Shown: positions 1 to 64,000 of the stretch, one piece after another | Position numbering within the stretch: position 1 is the first letter of the stretch | How the letters are laid out: every line of letters begins with the position of its first letter | Assembly: GCF_024227435.1 (NCBI RefSeq) | Contig: NZ_CP100445.1 | Coordinates: forward strand, 806,001 to 870,000 | Direction: 5' to 3' | From: Natrinema caseinilyticum | Lineage (GTDB): Archaea; Halobacteriota; Halobacteria; Halobacteriales; Natrialbaceae | DNA length: 64,000 nt | Notes under the pieces: generated by a model | The model's database searches: none | What the model was told of the DNA's origin: nothing | Seen by the model: the letters and a program-made list of their open reading frames with translations, nothing else | Made by a program: the position numbers and the translations under genes

Positions 1-769
1 AGACGATCGCGTCGACTGCCCACTCAGGGGGTTCGAAGGGGCGTTCGACGGTGACGCTTCCGTCTTCCGTCTCGTCGCCGTCGGGAACCAACTCGATCGC
101 GTCGGGGACGGAGTGGCGCTCGGCCACTGCGACGGCGTAGACGCGGACCGGTTCGTCGATCGCGCTGACCGGAATCGTCGCATCGGTCGCACTCGTGCCG
201 TCCGTCTCGTTCGTGCCGGCTTCCTCGAGCGCGACATCGTTCCGATCGTCGACGTAGAACTCGACCGTGGGATCGCCGTCGCCGACGACGGTCGCGGTCG
301 TCGAGAGGTGAACCGTCCCCTCCTCGACCGTCGCGTCGAGTTCGACCTGCGGTCGCGGCTCGTCGTCGTCCGCCTCCGGAAACGCGCGAACCGTCACGTC
401 GTGCGTTCCGTCAGGTGCCTCGAGCGCGAGCGCGTACTCGCCAGAAACGTCCGGTTCGAACGCCGCGACGGGGCCGTCGGTCGGTGTCGCGTTCGATCCG
501 TCGGGCGACTCGAGGACGTGCCAGGCGTACGTCCCTTCGCCGTCCGGATTCCACGGTGCGAGGTCGTCGCGCGTCTCCATTTCGTTCCCGTTCGGGTCGA
601 CGATTCCCTCGCCGACGGTGACGAACCGCGGCGGACCGGGATGGTGGGAGCCGTCCCCGCTCTCGGACTCGGTGTCAGGCCCCGGGTCGCCGCCGTCCGC
701 GAGAATACGTCGGCGGTCGAAGCTCATCGTCCGATCCGATGGAGGCGGCGTCTCGGTTCGTCGATCCAT
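1..769 (-). CDS. GH13 alpha-amylase family protein (MalA-like), N-terminal part, cut by the left edge
   Basis: The reading frame runs open from the ATG at 769 to the left edge (about 256 codons). Residues 40-46 read HHPGPPR, followed by a beta-sandwich-like region with APWNPDGEGTYAW near residue 70. The last visible residues are PPEWAVDAIV, which in the family directly precede the YQIFxDRF strand that opens the GH13 barrel. This matches the layout of haloarchaeal intracellular cyclomaltodextrinase/alpha-amylase (MalA) proteins. The catalytic domain lies outside the window, so substrate and activity cannot be judged. An alternative ATG is at 727. A GAAGGTG purine stretch precedes the first ATG. 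No signal peptide is seen, so it should act in the cytoplasm on imported maltodextrin. Confidence 0.7.
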   Translation of the reverse strand, partial: MDRRTETPPPSDRTMSFDRRRILADGGDPGPDTESESGDGSHHPGPPRFVTVGEGIVDPNGNEMETRDDLAPWNPDGEGTYAWHVLESPDGSNATPTDGPVAAFEPDVSGEYALALEAPDGTHDVTVRAFPEADDDEPRPQVELDATVEEGTVHLSTTATVVGDGDPTVEFYVDDRNDVALEEAGTNETDGTSATDATIPVSAIDEPVRVYAVAVAERHSVPDAIELVPDGDETEDGSVTVERPFEPPEWAVDAIV

Positions 770-880
770 AGCGCACCTTCTTCGCATGAGGGTAAATGTG
801 TGGTGAAATAGGTAACCACGATTCCCGTCACCCGTACCCTCCGCCGTCGAGCGCCGCGATCAACCGCTTTTCTGGGGGGC
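770..880. other. Short intergenic space
   Basis: It lies between two minus-strand genes and must contain the promoter of the gene starting at 769 and the terminator of the dehydratase. No convincing ORF or repeat is seen. Confidence 0.4.
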
Positions 881-2119
881 TTACGCCTCGTCGAACAGCT
901 CTTCGCCGTCGACCATGTGCTCCTCGACGGCGTCCATATCGAGGGTGACGCCGAGCCCGGGCTCCTCCGGAACCTCGATATAGCCGCCCTCGATGACGTC
1001 TTCCTCGACTATGTCCTCCCACCAGCCGAGTTCGTAGGAGTGGTACTCGACGGCCAAGGCGTTCGATATCGCCGCCCCGACGTGAACGCTGCCCATCGTC
1101 GCCACGGGCGAGGCGACGTTGTGCATCGCGACCGGCACGTAGTACATGTCGGCGAGGTCCGCGATCTTGGCCGTCTCGCGCATGCCGCCGACCTTCGGCA
1201 TGTCCGGCGCGATGATGTCGACCGCCTGCTCCTCGACCAGGCGACGTTGACCGTGCTTTCGGTAGACGTTCTCGCCGACGGTGATCGGCGTCGTCGTCGA
1301 CTGCGTGACCTCGCGCTGGACGTCGTGGTTCTCCGGCGGCACCGGGTCCTCGAGCCACCAGACGTCGTACTCCTCGAGTCGCTTCGCGAGTCGCTTCGCG
1401 CTGCCGCCGGAGAACGTCCAGTGACAGTCGAAGGCGACGTCGGCCCTCGAGCCGACACGCTCGGTGATGGCTTCGACGATCGACGCCTTGTGTTCGATTT
1501 CGGGCCCGCGGAGGTGTCGGTTCGCACGGTCCTTCTCGTGACCGCTTGGCACGTCCAGGTCGAACTTCAGAGCGTCGTAGCCCAGGTCCTCGACGACGCG
1601 TTCGGCCTCGTCGGCGCAGGCGATCGGGTCGGCCTCCTCCTCGGTGTGGCAGTCGCAGTAGACGCGAACCTCGTCCCGGTACTTGCCGCCGAGGAGCTGG
1701 TAAGCCGGCACGTCGAGGATCTTTCCCGCGAGGTCGTGGAGCGCGACTTCGATGCCCGAAATCGCTGTGACCGTGACGCCGCCGATCGACCCCTCGCCGG
1801 ACATCTTCTGGACGAGGTGTTCGGTCAGTCGGTCGATGTCGAGCGGATTTTCGCCCCGAAGGAACGGTGTCATCCGTTCGATCAGTTCCGGCGCACCGGC
1901 CCCCCAGTAGGCTTCGCCGGTCCCGACGAGTCCCGCGTCCGTGTAGATCCGGACGAGCGTCCACGGGAAGTTTCCGTCGACCATCGTGGTCTGAATATCG
2001 GTGATCTCGACGTCCCGTCCGCCGCCGCGCTCGCGGGTGACTCCCATCGTCTCCGCGGAGAGATCCCGCATCGTGTATTCGGCGTTCGGATCGTGCAGTT
2101 GTGAATAGTCGATCCCCAT
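881..2119 (-). CDS. Sugar-acid dehydratase of the enolase superfamily (D-gluconate or D-xylonate dehydratase)
   Basis: The 412-residue protein belongs to the mandelate racemase/muconate lactonizing branch. It carries YCDCHTEEEADP, the KFDLDVPSGHEKDRANRH stretch, the metal-ligand regions DVAFDCHW and WWLEDPVPPEN, and VGENVYRKHGQRRL, then PVAMHNVASP and EYHSYELGWWED. Length and motifs match the haloarchaeal GnaD/XacD proteins that dehydrate aldonic acids to 2-keto-3-deoxy acids, the first step of the semi-phosphorylative Entner-Doudoroff or oxidative pentose route. I cannot separate the gluconate enzyme from its xylonate paralogue by eye. It is monocistronic, cytoplasmic and Mg-dependent by family. 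A TATA-like element about 27 bases upstream makes the ATG at 2119 a probable leaderless start. Confidence 0.85.
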   Translation of the reverse strand: MGIDYSQLHDPNAEYTMRDLSAETMGVTRERGGGRDVEITDIQTTMVDGNFPWTLVRIYTDAGLVGTGEAYWGAGAPELIERMTPFLRGENPLDIDRLTEHLVQKMSGEGSIGGVTVTAISGIEVALHDLAGKILDVPAYQLLGGKYRDEVRVYCDCHTEEEADPIACADEAERVVEDLGYDALKFDLDVPSGHEKDRANRHLRGPEIEHKASIVEAITERVGSRADVAFDCHWTFSGGSAKRLAKRLEEYDVWWLEDPVPPENHDVQREVTQSTTTPITVGENVYRKHGQRRLVEEQAVDIIAPDMPKVGGMRETAKIADLADMYYVPVAMHNVASPVATMGSVHVGAAISNALAVEYHSYELGWWEDIVEEDVIEGGYIEVPEEPGLGVTLDMDAVEEHMVDGEELFDEA

Positions 2120-2138
2120 GACAATTCATTCACTCTCA

Positions 2139-2152
2139 TCATAGTAATAGTT
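2139..2152 (-). promoter_or_regulatory. Probable TATA box of the sugar-acid dehydratase
   Basis: On the minus strand the sequence reads AACTATTACTAT. Its centre is about 27 bases before the ATG at 2119, the spacing expected of a leaderless haloarchaeal promoter. Confidence 0.5.
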
Positions 2153-2293
2153 TTCACCTTTCCTAGGCAAGTCCCGTTCCTCGCCGGTCGGCGACGTCTA
2201 CGAGAGAGACGACAGTGATCGGCAGAGACATCGCCAAAAGCCTGCAAAGGCCTCTCGGGAGCCGGATGACGCTACTGCGAAAGAAGCGGACGG

Positions 2294-3185
2294 TCAGACG
2301 CGCCGGAGTTCGTCCGGCACGTCGTCGATTTCCGAATCGAGCGCCGCCGTCGCCGCGAACGCGGCCCGTTTCTCCGCCGTCCGACGGTTGATCGCCTGGG
2401 GGCCGACGGCGAATTCGATCCGACACACGCCCTCGCTGGGCCTCGAGCGTGCGAGAACGGTGACGGGACCGACCTCGCGAGTGTTCCGCACGTGCGTCCC
2501 ACCGCAGGCCGTTATGTCCCACGGATCTGCCGAGCCGGCCGTCCCCGAGAGGCCGCTTCCGGCCGGCCTGTCGTTCTCGTCCTCGATCGTGACGATACGG
2601 ACGCGTCCCCGTTGGACGGCTGCGTCGTGGAGACGCGCATCGAACGTGATCGATTCGCGCTCGCGTGCCTCCGCGATCGGAACGTCGTCCCACAAGACCG
2701 CCGTGACTCCCAGATAACCCGATTGACCGTTTCGTCCAGTTCGATCAGGGTTTCGTCGTCGAGGGTCGCGCTCGTTTCGAGGTCGACGGAGACCGTCTCC
2801 GGCCCGATTTCGAGCCCGGCAACTGCCGGACCGTCCAGCAGTCTCTGGGCCGCCCCGGCGAGAACGTGACTGGTGGTGTGGGCCCCATACAGTACATTCG
2901 AAACGACCAGTCGACCGAACACAGTACCCTGTGGCCCGGACGAAACGATGGCTCGACGGCGAGGCGGTGGACCGGTTCGCCGTCGATCAGTTCGACGTCG
3001 ACGACGTCGATATCGCCGATGGTCCCGCGATCGGCCGGCTGTCCGCCGCTCGCACCGTAAAAGTGACTGCGCTCGAGCCAGACCCGTCTGCCGTCGATCG
3101 ACGTCACTTCGGTTTCGAACCGCGTGGCGTATGGCTCCGCTGCCGCCCGTTGCCCGGTCATCGGTTCGAGTCTGTCGGGAGCCAT
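2294..3185 (-). pseudogene. Alanyl-tRNA editing protein (AlaX-like), broken by two frameshifts
   Basis: Three frames together give one AlaX-type protein of about 290 residues that would clear Ser/Gly mischarged on tRNA-Ala. Frame one (ATG at 3185 or 3161) has the editing-domain start FYGASGGQPADRG and ends at DWSFRMYCM. Frame two continues with GAHTTSHVLAGAA, the HxxxH zinc motif, and ends at NRVIWESR. Frame three gives VLWDDVPIAEARERE and the second zinc motif ITACGGTHV, and stops at 2294. The joins are at about 2883-2886 and about 2700. Each is repaired by one extra base in a C run on the plus strand. It is either an assembly error or a recent pseudogene, because every key motif is intact. 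MBF1 lies just upstream on the same strand. Confidence 0.8.
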
Positions 3186-3233
3186 TAAAAGTCTGCTCGC
3201 CGAGAACGTCACGAGCCGTGAAAGAAACGTCCG

Positions 3234-3764
3234 CTATTCGGAGAGCGTCACGTCGAGTCGCTCTTCGAGCGCCTCGATCAGGCCGCCGCCGATGCCGGCT
3301 TGCGTCGCACGGCCCTGTTCGACCGCGAGGATGTCGGTTTCGGGAGCGCCGAGATCGTCGGCAAGTTCCTCGCGCTTGAGTCCGGCGTCCTGGCGGGCCT
3401 CGACGAGGGTCTCGCCGTACTCCGAGACGAGATACGGCAGCGGATCCTCGTCGTAGTTTGTTCCCTCGTTTTCCCAGTGTTCGGAATCGCCGTCCCAGAT
3501 CGGATTCGCCTTGGCAACGTTCTGGGCCGCCTTCTGTTTTCGACTCGGCTCGTCCGTGGTGCCACCGCTCGAGTCCTGCCCGCTCCGATTCCGGTTCCGA
3601 TCCTGACCGTGCGTTTTCGAATCGTCGTGTGGTGCACAGTCCGGGCAAACCTCGAGTTCGGCGCCGGCGACCGACGCGAGTCTGAGCGAATCGCTCTCGG
3701 TTCCGCAGAGTTCGCAGTTCGTCCCGCCGCCACCGCCGGACGAACCGGTCGAGTATTTGGCCAT
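3234..3764 (-). CDS. MBF1-type multiprotein bridging factor (zinc ribbon plus HTH)
   Basis: The start is set at MAKYSTG (3764) because this is where haloarchaeal family members begin; an ATG at 3788 is also in frame. The roughly 176-residue protein opens with a Gly-rich stretch and a zinc ribbon (CELCG, then CPDC). A charged Gln/Arg/Asn linker follows, then a Cro/C1-type helix-turn-helix with the LVSEYGETLVEARQDAGL stretch near residues 115-130. The family bridges TBP and sequence-specific regulators in archaea and eukaryotes. The gene lies 49 bases upstream of the broken AlaX gene on the same strand and may be cotranscribed with it. Confidence 0.85.
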   Translation of the reverse strand: MAKYSTGSSGGGGGTNCELCGTESDSLRLASVAGAELEVCPDCAPHDDSKTHGQDRNRNRSGQDSSGGTTDEPSRKQKAAQNVAKANPIWDGDSEHWENEGTNYDEDPLPYLVSEYGETLVEARQDAGLKREELADDLGAPETDILAVEQGRATQAGIGGGLIEALEERLDVTLSE

Positions 3765-3876
3765 GCGACACTTTGGCATCTGCGCCATTTCAACTAATCG
3801 GTAGCGTCGATGGTGCAGATACGCTGAACTCGCCGCCGTCCGCCATCGAGGAATCGGTTCGTCGCGTTCGAACGAA

Positions 3877-5192
3877 TTATCGCCCGAAGCGTTTCCTGAT
3901 GGTCGCCCGCAAGGGGAGCGCCAACCCGCCGACCAGCGGGAGTATCACGAACGCGGTGAGATCGAGCGGGAGCGACGCGGTACCGGCCGCAGCAGCACCG
4001 AACCCGGCGAACGGCGCGAGGACCGGCACGACGTACAGGTACGACGGCTTCCAGCCGGGGAGCCGCCTCGTGTGCCGGATTACGACGCCGAACAGGAACG
4101 GCATGAGGAACGCCCCGCGAGCAACGGGCCACCGACGAGCGTCGTCGTCGCTGCCAGAGCGAGCGCGACGACGATCGTCTCGTTGATCGTCACCGGCCCC
4201 CACGTCCGCTCGCGGCGGACGGCTCGAGTGGCGAGTACGGCGAGCAGCGTGAGTGCCACGACACCCACCATCGAGCCGTACCAGACCGCCGTCTCGACGG
4301 GCGGCGCCACGACGTCGAGGCCCCGTACGTACGCCGTCGGCGTCTCGAGTCCGCCACGGCCCTCCGAGAGCAGCGCCCAGATCCCGGACGGATAGACACC
4401 CACCGCGGTGATATCGTCCCATATCGCTCCGAGCGCGGCTCGGTTTTCCAGTCCGAAGTGGCCGATCCCGGCCGCATACACGACCACCGACAGCCAGATC
4501 AACGGCAGTGAAACGTTCTGGCGCTGCCACCAGCGGACGATCGGACTGTTCGTCCCCGCGCTCGATCGAGCTTCCGAGCGCGTCCCGGTCCCGCTCGACC
4601 GGCCGGTCTCGCGAACCGTCCCGCCGTCCGAGCCGGTCGCCCGACCGGCCGACTCCGAGCCGGGTCCACTGGCGGTCCCGGCTCCGGGACTCGTACTCGA
4701 TCGGGTCGAACCAGTCGCTTCGGTCGCGCCGGCCCCGGCCGATGCCCCGCCGGCACCCCCGTTCACCGCCGATCCGCCCGCGTTCGTCGCGGAGGCCCGT
4801 CGACTCGAGGTCGACGAACCGGCCGTCGCAGCACCTGCCGACGACGATGCGGACGCGGACGTCGCCTCGGTTTCCGAATAGTGCAGTTCGGTCCCGCTCG
4901 AGCCCGATTCGGCGGAATCGGTATCGTCGGTTCGCCAGCCGTCGGGCGACGGGAGACCGCTGGTCCGTTTCGCGACGTAGTCTTCGTGTCCCAGCCGGTC
5001 GTACGCCTGGCGTTCGACCGGGTCGCCGAGGATGTCGTAGGCCGTCTTGACCGCGGTGAACTGAGCCTGCGCGCGGTCGTCGTCGTTCAAATCCGGATGG
5101 TAGACGCGGACCTGGTCACGATAGGCGTCTTTGATCTCGTCCTAGAACGCGTCGGACGGAATCTCGAGTAGGTCGTAGAAATCCTCTGTCAT
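3877..5192 (-). pseudogene. J-domain membrane protein, broken by an in-frame TAG and a frameshift
   Basis: The frame starts MTEDFYDLLEIPSDAF at 5192 and then meets TAG at 5142-5144. Beyond it the same frame continues DEIKDAYRDQVRVYHPDLN with the HPD tripeptide that stimulates Hsp70, and AYDILGDPVERQAYD. A 130-residue Ser/Ala/Gly/Thr-rich linker follows, then about four hydrophobic segments starting at PLIWLSVVVYAAGIGHFG. At the C run 4113-4116 the frame is lost; one extra base restores GAFLMPFLFGVVIRH and the tail to 3877. Intact, it would be a membrane-anchored DnaJ-like co-chaperone of about 438 residues. The two separate lesions could be sequence errors or decay. The J domain is at the N terminus and the anchor at the C terminus. 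Confidence 0.75.
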
Positions 5193-5331
5193 GTGAACGT
5201 AGAGACGATGTAATCTGCTTCGGGGATAGGTGGGTTGAATGGGCGATTTCGGTGACTGTTCAAATCGATTTGGATATAGTCGTCGCTCGAGGTACGTGGG
5301 TATTTCGGCCGTCGGTCGTTTCGAACCGCTC

Positions 5332-6618
5332 TCAGGAGAAATCCGTGAGCGACGACTGGCCGGTCGACCGATCACCGCAAGCCGGGTCCGGATCGTCGGG
5401 CGACCCATTCCGATCGTCCTCGGCCGAGTCTTCGGCCGTCTTCGTCCCGCCAGCGGCGTCGTCTCCTTCCCAGCTCTCGAGGCTGACCTGGTCCGTGGCG
5501 GCGAACTCGAGGTTCGCCACTCGGACGCCGAGTTTGCGAACCGGGTCGGCCTCGAACTCCGTGAACAGGTCGCGAGCGATACGATCGACCAGTTCGGGAT
5601 CGTCGATCGGCCCGGGAAGCGACCGTTCGCGCGTGTTGACGTCGTACGGCGGCGTGACGGCCTTGACGCCGATCGTCCTGTACAGCGCGCCCTCGCGGCG
5701 TGCGCGGTCGGCGACGGCCGACGCGAGCGTCTCGATCTGTTCGTATTTCGGGGCCGGCGCGTCGACCGGTTCGGCGAACGCGGATTCCCGGGAGAAACTC
5801 TTGGGATCGCCTTTCGGTTCGACCCGTCGGTCGTCTTCGCCGCGCGCACGGTCGGAGAGTTCCCGTCCGCGCTCGCCGAAGCGCTCAACCAACGGTTCCC
5901 GGTCGGCCGCCGCGACGTCGCCCGCGGTCTCGAGGCCCATGTCCCGAAGTTCGCGTGCCGTCACCGGTCCGACGCCGTGGAGCAGGTCGACCTCGAGCGG
6001 GGCGAGAAACGCTCGTACCTCGCCGGGTTCGACGACGGTGAGGCCGTCGGGTTTGTCGAAGTCGCTGGCGATTTTGGCGGCGGACATCGATGGCGCGACG
6101 CCGACGCTGACCGTCACGCCGACCTCTCGACGGATGCGGTCTTTGATGTGGCGCGCGAAGCCGTCCGCGACCTCCCAGGCGGTTCGGTCGGTCACGTCGA
6201 GGTAGGCCTCGTCGATGCTCACTTCGCGAACGACGTCGGCACAGTCGTGGAGGATCTCCCGAACGTCGGCCGCGACCGATTCGTAGTAGTTCATGTCGAC
6301 GGGCCGGTAGTAGCCGGTCTCCGCGTCGTCGACCGCGCCGGTTTCGCCGTCCGCGCGTCGGGGGAGCCGCTCGAGCGCCGTCGAGATGGCCTGGGCGCTC
6401 TCGACGCCGAATTCGCGGGCTTCGTAGCTGGCGGTGGCGACCGCGCCGATCGAGTCGCCTTCCTCGTAGCCCATTCCGACGACGACCGGTTCGCCGCGAA
6501 GGTCGGGCTCGCGAAGCCGCTCGCAGGCGGCGTAGAAGCAATCGGCGTCGACGTGACAGACGATTCGGTCATCCTCGTCTTCGCCCTCGACGCCCGGGAG
6601 CCGCGGCCCATCGGACAT
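5332..6618 (-). CDS. dinB: Y-family DNA polymerase IV (DinB)
   Basis: The 428-residue lesion-bypass polymerase has the catalytic motif HVDADCFYAACE near residue 22 and SIDEAYLD near residue 130, both carrying metal-binding acids. KIASDFDKPDG and the helix-hairpin-helix LHGVGPVTARELRDMG follow, then a little-finger domain (YEQIETLASAVADRAR). The extreme C terminus QSSLTDFS resembles a PCNA-interacting box. The start at MSDGPRLPG (6618) is the first Met before the polymerase domain. A long in-frame upstream extension has no conserved features and is left out. No SOS-type operator was recognised. Confidence 0.92.
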   Translation of the reverse strand: MSDGPRLPGVEGEDEDDRIVCHVDADCFYAACERLREPDLRGEPVVVGMGYEEGDSIGAVATASYEAREFGVESAQAISTALERLPRRADGETGAVDDAETGYYRPVDMNYYESVAADVREILHDCADVVREVSIDEAYLDVTDRTAWEVADGFARHIKDRIRREVGVTVSVGVAPSMSAAKIASDFDKPDGLTVVEPGEVRAFLAPLEVDLLHGVGPVTARELRDMGLETAGDVAAADREPLVERFGERGRELSDRARGEDDRRVEPKGDPKSFSRESAFAEPVDAPAPKYEQIETLASAVADRARREGALYRTIGVKAVTPPYDVNTRERSLPGPIDDPELVDRIARDLFTEFEADPVRKLGVRVANLEFAATDQVSLESWEGDDAAGGTKTAEDSAEDDRNGSPDDPDPACGDRSTGQSSLTDFS

Positions 6619-6920
6619 GCGTCTACCGGTCGATTCGTCCGGACCGACGTGAACGTTGCGCCCGCCGTGTCGTCCCAGGCGTTCCTCTTCTTCCGTCCGG
6701 AATCGCGCGATGGTACCGGATCGTGGAGAACGCTCGGCAGACTCCGCTACTGTTTTGCGATCGGGTCCCGATTCCCTCCGTCGGCTCCGGAAACGGCCGG
6801 TCGACGCGGACTCGAGGTCTAGAAGAGACACGACCCGTATCGGGCAGTCGACGGTGGCGCTTCGGTGTCCGATCGTTCCCAGTTGGGTGTAATCCGGTTT
6901 GGCGAGCGGTCCGCTCGAGC
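6619..6920. other. Intergenic stretch between dinB and the TFS gene
   Basis: About 300 bases with no ORF of convincing composition, repeat or RNA structure that I can see. It presumably holds the dinB promoter and the TFS terminator. Confidence 0.4.
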
Positions 6921-7250
6921 TCAGTTGTACTCCCGCCAGCGGTGGCCGCACTCGGTGCACTTGAAAAAGCGCGTCGGCGGTTCGTCGGCGGAGGCGGTCT
7001 GTTTGAGGGTGTACCACGCCTCTTGATTCCCACACTCGTCGCAGACGACGTCGGTCGCCTTCGGTTTCCCCTCGAAATTCGCGTTCTCGTCGGACTCGAT
7101 GACGTCGTCGTCGGTCTGTGATTCCGTCGTGACGAACGCGTCTTCCCGTTCGCGGTCCCGCTCGCTCGAGGCCCCGCATTCGTCGTTCGTACAGACCATG
7201 CGATCGCCCTGCGCTTTCATCATCGAACCGCATTCGTCGCAAAACTGCAT
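6921..7250 (-). CDS. tfs: Transcription factor S (TFIIS-like transcript cleavage factor)
   Basis: The 109-residue protein has two zinc ribbons. The N-terminal one is FCDECGSMM with a second Cys pair at residues 20 and 25. The C-terminal one is VVCDECGNQEAW with FKCTECGHRW. The catalytic acidic pair of the TFIIS hairpin is present (ASADEPPT, D89-E90). TFS inserts into the RNA polymerase secondary channel and stimulates cleavage of backtracked RNA. Length and motif order fit the family, and the first Met begins the ribbon directly. The linker is unusually acidic, as expected for a halophile. It appears monocistronic. Confidence 0.93.
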   Translation of the reverse strand: MQFCDECGSMMKAQGDRMVCTNDECGASSERDREREDAFVTTESQTDDDVIESDENANFEGKPKATDVVCDECGNQEAWYTLKQTASADEPPTRFFKCTECGHRWREYN

Positions 7251-7424
7251 GCCGACTGGCTACGTACTCGAGACGCAAAAATACACCACTCCCGGCTGCG
7301 GGAACAGGCGTGCAGTTCGGGCGCGTCTCCACCTCTCCGATCGACTCGAGCCGTCCCCACGCGTCTCGCGGTCGCGGCGAGCGAATCCCCCGTGTCTCTC
7401 CGATCGGTTCTGGAGGTGTCCGCC

Positions 7425-7949
7425 TCAGGAGTCCTCGAGCACCGTGTCTTCGAGGACGAACGGGCAGTTCGTAACCCGAAACGTCCGCACGGTCGGAACG
7501 GCGAGGATTTCCGTCCCCTCCCGCGTGCACGCGACCTCGGGGGGCTCGGCGAAGTAGTCGCAGTCCTGGCAGTAGGCCCGTTTTTCGATTTCGCGGACGT
7601 CCCGTTCGACCGGTCGCATCTCCTCGCCGGGATCGATCGGGTCGTCGGTTTCGAGGTGCTCCCAGAGACGATCGCCGTCTATCTCGGCGACATCCTGGCG
7701 GTCGAACAGATCGTCGAAGTCGGGCGAACTCGACCTCGAGCGACCGGCGTCCGCTCGCTCGGCGACGGTCGCAGCGAGATCCTCGAGCGGCTTGGGTCGA
7801 TCGGCCGCCTCGGAGTCCACATCGGTACCGGTGGCGCCCGGCAGGTCTCGGTCGGAATCGGACGTGAGTTCGGTTTCGGCCGCATCCGGATCGCTCTCGG
7901 TTTCGCTCACGTCCCGATCTGTTTCGTCCCGACCGCCCCGATCGATCAT
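7425..7949 (-). CDS. Conserved haloarchaeal protein with a C-terminal four-cysteine motif
   Basis: The 174-residue acidic protein is low-complexity (Asp/Glu/Ser/Thr) over the first 80 residues. A conserved tail follows, beginning WEHLETDDPIDPGEEMRP and including EKRAYCQDCDYFAEPP, VACTREGTEIL and VTNCPFVL. The four cysteines could bind zinc. I do not recognise a named function. Its ATG overlaps the stop of the RecA-like gene at 7946-7949 (ATGA), so the two are translationally coupled and probably work together. Confidence 0.7.
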   Translation of the reverse strand: MIDRGGRDETDRDVSETESDPDAAETELTSDSDRDLPGATGTDVDSEAADRPKPLEDLAATVAERADAGRSRSSSPDFDDLFDRQDVAEIDGDRLWEHLETDDPIDPGEEMRPVERDVREIEKRAYCQDCDYFAEPPEVACTREGTEILAVPTVRTFRVTNCPFVLEDTVLEDS

Positions 7950-8447
7950 CGAGTGTCACCGCCGTCATCGGCGGCTCGCTGAGAATCGTCCCGGCCGGAG
8001 ACGGAGCGTTCGGCGTCGTTCTCGACGGCCTCGAAGACGTCGTCGGAGGCCGGCTCCGCCGCGCGTGCGACGCCTCCCTCGAGCGTCGGAACCGGCGTGA
8101 GCTGAAAGTACTCCTCGGCGAGTTCGACGAACGAGACGTCGGTCATCCCCGCAGCGACGAATTCGTCGTCCATGACGAACTCCATTTCGCTGACGACGGC
8201 GCTTCGTTCGTCCGTAAACGACACGTAGTGGACGGCGTCGGGGACGGTCACCGTCCTCTAGGTCACCGTAGTAGAGGTCGAACAGGTCGGGATCGCCCTC
8301 GACGAGTCCGTTCATCGCCGCACTCGTATAACAGAACTCGCGCGCACCGGCGCCGGATTCACCCGCGAGGAGGACGACGCTGCCGACGGGTGCACCGCCG
8401 CCGATCGTTCGATCGAGCCGCGAGATTCCGAGCGGCATCCGCTCCAT
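7946..8447 (-). pseudogene. HTR-like RecA-superfamily protein, frameshifted and short
   Basis: The N-terminal frame reads MERMPLGISRLDRTIGGG and has GESGAGAREF where a Walker A would be. The usual lysine is replaced, as in the haloarchaeal HTR-like/RAD55-like group as I recall it. It continues to DLFDLYYGDLEDG. There the frame breaks near 8250-8262; adding two G to the GG run gives TVPDAVHYVSFTDER and an open frame to 7946. The C-terminal part FVELAEEYFQLTPVPT is family-like, but the ATPase core that I would expect after it is missing, so the protein may also be internally shortened. It is the first gene of a two-gene operon. Confidence 0.6.
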
Positions 8448-8699
8448 ACGCTTCCGTTCGGACGAATCGGCATACCTGTTGTGGCGGAACGGAGCGGCGT
8501 CGACACCGAACGGTGAGTTCGCACGTCGCCGTCACTCCGTGCACCTCTGTGACCGAAAATACGGACGAAATGCCGTCGAAACCTGTCGTCGGTCCGTTCA
8601 ATCGCGTTCGTCAGGAAACGGGGTCCCGTCATTCCCGTTCGAATGACGGTGACAGGGATCGCCCCGTTTACCGAAGACGCTCGAACCCGTACAGTACCC

Positions 8700-9359
8700 A
8701 TGGCTATCATCGCCGAAATCTCCATCGAGGGCGACGAGTTTCTCCTTGGGCAGATCATCGCCGAGTACCCTGGTCTCACGGTCGAGATAGAGCGCGTCGT
8801 CCCCGCCGCGAAGCGTGTCATGCCGTACATCTGGGGGTACGGAACGGATCTGCAGTCGTTCGAAACAGCCATGGAAGAGAGTCCAAACGTCGAATCGATC
8901 ACCGTCCTCGACGAGTACGAGGATCGAGCCCTGTACCGGATCGAGTGGGAGGACCCCGCTGAACAGCTGATCACCGGCATCGCACAGACCAACGCGACGA
9001 TCCTCAAGGCACACAGCGACGACGAGTGGCTCTTTCGAATCCGGTTCGAAGATCACGCGGGACTGGCGCAGTTCAACAGGTACTGTTCCGAAAACGGGAT
9101 CTCATACCGGCTCAACCGCGTCTCCTCGCTGGCGGAGACCAACTTGCAGGGAAACGCGTACGATCTGACGGACGCGCAGTACGAAGCCCTCTCGCTCGCC
9201 GTGGAGCGAGGCTACTTCAAGGTCCCGCGCGAGGTCGAATACGAGGAACTCGCGGCGGAACTCGGCGTGTCGGTGCAGGCGTTCTCCGAACGGGTTCGCC
9301 GCGGTGCTGATAAGGTGCTCCAGAACGTTTTCCTCCACCCCGGATCGAGAAACCCTTAA
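8700..9359 (+). CDS. Bat-type HTH_10 transcription regulator
   Basis: The start at MAIIAEISIEGDEF (8700) matches paralogues; an ATG at 8643 is in frame but its extension looks non-coding. The roughly 219-residue protein has an N-terminal sensor-like half and a C-terminal bacterio-opsin-activator helix-turn-helix: LTDAQYEALSLAVERGYF, then YEELAAELGVSVQAFSERVR. The family regulates transcription in haloarchaea, but its targets cannot be read here. A second copy of the same layout lies at 26202-26900. A short regulator-type winged-helix gene follows on the same strand. Confidence 0.82.
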   Translation: MAIIAEISIEGDEFLLGQIIAEYPGLTVEIERVVPAAKRVMPYIWGYGTDLQSFETAMEESPNVESITVLDEYEDRALYRIEWEDPAEQLITGIAQTNATILKAHSDDEWLFRIRFEDHAGLAQFNRYCSENGISYRLNRVSSLAETNLQGNAYDLTDAQYEALSLAVERGYFKVPREVEYEELAAELGVSVQAFSERVRRGADKVLQNVFLHPGSRNP

Positions 9360-9449
9360 GACGACACTCAGGGAGTCCATTACTACCGATATAAAGGCCA
9401 TGAGCAGTCCTGAGCGCAGGCTTTGACGGTCACCTCCCACCGATCACGT

Positions 9450-9854
9450 ATGGTACGCCAGTCCCGCCTCGAGCAGATCGAGAGTCCCGAATTTCTCGAT
9501 TCGCTGTACGCGATTCTCGCCGACTCGACCAGACGCTCCCTGCTTCGCTATCTGACGAGCCATCCGAAACCGGTGACCATCGACCGACTGGCGAGCGAAC
9601 TCGCCGCGATCGAACACGGTATACCGGTCGAAACCGTCACGAGCGATCAACGGCGCGAGATCGCACTGCGGTTGCAACACGTCGACGTACCAGCGTTGGA
9701 CGACGCAGGCGTTGTCTCGTGGTCTCGGGAGACCCAACAGATCGAGCACACTCCGCTCTGGGAGACGGTCCAGACGACGATGCCCGCTCTCGGCGAGTTG
9801 CTCGAGTCGTCGCTGATCGACCCGTCCGGAGCCACCGGAAAAGACGCATCGTAG
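9450..9854 (+). CDS. DUF7344-like winged-helix protein
   Basis: The 134-residue protein follows the haloarchaeal pattern: LYAILADSTRRSLLRYL (helix 1), TIDRLASELAAIEHG (helix-turn-helix), then SDQRREIALRLQHVDVPALDDAGVV, where a helix packs on a conserved HxxxPxLxxxG. The ATG at 9450 is preferred over an in-frame TTG at 9423. A TATA-like GATATAAAG lies at 9389-9397. Related proteins occur at four more places in this window (27296, 29708, 42893, 44814). A DNA-binding regulatory role is inferred from the fold only. Confidence 0.7.
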   Translation: MVRQSRLEQIESPEFLDSLYAILADSTRRSLLRYLTSHPKPVTIDRLASELAAIEHGIPVETVTSDQRREIALRLQHVDVPALDDAGVVSWSRETQQIEHTPLWETVQTTMPALGELLESSLIDPSGATGKDAS

Positions 9855-9893
9855 TTATCCACGCACCCCGACGAACGGACACGACTCCGCCGG

Positions 9894-10910
9894 TCAGATT
9901 GGCTTCCCCTCACGCGCCACGTTCTCTCCTCGCGCACCATCGCCACTCACGCGCGCCCCGGACGCGGCCGGTTCCGTGAGAACGACTCGACCGTCGAGTC
10001 CGTGGTCGGCGAGCGCATCGCGAGCACTGGCTTCGGCTTCGTCGGCGTGAGCCGCGTCGGTCACGCCGTACACGACCGGTCCCCAGGACGACTGGCCGAT
10101 CCCGGAGAGGACCGGGCAATCCTCGAGCGTTTCGACGAGTTTCCCCGCGGGCGGCCGGAAGACGCCGCCCTGGGCCTCGGCGTACCAGGCGCCGTTCTTG
10201 CGGCCGATTTCGGCGATCGCGTTCCCGAACGCCTCGAGTCGGCCCGCGGCGGCGGCCGGCAAGAGTTTGCGGGTTACGACGCCGGCGATTTCGTCGGCCA
10301 CGGCGGGATCGGCACGGTCGACCACGGCGCGCATGCTCGCATCCTCGTCGTCGCCGCTCCGGCCGGGTTCCACGTCGGGGACGACGACGAGAAACCGCCA
10401 CTCCGTCGGCAGATCGTGGCGGGCGACGACCGGTGGTACCGTCCAGTCGCCCTCCGCGGGTGGCTCCGTGGTGAATCGATTCGTCGGGTGCCCGGCGTCG
10501 ACGACGAACCCGCCACGTTCGAACGTCGCGACGCCGACGCCGCTGCGCCCGCCGCGACCGATCGCCGGTGCGAGGTCCCGCACTCGAGCGCGGCGACCGT
10601 GTGCGCGTGCCGTCGCAGCGAGGACGGCGAGCGCGAGTTGCGTTCCGCTTCCGAGACCCACGTGACGCGGGAGGGACTCCTCGAGCGCGATCGCAACGCC
10701 GGAGACGTCGAGGACGTCGACGGCGCGGGTCGCGTACTCCCGAACCAGCGGATCGTCGGCGGTGACGGTGGTGGCCGGTTCGGCGGTAACGGTGACCCGC
10801 GGCGCTGTGAGACCGACGCCGATTCCACCGTAGAGTCGCTCTCGAGCGAGCGACAGGTTCTGAAAGCCGACGTGGAGTCGCGCACCAGCGCTGACAGTGG
10901 CGGTCGCCAT
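9894..10910 (-). CDS. Beta-ribofuranosylaminobenzene 5'-phosphate synthase family protein
   Basis: The GHMP-fold protein has about 338 residues. It starts MATATVSAGARLHVGFQNLS (10910) and has the glycine-rich GHMP motif PRHVGLGSGTQLALAVLAA near residue 92. GRGGRSGVGVATFERGGFVVDAG and LSGIGQSSWGPVVYGV near the end are also typical. In methanogens the enzyme makes the first intermediate of methanopterin. Haloarchaea use folate-type C1 carriers, so the product here is uncertain. A longer start at 10937 adds nine residues without conservation. It is transcribed alone, divergent from nothing obvious. Confidence 0.8.
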   Translation of the reverse strand: MATATVSAGARLHVGFQNLSLARERLYGGIGVGLTAPRVTVTAEPATTVTADDPLVREYATRAVDVLDVSGVAIALEESLPRHVGLGSGTQLALAVLAATARAHGRRARVRDLAPAIGRGGRSGVGVATFERGGFVVDAGHPTNRFTTEPPAEGDWTVPPVVARHDLPTEWRFLVVVPDVEPGRSGDDEDASMRAVVDRADPAVADEIAGVVTRKLLPAAAAGRLEAFGNAIAEIGRKNGAWYAEAQGGVFRPPAGKLVETLEDCPVLSGIGQSSWGPVVYGVTDAAHADEAEASARDALADHGLDGRVVLTEPAASGARVSGDGARGENVAREGKPI

Positions 10911-10986
10911 ATCGCCGCGTAAGGGGTGGGCCATCAAGGGAATTTCGACGGTGGCAACGGGAAGAGGGCCCGGTCACATCGCGCGC

Positions 10987-12327
10987 TCAGTACGGCGCGT
11001 AGAACACCCAGTCTTCGGGCGGGACCCAGATTTCGACCCAGCCGTCGCCGTTGACGGTGACGTCGGCGCCGGTCCCGCTGTAGTCTTTCAGCGTCTCGTT
11101 TCGCCACGTCGTGTACACCCACTCGCCGCGCCACTCGTCGGCGTCGTTGTTCAAGCCGACGAGCAAATTGGAGTCCCGTTCGTAGATTCCGAGATCGGCG
11201 TCCGCGTACCGCCAGTAGGTCGTCCCACCGGCGAGATTTTTCTTGACCCACACCATGTTCGTGATCGCGTCGTCGTCGAGGAGTTCGTCCGGATAGAGAT
11301 TGTAGACCATCGGCGTCCCTTCGATCGTGAGGACGTGGGCGTGTGCGAGATGATACTGTGGCGGCGCGCTCTCGTCGTGGTTCTGGACGAACGGCCAGGA
11401 GTGCCAGGGATCCTGCGCCGTGACGCCTGCACCCTCGAGACGACGCATATCGCCGTAGTCGAAGACGTCCTGGAGAACCCAGTACAGCGGATAGTCGAGC
11501 GCGTTCATCCCGGTCTCGATGTAATTCTGAACGTACTCGACGCTGCCGTCCAACACTTCCCCCAGCCGGTTCATGTCGAACTCCTCCGCCCACACGTTGG
11601 CGTAGCGCTCCCAGTACTCGGGTTCGACGTGTTTGGCCGCATCGTACCGATAGCCGTCCGCGCCGAAGTCCGCGATCTTCTTCATGTAACTGCGCAACTG
11701 TTCGCGGACGTACGGGGCCGTGTCCGCGTGTCCGTGGGCCGCCAGTTGTGCGAGGTCTTTCAACCCGAGGAGGTCGCCGTGTTTGACCTGGTGTTCGTCG
11801 TCCCAGTCGTCGATGGAACCGACGTGAGTGTGAAAGTGTTCCTCGTCGAACTGTGGAAAGTCGTACCCGCGTTTCGCGGCCATGTGATTCATCACGCAGT
11901 CCACGTACACCTCGAGGTCGTGTTCGTGAGCGGTGTCGATGAGACAGCGCAGGTCCGCTTCGGTGCCGAACTCGCTGTCGAACGAGCGGAAGTCGATCGG
12001 CTGGTAGCCAAGCGGCGGATCGTTCCGGCCGTCTCGATCGTCCCACGAGAGGGCGCTTTCCTGTGGCGCCTGGATCCAGATGCCGTCGTATCCCCGATCT
12101 GCGACAGTCGAGAGATTCTCCGTGATCGTCGGCCACGTCTCGTGAAAGTACTGGAAAAACACGAACTCGCCGGAGCCGGCGGCCGCCGAGGAGACGTCCG
12201 TGTCCGCCGAACCGACTCCCGCTCCCGTAAGGGAGAGTCCGGCCACCGTTGCCCCCCGAACGAGAGCGCGTCTGCCGATCGAGCTGTGTGTTTCGTTCCG
12301 ATCTGATTGATTGCTATCATCAACCAT
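10987..12327 (-). CDS. Secreted GH13 alpha-amylase with Tat signal
   Basis: The start is set at MVDDSNQS (12327), the first Met before the Tat signal GRRALVRGATVAGLSLTG. The 446-residue protein has the four GH13 regions: DCVMNH (I), GYRYDAAKH (II, nucleophile Asp and substrate Lys-His), GEVLDG (III, acid/base Glu) and FVQNHDE (IV). A short C-terminal beta domain ends WVFYAPY. It would fold in the cytoplasm, be exported by Tat and cleave alpha-1,4 bonds in starch outside the cell. The AT-rich 12355-12367 segment looks like its TATA box, giving a leader of only a few bases. Confidence 0.92.
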   Translation of the reverse strand: MVDDSNQSDRNETHSSIGRRALVRGATVAGLSLTGAGVGSADTDVSSAAAGSGEFVFFQYFHETWPTITENLSTVADRGYDGIWIQAPQESALSWDDRDGRNDPPLGYQPIDFRSFDSEFGTEADLRCLIDTAHEHDLEVYVDCVMNHMAAKRGYDFPQFDEEHFHTHVGSIDDWDDEHQVKHGDLLGLKDLAQLAAHGHADTAPYVREQLRSYMKKIADFGADGYRYDAAKHVEPEYWERYANVWAEEFDMNRLGEVLDGSVEYVQNYIETGMNALDYPLYWVLQDVFDYGDMRRLEGAGVTAQDPWHSWPFVQNHDESAPPQYHLAHAHVLTIEGTPMVYNLYPDELLDDDAITNMVWVKKNLAGGTTYWRYADADLGIYERDSNLLVGLNNDADEWRGEWVYTTWRNETLKDYSGTGADVTVNGDGWVEIWVPPEDWVFYAPY

Positions 12328-12792
12328 ATAGTGATGATGAACTATTTCCGCACACATATATCTAATTATTATTGCAGCTGAAATCATGATACAGGCCGAT
12401 ATGTACTACCGCCAGATTGCGGTCGAATTAACGTTCGGTGAACTGCAGAGAGACGAGTGACAGCAGAGAAACCGATCGAGGTCGACGGAATCACCTCTCG
12501 CGGTCACATCGAAGCGAACTGTGAAATTCCGTCGTCGGTCGGGTGCACGAATTCCGACGCGTTTCGACGACGCGTCTCGATGTTGTCGCGCATGGCGGCG
12601 ATACCGACTGGTGACGGAAGACCGAACCGAATAGTCGCTGACGCGAAAAGCGTGAGTACTCGCGGCGGTTTCTCCGACCATCGTCGACGAGAGAAGCGGT
12701 CACTACCACAGCAGCCGTCGATGGACGGGACCGGAGATACGAGCGATCTGATCCGGGCACAGCGGTTATATTGCTCGGACCGACAGTCGACG
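12328..12792. other. Intergenic region between divergent amylase and glycosyltransferase genes
   Basis: The amylase promoter lies at its left end (TATA-like CATATATCTAATT at 12355-12367 on the plus strand). The rest holds only Arg/Ser-rich ORFs on both strands with no recognisable family. I see no repeat or RNA gene. Confidence 0.45.
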
Positions 12793-13502
12793 ATGATGCC
12801 GAACGTGGACGTCTCGGTCGTCGTCCCCGCTCGAGCGGAGGGACGCCGACTCGACGAACGCTCGATTCGCTTACAGCCCAGCGCTTCGATGGGCGCCTCG
12901 AGGTCGTCGTCGTGGTGAGCGGCCGGACCACGGAGCGAGTGGCCCGAGCGAATCCGGTCGTCGACAGAGTCTGTGTGGACGAACAGCGGACGGGTCCCGG
13001 ACCGGCCAGAAACATGGGAGCCAGCGAAGCCGGCGGTGAAATATTGCTGTTCACCGACGCCGATACGGTCGTTCCGGCGACGTGGGTTCGGCGTCACCGG
13101 CGTCATTACACCACCCCGTCAGTCCGCGGCGTCGGCGGGCCGCTGCGACCGCTCGAGGACGGGCTTCGACACCGGGCGTGCTTTCACGTCCTCTCCGACT
13201 GGTGGTATCGGGCGTGCTGGCCGGTCGGCTTCGTCCAGCAACCGGGCCCGAACTGTAGCGTGCGCCGGACGGCATTCGAGCGGATCGGCGGGTTCGACGA
13301 ATCGTTGCGGTTCCTCGAGGACACCGACCTTTCGCTTCGATTGCACCGCGACGGAACCGTCGTCGACGACCACACCTGCCCCGTCGCCACGTCGACCCGC
13401 CGCCAGCAACGCGTCGGCTACGGACGACTCTTCGCGACGTATCTCCTCGGCTACCTCGAGTACGCACTGCCCGGGCGCTCGCCGTCGAAACCCTACTTTT
13501 GA
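12793..13502 (+). pseudogene. Family 2 glycosyltransferase, one frameshift near the N terminus
   Basis: MMPNVDVSVVVPARAEG is the usual GT2 start. The frame is then lost at the G run 12840-12842; one extra G gives TPTRRTLDSLTAQRF and the rest of the enzyme. Later motifs include NMGASEAGGEILLFTDADT (nucleotide-sugar DxD region), a PGPNCSVRRTAFERIGGFDE acceptor-site stretch and FLEDTDLSLRLH. The total is about 236 residues, short but complete for a soluble GT2. The product could decorate surface glycans or carotenoids; no neighbour settles which. Intact motifs favour an assembly indel or a very recent mutation. Confidence 0.75.
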
Positions 13503-13554
13503 CGGATCGATTTCGAAGCGCGACCCACACGATCGATTGACCGAGAAGGGGTGA

Positions 13555-13563
13555 CTTATATCC
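13555..13563 (+). promoter_or_regulatory. TATA box of ilvD
   Basis: CTTATATCC is centred 25 bases before the ATG at 13584, preceded by a purine-rich BRE-like GAAGGGG. This is a good leaderless promoter. Confidence 0.6.
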
Positions 13564-13583
13564 TTTCGAAGTAACATCGGACC

Positions 13584-15311
13584 ATGAGCAGCGACAGCGA
13601 GTTCGACTACGGAAAAGACGAGCGGTTGCGGAGCCGCGAAGTGACCGAAGGTCCCGACAAGGCCCCGCACAGAGCGATGTTCCGTGCGATGGGGTTCGAC
13701 GACGAGGACTTCGGGGCACCGATGATCGGCGTGCCGAACCCGGCGGCCGACATCACGCCGTGTAACGTTCACCTGGACGACGTCGCCGAATCCGCGCTCG
13801 AGGGGGTCGACGAGTCCGGCGGCATGCCGATCGAGTTCGGCACGATCACCATCTCCGACGCCATCTCGATGGGAACGGAGGGAATGAAAGCGTCGCTGAT
13901 TTCTCGAGAACTCATCGCCGATTCCGTCGAACTGGTCTCGTTCGGCGAACGGATGGACGGACTGGTCACCATCGGCGGCTGTGACAAGAACATGCCCGGC
14001 ATGATGATGGCCTCTATCCGGACGGACCTCCCCAGCGTCTTCTGTTACGGCGGTTCCATCATGCCCGGCGAACACGAGGGTCGGGAAATCACCGTCCAGA
14101 ACATCTTCGAGGGCGTCGGTGCCGTCGCGGACGGGGAGATGACGGGCGAGGAACTCGACGAGATGGAACGGAACGCCTGTCCAGGTGCCGGATCCTGTGG
14201 CGGCATGTTCACCGCCAACACGATGGCCTCGATTTCGGAAGCGATCGGATTCGCACCGCTCGGAAGCGCCAGTCCGCCCGCGGAGGACGAATCGCGCTAC
14301 GCGGTCGCTCGCGAGGCGGGCGAACTCGCCGTCGAAGCCGTCCAGGAGCAGCGCAAACCCTCCGACTTCCTGAGCAAGGAATCGTTCGAAAACGCCATCG
14401 CGCTCCAGGTCGCGATCGGCGGCTCGACCAACGCCGTTTTGCACCTGCTGGCGATGGCCGCCGAAGCCGGCGTCGACCTCTCGATCGAAGAGTTCGACGA
14501 GATCAGCCGACGGACCCCGAAGATCGCCGATCTCCAACCCGGCGGGACGCGGGTCATGCAGGACCTCCACGAGGTCGGCGGGGTCCCGGTGGTCCTGAAC
14601 GCCCTCTACGAGGCGGATCTACTCCACGGCGACGCGCGTACGGTCACGGGTAACTCGATCGGTGCGGAACTCGAGCGACTCGACCCACCGTCGATCGAGG
14701 AACTCGACGCGGACTTCCTCTACACCGTCGACGAGCCCAAAAACGAGCAGGGCGCCATCCGCATTCTGACCGGGAACCTCGCGCCCGACGGTGCCGTCCT
14801 CAAGGTTACCGGCGACGACGACCTCCATCACGAAGGCCCCGTCCGCGTCTTCGAGGAAGAGGAAAACGCCATGGAATACGTCCAAGAGGGACGCGTCGAG
14901 AGCGGCGACGTCATCGTCATCAGAAACGAGGGCCCGCAGGGCGGCCCCGGGATGCGCGAGATGTTAGGCGTCACGAGCGCGGTCGCCGGCCAGGGTCACG
15001 CCGAAGACGTCGCGCTCATCACCGACGGTCGGTTCTCCGGCGCCACGAGGGGATTCTCGATCGGCCACGTCGCCCCCGAAGCGTTCGCAGGCGGTCCCAT
15101 CGGCCTCATCGAAGACGGCGATGTGGTTACCATCGACATCCAAGAGCGCACTCTCGAGGTGGACGTCGACGATGACGAACTCGAGGCCCGACGCGCGGAC
15201 TGGGAACAGCCGGAACCCAACTACCGGAACGGCGTCCTGGCAAAATTCGGCCGCGACTTCGGGTCGGCTGCGAACGGTGCGGTGACCAACCCCGGCGTCA
15301 CCGACGAGTAA
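13584..15311 (+). CDS. ilvD: Dihydroxy-acid dehydratase
   Basis: The 575-residue protein converts 2,3-dihydroxy-isovalerate and its methyl homologue to 2-keto acids in valine/isoleucine synthesis. Iron-sulphur ligands are visible at ITPCNVH, GGCDKNMPG and CPGAGSCGGMF. The C-terminal signature TDGRFSGATRG and IGHVAPEA are intact, and NEGPQGGPGMREM precedes them. The length is normal for IlvD. It is monocistronic with a leaderless promoter, and no other branched-chain genes are nearby. Edd-type phosphogluconate dehydratase is a distant relative, but the cysteine pattern and length favour IlvD. Confidence 0.93.
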   Translation: MSSDSEFDYGKDERLRSREVTEGPDKAPHRAMFRAMGFDDEDFGAPMIGVPNPAADITPCNVHLDDVAESALEGVDESGGMPIEFGTITISDAISMGTEGMKASLISRELIADSVELVSFGERMDGLVTIGGCDKNMPGMMMASIRTDLPSVFCYGGSIMPGEHEGREITVQNIFEGVGAVADGEMTGEELDEMERNACPGAGSCGGMFTANTMASISEAIGFAPLGSASPPAEDESRYAVAREAGELAVEAVQEQRKPSDFLSKESFENAIALQVAIGGSTNAVLHLLAMAAEAGVDLSIEEFDEISRRTPKIADLQPGGTRVMQDLHEVGGVPVVLNALYEADLLHGDARTVTGNSIGAELERLDPPSIEELDADFLYTVDEPKNEQGAIRILTGNLAPDGAVLKVTGDDDLHHEGPVRVFEEEENAMEYVQEGRVESGDVIVIRNEGPQGGPGMREMLGVTSAVAGQGHAEDVALITDGRFSGATRGFSIGHVAPEAFAGGPIGLIEDGDVVTIDIQERTLEVDVDDDELEARRADWEQPEPNYRNGVLAKFGRDFGSAANGAVTNPGVTDE

Positions 15312-15437
15312 ACGCGCGTACGCGCACCGATTACGGTTCGGTCTGTCGATACGTCGTTCCCGATCCACAAGCGTTCCCTTCGATTTCCTGCACGAATCTT
15401 TCCGGCCCGTGTGACCGAATAGCAGATAGACCGCTCT

Positions 15438-15593
15438 ATGTGTAAATACTGTCTCCAGTGCGAGTGGCAGGTTAGCACGACCGATGGCTATACCAAAAAG
15501 GAGGTGTCCGAGAAAGCGATCGAACATTTCGTCGAAACGGGACATACGGTCGACTCGCTCCGGCTTCCACCACCATCGATACTCCAGAATTGA
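15438..15593 (+). CDS. 51-residue zinc-finger-like protein
   Basis: A small ORF begins MCKYCLQCEWQ and ends SLRLPPPSILQN. It has Cys at 2, 5 and 8 and a C-terminal EHFVETGHT with two His, a pattern suited to one zinc. The motif order, Cys cluster then GYTKKEVSEKAIEHFVETGH, resembles many tiny haloarchaeal zinc-finger proteins of unknown role. Codon use is less GC-biased than the neighbours. It is an independent unit between ilvD and the convergent ribL. Confidence 0.65.
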   Translation: MCKYCLQCEWQVSTTDGYTKKEVSEKAIEHFVETGHTVDSLRLPPPSILQN

Positions 15594-15708
15594 GCGGAAT
15601 CTGACGGGCCGCCATCGGTGCGCGACCCAGTCGGACGGCTCGCTTCGGCCCGTCGGTGGGTTCCGAGCCGCTCGACGCTGTACACCGGGCGAACGGCCGA
15701 CGACCTCG

Positions 15709-16140
15709 TTAGCCTCTCCGCGCTACGATTCTGTCGATGATCAGCCGCGTCGACAGCAGTTCCCCTTCACGTGTCGACTCTCGGGCGCTCGCCCGTCGAA
15801 CCTCGCAATCGATGCCGCGGCGCTCGAGTTCGGTTTCGATGGCCTCGTCGTCGTGGTGCTGGTCGTGGCCCAGCGCGATCACGTCGGGATCGATCTCCTC
15901 GATCGGAACGAAGATGTCCGCTTCGTGACCCAGCACGGCTTCGTCGACGGCCTCGAGCGCGTCGACCACGTCTCGGCGCTGCGTCGCCGGACAGATCGGG
16001 GCCGCCTTGTGATCGACGTTGGCTTTGCGCGCGACGATCACGTACAGTTCGTCGCCCATCGCTGCGGCCTCCTCGAGGTAGTGAACGTGGCCCGGGTGGA
16101 GGATGTCGAAGGTCCCCTGGGCGATGACCGTCCGCGTCAT
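15709..16140 (-). CDS. ribL: FAD synthase (archaeal RibL type)
   Basis: The 143-residue nucleotidyltransferase starts [20 protein letters not shown], with the HxGH signature at residues 15-18 that binds ATP. It continues [16 protein letters not shown] and ends [14 protein letters not shown]. Archaeal RibL transfers AMP from ATP to FMN to make FAD. The ATG at 16140 matches family starts; the ATG at 16179 adds a non-conserved stretch. The JAMM protease gene just upstream on the same strand is, as I recall, also its neighbour in Haloferax, which supports both calls. Confidence 0.88.
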
Positions 16141-16240
16141 GCGGTCCTCGCTTTCGGGGTCGCCGGTTGCAGTTTGCACGTCGGTTCGGTCGCCGTTCGT
16201 CCGGTAGTCACTGGAAGCATCGTCTCGGGAGTCCCAAATC

Positions 16241-16738
16241 TCATCGTCGCAGTTCCTCGTCGATATCTGCCTGTGTGAAATCGAAGAAGTCCTCCGTCTC
16301 GGGTAGGTCGACGTCGATTACGTTCAGCTGTGTCGGCTTTCCGTGCGAATCGAACGCCCGCCAGTCCGTTCGGCGGTAGGGCGCGCCGATGATGACGTGG
16401 ACGCTTCCCCGGCCGAAGGTGTCCAGATCCGCGTCGCTCGGGCTAATCACGCCGTTCGGATGGGAGTGGATGCTCCCTAACGCCTTCACGTCGTTCGGAA
16501 TCTGACTCGTCTTGACGGTCGCGCTGACGCTGTTGGACTCGGTGCCGGGCACCACGAGAACGTCAGTGATGACCAACCCGTCCCGGTCCACTCCCAGACG
16601 GTCGGCCTCGGTCCCCCTGAGGAACCCCATGTACTCGTTCGGATGTGTCGCCTCCGAGGACTCGAGGGCGAACTCGAGGGTTTCCTCGGCGATGCCGAGG
16701 ATCTCGCTCGAGCGAAACAGCGCGTCGAACAGCCCCAT
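16241..16738 (-). CDS. JAMM/MPN+ metalloprotease (desampylase-like)
   Basis: The 165-residue protein has the full zinc-protease motif: Glu35 in [10 protein letters not shown], then [14 protein letters not shown] with His91, His93, Ser101 and Asp104. Haloarchaeal members of this family remove ubiquitin-like SAMP modifiers from proteins or have related roles. Only catalytic competence is visible here; which SAMP it acts on is not. It lies upstream of ribL on the same strand with a 100-base gap, so cotranscription is possible. Confidence 0.85.
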
Positions 16739-16893
16739 ACACCCACGTCAGGCCTTGCGGTTGCTAAACGTTCCGATGCGCCCGCTATCGCGCATCGTCT
16801 CCTAGAGTCCGATTCGAGTCGGAGCGCACAGCCGATCCGTTCACCCATGCAAAGCGACCCGAGAAGATCGTGCAAGTACCGCTTCGTTGGTAC

Positions 16894-17370
16894 TCATTCG
16901 GGAGCAACACTCAAGCCCGGAAAGTACGTCCGATAGAACCCGGTATCGAAGGTGACCAGCACATCCGCTTCCGTACTGGCGTGGCCGCCGATGAGAAAGT
17001 CGGCAGCGATGTGCTGGCGCGGGGCGAGATTGGTGGCACACACCCGGCAGGTACTCTGTTGCTTCGCGCCGCAAGAGGGACACTGGAGCCCGTCCGGTCC
17101 CCGATCGGTATATCGCTGGAACGCCTGTCCCGCTCGGAACAACGCGTTTCCAGAAGGGTCGACGAGTTGGATGCTGAATTCCTCGAGAAATCGATCCAGG
17201 TCACTCGCCGTCTCGAAGTGACCGTCGGCAGCGAGTTCGGCGTAGACGATCGGTGTGATGACGGTCCGGCCTTTTCGATGGGCGTTTCGAAGTGCTCGTT
17301 CGCTGGCGTCGGCGTAGTCATCATCGTACAGCAGTGCGAGGAGCGCGTTCGTATCGACCGCCGTCGTCAC
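16894..17370 (-). CDS. PIN-domain ribonuclease toxin (VapC-like) with zinc-ribbon insert
   Basis: The 158-residue protein has the PIN acidic residues Asp6 (AVDTNALLALL), Glu45 (IVYAELAADG), Asp124 (HIAADFLIGGHA) and Asp142 (VTFDTGFY). Between the second and third lies an insert with Cys97, 100, 108 and 111 (QCPSCGAKQQSTCRVCA), which should form a zinc knuckle and is absent from bacterial VapC. VapC toxins are Mg-dependent RNases that cut tRNA or rRNA. The start overlaps the antitoxin stop by four bases (ATGA, 17367-17370), a classic toxin-antitoxin arrangement with the antitoxin first. Confidence 0.87.
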   Translation of the reverse strand: MTTAVDTNALLALLYDDDYADASERALRNAHRKGRTVITPIVYAELAADGHFETASDLDRFLEEFSIQLVDPSGNALFRAGQAFQRYTDRGPDGLQCPSCGAKQQSTCRVCATNLAPRQHIAADFLIGGHASTEADVLVTFDTGFYRTYFPGLSVAPE

Positions 17371-17651
17371 GGTTCGTCCCTCGAATCAGCGGGTACACCG
17401 TCATCACGTACGCTGCGGGGATAGTCACCGCGGAGTCGACGCATCCGGTCGGGCATCGTCTCGTCGCTTTCGGCACTACCGCGGTATTTCTCGAACGGAT
17501 CGTCACCGTCTCTCGTAGTCGGTTCTCGCTTTCGAATCGCGTACCCGGAATCGGTCGCTTCGAACGAAATTTCGTCGCCCGGCTCGATTCCGAGTCGATC
17601 GCGAATCTCTTTCGGTATCGTGACCTGCCCTTTCGTGGTGACGCGTGGCAT
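17367..17651 (-). CDS. AbrB/SpoVT-family antitoxin (VapB-like)
   Basis: The 94-residue protein has an N-terminal swapped-hairpin domain: MPRVTTKGQVTIPKEIRDRL, then GIEPGDEISFEATDSG. A charged, probably disordered C-terminal half, suited to wrapping the toxin, follows (DDPFEKYRGS and MPDRMRRLRGDYPRS). Such antitoxins neutralise the toxin and repress their own promoter. A perfect 8-bp inverted repeat lies just upstream at 17670-17692. Confidence 0.87.
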   Translation of the reverse strand: MPRVTTKGQVTIPKEIRDRLGIEPGDEISFEATDSGYAIRKREPTTRDGDDPFEKYRGSAESDETMPDRMRRLRGDYPRSVRDDGVPADSRDEP

Positions 17652-17669
17652 CTTCAGTCTTACATTCGA

Positions 17670-17692
17670 AGTAATACCTAATCAGTATTACT
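17670..17692 (-). promoter_or_regulatory. Inverted-repeat operator of the vapBC-like pair
   Basis: AGTAATAC and its exact reverse complement GTATTACT flank a 7-base spacer. The site begins 19 bases upstream of the antitoxin ATG and overlaps the only AT-rich, TATA-like sequence there, so binding of the AbrB-type antitoxin would block transcription. Self-regulation is inferred from family behaviour. Confidence 0.6.
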
Positions 17693-17831
17693 CCGGTCGT
17701 CCTCGACCGGCAAACGACATATTCGAAGGAAGGATTGGTTTACGCGGGTTCCAGGGGCTACCGTGGCGCCTCGAGTCGACATCCCTTCTTGACAAGGGTT
17801 ATACGCGACCACCCCCAAACGGCGAATTAAG

Positions 17832-19736
17832 ATGACGCGTGACTCCGCCGGGGAACCCGGCGCAGACGACGGGGATTCCGTCGTCTACGATCTCGCCCCC
17901 GATTGTACCGCTGAAGACGTCGAACAGGGCCATCCCTATCTCTCCGAAATAAACGGTATCGTCGACTATGGTGTCTTCGTCGATCTCTCCGACTCGGTTT
18001 CCGGTCTCGTCCACGAATCCGTCCTCACTGGAACGTACGGCGTCGGTGACGAACTCGTCGTCGAACTCGAGAGCGTCCGCGAAAACGGAGACATGGCTTT
18101 CGAACCGGTCGACATCGACGAGTACGAACTCGAGGAAGTCGGTCACGATTACTCGCTGACCGGCACCCACCGCCTCGAGAGCAACCTCGGCGAGCAAATC
18201 CACGTCGAAGGAGAAGTCACGCAGGTCAAACAGACCGGCGGTCCGACGATCTTCCACGTCGCCGACGAGAACGGCGTCGTTCCATGCGCCGCCTTCGAAG
18301 AGGCGGGCGTCCGCGCGTACCCGACGATCGAGGTCGGCGACATCGTCCGCGTGACGGGGATGCCGGAACATCGTGAAGGGTCGGTACAGATCGAAGTCGA
18401 CGGCCTCTCGAAGCTCGAAGGCGAGGACGCCGACGAAGCCCGCGAACGCCTCGACGAGGCGCTCGAGGCCCGCGCCGAACCCCACGACGTCGCGCCGCTG
18501 ATCGACTGGCCGGCCTTCGAAAAGCTCCGCCCGAACATAGAGGAAGTCGCCCGATTGCTCCGCCGGACCGTCCTCGAGGGACGCCCGATTCGGGTGCGCC
18601 ACCACGCAGACGGCGACGGAATGTGCGCCGCCGTCCCCGTCCAGATCGCGCTGGAGCGGTTCATCGCCGACGTCCACGAGGACGAAGACGCACCGCGCCA
18701 CCTCATCAAGCGGCTTCCGGCGAAGGCACCGTTCTACGAAATGGAGGACGCGACGCGGGATCTCAACTTCGCGCTCGAGGACCGCGAGAAACACGGCCAG
18801 CAACTCCCGCTGTTGCTCATGCTTGACAACGGCTCGACGGCGGAGGACGTTCCGGCCTACGAGACCCTGGCCCACTACGACATTCCGATCGTCGCGATCG
18901 ACCACCATCACCCCGACCCAGAGGCGGTGGGCGACCTGCTCGACGCCCACGTGAACCCGTACCTCCACGACGAGGATTACCGGATCACGACCGGGATGCT
19001 CTGTGTGGAGCTCGCACGGATGATCTATCCGAACCTCACCGATGAACTCCGCCACATTCCAGCCGTCGCAGGCCTCTCGGACCGCTCGAAGGCCGACGCG
19101 ATGGACGACTACGTCGAACTCGCCGCCGACGAAGGCTACGACGAAGATCGACTGCAGGACGTCAGCGAGGCGCTCGATTACGCCGCCTTCTGGCTGCGAT
19201 ACAACTCCGGCGATCAGCTGATTCAGGACCTGCTCGAACTCGACAGCGACGACGAAGCGCGCCATCGCGAACTCGTCACGTTCTTCGCCGACCGCGCCCG
19301 CGAGGAAGTCGACGAGCAACTCGAGGCCGCGATGCCTCATCTCGAACACGAGACGCTGGACAACGGGGCACACCTCTACCGGATCGACGTCGAGAACTAC
19401 GCTCACCGATTTACCTACCCCGCACCGGGGAAGACCACCGGCGAAATCCACGACCGCAAAATCGAGGAGACGGGCGACCCGGTCATCACGGTCGGGTACG
19501 GCCCGGACTTCGCCGTGTTACGGAGCGATGGCGTCCGACTCGACATCCCCACGATGGTCTCCGAACTCGAGGCCGAAATCGCAGGCGGTGGCGTCTCCGG
19601 CGGCGGCCACCTCGTCGTCGGGTCGATCAAGTTCGTCAGCGGCAAGCGCGAGGAGGTCATCGACGCCCTGGTCGAGAAGATGGCCGAAGCAGACATCGAC
19701 GAAGCCCTCTCGAGTGCCGCACCGATCGACGACTGA
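17832..19736 (+). CDS. DHH-family phosphoesterase with S1 and OB domains (archaeal RecJ/GAN type)
   Basis: The 634-residue protein has an S1-like RNA-binding domain (GIVDYGVFVDLSDSVSGLVH, residues 38-90) and an OB fold of the tRNA-anticodon type (IHVEGEVTQVKQTGG, about 120-190). A DHH core follows with RHHADGDGMCA, LLMLDNGST and AIDHHHPDPE, then a DHHA1 domain ending GGGVSGGGHLVVG. The DHH motifs bind manganese and hydrolyse phosphodiesters. Haloarchaeal homologues are RecJ-like exonucleases used in repair or RNA turnover. A TATA-like GGTTATACG lies about 31 bases before the ATG. Confidence 0.88.
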   Translation: MTRDSAGEPGADDGDSVVYDLAPDCTAEDVEQGHPYLSEINGIVDYGVFVDLSDSVSGLVHESVLTGTYGVGDELVVELESVRENGDMAFEPVDIDEYELEEVGHDYSLTGTHRLESNLGEQIHVEGEVTQVKQTGGPTIFHVADENGVVPCAAFEEAGVRAYPTIEVGDIVRVTGMPEHREGSVQIEVDGLSKLEGEDADEARERLDEALEARAEPHDVAPLIDWPAFEKLRPNIEEVARLLRRTVLEGRPIRVRHHADGDGMCAAVPVQIALERFIADVHEDEDAPRHLIKRLPAKAPFYEMEDATRDLNFALEDREKHGQQLPLLLMLDNGSTAEDVPAYETLAHYDIPIVAIDHHHPDPEAVGDLLDAHVNPYLHDEDYRITTGMLCVELARMIYPNLTDELRHIPAVAGLSDRSKADAMDDYVELAADEGYDEDRLQDVSEALDYAAFWLRYNSGDQLIQDLLELDSDDEARHRELVTFFADRAREEVDEQLEAAMPHLEHETLDNGAHLYRIDVENYAHRFTYPAPGKTTGEIHDRKIEETGDPVITVGYGPDFAVLRSDGVRLDIPTMVSELEAEIAGGGVSGGGHLVVGSIKFVSGKREEVIDALVEKMAEADIDEALSSAAPIDD

Positions 19737-19931
19737 AAGCTGCCAGCCACCAGCCCACCTGTCGCGGGCGGTTTCGGGCCTCTTTTCGTCGAAGCGCTGG
19801 ACCCGTGGCGGGAAACGGTAATTCGGCCGTCCAGTTGCTCCCCGTGAGCCAGTTCAGTCGGACGGCTGCCGTCTCACGCGGGCAAACGCGGATATCGCGA
19901 CGAAATTTCCCACCCGTTCCCAGCTAGTCAT

Positions 19932-19942
19932 AACTATATTTA
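19932..19942 (+). promoter_or_regulatory. Probable promoter of the GH97 gene
   Basis: AACTATATTTA stands out in an AT-rich patch (19922-19960). The predicted transcript start is near 19964, and a GCGGAGAGG purine stretch precedes the ATG at 19985. Confidence 0.45.
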
Positions 19943-19984
19943 GTAGTAAATTTTTAGTGCAAGGGCGGAGAGGCACTTTCTGAA

Positions 19985-22900
19985 ATGATTGATGAATATT
20001 CTCAACAAACATTCGAGGGGTATCGACGGCGGGGACTGCTTGGCGGCGCGGCGTCGCTCGTTGCGGCGGCGGCGTACTCGTTGACCATCTCGGCGGACCG
20101 GGCATCGCCGGTCGGTGCGGGTGACGATTCGGCGTCCCAAACGGTTTCGTCACCGGACGGAAGCGTAACCGTGACTATCGACGTCGTCGACGGGAGGCCG
20201 ACGTACAGCGTCTCGTTCGAGGAGAAAACTGTTATCGACGCCTCGCACATCGGATTCGAGTTCCAGAACCAGCCTGCGTTCGGCGTCGGAAGCGACGCGC
20301 CGACCGTGACCGTCACTGGGAGCGAACGGAGGACCGTCGATACGACGTGGGAACCGGTCTGGGATCGGTACGACGAGATCCGAGAACGCTACGCGGAGCT
20401 CCGACTCGGACTCGAGGAGACCGACGGGCAGGGTCGGGGCGGCACCTTGGAGATACGGGTGTTCGACGACGGTCTCGGGTTCCGGTTCCTCTTCGACGAG
20501 CGCTTCGGCGATCCGTTCGTCGTCACCTCCGAGCGGACCGAATACGCCTTCGCAGACGATTACGAATCGTGGTGGATTCCGAACGATTACAACAACTTCG
20601 AGGTCGAGTACGAGCAGACCTCGCTTTCGGAAATCGGATCCACGCTCGAGACGGATATGGGCGGCGCGTTCGACGGCGTCCACACGCCGATGACGATGCG
20701 AACCGGCGACGATCACTACGTCAGCGTTCACGAGGCGAACCTCGACGATTACGCGTCGCTCGCGATCGCGCCGCAGGAGAGCGGTGACACCGACTTCGAG
20801 TCGACGCTCGCCCCGCTCCCGGACGGGACGAAAGTATCCGCGTCAGCACCGCACGTAACGCCGTGGCGGACGATCCAACTCGGCAGGCGGCCGGGCGAAC
20901 TCGTCGAATCGAATCTCGTCGTCAACCTCAACGACGATCACAGCGACGACGTGTTCGTCCAGGGGACTGACTGGATCCAGCCCCAGAAGTTCATCGGGGT
21001 CTGGTGGCTGATGATCACCGGTCGCGCCGACTGGGAGTATCGGGGCCCTCAGACCGGCAACCACGGTGCACAGACCGGGCGCGCGAAGCAGTACATGCAC
21101 TTCGCGAGCGAACACGACATTCCCGGCGTGCTCGTCGAGGGCTGGAACACAGGGTGGTCGAGCTACCCGGGCGATGGCAGCGAGTTAGACTTCACGAAAT
21201 CGTATCCCGACTTCGACCTCGAGCGCGTGACCAGCTACGGCCCGAGCCTCGAGCCGCCGACCCAGATGACGATGCACAACGAGACGGCGGGGGATTTCAA
21301 AAATTACGAGTCACAGCTCGACGACGCCTTCGACCTGTACGACGATCTCGGCATTCGGACGATCAAGAACGGCTTCGTCTCCGACAACGGGAACATGGCT
21401 GGGGAGGGGCACAATCATCACAATCAGGTGCTCGTCAACCACCACACGCTGGTCGCGGAGACGGCCGCGGCCAATCGGCAGATGCTGGATATGCACGAGC
21501 CGATCCACCCGACTGGCCGCCGTCGTACGTACCCCAACCTGATGACCCGCGAAGGCGTGAAAGGCCAGGAGTACGATGCGTTCGGCGAGGTTAGCCCCTC
21601 CCACCACGTCACGTTCCCGTTCACGCGCATGCTCGGTGGCCCAGTCGAGTACACCCCGGGGATCTTCGACATGGACTCCGGTTCCGGCGGCATCGAGACG
21701 ACGCGTGCGAAGCAACTCGCGATGTACCCGACCTACTTCAGCGGCCTCCAGATGGTCGCGGATCTCCCGCGTTCGTACCTGGCAGACCAGCCCGCGACGC
21801 TGCGAGTCGGTGCGGTCGCCCAGGCCGAACACGCCGACCTCGACGGATTCGATACCAGGTCGGAGTGGGCCAACGCGCAGGGTGAGCGTACGTCCCGTTC
21901 GCCGCCACCAGCGTCGACAGTGGTTCGACGGCCACGTGGTCCGTCGAGAACGTCACTGTCGGCGAGTACGCCGTCCACTTCCGGGTCGCCAACTACGAGG
22001 CGGGCAACGGACTCGACGACGGCGTGAACGCGACGGCAACCCTCCAGGTCGACGGTGAGCCGGTCGAACAGCTATCGATGCCGGGAACCGAGTACTGGGA
22101 CGTCTGGACGACGACGACGACGACCGTCTCGCTCGAGGACGACGATACGGAACTCGGAATAGCCCTGACGGGCGAGGACACGGGCGGGTTCAATCTCGAT
22201 GCGATCGCCGTCACGGAGTCCGGACGGTCGATGCCCGAGCCGGACGAACCGCCGATCACGGGGCCGACGGCCCCCGAGTTCCAGTTCATCGAAGACGTCC
22301 CGGCCGCGGGCTGGGACGACACGCGCGTCCTGGACTCGTCGATCGGTGAGTACACGATCATCGCTCGGAAGAAAGACGACGAGTGGTACGTCGGCGCGAT
22401 GACCGACGAGAGCGGGCGCGCACTCGAGGTGCCACTGGATTTCCTCGACGACGCGCCCGGCAACGGCCGCGGCGGGAATGGGAACCGTGACCGAGATCGG
22501 GACCGGGACCGGGATCGTGATCAAAACCGTGACCGGGATCGCAACCGTGACCGAAACCGGGACCGGGATCGCAACCGGAACGGAAATACGAGTATCGAGT
22601 CCCAGTGGGGCCACACAAACCGCGACGACCGGTGCCCGGGGAACGGTCACGGACCCGTCAACGATCAAGGGCCCGGCAACGGCCAGAGACCCGACGATGG
22701 CCAGAATCCCGGCAAGGGCCGGACGAACGGTCAGTACGTTGCGGAGATCTACTCCGATGGCATCGACGCGGACTACGACGACGATCTCGAGGACGTTCGA
22801 ATCGACGAGACGATCGTCGACACGTCCACGACGCTGCTGGTGTCGATGGTCGGATCCGGTGGAACCGCCGTTCGTCTCCGCCCGGCGACGCGAGAGGACA

Positions 22901-23910
22901 GAGAATCGCTGCCGCGGTACGACCGTCCATCACAGGAGATCGACGTGTCGATCGGCGGAGAAACGTTCGTTCGGGAGCCGTTCATCTCCGCGACCGGCTC
23001 CAACGACGGCGACTACATCGGCGGGACGACCGTGGAGGTCGTCGTCGATGGTGACCTCGTCGATTCGGAAAACGTTCGGATCGCACCGGGCGCGAGCGAC
23101 CAGCAGTTCACGTTCGGGTCGACGATCGACACCCCGGGAACCTACCACGTGCTCGTCCGAACGTCGGACGGAGACGTTCTCACCAACCGAATGGTGACGG
23201 TGAAACCACCCGAAACCGTCGCCTCGTTCGCCGATCCGAGCGGCGACGATCACGGACCCGGCGGATACACGTATCCCACCGCCGACGCGTTCCCGGAGGG
23301 CGTCTTCGACCTCCGGTCCTTCGAGGTGACGCGGACCGACAGCAGCGTTCAGTTCACCGTCTCGGTCGAAACCCTGAACAACGGGTTCGGGAGCGATCGA
23401 GGCTTCTCGCCGCACATGTTCGTGCTGTACCTCCGCGACCCGACCGCCGACGGCGGCACCACCACCGAGGTCGGCGACCTCGGACTGGCCGCGGACTTCG
23501 ACTCGGCGTGGCACTACCGCCTCGAGATCAGCGGCTTCACGAAGAGCGCCGTCGACGCCAGTGGCAATCCGCTCACCGACGCCAACGGAAACGCGATCGC
23601 CGTCCGCGAGGAGGTCGATCCCGACGCCAATGCCGTCTCGCTGTCCGTGGATCGGACCGCCTTCGGCGGGACAGATATTTCGGACCTCGAAGTCGTGGCG
23701 ATGCTGCAGTCCGAAGACCGGGGGACGCTCCGACCGGTCGCCGAAGCCGCCGAAAAATACGCGTTCGGTGGTGCAAAGGCTGGTGCGGCCGACAACGCGC
23801 CTCGCGTCATGGACCTGGTGACTCCCGGTGACGTCAGCCAGGCGGAGGCGCTATCGTACTCGGCTGACGAACGAGCGACGCTGCCGTTCGTCCCGCTTTC
23901 CAACGGCTAG
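19985..23910 (+). pseudogene. Large Tat-secreted GH97 glycoside hydrolase with glucodextranase-type C domain, one frameshift
   Basis: A Tat signal (RRRGLLGGAASLVAAAAYSL) leads into a GH97 N domain and catalytic barrel with TIKNGFVSD, MHNETAGDF and DMHEPIHPTGRRRTYPNLM. At about 21886 the frame breaks after SEWANAQG. Adding one G gives EAYVPFAATSVDSGS and a continuous frame to 23910, about 1307 residues in all. The second part finishes the GH97 C domain (VLDSSIGEYTIIARKKDDEW). An Arg-Asp low-complexity stretch follows (22486-22590), then a Pro/Gly/Asn linker. A beta domain and a glucodextranase-like C module close the protein (FADPSGDDHGPGGYTYPTAD, GFSPHMFVLYLRDP). It should act outside the cell on alpha-glucans. 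Confidence 0.8.
22486..22590 (+). repeat. Six-base coding repeat (Arg-Asp dipeptides) in the GH97 gene
   Basis: GACCGN-type hexamers repeat about 15 times and encode alternating Asp-Arg with occasional Asn. This is a slippage-prone, highly charged linker between the GH97 domain and the C-terminal modules. Confidence 0.85.
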
Positions 23911-24066
23911 AGTAGTCGTCGAAACGATTCACCCATCGCTCGCCGGACGGCGAGCGGGGTGTGCACTGACTTTCAACGACTACTGTATTGGCGTTCCGAA
24001 CCCGAACTGCAGGGTCGAACGGCAGTGCGAGACGATTCCTCCCCGCGTTCGACGGTTGTAACGGTA

Positions 24067-24390
24067 TCAAAACTGGTAACGCCGCTCGTCGTCCATCGTC
24101 GGATACTGGTCCGCCCCGGTCATCTCTTCGAAGGTCATCCCGGAGAGGTATTCGTCGTAGGTCACGTCGTAGGCCGTCCGGAGCTGGAAATCGAGCTTGC
24201 CGGTGTCGACGGTCGACTGGAAGAGCATGTGTATCGCCCGACGGACGAGTTCGTCGGTCTCCTCGGGTTCGAGTGCCGTCTCGAGCAAGGCGAGTTCGGT
24301 GCGCGTCTCGCGATCGAGGGAGACGGACAGTTCGTCGCCGATATCCGAATACGATTCCGTGACGTCGTCGGTGAGACCGTCGAGGCTCAT
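24067..24390 (-). CDS. Conserved haloarchaeal protein of unknown function
   Basis: The 107-residue acidic protein starts MSLDGLTDDVTESYSDIGD. It has a helical middle (TELALLETALEPEETDELVR and RAIHMLFQSTVDTGKLDF) and ends GADQYPTMDDERRYQF. I recognise it as widely conserved in haloarchaea but unnamed. The ATG at 24390 is chosen because the in-frame extension to 24492 is Arg-rich and unlike the rest. It is followed by the zinc-ribbon membrane gene upstream on the same strand. Confidence 0.72.
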   Translation of the reverse strand: MSLDGLTDDVTESYSDIGDELSVSLDRETRTELALLETALEPEETDELVRRAIHMLFQSTVDTGKLDFQLRTAYDVTYDEYLSGMTFEEMTGADQYPTMDDERRYQF

Positions 24391-24488
24391 ACGAGAGGGG
24401 ACTCGAGCGCGCCGGATAGGCCTTTCTTGTCGCGTCGACGGGAGTCGGAGATCGAACCGACGGTCGTTCGGCCCACCGCCGCACCGGT

Positions 24489-24758
24489 TCACCGATCGGC
24501 GCCGCAGTACTCACACGCGTCAGCGTCGGCGTCGATTCGCGCGCCGCAGTTCTCGCAATTCGTCCGTTCCAGGCGGTTTGCCGGGTCGAACTCTGCGGAT
24601 TCTCGCACGGTAACGACGACTCCGATCACGACGACCGAGCCGCCGAGGGCCGTCCATCCGAGGGGGCCGATCGAGAGATAAAACAGGATCACGAACGGTG
24701 CGGCGACGAGCGCGAAGCCGAGGGCGACGAGTTTCGGATCGAGCGACTGCGAGCCCAT
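24489..24758 (-). CDS. Small membrane protein with C-terminal zinc ribbon
   Basis: The roughly 89-residue protein starts MGSQSLDPKLVALG (24758). Two adjacent membrane segments (ALGFALVAAPFVILFYLSI and GWTALGGSVVVIGVVVTV) are followed by a cytoplasmic ribbon with NCENCGARI and ACEYCGADR. Function is unknown. It lies back to back with mutY, leaving less than 100 bases for both promoters. Confidence 0.7.
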   Translation of the reverse strand: MGSQSLDPKLVALGFALVAAPFVILFYLSIGPLGWTALGGSVVVIGVVVTVRESAEFDPANRLERTNCENCGARIDADADACEYCGADR

Positions 24759-24853
24759 GGCGGCGAATCGACGGAGTCGCGTGAAAAAATGCGACGGGAT
24801 CGCGCGACGATGGACCAGCACTCATAAACCCGCCGCTTCCCTACGCCCCGCCG

Positions 24854-25777
24854 ATGACAGCAGAGGCCCGGGAGTGGGCGTTGCCCGACGACAGCGAGAC
24901 CGTCCGCGACGCGCTCATCGCGTGGTACGAAGCCGACCACCGCGAGTTTCCCTGGCGACGAACGGACGATCCGTACGCGATTCTGGTCAGCGAGGTGATG
25001 AGCCAGCAAACCCAGCTCGGCCGGGTCGTCGAGGCCTGGAAGGAATTCCTCGAGCGCTGGCCGACGACCGCCGACCTGGCCGCGGCCGACCGAGCGGCAG
25101 TCGTGGGGTTCTGGTCCGATCACAGTCTCGGGTACAACAACCGGGCGAAATACCTGCACGAGGCGGCCCAACAGGTCGAAACGGCGTACGACGGCGACGT
25201 TCCCGAATCGCCCGCGGAACTGCAGGAACTGATGGGGGTCGGTCCGTACACGGCCAACGCGGTGGCGAGTTTCGCGTTCAACGACGGCGACGCGGTCGTC
25301 GATACGAACGTCAAGCGAGTGCTCTATCGCGCCTTCGACGTCCCCGACGACGATTCGGCGTTCGAAACTGCCGCGCGCGAACTCATGCCCGACGATCGGT
25401 CTCGAGTCTGGAACAACGCGATCATGGAACTGGGAGGGGTCGCCTGCGAACGGACTCCGCGCTGCGACGAGGCCGGCTGTCCGTGGCGTGAGTGGTGTAC
25501 GGCGTATGCGAGCGGCGACTTCACCGCTCCGGACGTCCCCAGCCAACCGAGTTTCGAGGGGAGTCGTCGACAGTTCCGCGGCCGCGTGATCGCGACGCTG
25601 CGAGAGTACGAGGCCCTCGAACTCGATACGCTGGGCCACCGCATTCGCGTCGACTACGCCCCCGACGGCGAGTACGGCCGCGAGTGGCTCCACGAATTGC
25701 TGACCGACCTCGAGTCGGACGGGTTAGTCGAACTCGACAGAAACGACGACGCGTTCACCGTTCGACTGAAGCAGTGA
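24854..25777 (+). CDS. mutY: A/G-specific adenine DNA glycosylase (MutY)
   Basis: The 307-residue protein has the catalytic EVMSQQTQ, the helix-hairpin-helix LMGVGPYTANAVASFAF and the Asp of VVDTNVKRVLYRAF. It excises adenine mispaired with 8-oxoguanine. The four iron-sulphur cysteines are spaced C-x5-C-x4-C-x5-C (ACERTPRCDEAGCPWREWC), not the bacterial C-x6-C-x2-C-x5-C. The C terminus (RQFRGRVIATLREYEAL to the end) looks like a winged helix rather than the bacterial Nudix-like domain. The start at MTAEAREWALPDD directly precedes the conserved core. Confidence 0.9.
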   Translation: MTAEAREWALPDDSETVRDALIAWYEADHREFPWRRTDDPYAILVSEVMSQQTQLGRVVEAWKEFLERWPTTADLAAADRAAVVGFWSDHSLGYNNRAKYLHEAAQQVETAYDGDVPESPAELQELMGVGPYTANAVASFAFNDGDAVVDTNVKRVLYRAFDVPDDDSAFETAARELMPDDRSRVWNNAIMELGGVACERTPRCDEAGCPWREWCTAYASGDFTAPDVPSQPSFEGSRRQFRGRVIATLREYEALELDTLGHRIRVDYAPDGEYGREWLHELLTDLESDGLVELDRNDDAFTVRLKQ

Positions 25778-26201
25778 CCGAATTTGTCGGCCCGCTGCCA
25801 ATCCGTCCCCTTCGGATGGCAGTTATCGCGACGGGGGCCGAACCGTCGAAATCGACAGCCAGTGACTGACGTCGTGCATTCCCTGTTGCCAAATTGCCAG
25901 ACGTTGGCCAAGTAAACCATCGACGGCATTACTACTTGTAGCTGCTCGGCAATTGCATGAACTGAGAACGGTCGAAGTCGGTAGCTGCGCTCGGCGGGTG
26001 TCGGCTCGCACCCCCTCTCACGGTCCTGGCCGGTGAGCCACGATCCGAACGACCGTCCCCAAACATCGGGCTGAAACGGATCGGGACCGTCACGTTACCG
26101 AGGGTGACACTCTCGGGAGAGAGACAGTCAGCGGAGTTGGGTGGCGGGAAAGGCTACCGGTAACCAAATCCGTCTATACGTCTTTGTGGTGGTCTTCGGT
26201 G
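25778..26201. other. Intergenic stretch after mutY
   Basis: Over 400 bases with moderate AT content and no ORF that resembles a protein family. Only generic short ORFs are seen on both strands, and no repeat was found. It should include the promoter of the regulator at 26202. Confidence 0.4.
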
Positions 26202-26900
26202 ATGACCACAGTCGTCGAACTCGAGATTCCGGCCGATCGGCTCGGACTCTCCCGGACGTTCGATCGAGTATCGACGTTCCAGTTCCAGGTCGGTGGAATG
26301 ATCGGTGGCTCTCCGCCCCTCGTCTGGGCGGGGGGACCGGATTGTACGACCGTCACGACGGCGCTCGAGTCGGACCCGTCTGTAGAGGTGATCGCGAGCG
26401 TCGCCGACGACAGCGCGGGATCGACGGCGGACGACGACGTCGGTGCCATGCCGAGCGATCGCTGGTTGTTCCGACTCGAATTCGGAGACGGAGTGAAACT
26501 GTTCGAACAGATCGTCACGGAAAACGACGGCGCCATCCTGACGGCACAGGGTCGCGACGATCGGTGGATGTTGAAGTTGCTCTTTCACGATCGGGAGTCC
26601 ATCTCGGCGTGTCACGACCTCCTCGAGCAGTACGAATTCAGGGTCAACGTCACCCGGATAAGTGGGGTCGACGATCTGGCGACGGCGCGAACTCCGCTGA
26701 CCGAAACGCAGTACGAAACGATCTGTAAGGCGCACGAATTGGGGTATTTCGACGTTCCGAGGGGAGTCACGCTCAAAGAGTTGGCCGCGGAACTGGACAT
26801 TTCCCACCAGGCGCTCTCCGAACGACTCCGCCGAAGTCACGCCGCACTCGTCAGCGCGGAGCTATCCGATCGAACCGCCCCGATGGAGATCGACCCCTGA
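26202..26900 (+). CDS. Bat-type HTH_10 transcription regulator
   Basis: The 232-residue protein starts MTTVVELEIPADRLGL, a strand common to Bat-like regulators. It has an N-terminal sensing half and a C-terminal helix-turn-helix: LTETQYETICKAHELGYFD, then LKELAAELDISHQALSERLR. Its layout is the same as that of the regulator at 8700-9359, but identity is low outside the HTH. An upstream ATG at 26184 is also in frame. Targets are unknown. Confidence 0.82.
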   Translation: MTTVVELEIPADRLGLSRTFDRVSTFQFQVGGMIGGSPPLVWAGGPDCTTVTTALESDPSVEVIASVADDSAGSTADDDVGAMPSDRWLFRLEFGDGVKLFEQIVTENDGAILTAQGRDDRWMLKLLFHDRESISACHDLLEQYEFRVNVTRISGVDDLATARTPLTETQYETICKAHELGYFDVPRGVTLKELAAELDISHQALSERLRRSHAALVSAELSDRTAPMEIDP

Positions 26901-27295
26901 CCGATCGGCCGACTCACCACTCCACTCGAGTTCGACGATGGGGTCGAATAACGAGACGGACAGTGGTCTCCGTCGCGACGAGACGACTCCCTCGCGCTCG
27001 ATCGGACGCTGCCGCACGATCGGTCCCATCAGCTCACGATAGTGTTTGGAATGAATACAATAGTCCGGCGTCGATACTGAGGGACCGGGACGCTACGACT
27101 GGCAACTGGTGGTGTGTCACACGATTTCAGCACTCATACTCCCTCGTTTCGGTTCATCTGGCTCTCTCGCGACCAGCGCTGACGAACCGCGTGAGCGACC
27201 GTTCACTCGTTCTCCGCGGCCACGCATCGTGTACGCCGTTCAATAAGTGCGTAGTTTTATCTGTCGGATTGGGTTATTGTCCGCAGTGAACGAAC
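26901..27295. other. Intergenic stretch between two regulators
   Basis: No family-like ORF, repeat or RNA gene is seen. A TATA-like GTAGTTTTATCTG at 27251-27263 probably serves the downstream winged-helix gene. Confidence 0.4.
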
Positions 27296-27886
27296 GTGCT
27301 CGGGCGCAGTCAAACTGATACCGTCGACGAAGCGTCTCGAGCGTCGGATGAAATCGAAACGCCGGCAGATCTCGACCTGGACGATATCTACCACATTCTG
27401 CAGACGAAACGCCGACGGGACGTTCTCCACTACCTCCGCGAGTCCGACGGACGGGTTCGACTCCGGGAACTCGCGGAACAGGTCGCCGCCTGGGAACAGG
27501 GAACGCCCGTCGACAACTTGAACTCGAGCGAACGCCAGCGCGTCTATATCTCGCTGTATCAATCACACCTTCCGAAACTCGACAATCACGGAATCGTCAA
27601 CTACGAGAAGGACCGCGGCTGGGTCGAATCGACACCGCTGACGTCACAACTCGATCCGTATCTGGATTTGTCGCGCGGGGACGACACGGCCGATCGGTGG
27701 CCGCTGTGGTACGCGGGCACGGTCGCCCTCTGTAGCATCTTTCTCGGTTCGATCGCGATGGGGCTCGTTCCGATCGACGGCCTTCTCGGAGGGACCGTCG
27801 TTCTCGGTGCGTTCGCGCTTCTGACCGGCGTCCACGCCTGGTCGACCGACGCGGCCTCGCTCGGTAACGCAGGCAAAAACGGGTAA
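27296..27886 (+). CDS. DUF7344-like winged-helix protein with C-terminal membrane segments
   Basis: The protein has 196 residues from a GTG start. Residues 30-110 are the winged helix: IYHILQTKRRRDVLHYLRES, LRELAEQVAAWEQGTPVDNL, YISLYQSHLPKLDNHGIVNY. Two membrane segments follow (WYAGTVALCSIFLGSIAMGL and LLGGTVVLGAFALLTGVHAW). The DNA-binding domain would face the cytoplasm and be tethered to the membrane, a layout repeated in reverse order at 29708. Function is unknown; membrane-linked transcription control is an inference. Confidence 0.75.
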   Translation: MLGRSQTDTVDEASRASDEIETPADLDLDDIYHILQTKRRRDVLHYLRESDGRVRLRELAEQVAAWEQGTPVDNLNSSERQRVYISLYQSHLPKLDNHGIVNYEKDRGWVESTPLTSQLDPYLDLSRGDDTADRWPLWYAGTVALCSIFLGSIAMGLVPIDGLLGGTVVLGAFALLTGVHAWSTDAASLGNAGKNG

Positions 27887-27913
27887 CGTCGAACGAAACG
27901 CCAGCGACGACCG

Positions 27914-28363
27914 TCAGTCGGCGCGGGAGAGGGATGGCGCGTTCGATTCGCGGGATCGCTCGAGAAGCCGATGTGCGTGAAAGGCGACCGAGAAGTCCTG
28001 TGGGCTCGGAAGCGCACAGGCGAGCCAGCCGATCGCCGCGGCGGTGACGATCGGCGTCTCGGTCGTCATGTGACCAGCGAGGCCAAGTCCGAAGACGGGA
28101 ATCGCGAGGACAGCAGGTGCGAGTGCAGCGAGGCGCATGACCCAGGGCGGTTCACCACCGGTCGGGCGGGGATGGACGGCAGCCCAGGGATGCGTCGTGA
28201 GAACGGATCGGAGTCCGTCGGCGCGGCCGGGAAAGTACGAGACCGAGTACTCGACGCGTCCGAGTCGGAGCACGAGCACGTGCATCCACTCGTGGGCCAG
28301 TACTCCCGCTGCTACCGCGAGCGCGAGCGAACAGCCAGCGATCACCACAGTCGATCCGATCAT
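27914..28363 (-). CDS. Membrane protein with HExxH motif (putative metalloprotease, DUF3267-like)
   Basis: The start is set at MIGSTVVIAGCSLALA (28363); a GTG at 28471 would add 36 residues. The first membrane helix ends in LAHEWMHVLVLRLG, giving HExxH at a membrane boundary as in site-2-type or DUF3267 proteins. Two further helices follow (LAALAPAVLAIPVFGLGLAG and PIVTAAAIGWLACALP). The third zinc ligand of true proteases is not obvious, so activity is uncertain. It converges on the winged-helix gene at 27886 with a 27-base gap. Confidence 0.6.
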   Translation of the reverse strand: MIGSTVVIAGCSLALAVAAGVLAHEWMHVLVLRLGRVEYSVSYFPGRADGLRSVLTTHPWAAVHPRPTGGEPPWVMRLAALAPAVLAIPVFGLGLAGHMTTETPIVTAAAIGWLACALPSPQDFSVAFHAHRLLERSRESNAPSLSRAD

Positions 28364-28920
28364 GGGGAACGCGAGATGAACACCTGTCGGTACCCCGTCG
28401 ACTCGGGACGGGAACGTCTCTCGCGCAATCAGGTCGAAGAGCTGATAGCACAAGGGTGTCCGGCTGTACACGTTGTCGCCTTAAGATGTCGGACGGGGTC
28501 GGAAGACGGCGGAGAAAGCCTCGAGCAACGGGGGAGGGAGGTACCAAGAGAACGGATGGAACGGCCAGCGTTGATTCGACCGCCAGTGTGGGGCCGCTGG
28601 TCGAGGCGTTCAGGAAGCCGTCGTCGAGGCTGTCGTGTGATCCGTCTCCCGATCGTCCTGTCGCGGATCCGACGAGGAGAGTCGCTCTCACGTCCCGACG
28701 ATGGGTGTCCATGGGTTCCGACGGGTTCCGCGAGGACGGGCGTGTTCTCATCGACGGACGTGGCGAATGCCACTCCCGTCGTTCCGCTCCGCAACAGCCG
28801 CCTCCCGGACGAATTGCGGAGGTTCGATGCGCGTCTCCTCCTTCGACGCCCGCTCCGACGGTTTCGATCCGATGACTGTCGCCGGCAAGGATTAAGTAAT
28901 GCCGAGTGGTACCGTATGTC
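28364..28920. other. Gene-poor stretch upstream of the GNAT gene
   Basis: Arg/Ser/Pro-rich ORFs occur on both strands but none resembles a known family, and their composition is that of non-coding GC-rich DNA. The right end has the TATA-like ATTAAGTAAT at 28891-28900, 26 bases before the ATG at 28921. Confidence 0.4.
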
Positions 28921-29652
28921 ATGGCTACGACTGATGCGCTCGAGTTCGGTCACGAGGATCGCAAGCACATTTACGAATACGTCGAGCGCCACGGTGCGGT
29001 CGATCCCGACGAGGTACAGGAGCGCCTCGGCCTCGATCCCGGCGGGTTTCGCCACCACGTCGCGATACTCAAGCGGGACGGGCGACTCGAGCAGGAAGAC
29101 GGAACGCTCAGAGTAACGATCGATGCGGGTGCCGAAGAGGAGTACGTCTCGGAGGACCTCGAATTCCACATTCGGCCGGCGCGCCAGGAGGATCTGACGG
29201 GGATCGTCGGAGCGATCAGACAGGTCGCCGAAGAGAAGACCTACATCGAAGCCGAGAGCGTCGCCGACGAGATCGATCACGAAGAGACCTTGCTCCGGCA
29301 CAACGAACTCGAGTCTCGAATGTTCTTCGTCGCCACGGTCGAAGACGAAGTGGTCGGCTGGGTCCACCTCTACGCGCCGGAACTGGAGAAGCTGAGCCAC
29401 ACCGCCGAACTCACCGTCGGCGTCTTAGAGGAGTATCGCAACCACGGCGTCGGCTCACACCTCCTCTCGCGAGGCCTCGAGTGGGCCGGTTCGAACGGCT
29501 ACGAGAAAGTCTACCAGAGCGTGCCATCGACCAACGAGGAAGCGATCGCCTTCCTCGAAGAACACGACTGGGACACTGAAGCGGTCCGACAGGACCACTA
29601 CATGTTGAACGGCCACTACGTCGACGAAGTGATGATGGCTGTCAAATTGTAG
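28921..29652 (+). CDS. GNAT N-acetyltransferase with N-terminal winged-helix domain
   Basis: The protein has about 243 residues. Residues 1-70 form an HTH (EDRKHIYEYVERHGAVDPDE, FRHHVAILKRDGRLEQ). From about residue 80 a GNAT fold follows with HIRPARQEDL, the acetyl-CoA loop ELTVGVLEEYRNHGVGSHLL and YQSVPSTNEEAIAFLEEHDW. The combination suggests either a self-regulating acetyltransferase or one guided to DNA or RNA. The substrate is unknown. The start is supported by a leaderless promoter. Confidence 0.83.
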   Translation: MATTDALEFGHEDRKHIYEYVERHGAVDPDEVQERLGLDPGGFRHHVAILKRDGRLEQEDGTLRVTIDAGAEEEYVSEDLEFHIRPARQEDLTGIVGAIRQVAEEKTYIEAESVADEIDHEETLLRHNELESRMFFVATVEDEVVGWVHLYAPELEKLSHTAELTVGVLEEYRNHGVGSHLLSRGLEWAGSNGYEKVYQSVPSTNEEAIAFLEEHDWDTEAVRQDHYMLNGHYVDEVMMAVKL

Positions 29653-29707
29653 CTACGTTTCCGTTCGAATATCCAGAACGTGTCGGATCACAACCAATCT
29701 GATTTAT

Positions 29708-30724
29708 GTGATCGTCTCTGGAAGCGACTGGTATGCGTTTTGCTACCCCCGCGCGGTACGAGTGGGAGGGATGGGGCTCGCGCTCGCGATCGCCGGAATA
29801 GTGCAGACGCTCGAGACGCCGGTCACGCACCCGGTCGACGCGTTCGAACTGGTGATCTCGTTGTTGGTCCCGACCGGGCTGGCGACCGGCGGGTATTGGC
29901 TGGCTAGTCGCAACGTCACGGCCGACGTCCGCTGGCGGGTCGTAACCAGAGTCTCGTTCGGTATCGTCGTCGCCTGTGCGGTCGGCGTCCTGTCGATCGG
30001 TTACGTGACGTTCGAAGGCGGCTCCGTGAACCGACCGCTGTCTCTCGTGACCTCGCTGGCTGCAATCGGCGGTGCAAGCGGCTTCCTCGCGGCGATGTAC
30101 GCGGCGGGGCGGACGAGCACGGCCAAATCGACGGACGCGGGGACGACGAGGCCGGTGTCGACGACGGCGAACGAGGTCCCAGAGTCGGTCGAGACGCCCG
30201 GAAGCGACGGTGCCACAGCTACGTCGGCCGCGACGTCCCCGTCGGGACCGTCTCCCACACGCTCTGCAGGTGCCACCGCTGATCCGTCCGGGGCCGGCAC
30301 CCGCGCTCACCTCGACGTCGCGTTCGGTCCCGACGCAAGCGACGGCGCGAGACGACGGTCACCACCGGAACGGACCGCGAGTCTCGAAACCGTCGCGGCA
30401 GTTCCTACGACCGCGGAGACGATCCTCGAGGTCCTCGGCGACGAGCAGGCCCGGATCACGCTGGCAGTTCTCTATCACGGACACGGCGGCGAGAGACGGT
30501 CCGTCGCCGAGCTCACGCGCGTCGTCGCCCAGTATACGGACGCCCGCGCTGGCGTCGTGGCGAGATCGCTTCGACACTCGACGTTGCCCCGACTGCACGA
30601 GATTCGAGCCATCGACTGGGACCCGTCAACGGATCGCGTGATGGCGTCGGACCAGGCCGTCTTCGAGGAAGCCGTTCGAGAAGCGGTGGTTCTGCTCGAG
30701 ACGTTCGAACCGGGAACGAGATAG
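29708..30724 (+). CDS. Membrane protein with C-terminal DUF7344-like winged helix
   Basis: The protein has 338 residues from a GTG start. Four membrane helices (for example GLALAIAGIVQTLE, ELVISLLVPTGLATGGYWLA and FGIVVACAVGVLSIGYVTF) are followed by a 100-residue Thr/Ser/Ala/Pro linker. The C-terminal winged helix reads TILEVLGDEQARITLAVLYH, then LRHSTLPRLHEIRAIDWD. The HxxxPxLxxxxxI element places the C domain with DUF7344. This is the mirror image of the layout at 27296. Function is unknown. Confidence 0.68.
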   Translation: MIVSGSDWYAFCYPRAVRVGGMGLALAIAGIVQTLETPVTHPVDAFELVISLLVPTGLATGGYWLASRNVTADVRWRVVTRVSFGIVVACAVGVLSIGYVTFEGGSVNRPLSLVTSLAAIGGASGFLAAMYAAGRTSTAKSTDAGTTRPVSTTANEVPESVETPGSDGATATSAATSPSGPSPTRSAGATADPSGAGTRAHLDVAFGPDASDGARRRSPPERTASLETVAAVPTTAETILEVLGDEQARITLAVLYHGHGGERRSVAELTRVVAQYTDARAGVVARSLRHSTLPRLHEIRAIDWDPSTDRVMASDQAVFEEAVREAVVLLETFEPGTR

Positions 30725-30812
30725 CAGCGGCCGCGCGGACGGCGGAGAACGGACCGCAATCCGGCGTTGCGGAATCGAAAGGTAGTTTTCCCGGACCCTG
30801 CTACCCTGAGCC

Positions 30813-31994
30813 ATGCTTTCGATCGCGCTTGCCGGGAAGCCAAACGCCGGCAAGTCCACCTTCTACACGGCGGCGACGATGGCGGACGTAGACGTCGCCA
30901 ACTATCCGTTCACCACGATCGACGCCAATCGCGGGGTGAGTTACGTCCGGACCGAGTGCCCCTGCCTCGAGCGCGACGAGCGGTGCAACGCCGACAACTG
31001 CGAGGACGGCAAGCGCTACGTCCCGATCGAACTCCTCGACGTCGCGGGACTCGTTCCGGGGGCCCACGAGGGGAAGGGACTCGGCAATCAGTTTCTGGAC
31101 GAACTCACGAACGCGGACGTGATCGTCAACGTGGTCGACGCCTCCGGCGGGACCACCGAAACGGGCGACCCCGTCGACGTCGGATCGCACGATCCGCTCG
31201 CCGACATCGACTTCGTCGAAGAAGAGATGGATCTCTGGCTCGCCGGTATCGTCGAGCGCAACTGGGAGTCCGTCGAGCGAAAATCCCGCTCGCCCGACTT
31301 CGACATCGACGACGTCCTCGCGGACATGCTCTCAGGTTTCGGTGCCTCGCCGACGCAGATCGCGACCGTCCTTCGCGATCTGGACTACCCCGAGGATCCG
31401 ATCCAGTGGGAGGACGCACACCGCGAGGCGCTCGCTCGAGACGTTCGCCGGCGGACCAAGCCGATCGTCGTCGCGGCGAACAAGATCGACGTCGCCCCGG
31501 CGGAGAACGTCGATCGCCTGCTCGAACTCGACAAGCCGGTGATCCCCACGACGGCCGAGGGTGAACTCGCACTCCGCCGGGCGGCCGACAACGACCTCGT
31601 CGCGTACGACCCCGGCGACGAGACGATCGAGATCGGCGACGACGTGACTGACGCTCAGCGGGAGGCGCTCGAGGGGCTCGCGGAGACGATGGACGAGTGG
31701 GACGGCACCGGGGTTCAGGCGGCGCTCGATTACGCGGTCTACGACCTGCTCGACCACGTCACCGCCTATCCGGTCGAGGACGCCTCGAAATGGTCCGACG
31801 GGAGCGGGAACGTCCTGCCCGACGCCTTCCTGCTGCCCCGGGGATCGACACCGGTCGACCTGGCGTACACCGTCCACTCGGACATCGGGGACGGCTACCT
31901 CCACGCGGTGAACGCGAAGACGAATCGCGAAGTCAGCGATGACTACGAACTCGAGGAGGGCGACGTGATACAGATCGTGTCGACGGCGTCGTGA
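30813..31994 (+). CDS. ychF: YchF/Obg-related GTPase family protein
   Basis: The 393-residue protein starts MLSIALAGKPNAGKSTF with the P-loop. It has LLDVAGLVPGAHEGKGLGNQ (switch II region), a helical insert, and NKID in place of NKxD. A C-terminal TGS domain begins VLPDAFLLPRGSTPVDLAY. The YchF/OLA1 group often prefers ATP to GTP and binds ribosomes. Length and all motifs are as expected. It is monocistronic and cytoplasmic. Confidence 0.92.
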   Translation: MLSIALAGKPNAGKSTFYTAATMADVDVANYPFTTIDANRGVSYVRTECPCLERDERCNADNCEDGKRYVPIELLDVAGLVPGAHEGKGLGNQFLDELTNADVIVNVVDASGGTTETGDPVDVGSHDPLADIDFVEEEMDLWLAGIVERNWESVERKSRSPDFDIDDVLADMLSGFGASPTQIATVLRDLDYPEDPIQWEDAHREALARDVRRRTKPIVVAANKIDVAPAENVDRLLELDKPVIPTTAEGELALRRAADNDLVAYDPGDETIEIGDDVTDAQREALEGLAETMDEWDGTGVQAALDYAVYDLLDHVTAYPVEDASKWSDGSGNVLPDAFLLPRGSTPVDLAYTVHSDIGDGYLHAVNAKTNREVSDDYELEEGDVIQIVSTAS

Positions 31995-32143
31995 CGAGGG
32001 CCCGACTTCAGAGAGCGCCCGGCGATGTCGTGACCCCACATCGTCCATCCCGGTCGGACGTAAACTGGACGTTCTTGCGCACTCTCCGGCCGATTGTCGG
32101 ATAGAGATGCGCTTTTCGCCGGTGGCAGTGTATACTTCATACG

Positions 32144-32392
32144 ATGCCACGCCAAATCCGGTTCCCCAAGACGAAACGAGAACGCGCGATGTCGGCACAA
32201 CTGGCCGCGCTCAACGAGCGTCTCGAGGTGATCGAGCGGCGCCACTGCAAGCTTCAAAACACGGTCGAAGCACTCGGACGCGAAGCGGGGGTTTCGGTGG
32301 GATCTCCGTGCAGTCACTGCGACGAGAGCTACATGCTCATCAAAAACGGTCACATGTACTGTCCGCACTGTGGTCACCGACGGACGATGTAG
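32144..32392 (+). CDS. Small coiled-coil/zinc-ribbon protein
   Basis: The 82-residue protein has a basic N terminus (MPRQIRFPKTKRERAM), a helix likely to form a coiled coil (AALNERLEVIERRHCKLQNT), and a ribbon with SPCSHCDESY and MYCPHCGHRR. It probably oligomerises and binds zinc or nucleic acid. I do not recognise a family function. A TATA-like TATACTTCATA precedes it closely. Confidence 0.65.
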   Translation: MPRQIRFPKTKRERAMSAQLAALNERLEVIERRHCKLQNTVEALGREAGVSVGSPCSHCDESYMLIKNGHMYCPHCGHRRTM

Positions 32393-32455
32393 TGTTCCAG
32401 GACCGCACCTGAGAGGGCGTATCGATGCGTCGGTGACGACCACCGCGACGTCGGC

Positions 32456-33316
32456 TCACACGAGGTCGCCGATCGGGTCGAATCGGACGGCGGTCACGAG
32501 GACGGCGAGGAACACGTACGAGCCCCGGATGAGCAACATGGTCGCGAGTTCGGGGTCGGCACGCCGCGCGACGAGCGCGACGACGGCGAAGGCGAGCGCC
32601 GCGAGGATCGCCGTCGCGGGAAAGATACGAGCGACAGCGAACCCGACGACGGCGACCAACGCGAGGGTCATCAGGCCGTACGCGACAGAGTACGCCCGAC
32701 CGGGGCCGACTACCACCGCGACGGTTCGTTTCTCGATCGAGCGATCGTACACGTAGTCCTGGGCGTCGTCGATCACCTTGACACCGGAGAGGAGGATCAG
32801 AAAGATCAGGGCGAACGCGAGCGGAACGACGGTGAGCGTCGCCGCCTGCACGTAGAACCCACCGACGACGGCGAGTGCGATCCCGAGCGGGTAGCCGGTC
32901 GTCGCGGTTACGGGGTTCGTATCCAGCTGTGGAGCGTGATGGTACGCGATCAGCCACGTGGGAACGACCAGCACGACCGCGGTCGCATCGACGAGGACGC
33001 CGAGAGCGAGACAGCACAGCGCGAACGTCACAGTCGACAGTCCGAGCGCGACGTGACATCCCGTCACGGTCAGCGGGTGATCCTCGTCTTCGCCTCGGAC
33101 GTGGAAATCGACGTAGCCGTCCTTGACGTGGGCCGTATAAACCGCCGCGAACATGGCGAGGACGTGACCCGCCGCGAGTACCGGATCGATAGATCCGGCG
33201 AGAATCGCACCGAACAGTGATGCTGCCAACGGCGGCGTCATGAAGACGGGATGCACCTGCGACCAGAGCGCTCGAGCCGTGCCACCGATTCCGGTCCCGT
33301 CCCTCACGAGTGCCAT
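32456..33316 (-). CDS. UbiA-family prenyltransferase-like membrane protein
   Basis: The start is MALVRDGTGIGGTARA (33316); the longer frame to 33442 adds an Arg-rich non-conserved piece. The 286-residue protein has about eight helices. The first Asp-rich motif lies in HVKDGYVDFHVRGEDEDHP and the second in DDAQDYVYDRSIEKRT, as in UbiA enzymes that bind prenyl-diphosphate through magnesium. Haloarchaeal paralogues make archaeal lipids, menaquinone or bacterioruberin. Which one this is cannot be decided here. It is divergent from the ThDP enzyme. Confidence 0.8.
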   Translation of the reverse strand: MALVRDGTGIGGTARALWSQVHPVFMTPPLAASLFGAILAGSIDPVLAAGHVLAMFAAVYTAHVKDGYVDFHVRGEDEDHPLTVTGCHVALGLSTVTFALCCLALGVLVDATAVVLVVPTWLIAYHHAPQLDTNPVTATTGYPLGIALAVVGGFYVQAATLTVVPLAFALIFLILLSGVKVIDDAQDYVYDRSIEKRTVAVVVGPGRAYSVAYGLMTLALVAVVGFAVARIFPATAILAALAFAVVALVARRADPELATMLLIRGSYVFLAVLVTAVRFDPIGDLV

Positions 33317-33425
33317 ACGGGAGCGACAACGAACTGATGCATAATACCCGGGTCGGGTCCGCAGACGCTGGAATCGGCGTGCCGAAACACACAGTTTGAT
33401 GTGAAATGACGTATCACGTGGGGGC

Positions 33426-35114
33426 ATGTCTAAACGGTACACTGGCGCGGACCTCTTTACCGACGCGCTCGAATCCTACGGCGTCGACTACGTTTTCGGG
33501 AACCCGGGGACCACGGAACTGCCGATCATGGACGCGATCAGCCGGAGCGACCTCGAGTACAGGCTCGCGCTCCACGAGGACATCGCGGTCGGCATGGCCG
33601 CGGGCTACGCTCAGCGACGTCGATACCACTCCCACCACGACGACGCAATCACCCCCGTCGGTGTGGCGAACCTCCATATCGCCCCCGGGTTGGCCCACGG
33701 ACTCGGCAACCTGTACGCGGCCAAAAAGACCGGCGCACCCGTCGTCGTGACGGCCGGGAACCACAGCACAGACTTTCGCCACGAGGAGCCGATCCTGTCC
33801 GGTCGACTCGCCAACATGGCCCGCGAGTTCTGCAAGTGGTCCGACGAGGTACTGGACGTGTCCGCCCTGCCGTCGATGCTCCGCCGGGCGTTCCGCGTCG
33901 CATTGACGCCGCCGACCGGCCCCGTCTTCCTCGGTCTGCCACTCGACGTGACGATGGCCGAAACCGACGCCGAACCCGAACGGCTCGGCGCGATTCCCAG
34001 CGCCGGAAACGGCGATCCGACGCAACTCGAGCGCGCCGCAGACCTGCTCGTCGAGGCCGAAAATCCGGTGATGGTCGTCGGCGATCACATCGCTCGCTCG
34101 GGCGTCGACGCCGTCACCGCAGCGGTCGACCTCGCGGAGGCGGCGGGCGCCCGCGTCCACGGCGAGATCCTCTCTTCGGAGGTCGATTTCCCGACGGGCC
34201 ACGAGCAGTGGGTGTCCTATCTTCCGACCAGCGAATCGCTCACGGCGGCGCTGATGGACACCGACACGCTCCTCTTCGCCGGCTGTTCGACGAACACCAC
34301 GTTGACGCGCCACGAGGAAGAACTGGTCGGGTCCGACACGACGTGTATCCACCTGAGCGACGATGCCTGGCAACTCGGCAAGAACCAGCCCGCTGACGCG
34401 GCCGTGATCGGCGATCCCGGTCTCGTCCTCCGGGACCTCACCGAGCGCGTGCGTGACCGTCTCTCGAGCGACAGGGTCTCGGACCGACTCGAGGACGTCG
34501 CGGCGACGAAAGAAATGGTCGAGTCGAAGATGGCCGGCTACGGAGAAGGGAACGGGGACGAACCGGGCGCATCGAAAGCCCAGTTGGTCGACGCGATGGA
34601 GCGCGTCGCAGGTGACGCAGCGATCGTGGACGAGGGCGTCACCTCGAAGTACGCCATGCTCACCCGCTGGGAGTTCGGCCCGGAGCAGTATATCTCCAAC
34701 AAGGGTGGCGGCCTCGGTTACGGGCTTCCGGCCTCGGTCGGCGCCGCCATCGCCGAAGGCCAACGCGATGAGCCCCGGGACGTGATCGGATTTATCGGCG
34801 ACGGGTCGTACCAGTACTACCCGCATTCGATCTACAGCGCGGCCCGCTACGATCTCGACCTGACGGTCGTGATCTCGGACAACCGAAACTATCGGATCCT
34901 CAAGAACAACACGCTTCACCTCATGGGTGGCGAGGAAGACGACTACGACTTCGTCGGCATGGACTTCGAGCCGTCGGTCGACCTCGTGAAAAACGCCGAG
35001 AGTCACGGTTCGCGCGCCCAACTCGTCGAATCGCCCGAGGAAATCGAGGGCGCACTCGAGGACGCGATCGCTCGCGATGGCCCCGACGTGCTCGACGTAC
35101 TGGTCCACGACTGA
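33426..35114 (+). CDS. Thiamine-diphosphate-dependent enzyme (benzoylformate decarboxylase/acetolactate synthase-like)
   Basis: The 562-residue protein has three ThDP-family domains. The N-terminal pyrimidine-binding part has VDYVFGNPGTTELP and ALHEDIAVGMAAGYAQ, with the activating Glu. The middle domain has NPVMVVGDHIARSG. The C-terminal part has KGGGLGYGLPASVGAA and the GDGSYQYYPHSIYS...SDNRNY cofactor motif. Benzoylformate decarboxylase-like proteins decarboxylate 2-oxo acids; acetolactate synthases are alternatives, but no regulatory subunit is nearby. Substrate is undetermined. Confidence 0.85.
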   Translation: MSKRYTGADLFTDALESYGVDYVFGNPGTTELPIMDAISRSDLEYRLALHEDIAVGMAAGYAQRRRYHSHHDDAITPVGVANLHIAPGLAHGLGNLYAAKKTGAPVVVTAGNHSTDFRHEEPILSGRLANMAREFCKWSDEVLDVSALPSMLRRAFRVALTPPTGPVFLGLPLDVTMAETDAEPERLGAIPSAGNGDPTQLERAADLLVEAENPVMVVGDHIARSGVDAVTAAVDLAEAAGARVHGEILSSEVDFPTGHEQWVSYLPTSESLTAALMDTDTLLFAGCSTNTTLTRHEEELVGSDTTCIHLSDDAWQLGKNQPADAAVIGDPGLVLRDLTERVRDRLSSDRVSDRLEDVAATKEMVESKMAGYGEGNGDEPGASKAQLVDAMERVAGDAAIVDEGVTSKYAMLTRWEFGPEQYISNKGGGLGYGLPASVGAAIAEGQRDEPRDVIGFIGDGSYQYYPHSIYSAARYDLDLTVVISDNRNYRILKNNTLHLMGGEEDDYDFVGMDFEPSVDLVKNAESHGSRAQLVESPEEIEGALEDAIARDGPDVLDVLVHD

Positions 35115-35199
35115 CTCGCTCGGAGTGTTATCAACTAATTGATTGATCATCGGCCGGTAAACACTTGCGTCTCGTTCGTGCAGATATATCCGTTCACGG

Positions 35200-37008
35200 A
35201 TGGCCTGGGTGATCGACCCGTACAGTCTCGTTTTGTTACTCTCGCTCGTCGTCGCAGTCGGCACTACCGGTGCGGCGTGGCGGATGCGGCCTGCCGCCGG
35301 TTCGGTCCCGCTCACAGCGCTCATGGCCAGCGTCGCGTGCTGGCTCTGCGCTCACATCCTCGAGATAGAATTCACGGCGTTCATCTGGAAAGTGTACATG
35401 GCCAACGTTCAGTGGGTGGCCGCCGCCGTCATCCCGACGCTCTTTCTCGTCTTCGCGCTCGAGTTTACGGGCAGGGATCGGTGGATCACCCGTCGGCGAC
35501 TCGGATTGTTCGCGATCGAGCCCCTCATCGTGATCGGATTCTTGCTCGTCAACGGACAAACGAACCTCCTGTGGGGACCGCCGGTCACGGAAACGGTGTC
35601 GTTCGGCGCGTTATGGACGCCGTCCGCGACCGTCGTGACTGCGGATCCGACGATCGGCCTGTTCGCTCACCTGGCGTACGCGACCCTCTGTCTGACGATT
35701 ACCTCGGTGGCCGTCTTCGAGATGATCGTGCGGAGCAATCGCTACTACCGCTGGCAAGGCCTCGCCGTTCTCGTCGCGATTGCCGTTCCGTGGGCGACGG
35801 CCGTACTGGCGGCGTCGTCGCTCGAGATCATCGGCACGACGCCGATTGGGTTTACCGTGACCGGTCTCGCGATCACGTTCGGCCTCTACCGCTACCGACT
35901 CCTCGAGATCGCCCCCATCGCCCGCAGCGAAGTCGTTTCGAACCTCGAGGACGGCGTGCTCGTAATCGATAGCAATCGACGGATCGTCGACAGCAATCCG
36001 GTTGCGGAGGTGCTGTTCGGGCGAGATCGCGAAAACCTCGTCGGCGAACCGATCGACGCCGTCCTCCCGATCGCCGTGGACGCGGTCATCGAGGCGTCGA
36101 CCCACCGGGACGACGACGGCACAGCGACCGATATCGACGACCCCGTCACGCAGTTCACGCTCGGTGACGGCACCGACCGGCGCTTCTACGACCTCTTGCT
36201 GTCCCCGATCGACGACGGTCGCGGCCAGCCGGTCGGGTGGACGATCGTCGTTCACGACGTAACCCAACGCGTCAGTCGGGAGCGCGAACTCGAGCGCAAG
36301 AACCGCAAACTCGACGAGTTCGCGGGCGTCGTCAGTCACGACCTCCGGAATCCGCTGTCGGTTTCGAAGGGATACCTCGAGTTGCTCGAGGAGGAGTACG
36401 ACCCGGAATACGTCCGGGCCATCGCCGAATCGCACGAACGGATGGAACAACTGATCGAAGACGTGCTGGCGCTCACACGGCAGGGCCAGGACGCGCTGCA
36501 TCTCGAACCCGTCGCACTCGGCGACGTTGCCAGGGAGGCCTGGTCGACGGTCGAAACCGCCGGATCGACGCTGTCCGTCGTCGACGACCGGACGATCGAC
36601 GCCGACCGGACACAGCTCCGGCAGCTACTCGAGAACCTCTTTCGAAATTCCGTGGACCACGGACCGCGGTCGCCTTCCTCGCAGCCGACCGGCGAGTCCG
36701 ACGAGAAAACGGACCTCGTCGTTACGGTCGGCGGGCTCGCGGACGGGTTCTACGTCGCGGACTCTGGCGGCGGATTCGAGGCCGATCCGGATCGGATCTT
36801 CGAGTCGGGGTACACGACCAGCGATCGCGGCACGGGTCTCGGACTGTCGATCGTCGCGGAGATCTGCGACGGCCACGGCTGGTCCGTGACGGCGAGGGAG
36901 GGGGCGGACGGGGGTGCGCGGTTCGAGATTACCGACACCGAAGACGACGGCTCCGTCCCGGACGCCACCGACGACCGACCGGCTTCGTTCGCACGCGAGC
37001 GCGAGTAG
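35200..37008 (+). CDS. Sensor histidine kinase with 7TM N terminus and PAS domain
   Basis: The 602-residue protein has about seven membrane helices over residues 5-230 (HisKA-7TM type). A PAS domain follows (VVSNLEDGVLVIDSNRRIVD to about residue 360), then a HisKA dimerisation helix with the phosphoacceptor in FAGVVSHDLRNPLSVSKG. The HATPase has the N box ENLFRNSVDHG, ADSGGGFE and the G box DRGTGLGLSIV. It should autophosphorylate on His in response to a membrane or PAS signal. No response regulator is adjacent, as is common in haloarchaea. It is tail-to-tail with trkH. Confidence 0.9.
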   Translation: MAWVIDPYSLVLLLSLVVAVGTTGAAWRMRPAAGSVPLTALMASVACWLCAHILEIEFTAFIWKVYMANVQWVAAAVIPTLFLVFALEFTGRDRWITRRRLGLFAIEPLIVIGFLLVNGQTNLLWGPPVTETVSFGALWTPSATVVTADPTIGLFAHLAYATLCLTITSVAVFEMIVRSNRYYRWQGLAVLVAIAVPWATAVLAASSLEIIGTTPIGFTVTGLAITFGLYRYRLLEIAPIARSEVVSNLEDGVLVIDSNRRIVDSNPVAEVLFGRDRENLVGEPIDAVLPIAVDAVIEASTHRDDDGTATDIDDPVTQFTLGDGTDRRFYDLLLSPIDDGRGQPVGWTIVVHDVTQRVSRERELERKNRKLDEFAGVVSHDLRNPLSVSKGYLELLEEEYDPEYVRAIAESHERMEQLIEDVLALTRQGQDALHLEPVALGDVAREAWSTVETAGSTLSVVDDRTIDADRTQLRQLLENLFRNSVDHGPRSPSSQPTGESDEKTDLVVTVGGLADGFYVADSGGGFEADPDRIFESGYTTSDRGTGLGLSIVAEICDGHGWSVTAREGADGGARFEITDTEDDGSVPDATDDRPASFARERE

Positions 37009-37036
37009 CTCTGTGAGCGGCGATCTCCGCGTGCAC

Positions 37037-38584
37037 CTACGATCGCCAGTACGCCGGCGTCAGGATGACCAGAACGGAGAGGATCTCGAGTCGGCCGATC
37101 CACATGAGGAAGATCATGTACAGCTTCGCCGCGTTAGAGAAGGATTCGTAGCTGTTCATCGGCCCGACGACGCCGACTCCCGGTCCGACGTTGCCGAGCG
37201 TCGCGATGACGGCGCTTATCGCCTCGAGCGCGGACAACGAGAGGCCGGGGGTTCGATGAGCGTCGACGAGGAGGACGACGGTCGAAACCACGAACAGCGT
37301 CAGAAAGAGTCCGAAGAAGACGAAGATGCCGAGAATCGTTTCTTCGTCGACGACGTCGCCGGTGCCACCCATTCGGACCGGGCGGATCGCCTGCGGATGG
37401 ACGAGCCTGAAGAGTTCGCGTCGGATCGACTTCTGGATCACGTACCAGCGAACGATCTTGATCGAGCCGGCCGCAGAGCCCGCGGAGCCACCGAGGAACA
37501 TCGCGAACAGGAGAATTACCTGCGTCGAGTCGCTCCACGCGTTGAAGTCCATACTCGCGTATCCGGTCGTCGTCACGATTGCGATGACCTGAAAGAGGCC
37601 GTGACGGAGCGAGCGCTCTATGCTCCCCGGAATCGTCGCGATACCGTCGGGAACCACGGCGAGTCCGACGCCGAGAAACAACAGCGCAGAGATCGAGGCG
37701 CCGACGACGCCCATCGCGAGGATGTAGGAGCGGAATTCGGCGTTTTTCGTCAACCGAGACGGCTGACCGCGCCAGGCGTACCAGTACAGCGCGAAGTTCG
37801 TTCCGGCGACGATCATAAAGAGCATGACCGCCCACTGAACGACCGGAGAGAACGCCTCGACGCTGCGCGCTTCCGGCGAAAACCCGCCGGTCGGTAGCGA
37901 CGTGAGCGCGTGTGCGGCGGCGTTGTACAGGCTCATGTTCGGCGCCACCCCCGCCAGGTGGAGCCCGTAGTAGACCACGACGGCCGCGAGCGTGAACCAG
38001 GCGTAAATCAGCCACAGCGCCCGCGCGGTCTCTCTGATCCGCGGGGTCAGCTTTTCGACCTCGATCCCCGGCGCTTCCTCTCGGATGATCTGTGTCCCGC
38101 CCACCGAGAGCTCCGAGAGAATCGCGACCATGAGGACGAGAATTCCCATTCCCCCGAGCCACTGTGTGAGCTGGCGCCACATCATGATCGACCGCGAGTG
38201 GGTCTCGACGGAGATACTGCCCATGACCGTCGCGCCCGTCGTCGTAAACCCGCTCATGCTCTCGAAAAACGCGTTGACGGGGTCCGCTATCGTGCCGGTG
38301 TTCGCGACGAGGTACGGGATCGTTCCGACGAGTGGGACGACGAACCACGTCAGCGCGACCAGCAGAAACGCGTCACGGTGGCCGAGACTCGGGTCCGTCT
38401 CGAGGCGCTCGAGGACGATCCCGACCCCGACAGTGACGGCCAGCGCGACGAGAAACGGCACCGGGCTCTCCCGGTAGTACAGCGCAATCGCTGTGGGAAA
38501 CAGGAGCGTCAGCGAGAGATACTTCAGCACCGTGCCGAGAAAGCTGCAACTGGACCGGACGTCGACGTGAAGCCTGCGTATCAT
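37037..38584 (-). CDS. trkH: Potassium uptake protein TrkH
   Basis: The 515-residue integral membrane protein has about ten helices. The four selectivity-filter loops with their glycines are visible: MSGFTTTGATV, SLPTGGFSPE, TTTGYASMDF and TLGNVGPGVG. TrkH forms the pore for K+ uptake with a cytoplasmic TrkA gate. Potassium is the main osmolyte of haloarchaea. No trkA is adjacent, so the partner must be encoded elsewhere. It is cytoplasmic-membrane located. Confidence 0.93.
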   Translation of the reverse strand: MIRRLHVDVRSSCSFLGTVLKYLSLTLLFPTAIALYYRESPVPFLVALAVTVGVGIVLERLETDPSLGHRDAFLLVALTWFVVPLVGTIPYLVANTGTIADPVNAFFESMSGFTTTGATVMGSISVETHSRSIMMWRQLTQWLGGMGILVLMVAILSELSVGGTQIIREEAPGIEVEKLTPRIRETARALWLIYAWFTLAAVVVYYGLHLAGVAPNMSLYNAAAHALTSLPTGGFSPEARSVEAFSPVVQWAVMLFMIVAGTNFALYWYAWRGQPSRLTKNAEFRSYILAMGVVGASISALLFLGVGLAVVPDGIATIPGSIERSLRHGLFQVIAIVTTTGYASMDFNAWSDSTQVILLFAMFLGGSAGSAAGSIKIVRWYVIQKSIRRELFRLVHPQAIRPVRMGGTGDVVDEETILGIFVFFGLFLTLFVVSTVVLLVDAHRTPGLSLSALEAISAVIATLGNVGPGVGVVGPMNSYESFSNAAKLYMIFLMWIGRLEILSVLVILTPAYWRS

Positions 38585-38799
38585 GATGTAGTGCTCGACC
38601 GGCTGCGAACCGACCGGGTTCCGACTGGACGGTGACTATCTCCGACAGATTCGCGGTCCGACAATAAATACTGCGTCTCGCGACCGTGATCGATCCGTCG
38701 CGTCCGCGTTCACCCACACCGTCGCCGATTACCCGGGATCACAGACCGCGGGGCGCGTCTCGCGAACCCGTACCGACCTGGCGAACCCGGAATCGCGTC

Positions 38800-39666
38800 T
38801 CACGAAACGAACTGTCGGTAATGTTCTCTCATCGCCGCTCGAGCGGTCCGGGAGAACGCCGGGACGTACTCCATGGTAAAGTAGGACCACGATTCGTCGA
38901 CGGGGTCGGCGTAGACGTCCAGAGCCCCCGTTTCGGTCGCGAATTTGTGGTCCCGCGGCGTGTTCCGGCTTTCTCGGGCCGAGTAGCCCGTCGCCATCGG
39001 CGTGATTCCGTGACGAGCGAACCAGCCGCGGGCAGCCGGGTGGTCCTGTGCGCCACAGCTGTGGGCGCGCAGTCCCGGGGACGGGTCGCGCTCGGTCGCG
39101 TCGGCCGGATAGTACGGGAAATCGGCCCACCCGAGCACCGCGTGGCCGCACTCGTGGGCTGCGAAGTTTCGGACGAGCCCCTGTGGCATCCCCACGGGCC
39201 AGCCGAACAGCCCCACGAGTTCGGTGTTGACGTATCCGTAAGCACCCGGTTTAGCGAACGCACGGCCGTCGTTACCCGCGTACGCACGCATTGCACCCGC
39301 CGTCGCCGTCCCGTCCCGGATAACGAAGAGCGTCACCGTTTCGGGCGTTCGACCGGGCCGAAGGCCGTCGTCGTCTTCGACCGCATCGAGCGTCGCACCG
39401 TACGAGGAAGAAATTTCGAAGTCGGCGACCGTCTCCGTGACCGTTCAGACGGTCGCCGACCCCGGCGTCGCATCCGTCCACGTCTCGGCGAACAACTCGA
39501 CGCCCTCGAGGACGACGTGAAGCGCCTGATCGGACGGCCGGACCGAGCCGTGGCGGACGACTTCGATCGTGAGATCACCGGACCGGGACTCGGCCGAGCC
39601 GACGCCGGAAACGGCGACGGTGGACGCGGCGGCACACGACCACGTGAGAAGCTCCCGCCGATGCAT
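38800..39666 (-). pseudogene. Tat-exported HExxH metallopeptidase-like protein with in-frame TGA
   Basis: The frame starts MHRRELLTWSCAAASTVAVS, a Tat-type signal, and runs to GSATV. There TGA stands at 39445-39447, codon 74. The same frame goes on for 215 residues with TVADFEISSSYGATLD, FVIRDGTATAGAM, the zinc-binding AHECGHAVLGWADFPYYP, and a conserved tail ending REHYRQFVS at 38800. One substitution (TGG to TGA, for example) explains the break. Translation from a later start would lose the signal. It would be a roughly 288-residue secreted protein of unknown substrate. Confidence 0.7.
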
Positions 39667-40002
39667 TACGACCCGTCATTCGTCGAAATTGATATAAATC
39701 TTGCTGCCAGTCGGGAGACGATCCCAGTCGAACGACCTGGCGAAGTCGAACATCGAATTCGCCACCCCGCAGACGGCGAACTACCGAGTCGTTCCCCGTC
39801 CTCCATCCGGTAGAATACAGGCCGACCGTCCGTCAGAACGCCGGCCGACCGGCCGTCGGTATACCGGCCGACTGGCCCTCAGAACACCGGCCGACCAGTC
39901 GTCGGAACACCGGCCGATCGACCGTCGGGATACTGTCCGCCGAGCCGATAGAAATCGGAGGGACGGATACAGCGAAACGGAGACGCCACACGGCGGCCGA
40001 GG
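39667..40002. other. Intergenic region with a 23-bp tandem array
   Basis: No gene is seen. The central part is occupied by the repeat described at 39815-39952. An AT-rich ATTGATATAAATCTTG at about 39688-39703 may hold the promoter of the broken metallopeptidase, 22-37 bases upstream. Confidence 0.5.
39815..39952. repeat. Six-copy 23-bp tandem repeat
   Basis: The element GCCGAC(C/T) recurs at 39821, 39844, 39867, 39890 and 39913, exactly 23 bases apart, with a decayed sixth copy at 39936. The consensus unit is CCGGCCGACCGGCCGTCGGAACA (given in two parts: CCGGCCGACCGG then CCGTCGGAACA). The period is not a multiple of three, so it is not coding. It sits 3' of the GlcD-type gene and about 150-290 bases 5' of the metallopeptidase. 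Confidence 0.85.
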
Positions 40003-41430
40003 TCAGCAGTCCGGCTCCCGAACGCGTTCTCCGTCGGCCGTCTCCGGGAACATCTTGCCCGGATTGAGCGTATCGGTCGGATCGAGCGCTCGCTTGATCG
40101 TCCGCATCGTCTCGACCGCCCCAGCACCGTGTTCCGGCTCGAGGGACGCCCGTTTCCCCTGGCCGATACCGTGTTCGCCGGTCGCGGTCCCGCCACGCTC
40201 GAGCGCCAGTTCGACGACGGCCCGATAGAGGCGCTCACCGCGCTCGCGTTGCTCGGCGTCGTCTGGATCTACGAGAACGCCGTAGTGGAGATTGCCGTCA
40301 CCGGCGTGGCCGAAACAGGGAACGAGCAGGTCGGCCTCGTCGGCCAGCCGTTTGATCTCGTGGACGAGGTCGGGATAGGCACTTATCGGCACCGTCACGT
40401 CCCCGGGGTGGAGGGACTCGAGGTCCGGGTCGTAGTTCGAGACGGCGTATGCCAGTTCTCGTCGGGCCCGCCAGAGGTCTTCCATCTCCGCGTCGTCGTC
40501 GGCCATCTCGAAGCGGGCGACGTCGTGATCGTCGAAGATCGTCCGACAGAGTTCGATCTCCGCCTCGATACCGTGGTTGGCGTGGAACTCGAGAAAGACC
40601 ATCGGCGCGTCGGGGAGGTCGCTGCCGAGGTAGTCGTTCGCCATGGTCGCGCTCAGGCCGTCGACGAGTTCGATTCGGGCGACGTCGACCTCGGTCCTGA
40701 TCGTATCGAAGACGGCCGCTGCGGCGTCGTCGAGCGTCTCGAAGATCGCCCGCCCCCCGCGAATCTGCTCGGGCCGACCCGCGAGCGAGAGCGTCGCCTC
40801 GGTAACGACCGCGAGGGTCCCCTCGCTGCCGACGACGAGATCAGTCAGGTTGTACCCGCTCGAGGTCTTGATCGCCCGCGAACCGGTCTCGATGACGGTT
40901 CCGTCGGCCAGAACGGCCTCGAGGCCGAGGACCCAGTCCGCGATCTCGCCGTAGCGGACGGTCTTCATGCCGCTCGCATCCGTCGCGATCATGCCTCCGA
41001 TCGTCGAAATGTCGCCCGACGACGGAAGCGGTGGAAAGAACAACCCGTCGCCGGCGACGTACTCGTCGACGGCCGTGCCGATGATTCCCGGGCCGACGTC
41101 GATCTGAAAGTCGTCGGGTCGGTAGTCGACGACGCCGTCCATTCGCGTCAAATCGAGGCTGATCCCGCCGTGGGCCGGAACGGCGTTCCCCTCGAGTCCG
41201 GTTCCAGCGGCGTACGGCGTCACGGGGACGCCGCGGTCGGTCGCAGCGGCGAGCACGGCCGACACGTCGTCGGTCCGTTCCGGCCAGACGACGGCGTCCG
41301 GAAGATTTCCACCGCCGTCGTTCCGTTCCGTCCCGAAGTCGGTCGCGTGCGATTCCCGCCGCTCGCGAGCGAACGAGTACTGGTCGTCCGAAAGTGAGAG
41401 TTCCTCGAGGAACCCACAGTCGTATGTCAT
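40003..41430 (-). CDS. FAD-binding oxidoreductase of the GlcD/D-lactate dehydrogenase type
   Basis: The start is MTYDCGFLEELSL (41430), just before the FAD domain. The 475-residue protein has WPERTDDVSAVLAAATDRGV, PYAAGTGLEGNAVPAHGGIS and PSSGDISTIGGMIATDASG (vanillyl-alcohol-oxidase-type FAD fold). The C-terminal domain has VPCFGHAGDGNLHYG and GEHGIGQGKRASL. It oxidises a 2-hydroxy acid such as D-lactate or glycolate and passes electrons to the respiratory chain. No GlcE/GlcF or Fe-S partner is adjacent and no Fe-S domain is fused, so a single-subunit D-lactate dehydrogenase is most likely. Confidence 0.88.
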   Translation of the reverse strand: MTYDCGFLEELSLSDDQYSFARERRESHATDFGTERNDGGGNLPDAVVWPERTDDVSAVLAAATDRGVPVTPYAAGTGLEGNAVPAHGGISLDLTRMDGVVDYRPDDFQIDVGPGIIGTAVDEYVAGDGLFFPPLPSSGDISTIGGMIATDASGMKTVRYGEIADWVLGLEAVLADGTVIETGSRAIKTSSGYNLTDLVVGSEGTLAVVTEATLSLAGRPEQIRGGRAIFETLDDAAAAVFDTIRTEVDVARIELVDGLSATMANDYLGSDLPDAPMVFLEFHANHGIEAEIELCRTIFDDHDVARFEMADDDAEMEDLWRARRELAYAVSNYDPDLESLHPGDVTVPISAYPDLVHEIKRLADEADLLVPCFGHAGDGNLHYGVLVDPDDAEQRERGERLYRAVVELALERGGTATGEHGIGQGKRASLEPEHGAGAVETMRTIKRALDPTDTLNPGKMFPETADGERVREPDC

Positions 41431-41740
41431 ACGGCCACGTTGGGCACGACCCGTATCAACGTTTCCCACCGGTTCAACGCGCGAGAGCGCCACCGGTCGG
41501 TCGTACGCGGCGACGCGATACCGCCACGAGACTCGCGGTCGTCCCGCGACCGCGTGGTGAATCGGGATGCGCGAGACCCGCGTGAACCGCGATTCGTGAC
41601 CCTCCGGGGAACCGAAATTCGGGACCTTGTCGAGGAGTCGAGATGGACGAGAATCGTTCCGTTTTATGTGATTGCGTACCCCGGTGCATGGTGATGCAAC
41701 CGCGATACCCAACTCGTGTGCCTGTGCGGAGGGATGAACT
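41431..41740. other. Divergent promoter region of the FAD and F420-type oxidoreductases
   Basis: It contains a TATA-like GTTTTATGTG near 41660-41669 and a clear Shine-Dalgarno GGAGG at 41728-41732, eight bases before the GTG at 41741. No other gene is seen. Confidence 0.45.
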
Positions 41741-42748
41741 GTGAACGCCGAACTGGACTTGCTGATTCGTCTCGGTGACTACGATCGCCCACAGGAAGTC
41801 GGTGACCGCGCCGTTCAGGCGGAAGAACTGGGCTTCGACCGGATTACGGTCGGCGAAACGACCGGGTGGAACATCGTTCCGCCGCTGACGCTGGCCGCTG
41901 ACCGCACCGACGAACTCGGCATCTCGACCGACGTCGTCTCGCCGTACGGTCGAACGCCGGCGATGCTCGCTCAGACCGCGCTCACGTTACAGGACACCGC
42001 TGACGGCCGGTACCGCTTCGGAATCGGACCGAGTTCGCCGGCGATTACGGAACGGTGGCACGGGATGGATTTCGACCGTCCGCTGCGCCGGACTCGAGAG
42101 GTGATCGAGATCATGCGCGCAGTCTACGAGGAAGGGAACCCTGCCTACGAAGGCGATATCTTCGAGATTCCGGGCCTCGGCTACGAACGGGGACCGACCG
42201 AGAACCCGCCGCCGATCGACGTCGGCACGCTCGGTCCGAAAGCCACCGAGATGGCCGGTCGCTTCGGCGACGGCTGGACACCACAGATGTTCACCGCCGA
42301 CGGCCTCAGGGACCGACTCGAGGACCTCGAACGCGGCGCAAACCTCGCCGACAAGGATCTCTCGGACCTCCGCGTGGCCCCGATCGTCCGGGTAATCGCG
42401 GGCGAAGACCGCGAAGAAGCGCGCCGGAAGGCCCGTAGCACGATCGCGTTCATGCTGGGTGCCTACGGCCCCTACTACGGGAATTCGGTCGCGAAACAGG
42501 GACACGAGGACGTCGTCGAAGACATCCGTGCGGCCTGGGATGACCGCGACACGGACGCGATGGCCGCGGCGTTGCCCGACGAGGTTCTCGACGACCTCGC
42601 TCCCGCAGGTACCCCGGACGAGGTCCGCGAGTGGCTCACGTCTTACGGCGAGATCGACGGCGTCGATGCCGTTCGAGTCGGCTTCGTCAACGGCATGTCC
42701 GAAGACGACAAGCGAACGACGATGGAAGCGGTCGCCGACCTCGTCTAA
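41741..42748 (+). CDS. LLM-class F420-dependent oxidoreductase
   Basis: The protein has 335 residues from a GTG start with a strong ribosome binding site (GGAGG, 8 bases upstream), unusual among the many leaderless genes here. It has ELDLLIRLGDYDRPQEVG, FGIGPSSPAITERWHGMDFD, ETTGWNIVPPLTLAA and DVGTLGPKATEMAGRFGDGW, typical of luciferase-like monooxygenase folds that use F420. The substrate is unknown. Confidence 0.85.
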   Translation: MNAELDLLIRLGDYDRPQEVGDRAVQAEELGFDRITVGETTGWNIVPPLTLAADRTDELGISTDVVSPYGRTPAMLAQTALTLQDTADGRYRFGIGPSSPAITERWHGMDFDRPLRRTREVIEIMRAVYEEGNPAYEGDIFEIPGLGYERGPTENPPPIDVGTLGPKATEMAGRFGDGWTPQMFTADGLRDRLEDLERGANLADKDLSDLRVAPIVRVIAGEDREEARRKARSTIAFMLGAYGPYYGNSVAKQGHEDVVEDIRAAWDDRDTDAMAAALPDEVLDDLAPAGTPDEVREWLTSYGEIDGVDAVRVGFVNGMSEDDKRTTMEAVADLV

Positions 42749-42892
42749 CGGCCGCGCTCGGTCCGTCACGGTATCGGAATCGCCCGGGCCGACGTGACCG
42801 CACCGGGTACGCCGTCGCAATACGACACCGAGAGCGAGTGTTCCGATCGGACTCACAGTTCCGTTAAATACTGGTCGGGCCCTAACGGGGAC

Positions 42893-43294
42893 ATGATTCC
42901 ACTCGTCCGTTCGCCAGGCAGCCTCACCGCACTCGGTGACACGCGCCACGACGACACCGATTCGGCGGTGGATCTCCTCGCAAATCGACGACGACGTGCG
43001 GTCTTACTGTCTCTCGATTCGACCGGTGGTTCGGCCACCATCCAGGAGTTAGCCGCGGAGATCGCCGCGGAGGAGATACCCGCCGAACCGAACGTGATTT
43101 CGGACCACGGGGCGGTTTCCGCGCGAAATCGCCGCGCCATCCAGATTTCGTTACACCACACTCACGTGCCGAAACTGGCCTCAGCAGACGCGGTCGAATA
43201 CGACGCCGCGACGAAGACGGTTGCGATGACCGATCGCGGCCGGACGCTCCTCTCTCGATACGAGGCCGTTTCCCGGTCGCCACAGCGCGGCTAG
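42893..43294 (+). CDS. DUF7344-like winged-helix protein
   Basis: The start is MIPLVRSPGSLTALGD (42893); an in-frame GTG at 42794 would add 33 poorly conserved residues. The 133-residue protein has AVDLLANRRRRAVLLSLDS, TIQELAAEIAAEEIPAEP and RRAIQISLHHTHVPKLASAD, matching the family pattern. A TATA-like TTAAATACT lies about 30 bases upstream. No membrane segment is present. DNA binding is inferred. Confidence 0.75.
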   Translation: MIPLVRSPGSLTALGDTRHDDTDSAVDLLANRRRRAVLLSLDSTGGSATIQELAAEIAAEEIPAEPNVISDHGAVSARNRRAIQISLHHTHVPKLASADAVEYDAATKTVAMTDRGRTLLSRYEAVSRSPQRG

Positions 43295-43341
43295 GTCACC
43301 GGCAGCACGTTCCGTCGCCGCGAACGCCGAGCAACCGAACG

Positions 43342-44307
43342 CTACGGTTCGAGAACCACTTTCCCGAAGAAACTATCCGTCGTGACGGCACGGTGCGCGT
43401 CGGCGGCCTCCTCGAGGTCGTACGCCCGGTCGATAGCGATCGAGAGGGCCTCGGTTTGCATCAGGTGTGCGACTCCGCGCAGCGGAACGCGAAGATCCGG
43501 CGTGTTGAACATGCTCATAAACTGGTAGGAGACGTCTTTCGACCGGGCCGGGCCGTCGTTCGTAAAGCCGGGGTCGGGTTCGTTCTCGCCGATGCCGACG
43601 ACGCGGGCGTTCGCCGCGGCGACCTCCGCATCGAACTGCAGGTACTCGTCGAGTCGGTGATCCAGCACGACGTCGACGCCGCCGTCGGATGCCTCGAGAA
43701 CGGCGTCTCCCAGATCGTCGCGGCTATAGTCGAGCACCGTTTCGGTCCCGTAGGTTTCCAGGGCGTCGTGGTACGCATCGGCTGCGGTGGTGATCACCCG
43801 TGCGCTGACGGCGGCCGCGATCTGGACGGCCGCGTGGCCGACGCCGCCGGAGCCGCCGTGGATCAGGCAGTATTCGGCCGGTCGGAGTTCGGCGTGGTCG
43901 ATGAGCGCGCGCCAGGCCGTGACGGCGGCGACGCCTGCGGCGCCCGCCTCGGTCACGTCGACGCCGTCGGGAAGGTGGACCACGCGATCGGTCGGGACCG
44001 TCGCGTACTCTGCAGCGGAGCCCTGGAAGCTTCCGTTGCCGATCCCGGTGCCGAACACACGGTCACCCTCGTCGAACGCCTCGACGGCCGCGCCGGTCTC
44101 GCTGACGACGCCCGCGAAGTCGACCCCGGGCGAAAACGGAACGTCGACCGGCGTGTACGACCCGTCCCGAAAATAGGTGTCCACTGGATTGACGCCCGCA
44201 GCGGCGATTTCGACTAGCAGTTCGGTCTCGCCGGGTTCCGGCCGGTCGATTTCGTCGACCTGGAGCACGTCCGCATCACCGTGTTCGTGAAGGCGCAGGG
44301 CTCGCAT
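43342..44307 (-). CDS. NADPH:quinone reductase-like zinc-independent alcohol dehydrogenase
   Basis: The 321-residue MDR-family protein starts MRALRLHEHGDADVLQVDEI. It has GVNPVDTYFRDGSY in place of the zinc-ligand region, then SPGVDFAGVVSETG and the nucleotide-binding IHGGSGGVGHAAVQIA (GGxGxxG type). There is no structural zinc lobe. Such enzymes reduce quinones or enones with NADPH. Longer in-frame starts upstream (to 44583) give non-conserved sequence. Confidence 0.87.
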   Translation of the reverse strand: MRALRLHEHGDADVLQVDEIDRPEPGETELLVEIAAAGVNPVDTYFRDGSYTPVDVPFSPGVDFAGVVSETGAAVEAFDEGDRVFGTGIGNGSFQGSAAEYATVPTDRVVHLPDGVDVTEAGAAGVAAVTAWRALIDHAELRPAEYCLIHGGSGGVGHAAVQIAAAVSARVITTAADAYHDALETYGTETVLDYSRDDLGDAVLEASDGGVDVVLDHRLDEYLQFDAEVAAANARVVGIGENEPDPGFTNDGPARSKDVSYQFMSMFNTPDLRVPLRGVAHLMQTEALSIAIDRAYDLEEAADAHRAVTTDSFFGKVVLEP

Positions 44308-44461
44308 GACGATAGTAACCACGCGACCGGACGGCAAAAGAGTGTAGCCCATCGCAGCAGATACCGGGTCGCCTCGAACCGCCGCGCCGTTCGCATCGGT
44401 CTCGACCGCCGTCGCACGGGCACGGAGCATCGTTCTCCGCACGCCGGCCCTGTCCGATATC

Positions 44462-44686
44462 GTGAGCGAACTCGAAACCCCGCCACTCGAGGAGACGACC
44501 GTCGGCATCTTTCTCGCGCCGGACGGTACCGAGGAAATCGAATTCGCCGGGCCGAGAGACGCGGCCGACGATGCCGGAGCCACGGACGTCGGTCTGGTAA
44601 CGAGCCGAAATCCCGACGTTCGCGACGCCTTTTGCGAGACGGTCGTCGAGGAGTTCGCCCCCAGCCAGGGGAAGGACCGTCGGTAG
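44462..44686 (+). pseudogene. DJ-1/PfpI-family remnant with central deletion
   Basis: The 74-codon frame (GTG start) begins ETTVGIFLAPDGTEEIEFAG, the usual first strand and helix of PfpI/DJ-1 proteins. It then jumps directly to VGLVTSRNPDVRDAFCETVV, which is the C-terminal stretch of the same family. The middle, including the nucleophile-elbow Cys, is missing, about 100 residues. The frame is kept, so a short product could be made, but it cannot be an active DJ-1 fold. Confidence 0.6.
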
Positions 44687-44813
44687 ATCGACGAGAATCG
44701 AACGATAGGAAGAGTGTCGAACGAATATTTCGGGTGTTATCCGGGTGGTAGTTACTCGAATCCACTGAGTAGCGCACGTCGAAAACGATACGATACGGAC
44801 ACCGGTTTCGATG

Positions 44814-45143
44814 TCACTCGTCCGGCTCCTCGATCAATCGCGCGATCGTCACGAGTATGTCGAATTTTGGAGGTGTCCCCTGGATTTGTACGACCCCCTC
44901 GTCGGGATTGTACTGGACGAATTCGACGTCGGCTGACTTCGGAAGGTGGGTGTGTTTCAAATCGACCGCGATTCTCTCGAACCGGTCGTCCGGACCGACC
45001 CGTCCCGGGTCGTCCTCCCACTCTTCGATCTTCTCGACGAGTTCGTCGACACCGACCGGCCCCTCCTGCTCGTAGAGGTGGTACAACAGGTACCGTCGTC
45101 GTTTGTCCTCGAGTAACTCAAATATCGTACCCAGTGTAACCAT
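44814..45143 (-). CDS. DUF7344-like winged-helix protein
   Basis: The 109-residue protein reads MVTLGTIFELLEDKRRRYLL, VGVDELVEKIEEWEDDPGRV and RIAVDLKHTHLPKSADVEFV. This is the basic family pattern without extra domains and with a C-terminal helix (FDILVTIARLIEEPDE). It lies alone between the PfpI remnant and the aminotransferase. Regulatory role inferred. Confidence 0.78.
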   Translation of the reverse strand: MVTLGTIFELLEDKRRRYLLYHLYEQEGPVGVDELVEKIEEWEDDPGRVGPDDRFERIAVDLKHTHLPKSADVEFVQYNPDEGVVQIQGTPPKFDILVTIARLIEEPDE

Positions 45144-45264
45144 ATACTGGCTTCAACGACCGTGGACTTAGCGATTGGGACCACACCGTTCCGGTCCATC
45201 CGTTCGCCGTGTTTTCCGCCCGCGAGGGAAAATCGGGCCCCGGCCGGAAACCGATGGACGAGCG

Positions 45265-46386
45265 TTACCGAACCGCCCGCGTCGCCTCGTCGATGATCTC
45301 GAGAGCCTGTTTCAACTCCTCCGTTCCGGTCGCATACGAGAGTCGCGCGTACCCCTCGCCGTTCGCGCCGAACGCGTCGCCCGGGACGACGATTACGCCC
45401 CGGTCGAGCACCTCGTCACACCACCCGTCGGGCACTTTCGGCATCGCGTAGAAGGCCCCTTCCGGGGTCGGCACCTCGAGACCGGCATCCGTGAGGCCGT
45501 CGAGGACGAGATCCCTGCGTCGTTCGAACGTGTCGACCATCTCCTGCACCGTCTCCTGTGGCCCCGTCAGCGCGGCTTCGGCGGCGTACTGGGCGGGCGC
45601 GGAAGCACAGGCCTGACCGTACTGCTGGACGCGGAGCATGCGCTCGATTCGGCGGTTGGAGGCGACGACCCAGCCGATGCGCCAGCCGGTCATCGAGTAG
45701 GTCTTCGAACAGGCGCTGATAACGACCACGTTGTCCGTCTCGGCGAAGTCGAACGGCGAGTGGTGTTCGCCCTCGAAGAGGATGTGCTCGTAGACCTCGT
45801 CGGAGAGACAGAGGACGTCGTGTTCGTCGGCGATGCGGGCGAACTCGCGCATATCGCTCTCGCTCTGGACGGCCCCCGTCGGGTTCGCCGGACTGTTGAC
45901 GACGAACGCCGCCGTATCGTCCGTGATCGCCTCCTCGACCGTTGCCGGGTCGAGCGTCAGGTCCTCGCGAAGCGGGACCGGCCTTGGCGTACCGTCGGCG
46001 ATGCGAGTCAGCGCATCGTACGAGACGAAGCCCGGATCCGGAACGATCACTTCCGCTCCCGGATTGACGTGGGCCTCGAGCGCGAGGTGCAAGGCCCCGC
46101 TTCCGCCCGACGTCGCGATGATGTCCGCCGGGTCGAGATCGTAGCCGTAATCCCGGTCGTACTTCTCGGCGATCGCCTCGCGCAACTGGAGCGTGCCCTT
46201 GTTCGACGTGTAGGCGTCGGCCATCCCGGATTCGATCGCCTCGATGGCGCCGCGGCGCGCGTGGTCCGGCGTCGGGAAATCGGGCTGTCCGAGCCCGAGA
46301 TTGATCGCGTCTTCGCCCGCGGCTTCGAAGACCTTTCGAATGCCGCTGATCGACACGTCTTCGACTCGATCTGCAAACCCAGTCAT
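45265..46386 (-). CDS. PLP-dependent class I/II aminotransferase
   Basis: The 373-residue protein starts MTGFADRVEDVSISGIRKVF (46386). It has LGLGQPDFPTPDHARRGAIE, VVNSPANPTGAVQSESDMRE and the PLP-lysine motif SACSKTYSMTGWRIGW, then LSYATGTEELKQALE. The pattern matches the archaeal aspartate/aromatic aminotransferase group (AspC-like). The exact amino donor is not readable. A longer in-frame start at 46620 adds a low-quality extension and is not used. Confidence 0.9.
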   Translation of the reverse strand: MTGFADRVEDVSISGIRKVFEAAGEDAINLGLGQPDFPTPDHARRGAIEAIESGMADAYTSNKGTLQLREAIAEKYDRDYGYDLDPADIIATSGGSGALHLALEAHVNPGAEVIVPDPGFVSYDALTRIADGTPRPVPLREDLTLDPATVEEAITDDTAAFVVNSPANPTGAVQSESDMREFARIADEHDVLCLSDEVYEHILFEGEHHSPFDFAETDNVVVISACSKTYSMTGWRIGWVVASNRRIERMLRVQQYGQACASAPAQYAAEAALTGPQETVQEMVDTFERRRDLVLDGLTDAGLEVPTPEGAFYAMPKVPDGWCDEVLDRGVIVVPGDAFGANGEGYARLSYATGTEELKQALEIIDEATRAVR

Positions 46387-46531
46387 GGCTATACCGCTGG
46401 TGCCGACCCCGATAACTCTTGATGTGTTCGCCGCTGGGTCAGCCGGCGAATCGTCACGAGGAACGGACGGTCTTGACTGCGGAGGAAAATCGGCCACAAC
46501 GAATATGTGGGTCGTAACGAACCTCACCACT

Positions 46532-47197
46532 ATGACTCTGTCTCGTCGATCGCTGCTCGCGGGGGGAGCGGCCGGAACGATAACCCTGACGGCGGGGTGT
46601 CTCGGGTTCGTTCTCGGCAACGAGTCGCTGAAGTTTCACTCGGACCGCGTCGCACCGACCGACCAGGCGATTACGGAAACCGGATACGCGGAGCAATCCG
46701 TCACAGAGGACGTCATCGAGCGATCGGGTGGGGTCGCCGGTGTCGAACGGGATTTCGAAGCGTCGTTCTGGCGCTCAGTCTACACGAAGAGCGTCGAGTA
46801 CATGGGCCAAGAACGCGAGGGGGCCGCCTTCGCTGCCGTCTCGATTCCCGGAATGGAAGTCGCCGGCCGCTCCCTCAACCCCCTCGACGAGATGTCGAAC
46901 AAGGAATTACTCGAGCGGTTCATGGACCAGGTCCAGACCGACCAGGGAGCGATCAGGAACGTCACACACGAGGAGTCGTTCGAACTCGAGGTTCTCGGCG
47001 ACGCTCGCACGGTCGATACCTTCATCGGGGAATCCGAACTCGAAGGAGAGACGATCGAAATCGAGATCAACGTAACGACCTTCAGTCACGAGGGGGACAT
47101 GCTCGTGCTCCTCGGCCTCCTCCCGAAGATGCTCACCGAAGAGTCGGCTAACGTGGAGGTACTGGTGGAATCGGCCGAGCATCCGGTCTCCGGTTGA
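46532..47197 (+). CDS. DUF6517-like Tat lipoprotein
   Basis: The 221-residue protein has a Tat signal and lipobox (SRRSLLAGGAAGTITLTAGC), so it should be lipid-anchored outside the membrane. The mature part begins SLKFHSDRVAPTDQAITETG and has a beta-rich body (TFIGESELEGETIEIEINVT). It resembles haloarchaeal DUF6517 proteins of unknown function. The start at 46532 is the first Met before the signal. It is divergent from the aminotransferase, and its 3' end is followed by a triple T-tract. Confidence 0.75.
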   Translation: MTLSRRSLLAGGAAGTITLTAGCLGFVLGNESLKFHSDRVAPTDQAITETGYAEQSVTEDVIERSGGVAGVERDFEASFWRSVYTKSVEYMGQEREGAAFAAVSIPGMEVAGRSLNPLDEMSNKELLERFMDQVQTDQGAIRNVTHEESFELEVLGDARTVDTFIGESELEGETIEIEINVTTFSHEGDMLVLLGLLPKMLTEESANVEVLVESAEHPVSG

Positions 47198-47205
47198 GCG
47201 CGACT

Positions 47206-47250
47206 CCCGTTTTTCGAACCGCCATTTTCCGAACCGCCGTTTTTCGAACC
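47206..47250 (+). terminator. Triple T-tract tandem terminator
   Basis: Three 15-bp copies, consensus GCCGTTTTTCGAACC, each with a T4-T5 run, lie directly after the stop at 47197. The conserved CGAACC ends at 47220, 47235 and 47250. Oligo-T tracts end transcription in archaea. Because korB ends convergently at 47350, a repeated terminator would protect both genes. Confidence 0.6.
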
Positions 47251-47349
47251 GCTCCGAGCCGTTACGGGCCCGAACCGACACACCGTCGCAGTCTCGCCTC
47301 GATACCGCACCGCGACGAAACGAAATAACCGGCCGACCGAACGGGAGAA

Positions 47350-48213
47350 CTAGTAGAATTCGCGGACGAGGTCCATCGCACCGTCGGGGGCACCGTCCGG
47401 AATGTCGGACATGTCCTCGGTGACGCCGTGTTGTTCGTGATACGGCACCGAGTTTTCGTCCTGATACATGACGCCCTGATATTCCTTCTCGCTGTCGAGG
47501 ATGACCTTCTTCGCGGCTTCGTAATCGTTCGGATCGTGGTCTTCTTCCTGGAGGTCGACGAGACTGTCGCGGAAGTAGTCGTAGGTGTCGACGTCGTTGA
47601 ACGTGACGCAGGGACTGAAGACGTTGACGAAGCCGAACCCGTCGTGTTCGATCGCTTCCTGGACGATCTCTTCGTGACGCAACGCGTCCGATGCGAACGA
47701 CTGGGCGATGAACGACGCACCCGAAGCCAGTGCGAGCGCGAGCGGATTGACCGGCGGTTGCTTCGGTCCTTCTGGCGTCGTCGACGTTTCGAAGTCCGAC
47801 CGCGAGGTCGGCGAGGCCTGCCCCTTCGTCAGGCCGTAGATTCGGTTGTCCATGACCACGTAGGACATGTCGACGTTACGGCGCACCGCGTGGACGAAGT
47901 GACCGGCACCGATCGAGTAGCCGTCACCGTCGCCGCCAGCGACCATCACCTCGAGGTCGGGACGGGCCATCTTGACGCCGGTCCCGACCGGGAGCGCACG
48001 GCCGTGGACCCCGTGGAGGGCGTAGCTGTGCATGTAGGTCCCGATCTTGCCGGAACAGCCGATTCCGGCCACGACGAACGTATTGTCCGGGTCGTTGCCG
48101 GTGTTCGCGAGTGCTTTCATCATGCCGTTCATCGTCCCGAAGTCGCCGCATCCGGGACACCACGTCGGCTGCTTGTCGGATTTGAAGTCGGTAAAGCGTA
48201 CGTCGGAGCTCAT
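47350..48213 (-). CDS. korB: 2-oxoacid:ferredoxin oxidoreductase, beta subunit
   Basis: The 287-residue protein starts MSSDVRFTDFKSDKQPTWCP. It has the cysteine-containing WCPGCGDFG, GIGCSGKIGTYMHSYALHGV, and the ThDP motif VAGGDGDGYSIGAGH ending in VVMDNRIYGLTKGQ. With KorA it oxidises 2-oxoglutarate (or another 2-oxo acid) to acyl-CoA and reduces ferredoxin. Its ATG overlaps the KorA stop by one base (TAATG), so the two are coupled. The 2-oxoglutarate assignment rests on resemblance of the partner; pyruvate is the alternative. Confidence 0.88.
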   Translation of the reverse strand: MSSDVRFTDFKSDKQPTWCPGCGDFGTMNGMMKALANTGNDPDNTFVVAGIGCSGKIGTYMHSYALHGVHGRALPVGTGVKMARPDLEVMVAGGDGDGYSIGAGHFVHAVRRNVDMSYVVMDNRIYGLTKGQASPTSRSDFETSTTPEGPKQPPVNPLALALASGASFIAQSFASDALRHEEIVQEAIEHDGFGFVNVFSPCVTFNDVDTYDYFRDSLVDLQEEDHDPNDYEAAKKVILDSEKEYQGVMYQDENSVPYHEQHGVTEDMSDIPDGAPDGAMDLVREFY

Positions 48214-49967
48214 TATGCTGGCACCTCCTCGGAGAGTTTACTGGTAATCGCGTCCGCGAGTTCGTCCGCTTTGAAGCGAACGCCGGTATACTTGTTGATG
48301 CGTTTCACGCGGGTAAGTACGTCGTGTTCGATCACGTCGGCGAACTGTCCGTTCGCGTTACACTCGACGACGATCGTCTCGTCCGCGGCGTCGATTTCCT
48401 CGCTCAAGTCCGGCCGCGGGAAGAGGTACGGAACCGAGATGACGCGCACGTCGATGCCGTCGTCCTCGAGGTACTCGAGCGCTTCGACGAGCGCCCCTTC
48501 GTTCGACCCCCAGGAGATCACGAGGTTGTCGGCGTCCGGATCGCCGAACTCGCGGTACTCCCAGTCCTCTTCGTTCCGGGCCGTTTCGACTTTCCGGTTG
48601 CGCTTGTCGACCTGCTGGACGCGCTCGTCTTCTTCTTCGGTTCGGCGCCCGAGTTCGTCGTGCTCGAGGCCGGTCGACATGTGCGCGCCGTCGGTCGTGC
48701 CGGGGATCGCTCGCGGGCTGATCCCGTCGTCGGTGACGGCGTGTGCGCGGAATCGACCTTGTTCGTCGAGCCACTCGTCGACGTCGTCCTCGCCGACGAG
48801 TTTGCCGCGGTCGATCTCGACGTCGTCCATGTCGAACGCCTCCGGTGGGAACGTCTGTTCGGTGACCGACATCGCCAGGTCGGAAACCAGAAAGACCGGT
48901 GTCTGGTACTTCTCGGCGTAGTTGAACGCTTCGATGGTCTTCCAGAAACACTCGGTGATCGACGTGGGGGCGACGACGAACCGCGGCACTTCGCCGTGGC
49001 CGCCGTACAGCGCCATGTTGAGGTCACCCTGTTCCTGCTTCGTCGGCATCCCCGTCGAGGGGCCCGAACGCTGGACGTCGGTGATGACAAGCGGCGTCTC
49101 GCTGGTTGCGACCAACCCGAAGGTTTCGGTCATGAGGTCGATCCCGGCTCCCGACGTCGCGGTCATCGCTCGGGCACCGGAGCGTGCGGCACCCAGCGCC
49201 ATGTTGATCGCCGATAACTCGTCCTCGGCCTGAACCACGTGACCGCCGTAGTCTTCGATACGCCCCGTCAGATACTCCATTATGGACGTCGCGGGTGTGA
49301 TGGGATATCCGGCATAGAATCGGCACCCGGCCGCGATCGCGCCCATGCCGATCGCTTCGTTGCCGTTGAGGAGGACGTAATCGTTGTCGGTCGTCTCGAC
49401 GTCGTAGCCGAGGTGGTCCAGGTCGTAGTTTTCCTGAACGTACTCCTGACCGAGCCGTGCAGCTTCCTTGTTGTTCTCGACGATCTTCGACCCCTTTCCG
49501 CCGAAGCGCTTTTCGAGCGCTTCGTCGAGATATTCGACGTCGAAGCCGGTAATCTCACACGCGGCACCGAGTGCGACGATGTTGCGCATGATCGCGCCGC
49601 CGGCGTCTTCGGCCAGCGACTTCAGCGGAACGTCGACGGCCGTCATCTCCTCCGGTATTTCGGCTTCCCACGAGCGTTCGCCGTCGTAGATGATGGCGCT
49701 TCCGTCGTGAAGCTCGTCGAGATTCTCGTCGATCGTCCGCTGGGTGAGTGCGACCAGAATGTCGAGTCGATCGACCACGCTCTGCACCTGGTCGACCGAT
49801 GTTCGAATCTTGTAGGCAGTGTAGCCGCCGCGGATTCGCGACGCGAAGTCCTTCGACGTGAACACGTGCCGTCCGGCCCGGGAAAGTGCCTGAGCGAAGA
49901 TTTTTCCGGTCGAGTCGATACCGTCGCCGGCCTCGCCCCCGATCGCCCAGTTGAGATCCTCAGCCAT
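48213..49967 (-). CDS. korA: 2-oxoacid:ferredoxin oxidoreductase, fused gamma-alpha subunit
   Basis: The start is MAEDLNWAIGGEAGDGIDST (49967). Residues 1-190 are the gamma domain (GEAGDGIDSTGKIFAQAL, DFASRIRGGYTAYKIR). The rest is the alpha domain with LLNGNEAIGMGAIAAGCRFY, PITPATSIMEYL and TATSGAGIDLMTETFGL. The gamma-alpha fusion is usual for haloarchaea. The EDLNWAIGGEAGDG start fits KorA more than PorA. Two gene products suffice for the cytoplasmic complex. Confidence 0.85.
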   Translation of the reverse strand: MAEDLNWAIGGEAGDGIDSTGKIFAQALSRAGRHVFTSKDFASRIRGGYTAYKIRTSVDQVQSVVDRLDILVALTQRTIDENLDELHDGSAIIYDGERSWEAEIPEEMTAVDVPLKSLAEDAGGAIMRNIVALGAACEITGFDVEYLDEALEKRFGGKGSKIVENNKEAARLGQEYVQENYDLDHLGYDVETTDNDYVLLNGNEAIGMGAIAAGCRFYAGYPITPATSIMEYLTGRIEDYGGHVVQAEDELSAINMALGAARSGARAMTATSGAGIDLMTETFGLVATSETPLVITDVQRSGPSTGMPTKQEQGDLNMALYGGHGEVPRFVVAPTSITECFWKTIEAFNYAEKYQTPVFLVSDLAMSVTEQTFPPEAFDMDDVEIDRGKLVGEDDVDEWLDEQGRFRAHAVTDDGISPRAIPGTTDGAHMSTGLEHDELGRRTEEEDERVQQVDKRNRKVETARNEEDWEYREFGDPDADNLVISWGSNEGALVEALEYLEDDGIDVRVISVPYLFPRPDLSEEIDAADETIVVECNANGQFADVIEHDVLTRVKRINKYTGVRFKADELADAITSKLSEEVPA

Positions 49968-50264
49968 GTTATCCTGAGCCTTGCCCCCCATAAATGAAAA
50001 GGCTTCTGAAACCCCAACCGGACAACCGCAACGGTGGGTGATACGTTTGCCAGGAGCGGAGGGTGCTAATTAATCGTTACAAATTTCGAGCTGACGGTTC
50101 CAGAGGTGAAAAAAGGGATCCCCGTCCAAACGAGTCTGCATTCGAACCCGCACGTCGGGATTGTACGCGTCGATCCACCCCGTCGATTTCACGACGAGAC
50201 CAGATCGTGTACAGTCGTGGACGGAACGGAATGTCTTTTCAACCGGCCGCCAAACGGATTCGAC

Positions 50265-50903
50265 ATGAAGGGCACCCCAGTCACCGTCACATCAGTCACC
50301 GACGTCGGTTCCGACACCATCGCGATCGAACTCGAGACGCCCGACGGGTTCGACGCCCTGCCGGGCCAGTTCGTGTTACTCCGAGCGGCGCCCGACGACG
50401 AGGAAGTCGCTCGTCACTACACGCTCTCGTCACCGACCGTGGACGACACCTTCGAACTCACGGTCGGAATCGACCCCGACGGGGATCTCTCACCGTGGCT
50501 CGCCGACCGCGAAGGCGGCGATACCATCCACGTGGAAGGACCGTTCGGCCGGATCACGTACGACGGAACGAGCGACGTCGTCGCGGTCGCAGGCGGGCCC
50601 GGCGTCGGCGCGGCGGTCGCGATCGCGGAAGCCGCACAGGATGCGTCACACGACGCAGTCGTCATCTATCAGGCTGCTGATCCGGCTCACCTCGATCGTC
50701 TCGAGGCGCTCGAGCGGGCCGGCGCAACGGTCGTCTTCGTCGACGACGGTGCGGACGAGGACCTGGCAGCCGCAGTTGCGGCCCACCGAGAGGCGGGTCA
50801 GCTCTACGCGTTCGGCTTCGACGACTTCGTCACGGCCGTCGCCGAGGCCATCGACGACGCCGGCGGTGACCCCGACGACGCTCAGATCGAGAACTTCGGC
50901 TAA
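50265..50903 (+). CDS. Ferredoxin-NADP reductase-like FAD/NAD(P)-binding protein
   Basis: The 212-residue protein starts MKGTPVTVTSVTDVGSDTIA. It has the FAD motif ARHYTLSSP, HVEGPFGRITY and the NAD(P) loop VVAVAGGPGVGAAVAIAEA. It should move electrons between NAD(P)H and an acceptor through FAD. Its position next to the ferredoxin-reducing KorAB genes, on the opposite strand, makes ferredoxin a plausible partner, but that is inference. An in-frame GTG at 50106 gives a 53-residue extension without conservation. Confidence 0.83.
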   Translation: MKGTPVTVTSVTDVGSDTIAIELETPDGFDALPGQFVLLRAAPDDEEVARHYTLSSPTVDDTFELTVGIDPDGDLSPWLADREGGDTIHVEGPFGRITYDGTSDVVAVAGGPGVGAAVAIAEAAQDASHDAVVIYQAADPAHLDRLEALERAGATVVFVDDGADEDLAAAVAAHREAGQLYAFGFDDFVTAVAEAIDDAGGDPDDAQIENFG

Positions 50904-51033
50904 CGGCCCCCCGCGCAGCTTTTCGTTCGGAAACTCGCATCTTCGCCGTTGCCGCGATCGAACCCGCTACTTTCGTGATCGAACGTGACGCCGCGAGCCA
51001 AGGAGTATATGCCTCATCGTTGTCGAACCGCGT

Positions 51034-51960
51034 ATGCACCGGCGCGACGTACTCGCCGTTTCGGCGAGCGCACTGTGTGGAGTCGGAACCGGCTGCGCAG
51101 GTTCGACGTTCGAACGCCGCGGGGCGCGCGATACGGGCGATTCGAGGGTCGCGAGTTCGGCCACCCCGGGAGACTCGGGTGACCGGACTGACGCGAGCGG
51201 TCTCGAATCCGATTCCAGGGGGACGGTCGTGATCGGCGACCCCGACGACGTCGCGTTTTCGGACGCGCATCCGCCCCACGAACTCGCGCTCCGGAACGAG
51301 AGCGGTTCGGCGTTGCCGGTCTCAGTCGAAATTACCGCCGACGGCGGCGACGTCCGCTTCGAACGCGACCTCGATATTCCGACGACGAGAACGCTTCGCG
51401 TACTCGTCGTCGAACCCGGATCATACACCGTTACCGTCACAGCGACCACTCCGAGCGGTGGGGAGTCGAGGGCGACCGTCGGAATCGACCGCCACCCCGT
51501 CGATTGTTCTGCGTCTCGCACGACCGTCGGTCTCCGTGAAACCGGCATCCAGACACGGACGACGTCGCGATCGATCGCGTGTCCCGAGCCGCGGATCGGA
51601 GAAACGTCGATCGAACGCCTCGAGCGGGGCTGTGCGACCCGGGGCGACGTCGACGGTGCCACGGTCGAATTCGCGAACGAAACCGTGACCGTAACCGGCC
51701 GGATCACGACGCCGACGCCGTGTTACGAACCGTCGCTCGCCACGACTGCCTACGACGACCGTCACGACGCCCTCACGGTAGCCATCGACCGCGGTGAGCA
51801 GTCGGGCGGCGGGTGTATCGCCTGCATCGGCATCGTCGATTACGGGGCTCGAATCGATCTCGACGGGCGCTACCCCGGCCGCGTCGACGTGTACCACGAA
51901 ACGCACGACTCGACTCGACTGGTTCGGTCGGCGGAATATCGGTCGGCGGAGTCGGAGTGA
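51034..51960 (+). CDS. Putative Tat lipoprotein of unknown function
   Basis: The 308-residue protein has a signal MHRRDVLAVSASALCGVGTG followed by the lipobox Cys. An Arg/Ser/Thr-rich linker (residues 25-65) leads to an Ig-like beta domain (PPHELALRNESGSALPVSVE, LVVEPGSYTVTVTATTPSG). The C-terminal half is rich in cysteines (SIACPEPRIGE, GCATRGD, TPTPCYEPS, GGGCIACIGIVDYGA), which may form disulphides outside the cell. No named family is recognised. Confidence 0.75.
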   Translation: MHRRDVLAVSASALCGVGTGCAGSTFERRGARDTGDSRVASSATPGDSGDRTDASGLESDSRGTVVIGDPDDVAFSDAHPPHELALRNESGSALPVSVEITADGGDVRFERDLDIPTTRTLRVLVVEPGSYTVTVTATTPSGGESRATVGIDRHPVDCSASRTTVGLRETGIQTRTTSRSIACPEPRIGETSIERLERGCATRGDVDGATVEFANETVTVTGRITTPTPCYEPSLATTAYDDRHDALTVAIDRGEQSGGGCIACIGIVDYGARIDLDGRYPGRVDVYHETHDSTRLVRSAEYRSAESE

Positions 51961-51976
51961 CCGCTCGGTCGGGAAC

Positions 51977-52366
51977 TCAGTGCTCGACGAGCTCCATCAG
52001 GAACCCGCTGGTGTCCCCGGGATGGAGGAAAGCGACCGTGTGACCCCACGCACCCGGGCGCGGCTCCTCGTCGATCAACCGCACGTCGTGATCGCGCGCC
52101 GTCTCGAGGGCTGCCTCGATGTCGTCGGTCGCGAGCGCCAGGTGATGGATGCCCGAGCCGTTCGCCTCGACGTAGCTGGCGATCGTCCCGTCGTCGGTGA
52201 GCGGTTCGAGCAGTTCGAAGTAGCCGCCGCTCCCGCAGTCGAGAAAGACGATGTACATGTCGTCGAATTCCTCTTCGTGTGCGACCTCGAGGCCGAAAAG
52301 GTCGCCGAACAGTTCCGCACACTCCTCCGCATCGTTCGTCGCCATTCCCGCGTGATCGAAGTGCAT
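51977..52366 (-). CDS. mce: Methylmalonyl-CoA epimerase
   Basis: The 129-residue VOC-fold protein starts MHFDHAGMATNDAEECAELF. It has GGYFELLEPLTDDGTIASYV, GSGIHHLALATDDIEAALET and SGFLMELVEH, with His and Glu metal ligands in the expected repeats. It converts (S)- to (R)-methylmalonyl-CoA. The mutase large subunit lies 1.5 kb upstream on the same strand, which supports the call over other VOC enzymes. Confidence 0.88.
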   Translation of the reverse strand: MHFDHAGMATNDAEECAELFGDLFGLEVAHEEEFDDMYIVFLDCGSGGYFELLEPLTDDGTIASYVEANGSGIHHLALATDDIEAALETARDHDVRLIDEEPRPGAWGHTVAFLHPGDTSGFLMELVEH

Positions 52367-52550
52367 CGGTGTCTCTTCCTCGCGGCGCCCGTGTTACTGT
52401 TGTGATTTTTCGCCGGAATTCGGTCGTGCTCGAGACCGGAACGCCGTCGGAATCGGCCCACAGTTCTCACCGCTGGCGAAATCCTGCGCCCTGCGATCTC
52501 CCTGAACACACTGCAAATCAACCGTCCTCCTCCCTGGCACCCGATCACCC

Positions 52551-52656
52551 CTCTCTACGCGCCCCTCGATTCCCGCCTCTCTACGCGCCCCTCGAACCCC
52601 ACCCCTCTACGCGCCCCTCGATTCCCGCCCCTCTACGCGCTCCTCAGTCCCGTCCC
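52551..52656. repeat. Four-copy 26-bp tandem repeat
   Basis: CTCTACGC recurs at 52553, 52579, 52605 and 52631, exactly 26 bases apart. The unit reads CTCTACGCGCCCC then TCGATTCCCGCCC. The last copy runs into the 3' end of the aldo/keto reductase gene, and its stop codon (52644) lies inside the unit. It is not a multiple of three. Confidence 0.85.
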
Positions 52657-53477
52657 CATAGCGGGGCCATCTCGTCAGATACCGCTCCGTCGAGTTCGAA
52701 TATCGCGCGCATCTCCTCCGCCGAGAGTTCGAAATCGAAAATGTCCGCGTTCGCCTCGATGTGGCTCCGACGCGCGGCCTTCGGAATGGCCGCCACGAAC
52801 GGTTGCTGGACGAGCCACCGCAGGGCCACCTGCGCGGGCGTCTTGTCGTACGGGTCGCCGATCGCTGCCAGCCGATCGTCACCGATGACGCCACCCACCG
52901 CGAGCGGACTGTACGCCGTCAGAAGAATCTCGTTCTCGACGCAGTACCGGAAGAGGTCCCGTGGCTGCTGGTACGGGTGGTACTTCACCTGATTCGTGAC
53001 GATCGGCGTCTCCGAGTACGCCATGGCATCCTCGAGTCCGTCGACGCCGAAATTGCTGATCCCGATGTGGTCGACCAGTCCGTCGTGCTGGAGGTCGTTC
53101 ATCGCCTCGATCGTCGCCTCGAGCGGCGCCTCGTCGCTCGGCCCGTGCAACAACAGGAGGTCCACCGTTTCGAGTTCGAGTCGCTCGAGGCTCGCCTGCG
53201 TCGTCTCCCGGACGGCGGCCGGGGCCGCGTTGCGAGGGTGGACTTTCGTCACGACGAACGCGTCGTCGCGGTCGACGTCGCTCTCGGCGATGGCACGGCC
53301 GACCGCCGCTTCGTTGTCGTACATCTGCGCGGTATCGAGATGGCGATAGCCTATCGACAGTGCGGTTTCGACGGCGCGCTGACAGTCTTCGCCGGTCATC
53401 CGTGCCGTGCCGAGCCCGAGGACAGGCACGACCGCTCCGTGTGCGTGGACGGTTCCGGCGATGGAATCCGTGACCAT
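52644..53477 (-). CDS. Aldo/keto reductase
   Basis: The 277-residue TIM-barrel protein starts MVTDSIAGTVHAHGAVVPVL. The catalytic tetrad is visible: Asp in YRHLDTAQMYDNEAAVG, with its Tyr, Lys in FVVTKVHPRN and His in DLLLLHGPSD. AIPKAARRSHIEANADIFDF binds NADPH. It reduces aldehydes or ketones; the substrate is unknown. It splits mce from the mutase gene but is transcribed in the same direction, so it may be in the same unit. Confidence 0.9.
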   Translation of the reverse strand: MVTDSIAGTVHAHGAVVPVLGLGTARMTGEDCQRAVETALSIGYRHLDTAQMYDNEAAVGRAIAESDVDRDDAFVVTKVHPRNAAPAAVRETTQASLERLELETVDLLLLHGPSDEAPLEATIEAMNDLQHDGLVDHIGISNFGVDGLEDAMAYSETPIVTNQVKYHPYQQPRDLFRYCVENEILLTAYSPLAVGGVIGDDRLAAIGDPYDKTPAQVALRWLVQQPFVAAIPKAARRSHIEANADIFDFELSAEEMRAIFELDGAVSDEMAPLWGRD

Positions 53478-53823
53478 GGCCCGTCTTCGACAGCCGCCGT
53501 AATCAAAACCGCCCCGACCGGCGACGATCGATCGGACGTCCGCATCGGACGCGAACCGTCTCGAGACGGAGACAACGACGCTCCTTCGACCTCGAGGGTC
53601 CGCACGCGTCTTCCGTGGCGTTGCCGGCGGTGTGGGTGCCGCCGGCGTCGGTACCAACGCGGGCGCCGTCGTCCAGTACGCGGAGACGCGAACCCGACCG
53701 GTCCCTGATTCCCGGTTCGACAGGACGGGACAGACAGCCCGGACGAAGCGCCCGAAAAACGTAGTTACCGTTCCGAGAGTCAGGTACCAGTGATTACGTG
53801 GTCGAAATCGCCCGTCCGATCGT
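53478..53823. other. Intergenic stretch between aldo/keto reductase and mutase
   Basis: About 350 bases without a family-like ORF. The in-frame extension of the reductase through this stretch is Arg/Ser/Pro-rich and looks non-coding. No repeat is seen. Confidence 0.4.
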
Positions 53824-55506
53824 TCAGACCGCGCTGCCGGGCTGGTACTCACCGAACTCGTCGCGCATGACGTTACAGATCTCGCCGACCGTCGCGTAGG
53901 CCTTGACCGCGTCGATGATGTACGGCATCAGGTTCTGGTCGCTCTGTGTCGCATCGCGAAGCGCCTCGAGCGCCGCGTCGACGGCCTCGTCGTCGCGTTC
54001 CCCGCGAACGCTCTCGAGACGATCGATCTGGCGCTGCTGGTCGTCCTCCGTAATCTCCTGGACGTCCATCTCGGGTTCTTCGTCGACCTCGAACTCGTTG
54101 ACGCCGACGATGATGCGCTCTTTCTCCTCGATTTCCTTCTGGCGGTCGAAGGCCGTGTCCTGGATCTGGCGCTGAACCCACTGTTGCTCGACCGCCTCGA
54201 GCATGCCGCCGCGCTCTTCGACGTCCTCTAGGATCTCGTAGGCGTCTGCTTCCACCTCGTCGGTCAGCGATTCGACGTAGTAGCTGCCCGCCAGCGGATC
54301 GATGGTGTCGGCCGCGCCGGATTCGTGGGCGAGAATCTGTTGGGTTCGCAGGGCGGTTCGGACGGATTCTTCGGTCGGCAGGGCCAGCGCTTCGTCCTTG
54401 CCGTTGGTGTGAAGGCTCTGGGTACCCCCGAGGACGGCCGCGAGCGCCTGATAGGCGACGCGGACGACGTTGTTCTCGATCTGTTGGGCGGTCAGCATCG
54501 ACCCGGCGGTCTGGGTGTGGAATTTGAGCTGCTTCGATTTGGGGTCGTCGGGATCGAAGCGCTCCTCGATGATGTCGTGCCACATCCGGCGAGCGGCGCG
54601 GAACTTCGCGACCTCCTCGAAGATGTTGTTGTGGCCGTTGAAGAAGAACGAGAGCTGCGGCGCGAACTCGTCGACGTCCAGTCCGGCTTCGATCGCCGTC
54701 TCGACGTACTCGATACCGTTCCCCAGCGTGAAAGCGAGTTCCTGGGCGGCCGTCGACCCGGCTTCGCGAATGTGATAGCCCGAGATCGAGATGGTGTTGA
54801 ACTTCGGAGTCTCGGCGGCACAGAACTCGAAGATATCCGTGATGATCCGCATCGACGGCTCCGGCGGGTAGATGTACGTGTTGCGCGCGATGTACTCTTT
54901 GAGGAGGTCGTTCTGGATCGTCCCTCGCAGTTCTTCGCGGTCGACGCCTTGCTGGTCACCGACCGCGATGTACATCGCGAGCAGCACCGACGCCGGCGCG
55001 TTGATCGTCATCGACGTCGAGACCTCGTCGAGCGGAATGCCGTCGAAGACGGTCTCCATGTCCGACAGGGAGTCGATCGCGACGCCCGCCTTGCCGATTT
55101 CGCCGGCGGCCATCTCCGCATCGGAGTCGTAGCCCATCTGCGTCGGCAGGTCGAACGCCATCGAGAGACCGGTCTGGCCCTGGTCGAGCAGATAGTGGTA
55201 CCGTTCGTTGGTGTCCTCGGGCGTCGAGAATCCCGCGTACTGGCGCATCGTCCACAATCGACCGCGGTAGCCCGTGGAGTACACCCCGCGCGTGTACGGC
55301 GGCTCGCCCGGATTTCCCAGGTCGGATTCGTAGTCGAGATCGCCCACGTCCGCAGGCGTATAGAGCCGATCGACCTCCTGACCGCCCGTATCAGTCGTAA
55401 ACGTTTCCTTGCGCTCGCCGAACCGCTCGAGGACGGGTTCGACTTCCGCCTCGTGCCACTCGTCCTTGCTGGCACGAATCTCCTCGAGTTCGTCGGGATC
55501 GAACAT
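53824..55506 (-). CDS. mcmA: Methylmalonyl-CoA mutase, large (catalytic) subunit
   Basis: The 560-residue protein has [40 protein letters not shown], the substrate region [20 protein letters not shown] and [20 protein letters not shown]. It covers the TIM-barrel domain only. The cobalamin-binding small subunit must be encoded elsewhere, as is normal in archaea. It rearranges (R)-methylmalonyl-CoA to succinyl-CoA, so it works with the epimerase in propionyl-CoA degradation. Confidence 0.92.
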
Positions 55507-55662
55507 TATGGATACCGTTGACGGGACGGGGCTTGAACTTTGATGAACACGGCGGCGCTCCGCGCGCTGGTTCCCGCTCGAACGACGAGCCGGTCCGAAC
55601 GGCCTCGTTCGGTGCCGAGGTCGGTTCCGTCCGGAATCGACCCGATCTCGGTTCCGATCCGC

Positions 55663-56004
55663 TCACACACTGTCGTGTCGGTCGTGTCGCTCGGCCATTC
55701 GGGACGCTTCCTCGGCGTAGCGCTCCCGGGTCTCCGGATCGTCGACGGTGCCGAGGTCAGCAGACGAAACGAGAAGCCCGGCGCGGGTTTCTCGAGCGGG
55801 TCCGGAAAAACTGGTCAGCGCTCGCTCGCGACGATGGTATCGCCGGCCGTCCTCGGTTGCATAAACGAGGATGATGAGGTTGAGTTCGTCGTCCGAGTAG
55901 GTTCGCTCGACGAGCCACACCCGAATCTCGTCATCGGTACCGGACCCGTTCTCGTCAGCATCGGTTCTGCTCGCCGCCATCGAATCGGACCTGTTTTCGT
56001 TCAT
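55663..56004 (-). CDS. Conserved haloarchaeal protein of unknown function
   Basis: The roughly 113-residue acidic protein starts MNENRSDSMAASRTD. Its core is VWLVERTYSDDELNLIILVY, then DGRRYHRRERALTSFSGPAR and RYAEEASRMAERHD. I recall similar unnamed proteins across haloarchaea. An alternative ATG at 56025 gives seven extra residues. It is divergent from the small membrane protein at 56061. Confidence 0.68.
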   Translation of the reverse strand: MNENRSDSMAASRTDADENGSGTDDEIRVWLVERTYSDDELNLIILVYATEDGRRYHRRERALTSFSGPARETRAGLLVSSADLGTVDDPETRERYAEEASRMAERHDRHDSV

Positions 56005-56060
56005 GAGTGTCCCGGAAATCGCCACAACCGCTTTTGCCTCGAGTCGTCGTTCCGTCCCGC

Positions 56061-56306
56061 ATGGGAACGGAGCCGTCGGTTGGGACCGACGACGGGGTCG
56101 AGGTCGACCATCGTCGCGCCGCCCGTTACGTCGCGCCGGTTTTCGTCGTGGGGCTGGTCAACCTCGTGATACTGCTCGGGTGGGGACTGAATCCCCTCTG
56201 GGCGTTTGCCATCCTGCCACCCGTGCTGTTTCTCTCCGGTATCGGCTGGGTCGCGTTCGGTCACGGCTTCCACGAGCGACCCGGCGAATCGGACTCGAAC
56301 AGGTGA
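56061..56306 (+). CDS. Small two-helix membrane protein
   Basis: The roughly 81-residue protein starts MGTEPSVGTDDGVEVDHRRA. Two membrane helices follow (YVAPVFVVGLVNLVILLGWG and LWAFAILPPVLFLSGIGWVA) with a short charged tail. Haloarchaea have several such unnamed proteins. It ends one base before the stop of the convergent GNAT gene. Confidence 0.65.
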   Translation: MGTEPSVGTDDGVEVDHRRAARYVAPVFVVGLVNLVILLGWGLNPLWAFAILPPVLFLSGIGWVAFGHGFHERPGESDSNR

Positions 56307-56897
56307 CTATCTGCCCGTGTCGTACTTGTACGTAGCTGAATCGGGATCGATCCCGAAGTCCTCGGGAGCTTCCTCGCTACCGGCTTCCTCGCGTCCCTCC
56401 GGGGCTCGCTTGAACGCGTCTCGGAGCCGTTTCGGCATCCGAAACTCGGTGACGTCGATGGACAGCGGCACCGCGTCCGGGTCGGAGCCGTCGCGTTTGG
56501 CCGTGAGACGGTCCCGTAAGATCCCAGGGAGGGCGGATTCCTCGATCCGCTGGAACCCGAACTGGGCGAGGTACGCGCCTTCCCCGGTCAGGGCGTAGAC
56601 GGTTTCGAAGCCCTCGTCACCGGCGTATTCCACGAGACGCTCGACGACGTGAGCCCCAACGCCTTGCTTGTGCCAGCCCTCGAGGACGCCGATGCTGGTT
56701 AGTTCGCACACAGCTTCGGCCGATTCCTCGTCGGGTTTGTGGACGCGGATGCGGCCGAAACCGGCCTTTTCGCCCGATTCCTCGTCGACCGCGACGACGT
56801 AGTCGCGCGAGCGGAACGCCGTTTCGTCGAGTCCCATCGACTCGATGTGATCCAGCAACCAGACCTCCTCTCTGTTTTTCGCGTCCCGGACGTACAT
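56307..56897 (-). CDS. GNAT family N-acetyltransferase
   Basis: The 196-residue protein starts MYVRDAKNREEVWLLDHIES (56897). The acetyl-CoA binding strand-loop is ELTSIGVLEGWHKQGVGAHV, followed by FETVYALTGEGAYLAQFGFQ. The C-terminal part is acidic and may be a tail (PEGREEAGSEEAPEDFG). Amine substrate unknown. Longer upstream frames are Arg-rich and ignored. Confidence 0.83.
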   Translation of the reverse strand: MYVRDAKNREEVWLLDHIESMGLDETAFRSRDYVVAVDEESGEKAGFGRIRVHKPDEESAEAVCELTSIGVLEGWHKQGVGAHVVERLVEYAGDEGFETVYALTGEGAYLAQFGFQRIEESALPGILRDRLTAKRDGSDPDAVPLSIDVTEFRMPKRLRDAFKRAPEGREEAGSEEAPEDFGIDPDSATYKYDTGR

Positions 56898-57096
56898 GAC
56901 TCGACGTAGGGGATGTGCGGCCAAAAGCGTTTGTGGGTTGGCAGTATCCCACGACGAGGCCGTCCGGCAGTCCGCCGGCGACGGAGCGCACCGGGCGGAT
57001 CTCCCGGAGTATCGCGTCCGTTTCTCGGCCCAAACTGACACAAAAGGAACCGATAGACGTCCGATCGCGAGCCGTCGGACGCTCGATCGTGTGGCT

Positions 57097-58068
57097 TCAC
57101 TCCCGGTCCGTCACCGATCGAGACGACGGGCGCGTCCTTCGACCGCCGGATCCGGATCGAGAGACCAGCCGTTCGACACGGTCGTCCGTCGAGGGGTGCG
57201 TCGCGAGAAGACGACCCAGTGCATCCTCCTCGGAGTGAACGTATAACGTCGCGAGCAAGCCGTGCTCGGACAGCGACGCGCGTTCGATCGTCCTGAGAGC
57301 CCGGGCGAGCGCCACCGGCTTCCCGGTGACTGCTACCGCTCGATCGTCGGCGGCGTACTCTCGGCGACGCGAGTGTGCGCGAACGACGAGCGTCAGCGCA
57401 AGCAGGGTCACCACCACTCCGCCCTCGATGAGGCCGAGCAGTCGCCCGAACAGCGTTCGCGACCACGACCGTGGAGTTCCGCGAATCCACGCGACCGCTC
57501 GAGCGATGCCCACCATCGCCACGAGCCAGGGGACGAGCACGAGGAAGACGAGTCCAGCGACCGTCCGAAAGACGCTGTATGCGAGCGTCTGGACGAACGC
57601 GTCGTGACTCTCGAGATGGGCGAACTCGTGGGCGACCAGGACCTCCAGTTCGTCGAGCGACAGCAGCCGAAAGAGCGAGCGGTCGAGGACGATGACGCCG
57701 TTTCGTGCGCTCCCCAGCGCGAACGCGTTGGGCGTCGGCAATCGCGCGATCAGGACCGTGGGAGAACCGACGTCCATTCGGGACTCGAGGCGATCGAGGC
57801 GGCGGTAGAACGCCGGCGCGTGGGATCGCGGTAGTTCGACCGCCTCCAGCCTCGAAAGGAGTTGTTTTGTCCCGAACCGGTAGCTCAACACGCCGGCGAC
57901 GATGGCGACGGTGAGGATCAAAAGCAGCGTCGTAGCCGGACTGGGTGCAGAATCGCGGAGTATCGAGATCGCCCAGTAGCTGAGGGCCGCGAGCCCCAGA
58001 TACCACAGCAACAGGAACAAACCGACCAGCGCCATCAGGAGTCGGGTTCCGGTTCGACGAGCGGGCAT
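57097..58068 (-). CDS. HtpX-like M48 membrane metallopeptidase
   Basis: The 323-residue protein has two N-terminal membrane helices (LLMALVGLFLLLWYLGLAAL and ATTLLLILTVAIVAGVLSYR). The zinc motif VLVAHEFAHLESHD has HExxH, and the third ligand Glu lies in SRRREYAADDRAV. PNAFALGSARNGVIVLD is typical of the family. M48 membrane proteases remove misfolded membrane proteins. The active site would face the cytoplasm. Confidence 0.87.
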   Translation of the reverse strand: MPARRTGTRLLMALVGLFLLLWYLGLAALSYWAISILRDSAPSPATTLLLILTVAIVAGVLSYRFGTKQLLSRLEAVELPRSHAPAFYRRLDRLESRMDVGSPTVLIARLPTPNAFALGSARNGVIVLDRSLFRLLSLDELEVLVAHEFAHLESHDAFVQTLAYSVFRTVAGLVFLVLVPWLVAMVGIARAVAWIRGTPRSWSRTLFGRLLGLIEGGVVVTLLALTLVVRAHSRRREYAADDRAVAVTGKPVALARALRTIERASLSEHGLLATLYVHSEEDALGRLLATHPSTDDRVERLVSRSGSGGRRTRPSSRSVTDRE

Positions 58069-58375
58069 CGTTCTCGTATCGAACTCGGGCCGGCCGCCTG
58101 AAACGGGTATCGAATCCGTGGGTCGGGCCGAAAGTCGGAATCTGGAACTGAACGGGCTGATCGCTCGTTACGCGGTTTGCCCCTCCTCACGTACCGTGCT
58201 GAAACTAATGCGAGAACGGAGACCTAGATTGTGTCAGACTCTAAAAATTCAATTAGTATAGCATGCTATTCTCATTTTTGGAATGGTCCCGAGCGTTCCC
58301 AAAAAATTTTGCTGGAATGACAGGCATATCGAGAACGACATCTCAAAATTAAAATAGGAGATACTGCCTCTAACC
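58069..58375. other. AT-rich intergenic DNA at the edge of the low-GC island
   Basis: Base composition drops sharply after about 58200. It contains a 12-bp perfect palindrome ATAGCATGCTAT (58258-58269) and several T-runs on the minus strand that could terminate the 58376-59307 unit. A 29-codon GTG ORF at 58231 is seen but not supported as a gene. Confidence 0.5.
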
Positions 58376-58585
58376 CTACCGGGAAGCAATCCAAACGAGT
58401 GAACCGATCGCCATCAGCGCGAAGACGATGCCCGTAACGAATATAGTCGTTTCCGCAAAGCTATCCACCCTCAGAATCCCATCGATCCCTTCGAAGTAAA
58501 TCGACGAACCTATCAGGAAAATACTAAATACGAGTATGAATACAGACCATTCCGGTTCTTGCGGGAATCCCTTTTGTGGAACCAT
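58376..58585 (-). CDS. Small two-helix membrane protein (possible immunity protein)
   Basis: The 69-residue protein starts MVPQKGFPQEPEW. It has two hydrophobic helices (VFILVFSIFLIGSSIYFEGI and TIFVTGIVFALMAIGSLVWI). It lies 50 bases after the Tat-exported protein gene on the same strand in low-GC DNA, with no separate good promoter, so the two are probably cotranscribed. The pairing resembles bacteriocin plus immunity membrane protein, but no family link was recognised. Confidence 0.6.
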   Translation of the reverse strand: MVPQKGFPQEPEWSVFILVFSIFLIGSSIYFEGIDGILRVDSFAETTIFVTGIVFALMAIGSLVWIASR

Positions 58586-58635
58586 TGGTTATTTTAACAG
58601 TGAATGGTCGTAAGTATTTTGCGGTGTAGCTCGTC

Positions 58636-59295
58636 TCAGTGTTGCGGTTCGAGGCCAGCGCCCCTCACGTTCTTGCCGATGTAGGACGTTGTAAGGGCCA
58701 CAACGATACCTTTTCCCTCATCGTTGTTATTGATTAGACCCTTCCCGGTCCTGAATAGGAACGCAGCCGCAGCACTGGCGATTGCAAACGGAATATTCCC
58801 GTAGAGGCTGCTAACCACTACTGAGAACGCAGAGAGTTCTACACCAGTCGTGAGTATATCCACGAGGTCCCTACAATCACAGTGATTTATCCAGAGTTTA
58901 TGACGGATTCCGCCAGCGGTGTAGTATTTGCCGTACTTGGTTTTGCCCCCACAAACCGGTGAACGACTCCATTTGAGTGGACTAATCCCGTCCGTATCGG
59001 GCTGAGGCTGGGTCTCAGTCACGACTGCTCCATTCTGCATGGAGAAATCGACTTTTCCCTCATCCTTCGCCTCATTGATCGCTTCTACTGAGGTGATCAT
59101 CGAGTTGTCATCATCGGCATAATACGCGAGATTGCCACCGTCGTCGATCCCGTACCCAAATTTCCCCCGAGTACCAGACGCCGCTGCTCCCGTTCCTGTC
59201 GCAAGGAGCGAGGCAACTCCAAGACTGGAGAGACCCGCAGTCGATCTAATAACGTTTCGTCTTGATAGACGTAAGGTGTGATTGTCTTTTGCCAC
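58636..59295 (-). CDS. Tat-exported protein of unknown family, bacteriocin (halocin)-like layout
   Basis: Starts are GTG at 59295 or TTG at 59307. The TATA-like box at 59318-59330 predicts transcription from about 59297, favouring a leaderless GTG. The Tat signal is LSRRNVIRSTAGLSSLGVAS, ending near GTGAAA. A Gly/Asp-rich middle (FGYGIDDGGNLAYYADDDNS) follows, then a Cys/Lys/Tyr segment (PVCGGKTKYGKYYTAGGIRH, NHCDCRDL with three cysteines). The C-terminal 70 residues are hydrophobic and Gly/Ala-rich, ending GKNVRGAGLEPQH. Codon use is AT-richer than all neighbours, suggesting transfer. Function is not proven. Confidence 0.65.
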   Translation of the reverse strand: MAKDNHTLRLSRRNVIRSTAGLSSLGVASLLATGTGAAASGTRGKFGYGIDDGGNLAYYADDDNSMITSVEAINEAKDEGKVDFSMQNGAVVTETQPQPDTDGISPLKWSRSPVCGGKTKYGKYYTAGGIRHKLWINHCDCRDLVDILTTGVELSAFSVVVSSLYGNIPFAIASAAAAFLFRTGKGLINNNDEGKGIVVALTTSYIGKNVRGAGLEPQH

Positions 59296-59317
59296 ATTCA
59301 GAGCCAATGACGATTGG

Positions 59318-59330
59318 TTATTAATAATAT
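59318..59330 (-). promoter_or_regulatory. TATA-like element of the Tat-exported protein gene
   Basis: On the minus strand it reads ATATTATTAATAA, about 27 bases before the GTG at 59295. It is the clearest AT-rich promoter element of the island. Confidence 0.5.
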
Positions 59331-59364
59331 CGAGAATATTCTGTGTCAGAAAAAGCTTCGAGAA

Positions 59365-59682
59365 TTAAAAATGAAAATGAGTTCTTTGGCTCATTAAGGC
59401 ATGATTCCTAAAAACCAAGTTCTCAATCCTACGATGTTTCACCTGATACTGTTCGCTTAACTCCTCGAGTTCATCAGTAACGTATCGTACTGCCTCCGCC
59501 GTATTCCATCCGCCATCAAAGAGTGGTATTCCGTTCGGTTCTGATACAGATGCTCTGAGTCCAAGTGTGAGTGAGCGGCATTAGTAGGGGTATACAGCCA
59601 CTGACACGCCCGCTAACTCCATCTCTGAGTACCAATTCACAATCGCGTCTTGATTCGCAAAGACACGGTTTCCGTAATCCAT
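59365..59682 (-). pseudogene. Low-GC degraded ORF with in-frame TAA
   Basis: The frame starts MDYGNRVFANQDAIVNWYSE at 59682 and meets TAA at 59581-59583. It then continues in the same frame for 71 more codons (GLRASVSEPNGIPLFDGGWN, RYVTDELEELSEQYQVKHRR) to a stop at 59365. The amphipathic helix-rich composition looks protein-like, and the stretch shares the low GC of the exported-protein gene just downstream. The family is not recognised. It may be a decayed member of the same imported cassette. Confidence 0.4.
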
Positions 59683-59825
59683 CAGCGAGTTCAAACTCCG
59701 AAATCACGCGGCTCGAAAATCGACGATTTCCGGCGTCCGGAGAAACCGTTGTTCCCTCTACCGACCCCGAGGCGGTCGGCCTCTTTCGCCGATAGATTTT
59801 GGGGATCGAGGGCTCCGCGAGAGAA
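59683..59825. other. Right border of the low-GC island
   Basis: Composition returns to GC-rich by about 59740. No gene, direct repeat or target-site duplication was identified by eye. Confidence 0.35.
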
Positions 59826-60155
59826 TCAGAACGACTGTTCCGATCGCTCCGTCCGTTCGCCGAGCGCCGGTGGCGTGCGGTCGCTGTAACCTTTCCGTCC
59901 GATGGCGTCGTCGGCGACGTTGTTGAAGATGGCCATCCGGGCTTCCGTTACCGACGCGAATCGCGCCGCAGGCACCTTGTTCAGGACCTCCTCGAGGGAC
60001 TGTTCGCCGTTCTGGAAGCGGAGGACTTCGGTTCCGTAGGCCTCGATCAGTTCCTCGCACGTGGCCGGATACTCGTGTTGCTCGAGTTGTCGCGCGAGCG
60101 AACCGAATTCGATTCCGAGCTCTCTCGTTCGGTCGTTCTCGGTCGGATCGGGCAT
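59826..60155 (-). CDS. DUF5789-like haloarchaeal protein
   Basis: The 109-residue protein starts MPDPTENDRTRELGIEFGSL. Its core reads LEQHEYPATCEELIEAYGTE, then LRFQNGEQSLEEVLNKV and SVTEARMAIFNNVADDAIGR. The pattern is that of small DUF5789 proteins common in haloarchaea, of unknown function. The start is the first Met of a short, independent gene. Confidence 0.72.
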   Translation of the reverse strand: MPDPTENDRTRELGIEFGSLARQLEQHEYPATCEELIEAYGTEVLRFQNGEQSLEEVLNKVPAARFASVTEARMAIFNNVADDAIGRKGYSDRTPPALGERTERSEQSF

Positions 60156-60236
60156 CGCGGCACATCTTCATTATCTACCATTATAAATGTCGTTCGTGAT
60201 TTCTCGACGTGTTCGGTCGCACCGGGAGCGGTCCAC

Positions 60237-60413
60237 TCATAATCGCGGATCCAGGCGGAGGAGGATCCACGTAATCACCGGGACGGAGAGTACAAAGAAG
60301 GTAACGACGGGGGCCAGAAGCGGGGGAAGAACGGACCAGAGTAGCACCGAAAGAATCAGAAGCAAAAGAGCGATGATCGAATCGAGGCGGAGTCGGATCG
60401 TATCAACAGCCAT
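60237..60413 (-). CDS. 58-residue membrane protein
   Basis: A short ORF (ATG at 60413, or 60416) encodes MAVDTIRLRLDSIIALLLL and a second hydrophobic segment (LAPVVTFFVLSVPVITWILL), ending RLDPRL. Two helices with a Pro-Pro turn make a hairpin. Codon use is normal for the genome. Function unknown. Confidence 0.55.
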   Translation of the reverse strand: MAVDTIRLRLDSIIALLLLILSVLLWSVLPPLLAPVVTFFVLSVPVITWILLRLDPRL

Positions 60414-60662
60414 CATCTCCCTTCGAACGATAAAATACCATAGTTAGTGTGCCGTGAATTCGTTTTCACCCCTCGAAACGGACAAATTTCGGCCGATCCG
60501 ACCCACCTCGTCGGCAGGTCCGCGGCGAGTCCGACTCTCGTCTCGAGAGCGGTTTCACCACACGAACCGTACCGACCGACTCGAACATCGCGGACGGTCG
60601 GCGTTCGGGCGCATTTCCGTCGCGGACGCGCTCGAAACGCCGTCCCTCGGCTCCTCGGGCGC

Positions 60663-61592
60663 TCATCCAGCGGACAGCGCATCCTCGAGTCGGTCCTCGA
60701 TTTCGTCCAGTTCGGCCCGTAACTCCTCGCGCTCTGCCCCCTCGAGTTCGTCGATCCGATCGGCGATACCCTGGAGCCGCGAGTACTTTTCGTCCTCGTC
60801 GACGGCGGTCTTCTGGACGTAGACGTCCTCGTCGACGTCGTACACCTCCGACTCCTCGAGATCGGTGACGGCGAGGACGACGTCTAGCTTGTCCCGATCG
60901 ACCCCGGTGACCCACTCGCGGGGAATGCCGCGCTCGTCGAGGACGTCGAATATCGTTTCCTCGTCTTTCGGCTGACGGCGCTCGCGCGTCGTCCGCCTGA
61001 CGGTTCCGTACCGGCCGTGAAGCTGTTGGTCGGGCCCGAGTCGCTCGAGCAGCGCGTCGCGAATCGAGCGCCGAACCCGGTTCGATCCGTGTTGGACGTC
61101 CGAGGCGAGGACGTAGAGGTCGGTGGCGCTGTCGGTGTCGAGCGCCGAGGGATCGTCGGCGTCGAGGCGCTCGAGTTGCCGGGCGAACAGCAACGCGTCG
61201 TCGTGAACCCGCTCGGGCGTCGACCGAGCGGCGACCGCCGGGACGAGAAACGGACTCTCACCGGCGGTCGCCTCCTCGGGATCGTACCGGATCTCGTCGT
61301 CGTCGGCCGTGTAGGACCCGGTGAGCGTGGCGACGCTCGCGTACGGCTCGACGCCCGGTGGCAGCGTCGAGAGGGGAACCGATCCGTCGGCGAGTTGCTC
61401 GAAGAAGACGACGAACTGCTCGCGCCAGAGCGGCCGTCGCTCGCCGCTGTCACCGAAGCGGACGACGACTCGATCGTCTGCGGTCCGTTCGATACCGAAC
61501 GGTCGATCGGAGACCGGCGTGACCAGTTCGGCACGCGGCTCGAGAGCCTCGCACTGCCGCCGGAGCGTCATCCAGGTGTCGTCGGATCCCAT
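60663..61592 (-). CDS. Conserved haloarchaeal protein of unknown function
   Basis: The 309-residue acidic protein starts MGSDDTWMTLRRQCEALEPR. It has EQFVVFFEQLADGSVPLSTL, DDALLFARQLERLDADDPSA and, near the C terminus, a long charged helix (IADRIDELEGAEREELRAEL) that may form a coiled coil. No named family or motif is recognised. It is intact, and upstream it faces the HAD phosphatase on the same strand. Confidence 0.7.
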   Translation of the reverse strand: MGSDDTWMTLRRQCEALEPRAELVTPVSDRPFGIERTADDRVVVRFGDSGERRPLWREQFVVFFEQLADGSVPLSTLPPGVEPYASVATLTGSYTADDDEIRYDPEEATAGESPFLVPAVAARSTPERVHDDALLFARQLERLDADDPSALDTDSATDLYVLASDVQHGSNRVRRSIRDALLERLGPDQQLHGRYGTVRRTTRERRQPKDEETIFDVLDERGIPREWVTGVDRDKLDVVLAVTDLEESEVYDVDEDVYVQKTAVDEDEKYSRLQGIADRIDELEGAEREELRAELDEIEDRLEDALSAG

Positions 61593-61739
61593 GGGCTAGG
61601 TACGGCGAGCAGGGCAAAAAAGCGCGAGCACGAATCTGCCACCGCCGGTCGCGGACTCCGCGTGGACGTCGGGACCCGATCGGACGTACTCGGCCGGACG
61701 CTCGTCGCGGATCAGCGCGCGCTTGCGGCGGGTTCGCGG

Positions 61740-62393
61740 TTACTCGAGAATCGCTGGGAGGCCAGCGAGCGACGTGAGGTGATAGGTCGGGTTCGCGTCC
61801 GTCCGCGGTCGGTCGCCCTCGTCGCGAGTGACCAGTGCCGAGTCGATACCGGCGTTGTCGGCCGCTCGCACGTCGACGTCCCGGTCGCCGACGTAGAGCG
61901 CGTCGTCCGCCTCGAGGGCGGTCATCGCGGCTTCGATGTTCGTCGGATCGGGTTTTCGTCGAGCCAACCCGTCCGACGTCAGCGGACACCCGTAGACGGT
62001 CTCGAACGCCGACCGAAGGCCGAATCGGTCGAGCAGCGTCGAGATCACGGTCGGGTGGTTGTCACTGACGATCCCGAGCGGTGCCTCGAGCGATCGGACC
62101 GCGGTGACGTCGTCGTAGGCCGAACGCAACCCGCGCTCGACCTCGTCACGCTGGGCCCTCACCATCTCGCGGGCGGCCCGGGCGCAGAACACGTCCGCTT
62201 CGATACCGAGGCTGCGACACCGCCGAGCGATCGACTCGAAGTCGCCGCGCAGAAAAGCCTGGATCGTCTCCGGCGCCGGCCCGGATCGCTCGAGTTTCTC
62301 GTACGTTCGACCGAGCGCGTCGGACAGTCGCTGGGACGAGGGGGCCTCGACGACGACCCCGTCGAAGTCGAACAGGACTGCGTCGTAGTTCAT
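61740..62393 (-). CDS. HAD-superfamily phosphatase
   Basis: The 217-residue protein starts MNYDAVLFDFDGVVVEAPSS with the nucleophile DxD motif. It has PLGIVSDNHPTVISTLLDRF (motif II Ser/Thr region), RRKPDPTNIEAAM (Lys) and YVGDRDVDVRAADNAGIDSA (metal Asp pair). It resembles phosphoglycolate-phosphatase-like enzymes. Substrate unknown. Confidence 0.85.
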   Translation of the reverse strand: MNYDAVLFDFDGVVVEAPSSQRLSDALGRTYEKLERSGPAPETIQAFLRGDFESIARRCRSLGIEADVFCARAAREMVRAQRDEVERGLRSAYDDVTAVRSLEAPLGIVSDNHPTVISTLLDRFGLRSAFETVYGCPLTSDGLARRKPDPTNIEAAMTALEADDALYVGDRDVDVRAADNAGIDSALVTRDEGDRPRTDANPTYHLTSLAGLPAILE

Positions 62394-62571
62394 CGATACG
62401 AATTCTCGAGCGACGAGTAATAACGTTGGCTGGTTCCGGTCGCAGCGGTCCACGGGCCGTCATCGACGGACGCAACGTCTCACCCACCGCAGTGACCTCG
62501 TCGCCACGTCGCCTGACCGGGCATCACGGCGGCAATTACAGCTAAGGACCTTCGGTAGCTACTGTATAGCA

Positions 62572-64000
62572 ATGCTCCACGCCGAAGGACCGCTGCTCAC
62601 CGTCGACGTCGGTGAGCGAACCGCGACCGAGACGAACATCGACGACCTGCTCGAGACCCTCGTCGGCGGGCGGGCCGCTGCGACGGCGCTCGCCCACGAT
62701 CGGATCCCGTTCGACGCGGATCCGTTCGGTCCCGAAAACCGAGCGTACCTCTCGACCGGACCGCTCCAACAGTCGCGCATGTCGTTTACCGGCCGGATGA
62801 ACATGACGGGGCTGTCGCCGTTGACCGACGGGCTCGTTTCGACGAACGCCGGCGGCTACCTCTCACGAAACTTCGTCGGAACAGGGATCAGCGTCCTCGA
62901 GGTCGTCGGCGAGAGCGACGACCTCATCGCCGTCCACGTGACCGACGAGGGCGTCGAGTTCGAGGCGGTACCGGAACTCGAGGGGGCGACGGTCCCGGAA
63001 ACGTCGGACTATATGGCCGACCGGCACGACCTCGGTCCCGACAACTGCATCGCTATCGGGCCCGCGGGCGAGAATCGGGTCCGGTTCGCGTCGGTGATGA
63101 CGTTCGACTCGCGGGCGTTCGGTCGGGGCGGACTCGGGGCCGTTCTCGGGTCGAAAAACGTCAAGTGCGTCACCTTCGAGGGGGACGCGGAACCGCCGGT
63201 CGAGATTCCGAACCCGCCGGAGATGGACGTCCACAGCGAGGCGGCACAGTCGGACGACCTGATGCGCCGGCAGGGAACGACGGGCAACACCGAGTTCATC
63301 AACGAAAACTTCGCGCTGCCGACGCGATACTTCCAGGGGTACGAATTCGAACACGCGGCGGGCATCGGCGGAAGCGCCGTCGAGGAGAAGAAGTACAAGA
63401 AAGGTGCGTGTTCGGCCTGCGCGTACGCCTGCAAGCTCCCGACGCGGGACGAAGAAACCGGCGTCGAGACCGAAGGGCCGGAGTTCGAGACCGTCTACGC
63501 CTTCGGCTCGAGCCAGGGCGTCGGCGACATCGTCGACGTGATGCAGGCGAACGAACTCTGTGACACGCTGGGGATGGACACGATCTCCGCCGGCGTTACC
63601 GTTGCGGCCTACCTCGCCAGTGAAGACGAGTTCGGCAACGCGGAACTCGCACGCGAAATGACGGAGAAAATCGCCTACCGCGAGGGGATCGGCGACACGC
63701 TCGCGGAGGGCGTCGACCGCTGTCACGACGACCTCGGGGTCGGCAACTACACCGTCAAGGGAATGGAGTTCGCCGCACACGACGGGCGCGTCCTCCACGG
63801 CCAGGGTCTCTCCTACGCCGTCGCGAACCGGGGCGCAGACCACATGTACGCCGGAATGCTCTCTCTCGAGTACAGCGGTCAACTCGATCCGGAGGGCACA
63901 CTCGGCAAAGCGGAGACCCTCGTGCGGGAGGAAAACGCGTCCGCGTTCCGTGACACCGGAATCGTCTGTGCGTTCGGCAGCGACTACCTGACCGAGGACC
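62572..64000 (+). CDS. aor: Aldehyde ferredoxin oxidoreductase, N-terminal part, cut by the right edge
   Basis: The frame from ATG 62572 is open to the end (476 codons). MLHAEGPLLTVDVGERTATE begins the tungstopterin domain. AFGRGGLGAVLGSKNVKCVT is a family signature, and three [4Fe-4S] cysteines are in GACSACAYACKLP; the last would lie downstream. FAAHDGRVLHGQGLSYAV is also typical. AOR enzymes oxidise aldehydes to acids with ferredoxin in the cytoplasm. Which aldehyde is not readable. Confidence 0.88.
   Translation, partial: MLHAEGPLLTVDVGERTATETNIDDLLETLVGGRAAATALAHDRIPFDADPFGPENRAYLSTGPLQQSRMSFTGRMNMTGLSPLTDGLVSTNAGGYLSRNFVGTGISVLEVVGESDDLIAVHVTDEGVEFEAVPELEGATVPETSDYMADRHDLGPDNCIAIGPAGENRVRFASVMTFDSRAFGRGGLGAVLGSKNVKCVTFEGDAEPPVEIPNPPEMDVHSEAAQSDDLMRRQGTTGNTEFINENFALPTRYFQGYEFEHAAGIGGSAVEEKKYKKGACSACAYACKLPTRDEETGVETEGPEFETVYAFGSSQGVGDIVDVMQANELCDTLGMDTISAGVTVAAYLASEDEFGNAELAREMTEKIAYREGIGDTLAEGVDRCHDDLGVGNYTVKGMEFAAHDGRVLHGQGLSYAVANRGADHMYAGMLSLEYSGQLDPEGTLGKAETLVREENASAFRDTGIVCAFGSDYLTED

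Follow-up and report, generated by a model that had tools for sequence, protein, structure and literature searches.

The gene pair described here lies in a 64,000-nucleotide stretch of a 4.77-Mb genome of the genus Natrinema (the window, within which all positions are counted). About 1.5 kb of it (58200-59740) has a GC content of 47.6 %, as compared to a mean of 63.8 % (sd 2.9) for 1.5-kb windows taken throughout the stretch, and the single lowest of these (47.3 %) starts at 58196; the AT-rich island that an earlier note had picked out by eye is thus borne out by measurement. It carries two genes on the minus strand, that is, gene A (58636..59295) for a Tat-exported precursor of 219 amino acids and gene B (58376..58585) for a putative immunity protein. 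As described in the earlier note, the latter is a two-helix membrane protein of 69 residues, encoded on the same strand as A and beginning 50 bases after its stop codon. A decayed third ORF, which had been placed upstream of the pair, did not hold up: the best frame (approximately 59368-59700) is interrupted by one stop, and its product is without relatives among 125 genomes of the family and plasmids. What remains at 59368-59700 is a low-GC stretch with a single interrupted reading frame.

The GTG at 59295 is the likely start of A, since a GTG at the same place is common to its close relatives; translation from a TTG farther upstream, at 59307, would likewise give an uninterrupted and longer frame. 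The product shares 57-68 % identity with its Natrinema homologues. Judged from the sequence, it begins with a twin-arginine signal region (residues 1-40, 59176..59295, minus strand) with the arginine pair at residues 12-13; the motif SRRNVIRS agrees with the Tat signal reported before, and the region is the best-conserved part of A among close relatives (74-77 % identity). The following acidic middle region (residues 41-113, 58957..59175, minus strand; 6 K+R, 13 D+E) is possibly a pro-domain and leads into a hydrophobic, net-basic C-terminal domain (residues 114-219, 58639..58956, minus strand; 11 K+R, 7 D+E), which is the part of A that is retained across the wider family. This domain comprises a C-GK..Y strand pair, a hydrophobic helical hairpin, an N-EG-G strand, and a PQ near the terminus. 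The Cys/Lys/Tyr segment noticed earlier is present as CGGKTKYGKYY, and a hydrophobic Gly/Ala-rich stretch is likewise found; however, it does not form the C terminus as had been stated, but is followed by a tail of about 30 residues. An AlphaFold2 model of low confidence (6 alignment rows, mean pLDDT 50, pTM 0.48) predicts the hairpin at residues 144-189 (58729..58866, minus strand) and, for the middle region, strands, a helix, and further strands ahead of a linker; a prediction from the single sequence (pLDDT 35) was useless. Compared with known structures, the poor six-row model gave nothing at E 0.001 in Foldseek and no chain at Z 5 in a second comparison, an outcome that speaks neither for a novel fold nor for one already described.

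Gene B is intact in all nine copies, and the spacing between A and B amounts to 50-68 bp in the window as well as in five further genomes of Natrinema (G055, G063, G061, G054, and G077). A profile of B found matches in 5 of 391 haloarchaeal genomes, all of them Natrinema and each with A or a remnant of A; a B gene without such a neighbour was not found by this profile in the 391 genomes. Pairwise dN/dS values lie at 0.18-0.35 for A and at 0.11-0.59 (mostly 0.15-0.35) for B. Since both thus have homologues with dN/dS of about 0.1-0.6, the two ORFs are not chance occurrences. Of the HMM and structure searches by which the earlier note had meant to check its proposal, those with both proteins in Pfam, NCBIfam, PHROGs, and PADLOC yielded no usable match, nor did the structure comparison with the model of A, and the A/B family is without a model in these four libraries.

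Both genes are preceded by elements of potential regulatory interest. Approximately 30 bases before the ATG of B stands an A-rich, promoter-like box, CGCAAAATACTTA (58611..58623, minus strand), which at up to one mismatch occurs once in the window as compared to 0.06 expected matches; with small changes, a box of this type precedes 9 of 9 B copies, also where a working A is absent. Upstream of A (44-56 bases before the gene) lies the palindrome TTCTGTGTCAGAA (59339..59351), partly kept in relatives, which is possibly an operator; its conservation may also reflect mere homology. The arrangement would suit constitutive transcription of B from its own promoter and regulated transcription of A. 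Near-identical 13-mers also occur upstream of both A and B, at 58581-58593 and 59310-59322 (reverse complement AATAACCAATGGT and AATAACCAATCGT, respectively).

The surroundings of the pair point to its origin. On the two sides lie genes for an M48-type peptidase (57097-58068; assigned by eye from its HEFAH motif) and a DUF5789 protein (59826-60155), which are neighbours also in N. gelatinilyticum (G054) with DNA identities of 89 % and 86 %, respectively. At the site where the window has 1,662 bp (58126..59787), this closest relative has just 137 unrelated bp, and the segment is therefore an insertion. The relative possesses an A-B cassette of its own, more than 2 Mb from the site that is empty there: the stretch 58341..59385 of the window is homologous to G054:C1:2388678-2389748 with 74 % identity. 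Low GC, the empty site, and the different location of the cassette in G054 together support acquisition of the cassette (approximately 1 kb) by transfer, as had been proposed in the earlier note.

Of 125 genomes of the family, 10 (including that of the window) contain a homologue of A according to a search with the single sequence. With a profile of A, relatives turned up throughout the class, in 46 of 391 genomes at E 0.001; the weakest matches among them cover the signal region only and may be due to chance. Confident relatives have a Tat-type start or have lost the start, and share in their C-terminal domain a C-G-x motif, a D-containing strand, the hydrophobic hairpin, and N-(E/D/Q)-G-x-G-(V/I). 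A plasmid search added one divergent relative on a Natrinema plasmid. Among the relatives of A and B, no homologue with a clear non-toxin function is known (Pfam, NCBIfam). A small multi-TM ORF stands beside A in 20 of 29 A loci, as compared to 1 of 68 control genes taken from the same loci (Fisher p 7e-13); with related loci collapsed by hand into 18 groups, 12 have a partner (p 1.5e-9). Partners were called automatically as ORFs of up to 160 amino acids with at least two hydrophobic segments, no more than 500 bp away and outside other long ORFs, a rule that misses the B gene present in G061 and possibly a partner in G057. The exported protein is thus regularly found with a small membrane partner rather than always without one, in line with the pairing suggested by the earlier note, and A-B itself is a case of a membrane protein gene that adjoins a putative effector gene and is conserved with it. 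The partners fall into different families, one of which (G040, G085, and G103; mutual E 1e-18 to 1e-54) stands divergent, convergent, and tandem to A; these three orientations argue for a functional linkage rather than mere operon carry-over. Against a toxin-immunity pair counts a distant A subfamily ending in SSQHCDC, for which no small TM partner was found within 500 bp. The SSQHCDC ending occurs in the distant relatives L077, L080, L081, and L083, and L082 ends in TQECSC, likewise without a partner within 500 bp; for one of these five loci, PADLOC gave a weak match to mad3 (N-terminal half, E 4e-4).

In several genomes, B is kept where A is broken. Of the A gene in G051, just the final 30 residues survive, immediately ahead of an intact B; in both G054 and G077, A is frameshifted and B intact; and in G061, a TGA stands in place of the codon for the second of the twin arginines while B is open. 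Genome G055 has three tandem B copies, all intact, of which the second and third each stand behind a mere tail of A (GGGPEPQS and GGGLEPQH). At the divergent G251 locus, A has no signal and middle region, and its 66-amino-acid partner is intact. Retention or multiplication in the absence of the effector gene, as would be expected of an immunity gene, is accordingly seen in G051 and the spare copies of G055, and also in G251. The counts of broken A beside intact B are suggestive and fall short of proof. As A is three times longer than B, it is expected to break first by chance, and breakage of A first in 5 of 5 loci has a probability of about 0.25 under length-proportional decay, which counts against a toxin-immunity relationship; moreover, frameshifts of A in single assemblies may be sequencing or assembly errors.

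The build of A (Tat signal, acidic middle, and hydrophobic net-basic C-terminal domain), its linkage to small membrane partners, the retention of B without A, and the own box in front of every B fit an exported toxin with a membrane immunity protein, in agreement with the proposal of the earlier note, and we regard A-B as probably a horizontally acquired bacteriocin (archaeocin)-immunity cassette. Counting against it are the poor structure model without matches and the profile comparisons, from which no sequence link to a proven bacteriocin emerged. Bacteriocins with immunity proteins are already known as a kind; a new archaeocin family is plausible on comparative evidence and may possibly have been listed as an anonymous candidate in a survey from 2019 that dealt with toxins and antimicrobial peptides of archaea. 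As to the mode of action, we infer toxicity, processing, a membrane target, and immunity as follows: A would be exported in folded form via the Tat pathway; its C-terminal domain, hydrophobic and cationic, would then be released or exposed extracellularly and would disturb the membrane of related haloarchaea, with B sitting in the membrane of the producer and blocking this domain. A release of this type has precedents in halocins H4 and C8, the active C-terminal fragments of which are released from precursors (PMC12893001).

The main rival explanation, which we judge unlikely, holds that A is exported and that B serves as its anchor or receptor in the membrane, the two acting without antagonism, for instance in signalling, surface binding, or lipid handling. 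Tight linkage of A and B together with purifying selection would look identical in this case, and the low-confidence model of A contains a beta-rich part; however, B genes kept without A, tandem spare B copies, partner families that differ between A subfamilies, patchy presence, and low GC would all be unusual for housekeeping partners. The mobility and low GC of the cassette, and the transposase genes near some relatives (recognised by eye in L026, annotated in G072), would also be consistent with a module for exclusion or defence that is related to viruses or plasmids, in which B blocks entry or membrane attack and A serves as exported decoy or effector. Such a module is nevertheless highly improbable, as searches of phage records, of viral contigs, and of PHROGs gave no match to either protein, and PADLOC is empty for both. 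That the pair is a decaying remnant with no present function appears scarcely credible, given that neither ORF is interrupted in the window and that both evolve at dN/dS far below 1, even though A is broken in several relatives and the unsupported third ORF lies nearby.

A might instead be a divergent representative of a bacteriocin family already described, be it halocin C8, Geo26-type class III, or circular saposin-like, a reading that draws on a similar anatomy and on several weak scores and that we consider quite improbable. Against the C-terminal half of Geo26, the profile-profile score of A beats 60 of 60 column shuffles, a control that leaves generic hydrophobic-helix similarity as an explanation of this score; the hhalign probability against alicyclobacillin 24 (Ali24) and its A. 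fastidiosus homologue is weak (10-21 %). The NCBIfam Geo26 model (NF035925), however, exceeded its cut-off in none of 145 haloarchaeal genomes, the A relatives including one at E 0.055. Profile matches of A to two circular bacteriocins among solved structures (E 0.38 and 0.49) are at chance level, and hydrophobic helices easily yield such weak scores. Halocin C8, which was located via what we take to be its mature peptide (matching with 100 % identity in G051), was rejected as a relative on sequence grounds: A has no NCBIfam match to it, the profile comparison aligns the Tat motif only, and the score of the C-terminal domain against the halocin C8 domain is reached by 35 of 60 column shuffles. 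At the level of sequence, the profile comparisons thereby agree with the earlier impression that there is no likeness to halocin C8.

Few haloarchaeal halocins have known genes. A published account regards the production of halocins as common among halophilic archaea (PMC3831642). If A-B is indeed an archaeocin-immunity cassette, it would provide a family defined by its sequence, with predicted genes for self-protection that lend themselves to direct testing, a reason for the existence of immunity-only strains, and a class of candidate immunity proteins for antimicrobials that archaea export via Tat.

Among known systems, the halocin C8 family is one of the closest. It shares with A a Tat-signal precursor of similar size from the same genera and a hydrophobic C-terminal effector domain, the corresponding parts of A being its twin-arginine motif and the C-terminal domain as putative effector. 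Three HalC8-like genes are likewise followed, at a distance of 78-98 bp, by a small ORF for a multi-TM protein of 125 amino acids (L132:1007-1384, L133:1027-1404, and L134:1798-2175). In contrast, the halocin C8 domain has at least eight conserved cysteines as compared to three in A, and self-immunity of halocin C8 reportedly resides in its own precursor. A HalC8-like sequence is also found elsewhere in the source genome (G000:C1:1999984-2000175; 40 % identity, E 4e-7). The circular bacteriocins enterocin NKR-5-3B and plantacyclin B21AG resemble A in a hydrophobic Ala/Gly-rich helical segment, and circular bacteriocins have small TM immunity proteins; A, however, is a linear precursor whose N-terminal part is long, and its surroundings showed no genes for cyclisation. 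Halocin H4 is likewise made by haloarchaea as a precursor, and a secreted protease sets its C-terminal fragment free (PMC12893001).

Among bacterial examples, the class III bacteriocin Ali24 has an exported precursor of a size near that of A with a C-terminal hydrophobic segment or helix (PMC13176240). With geobacillin-26, it shares the pattern of an exported protein of 24-26 kDa with a C-terminal hydrophobic segment (PMC13176240); these bacterial proteins have a Sec signal, whereas the archaeal A has a Tat signal. On two Alicyclobacillus plasmids, a two-TM ORF lies directly downstream of the Geo26-family genes for Ali24 (62 amino acids) and for its A. fastidiosus homologue (54 amino acids). 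These ORFs (L121:21951-22139 and L122:2272-2436) share 51 % identity and are candidate immunity proteins; the word "immunity" is absent from the main text of the Ali24 paper (PMC13176240). In the broadest reading, to which we give somewhat less than even credence, A would belong to a large unnamed haloarchaeal family of proteins that leave the cell via Tat and act on membranes, in which every subfamily is paired with an exchangeable immunity protein of its own in the membrane and immunity genes outlive their toxins, as a modular archaeal counterpart of class III or colicin-like bacteriocins.
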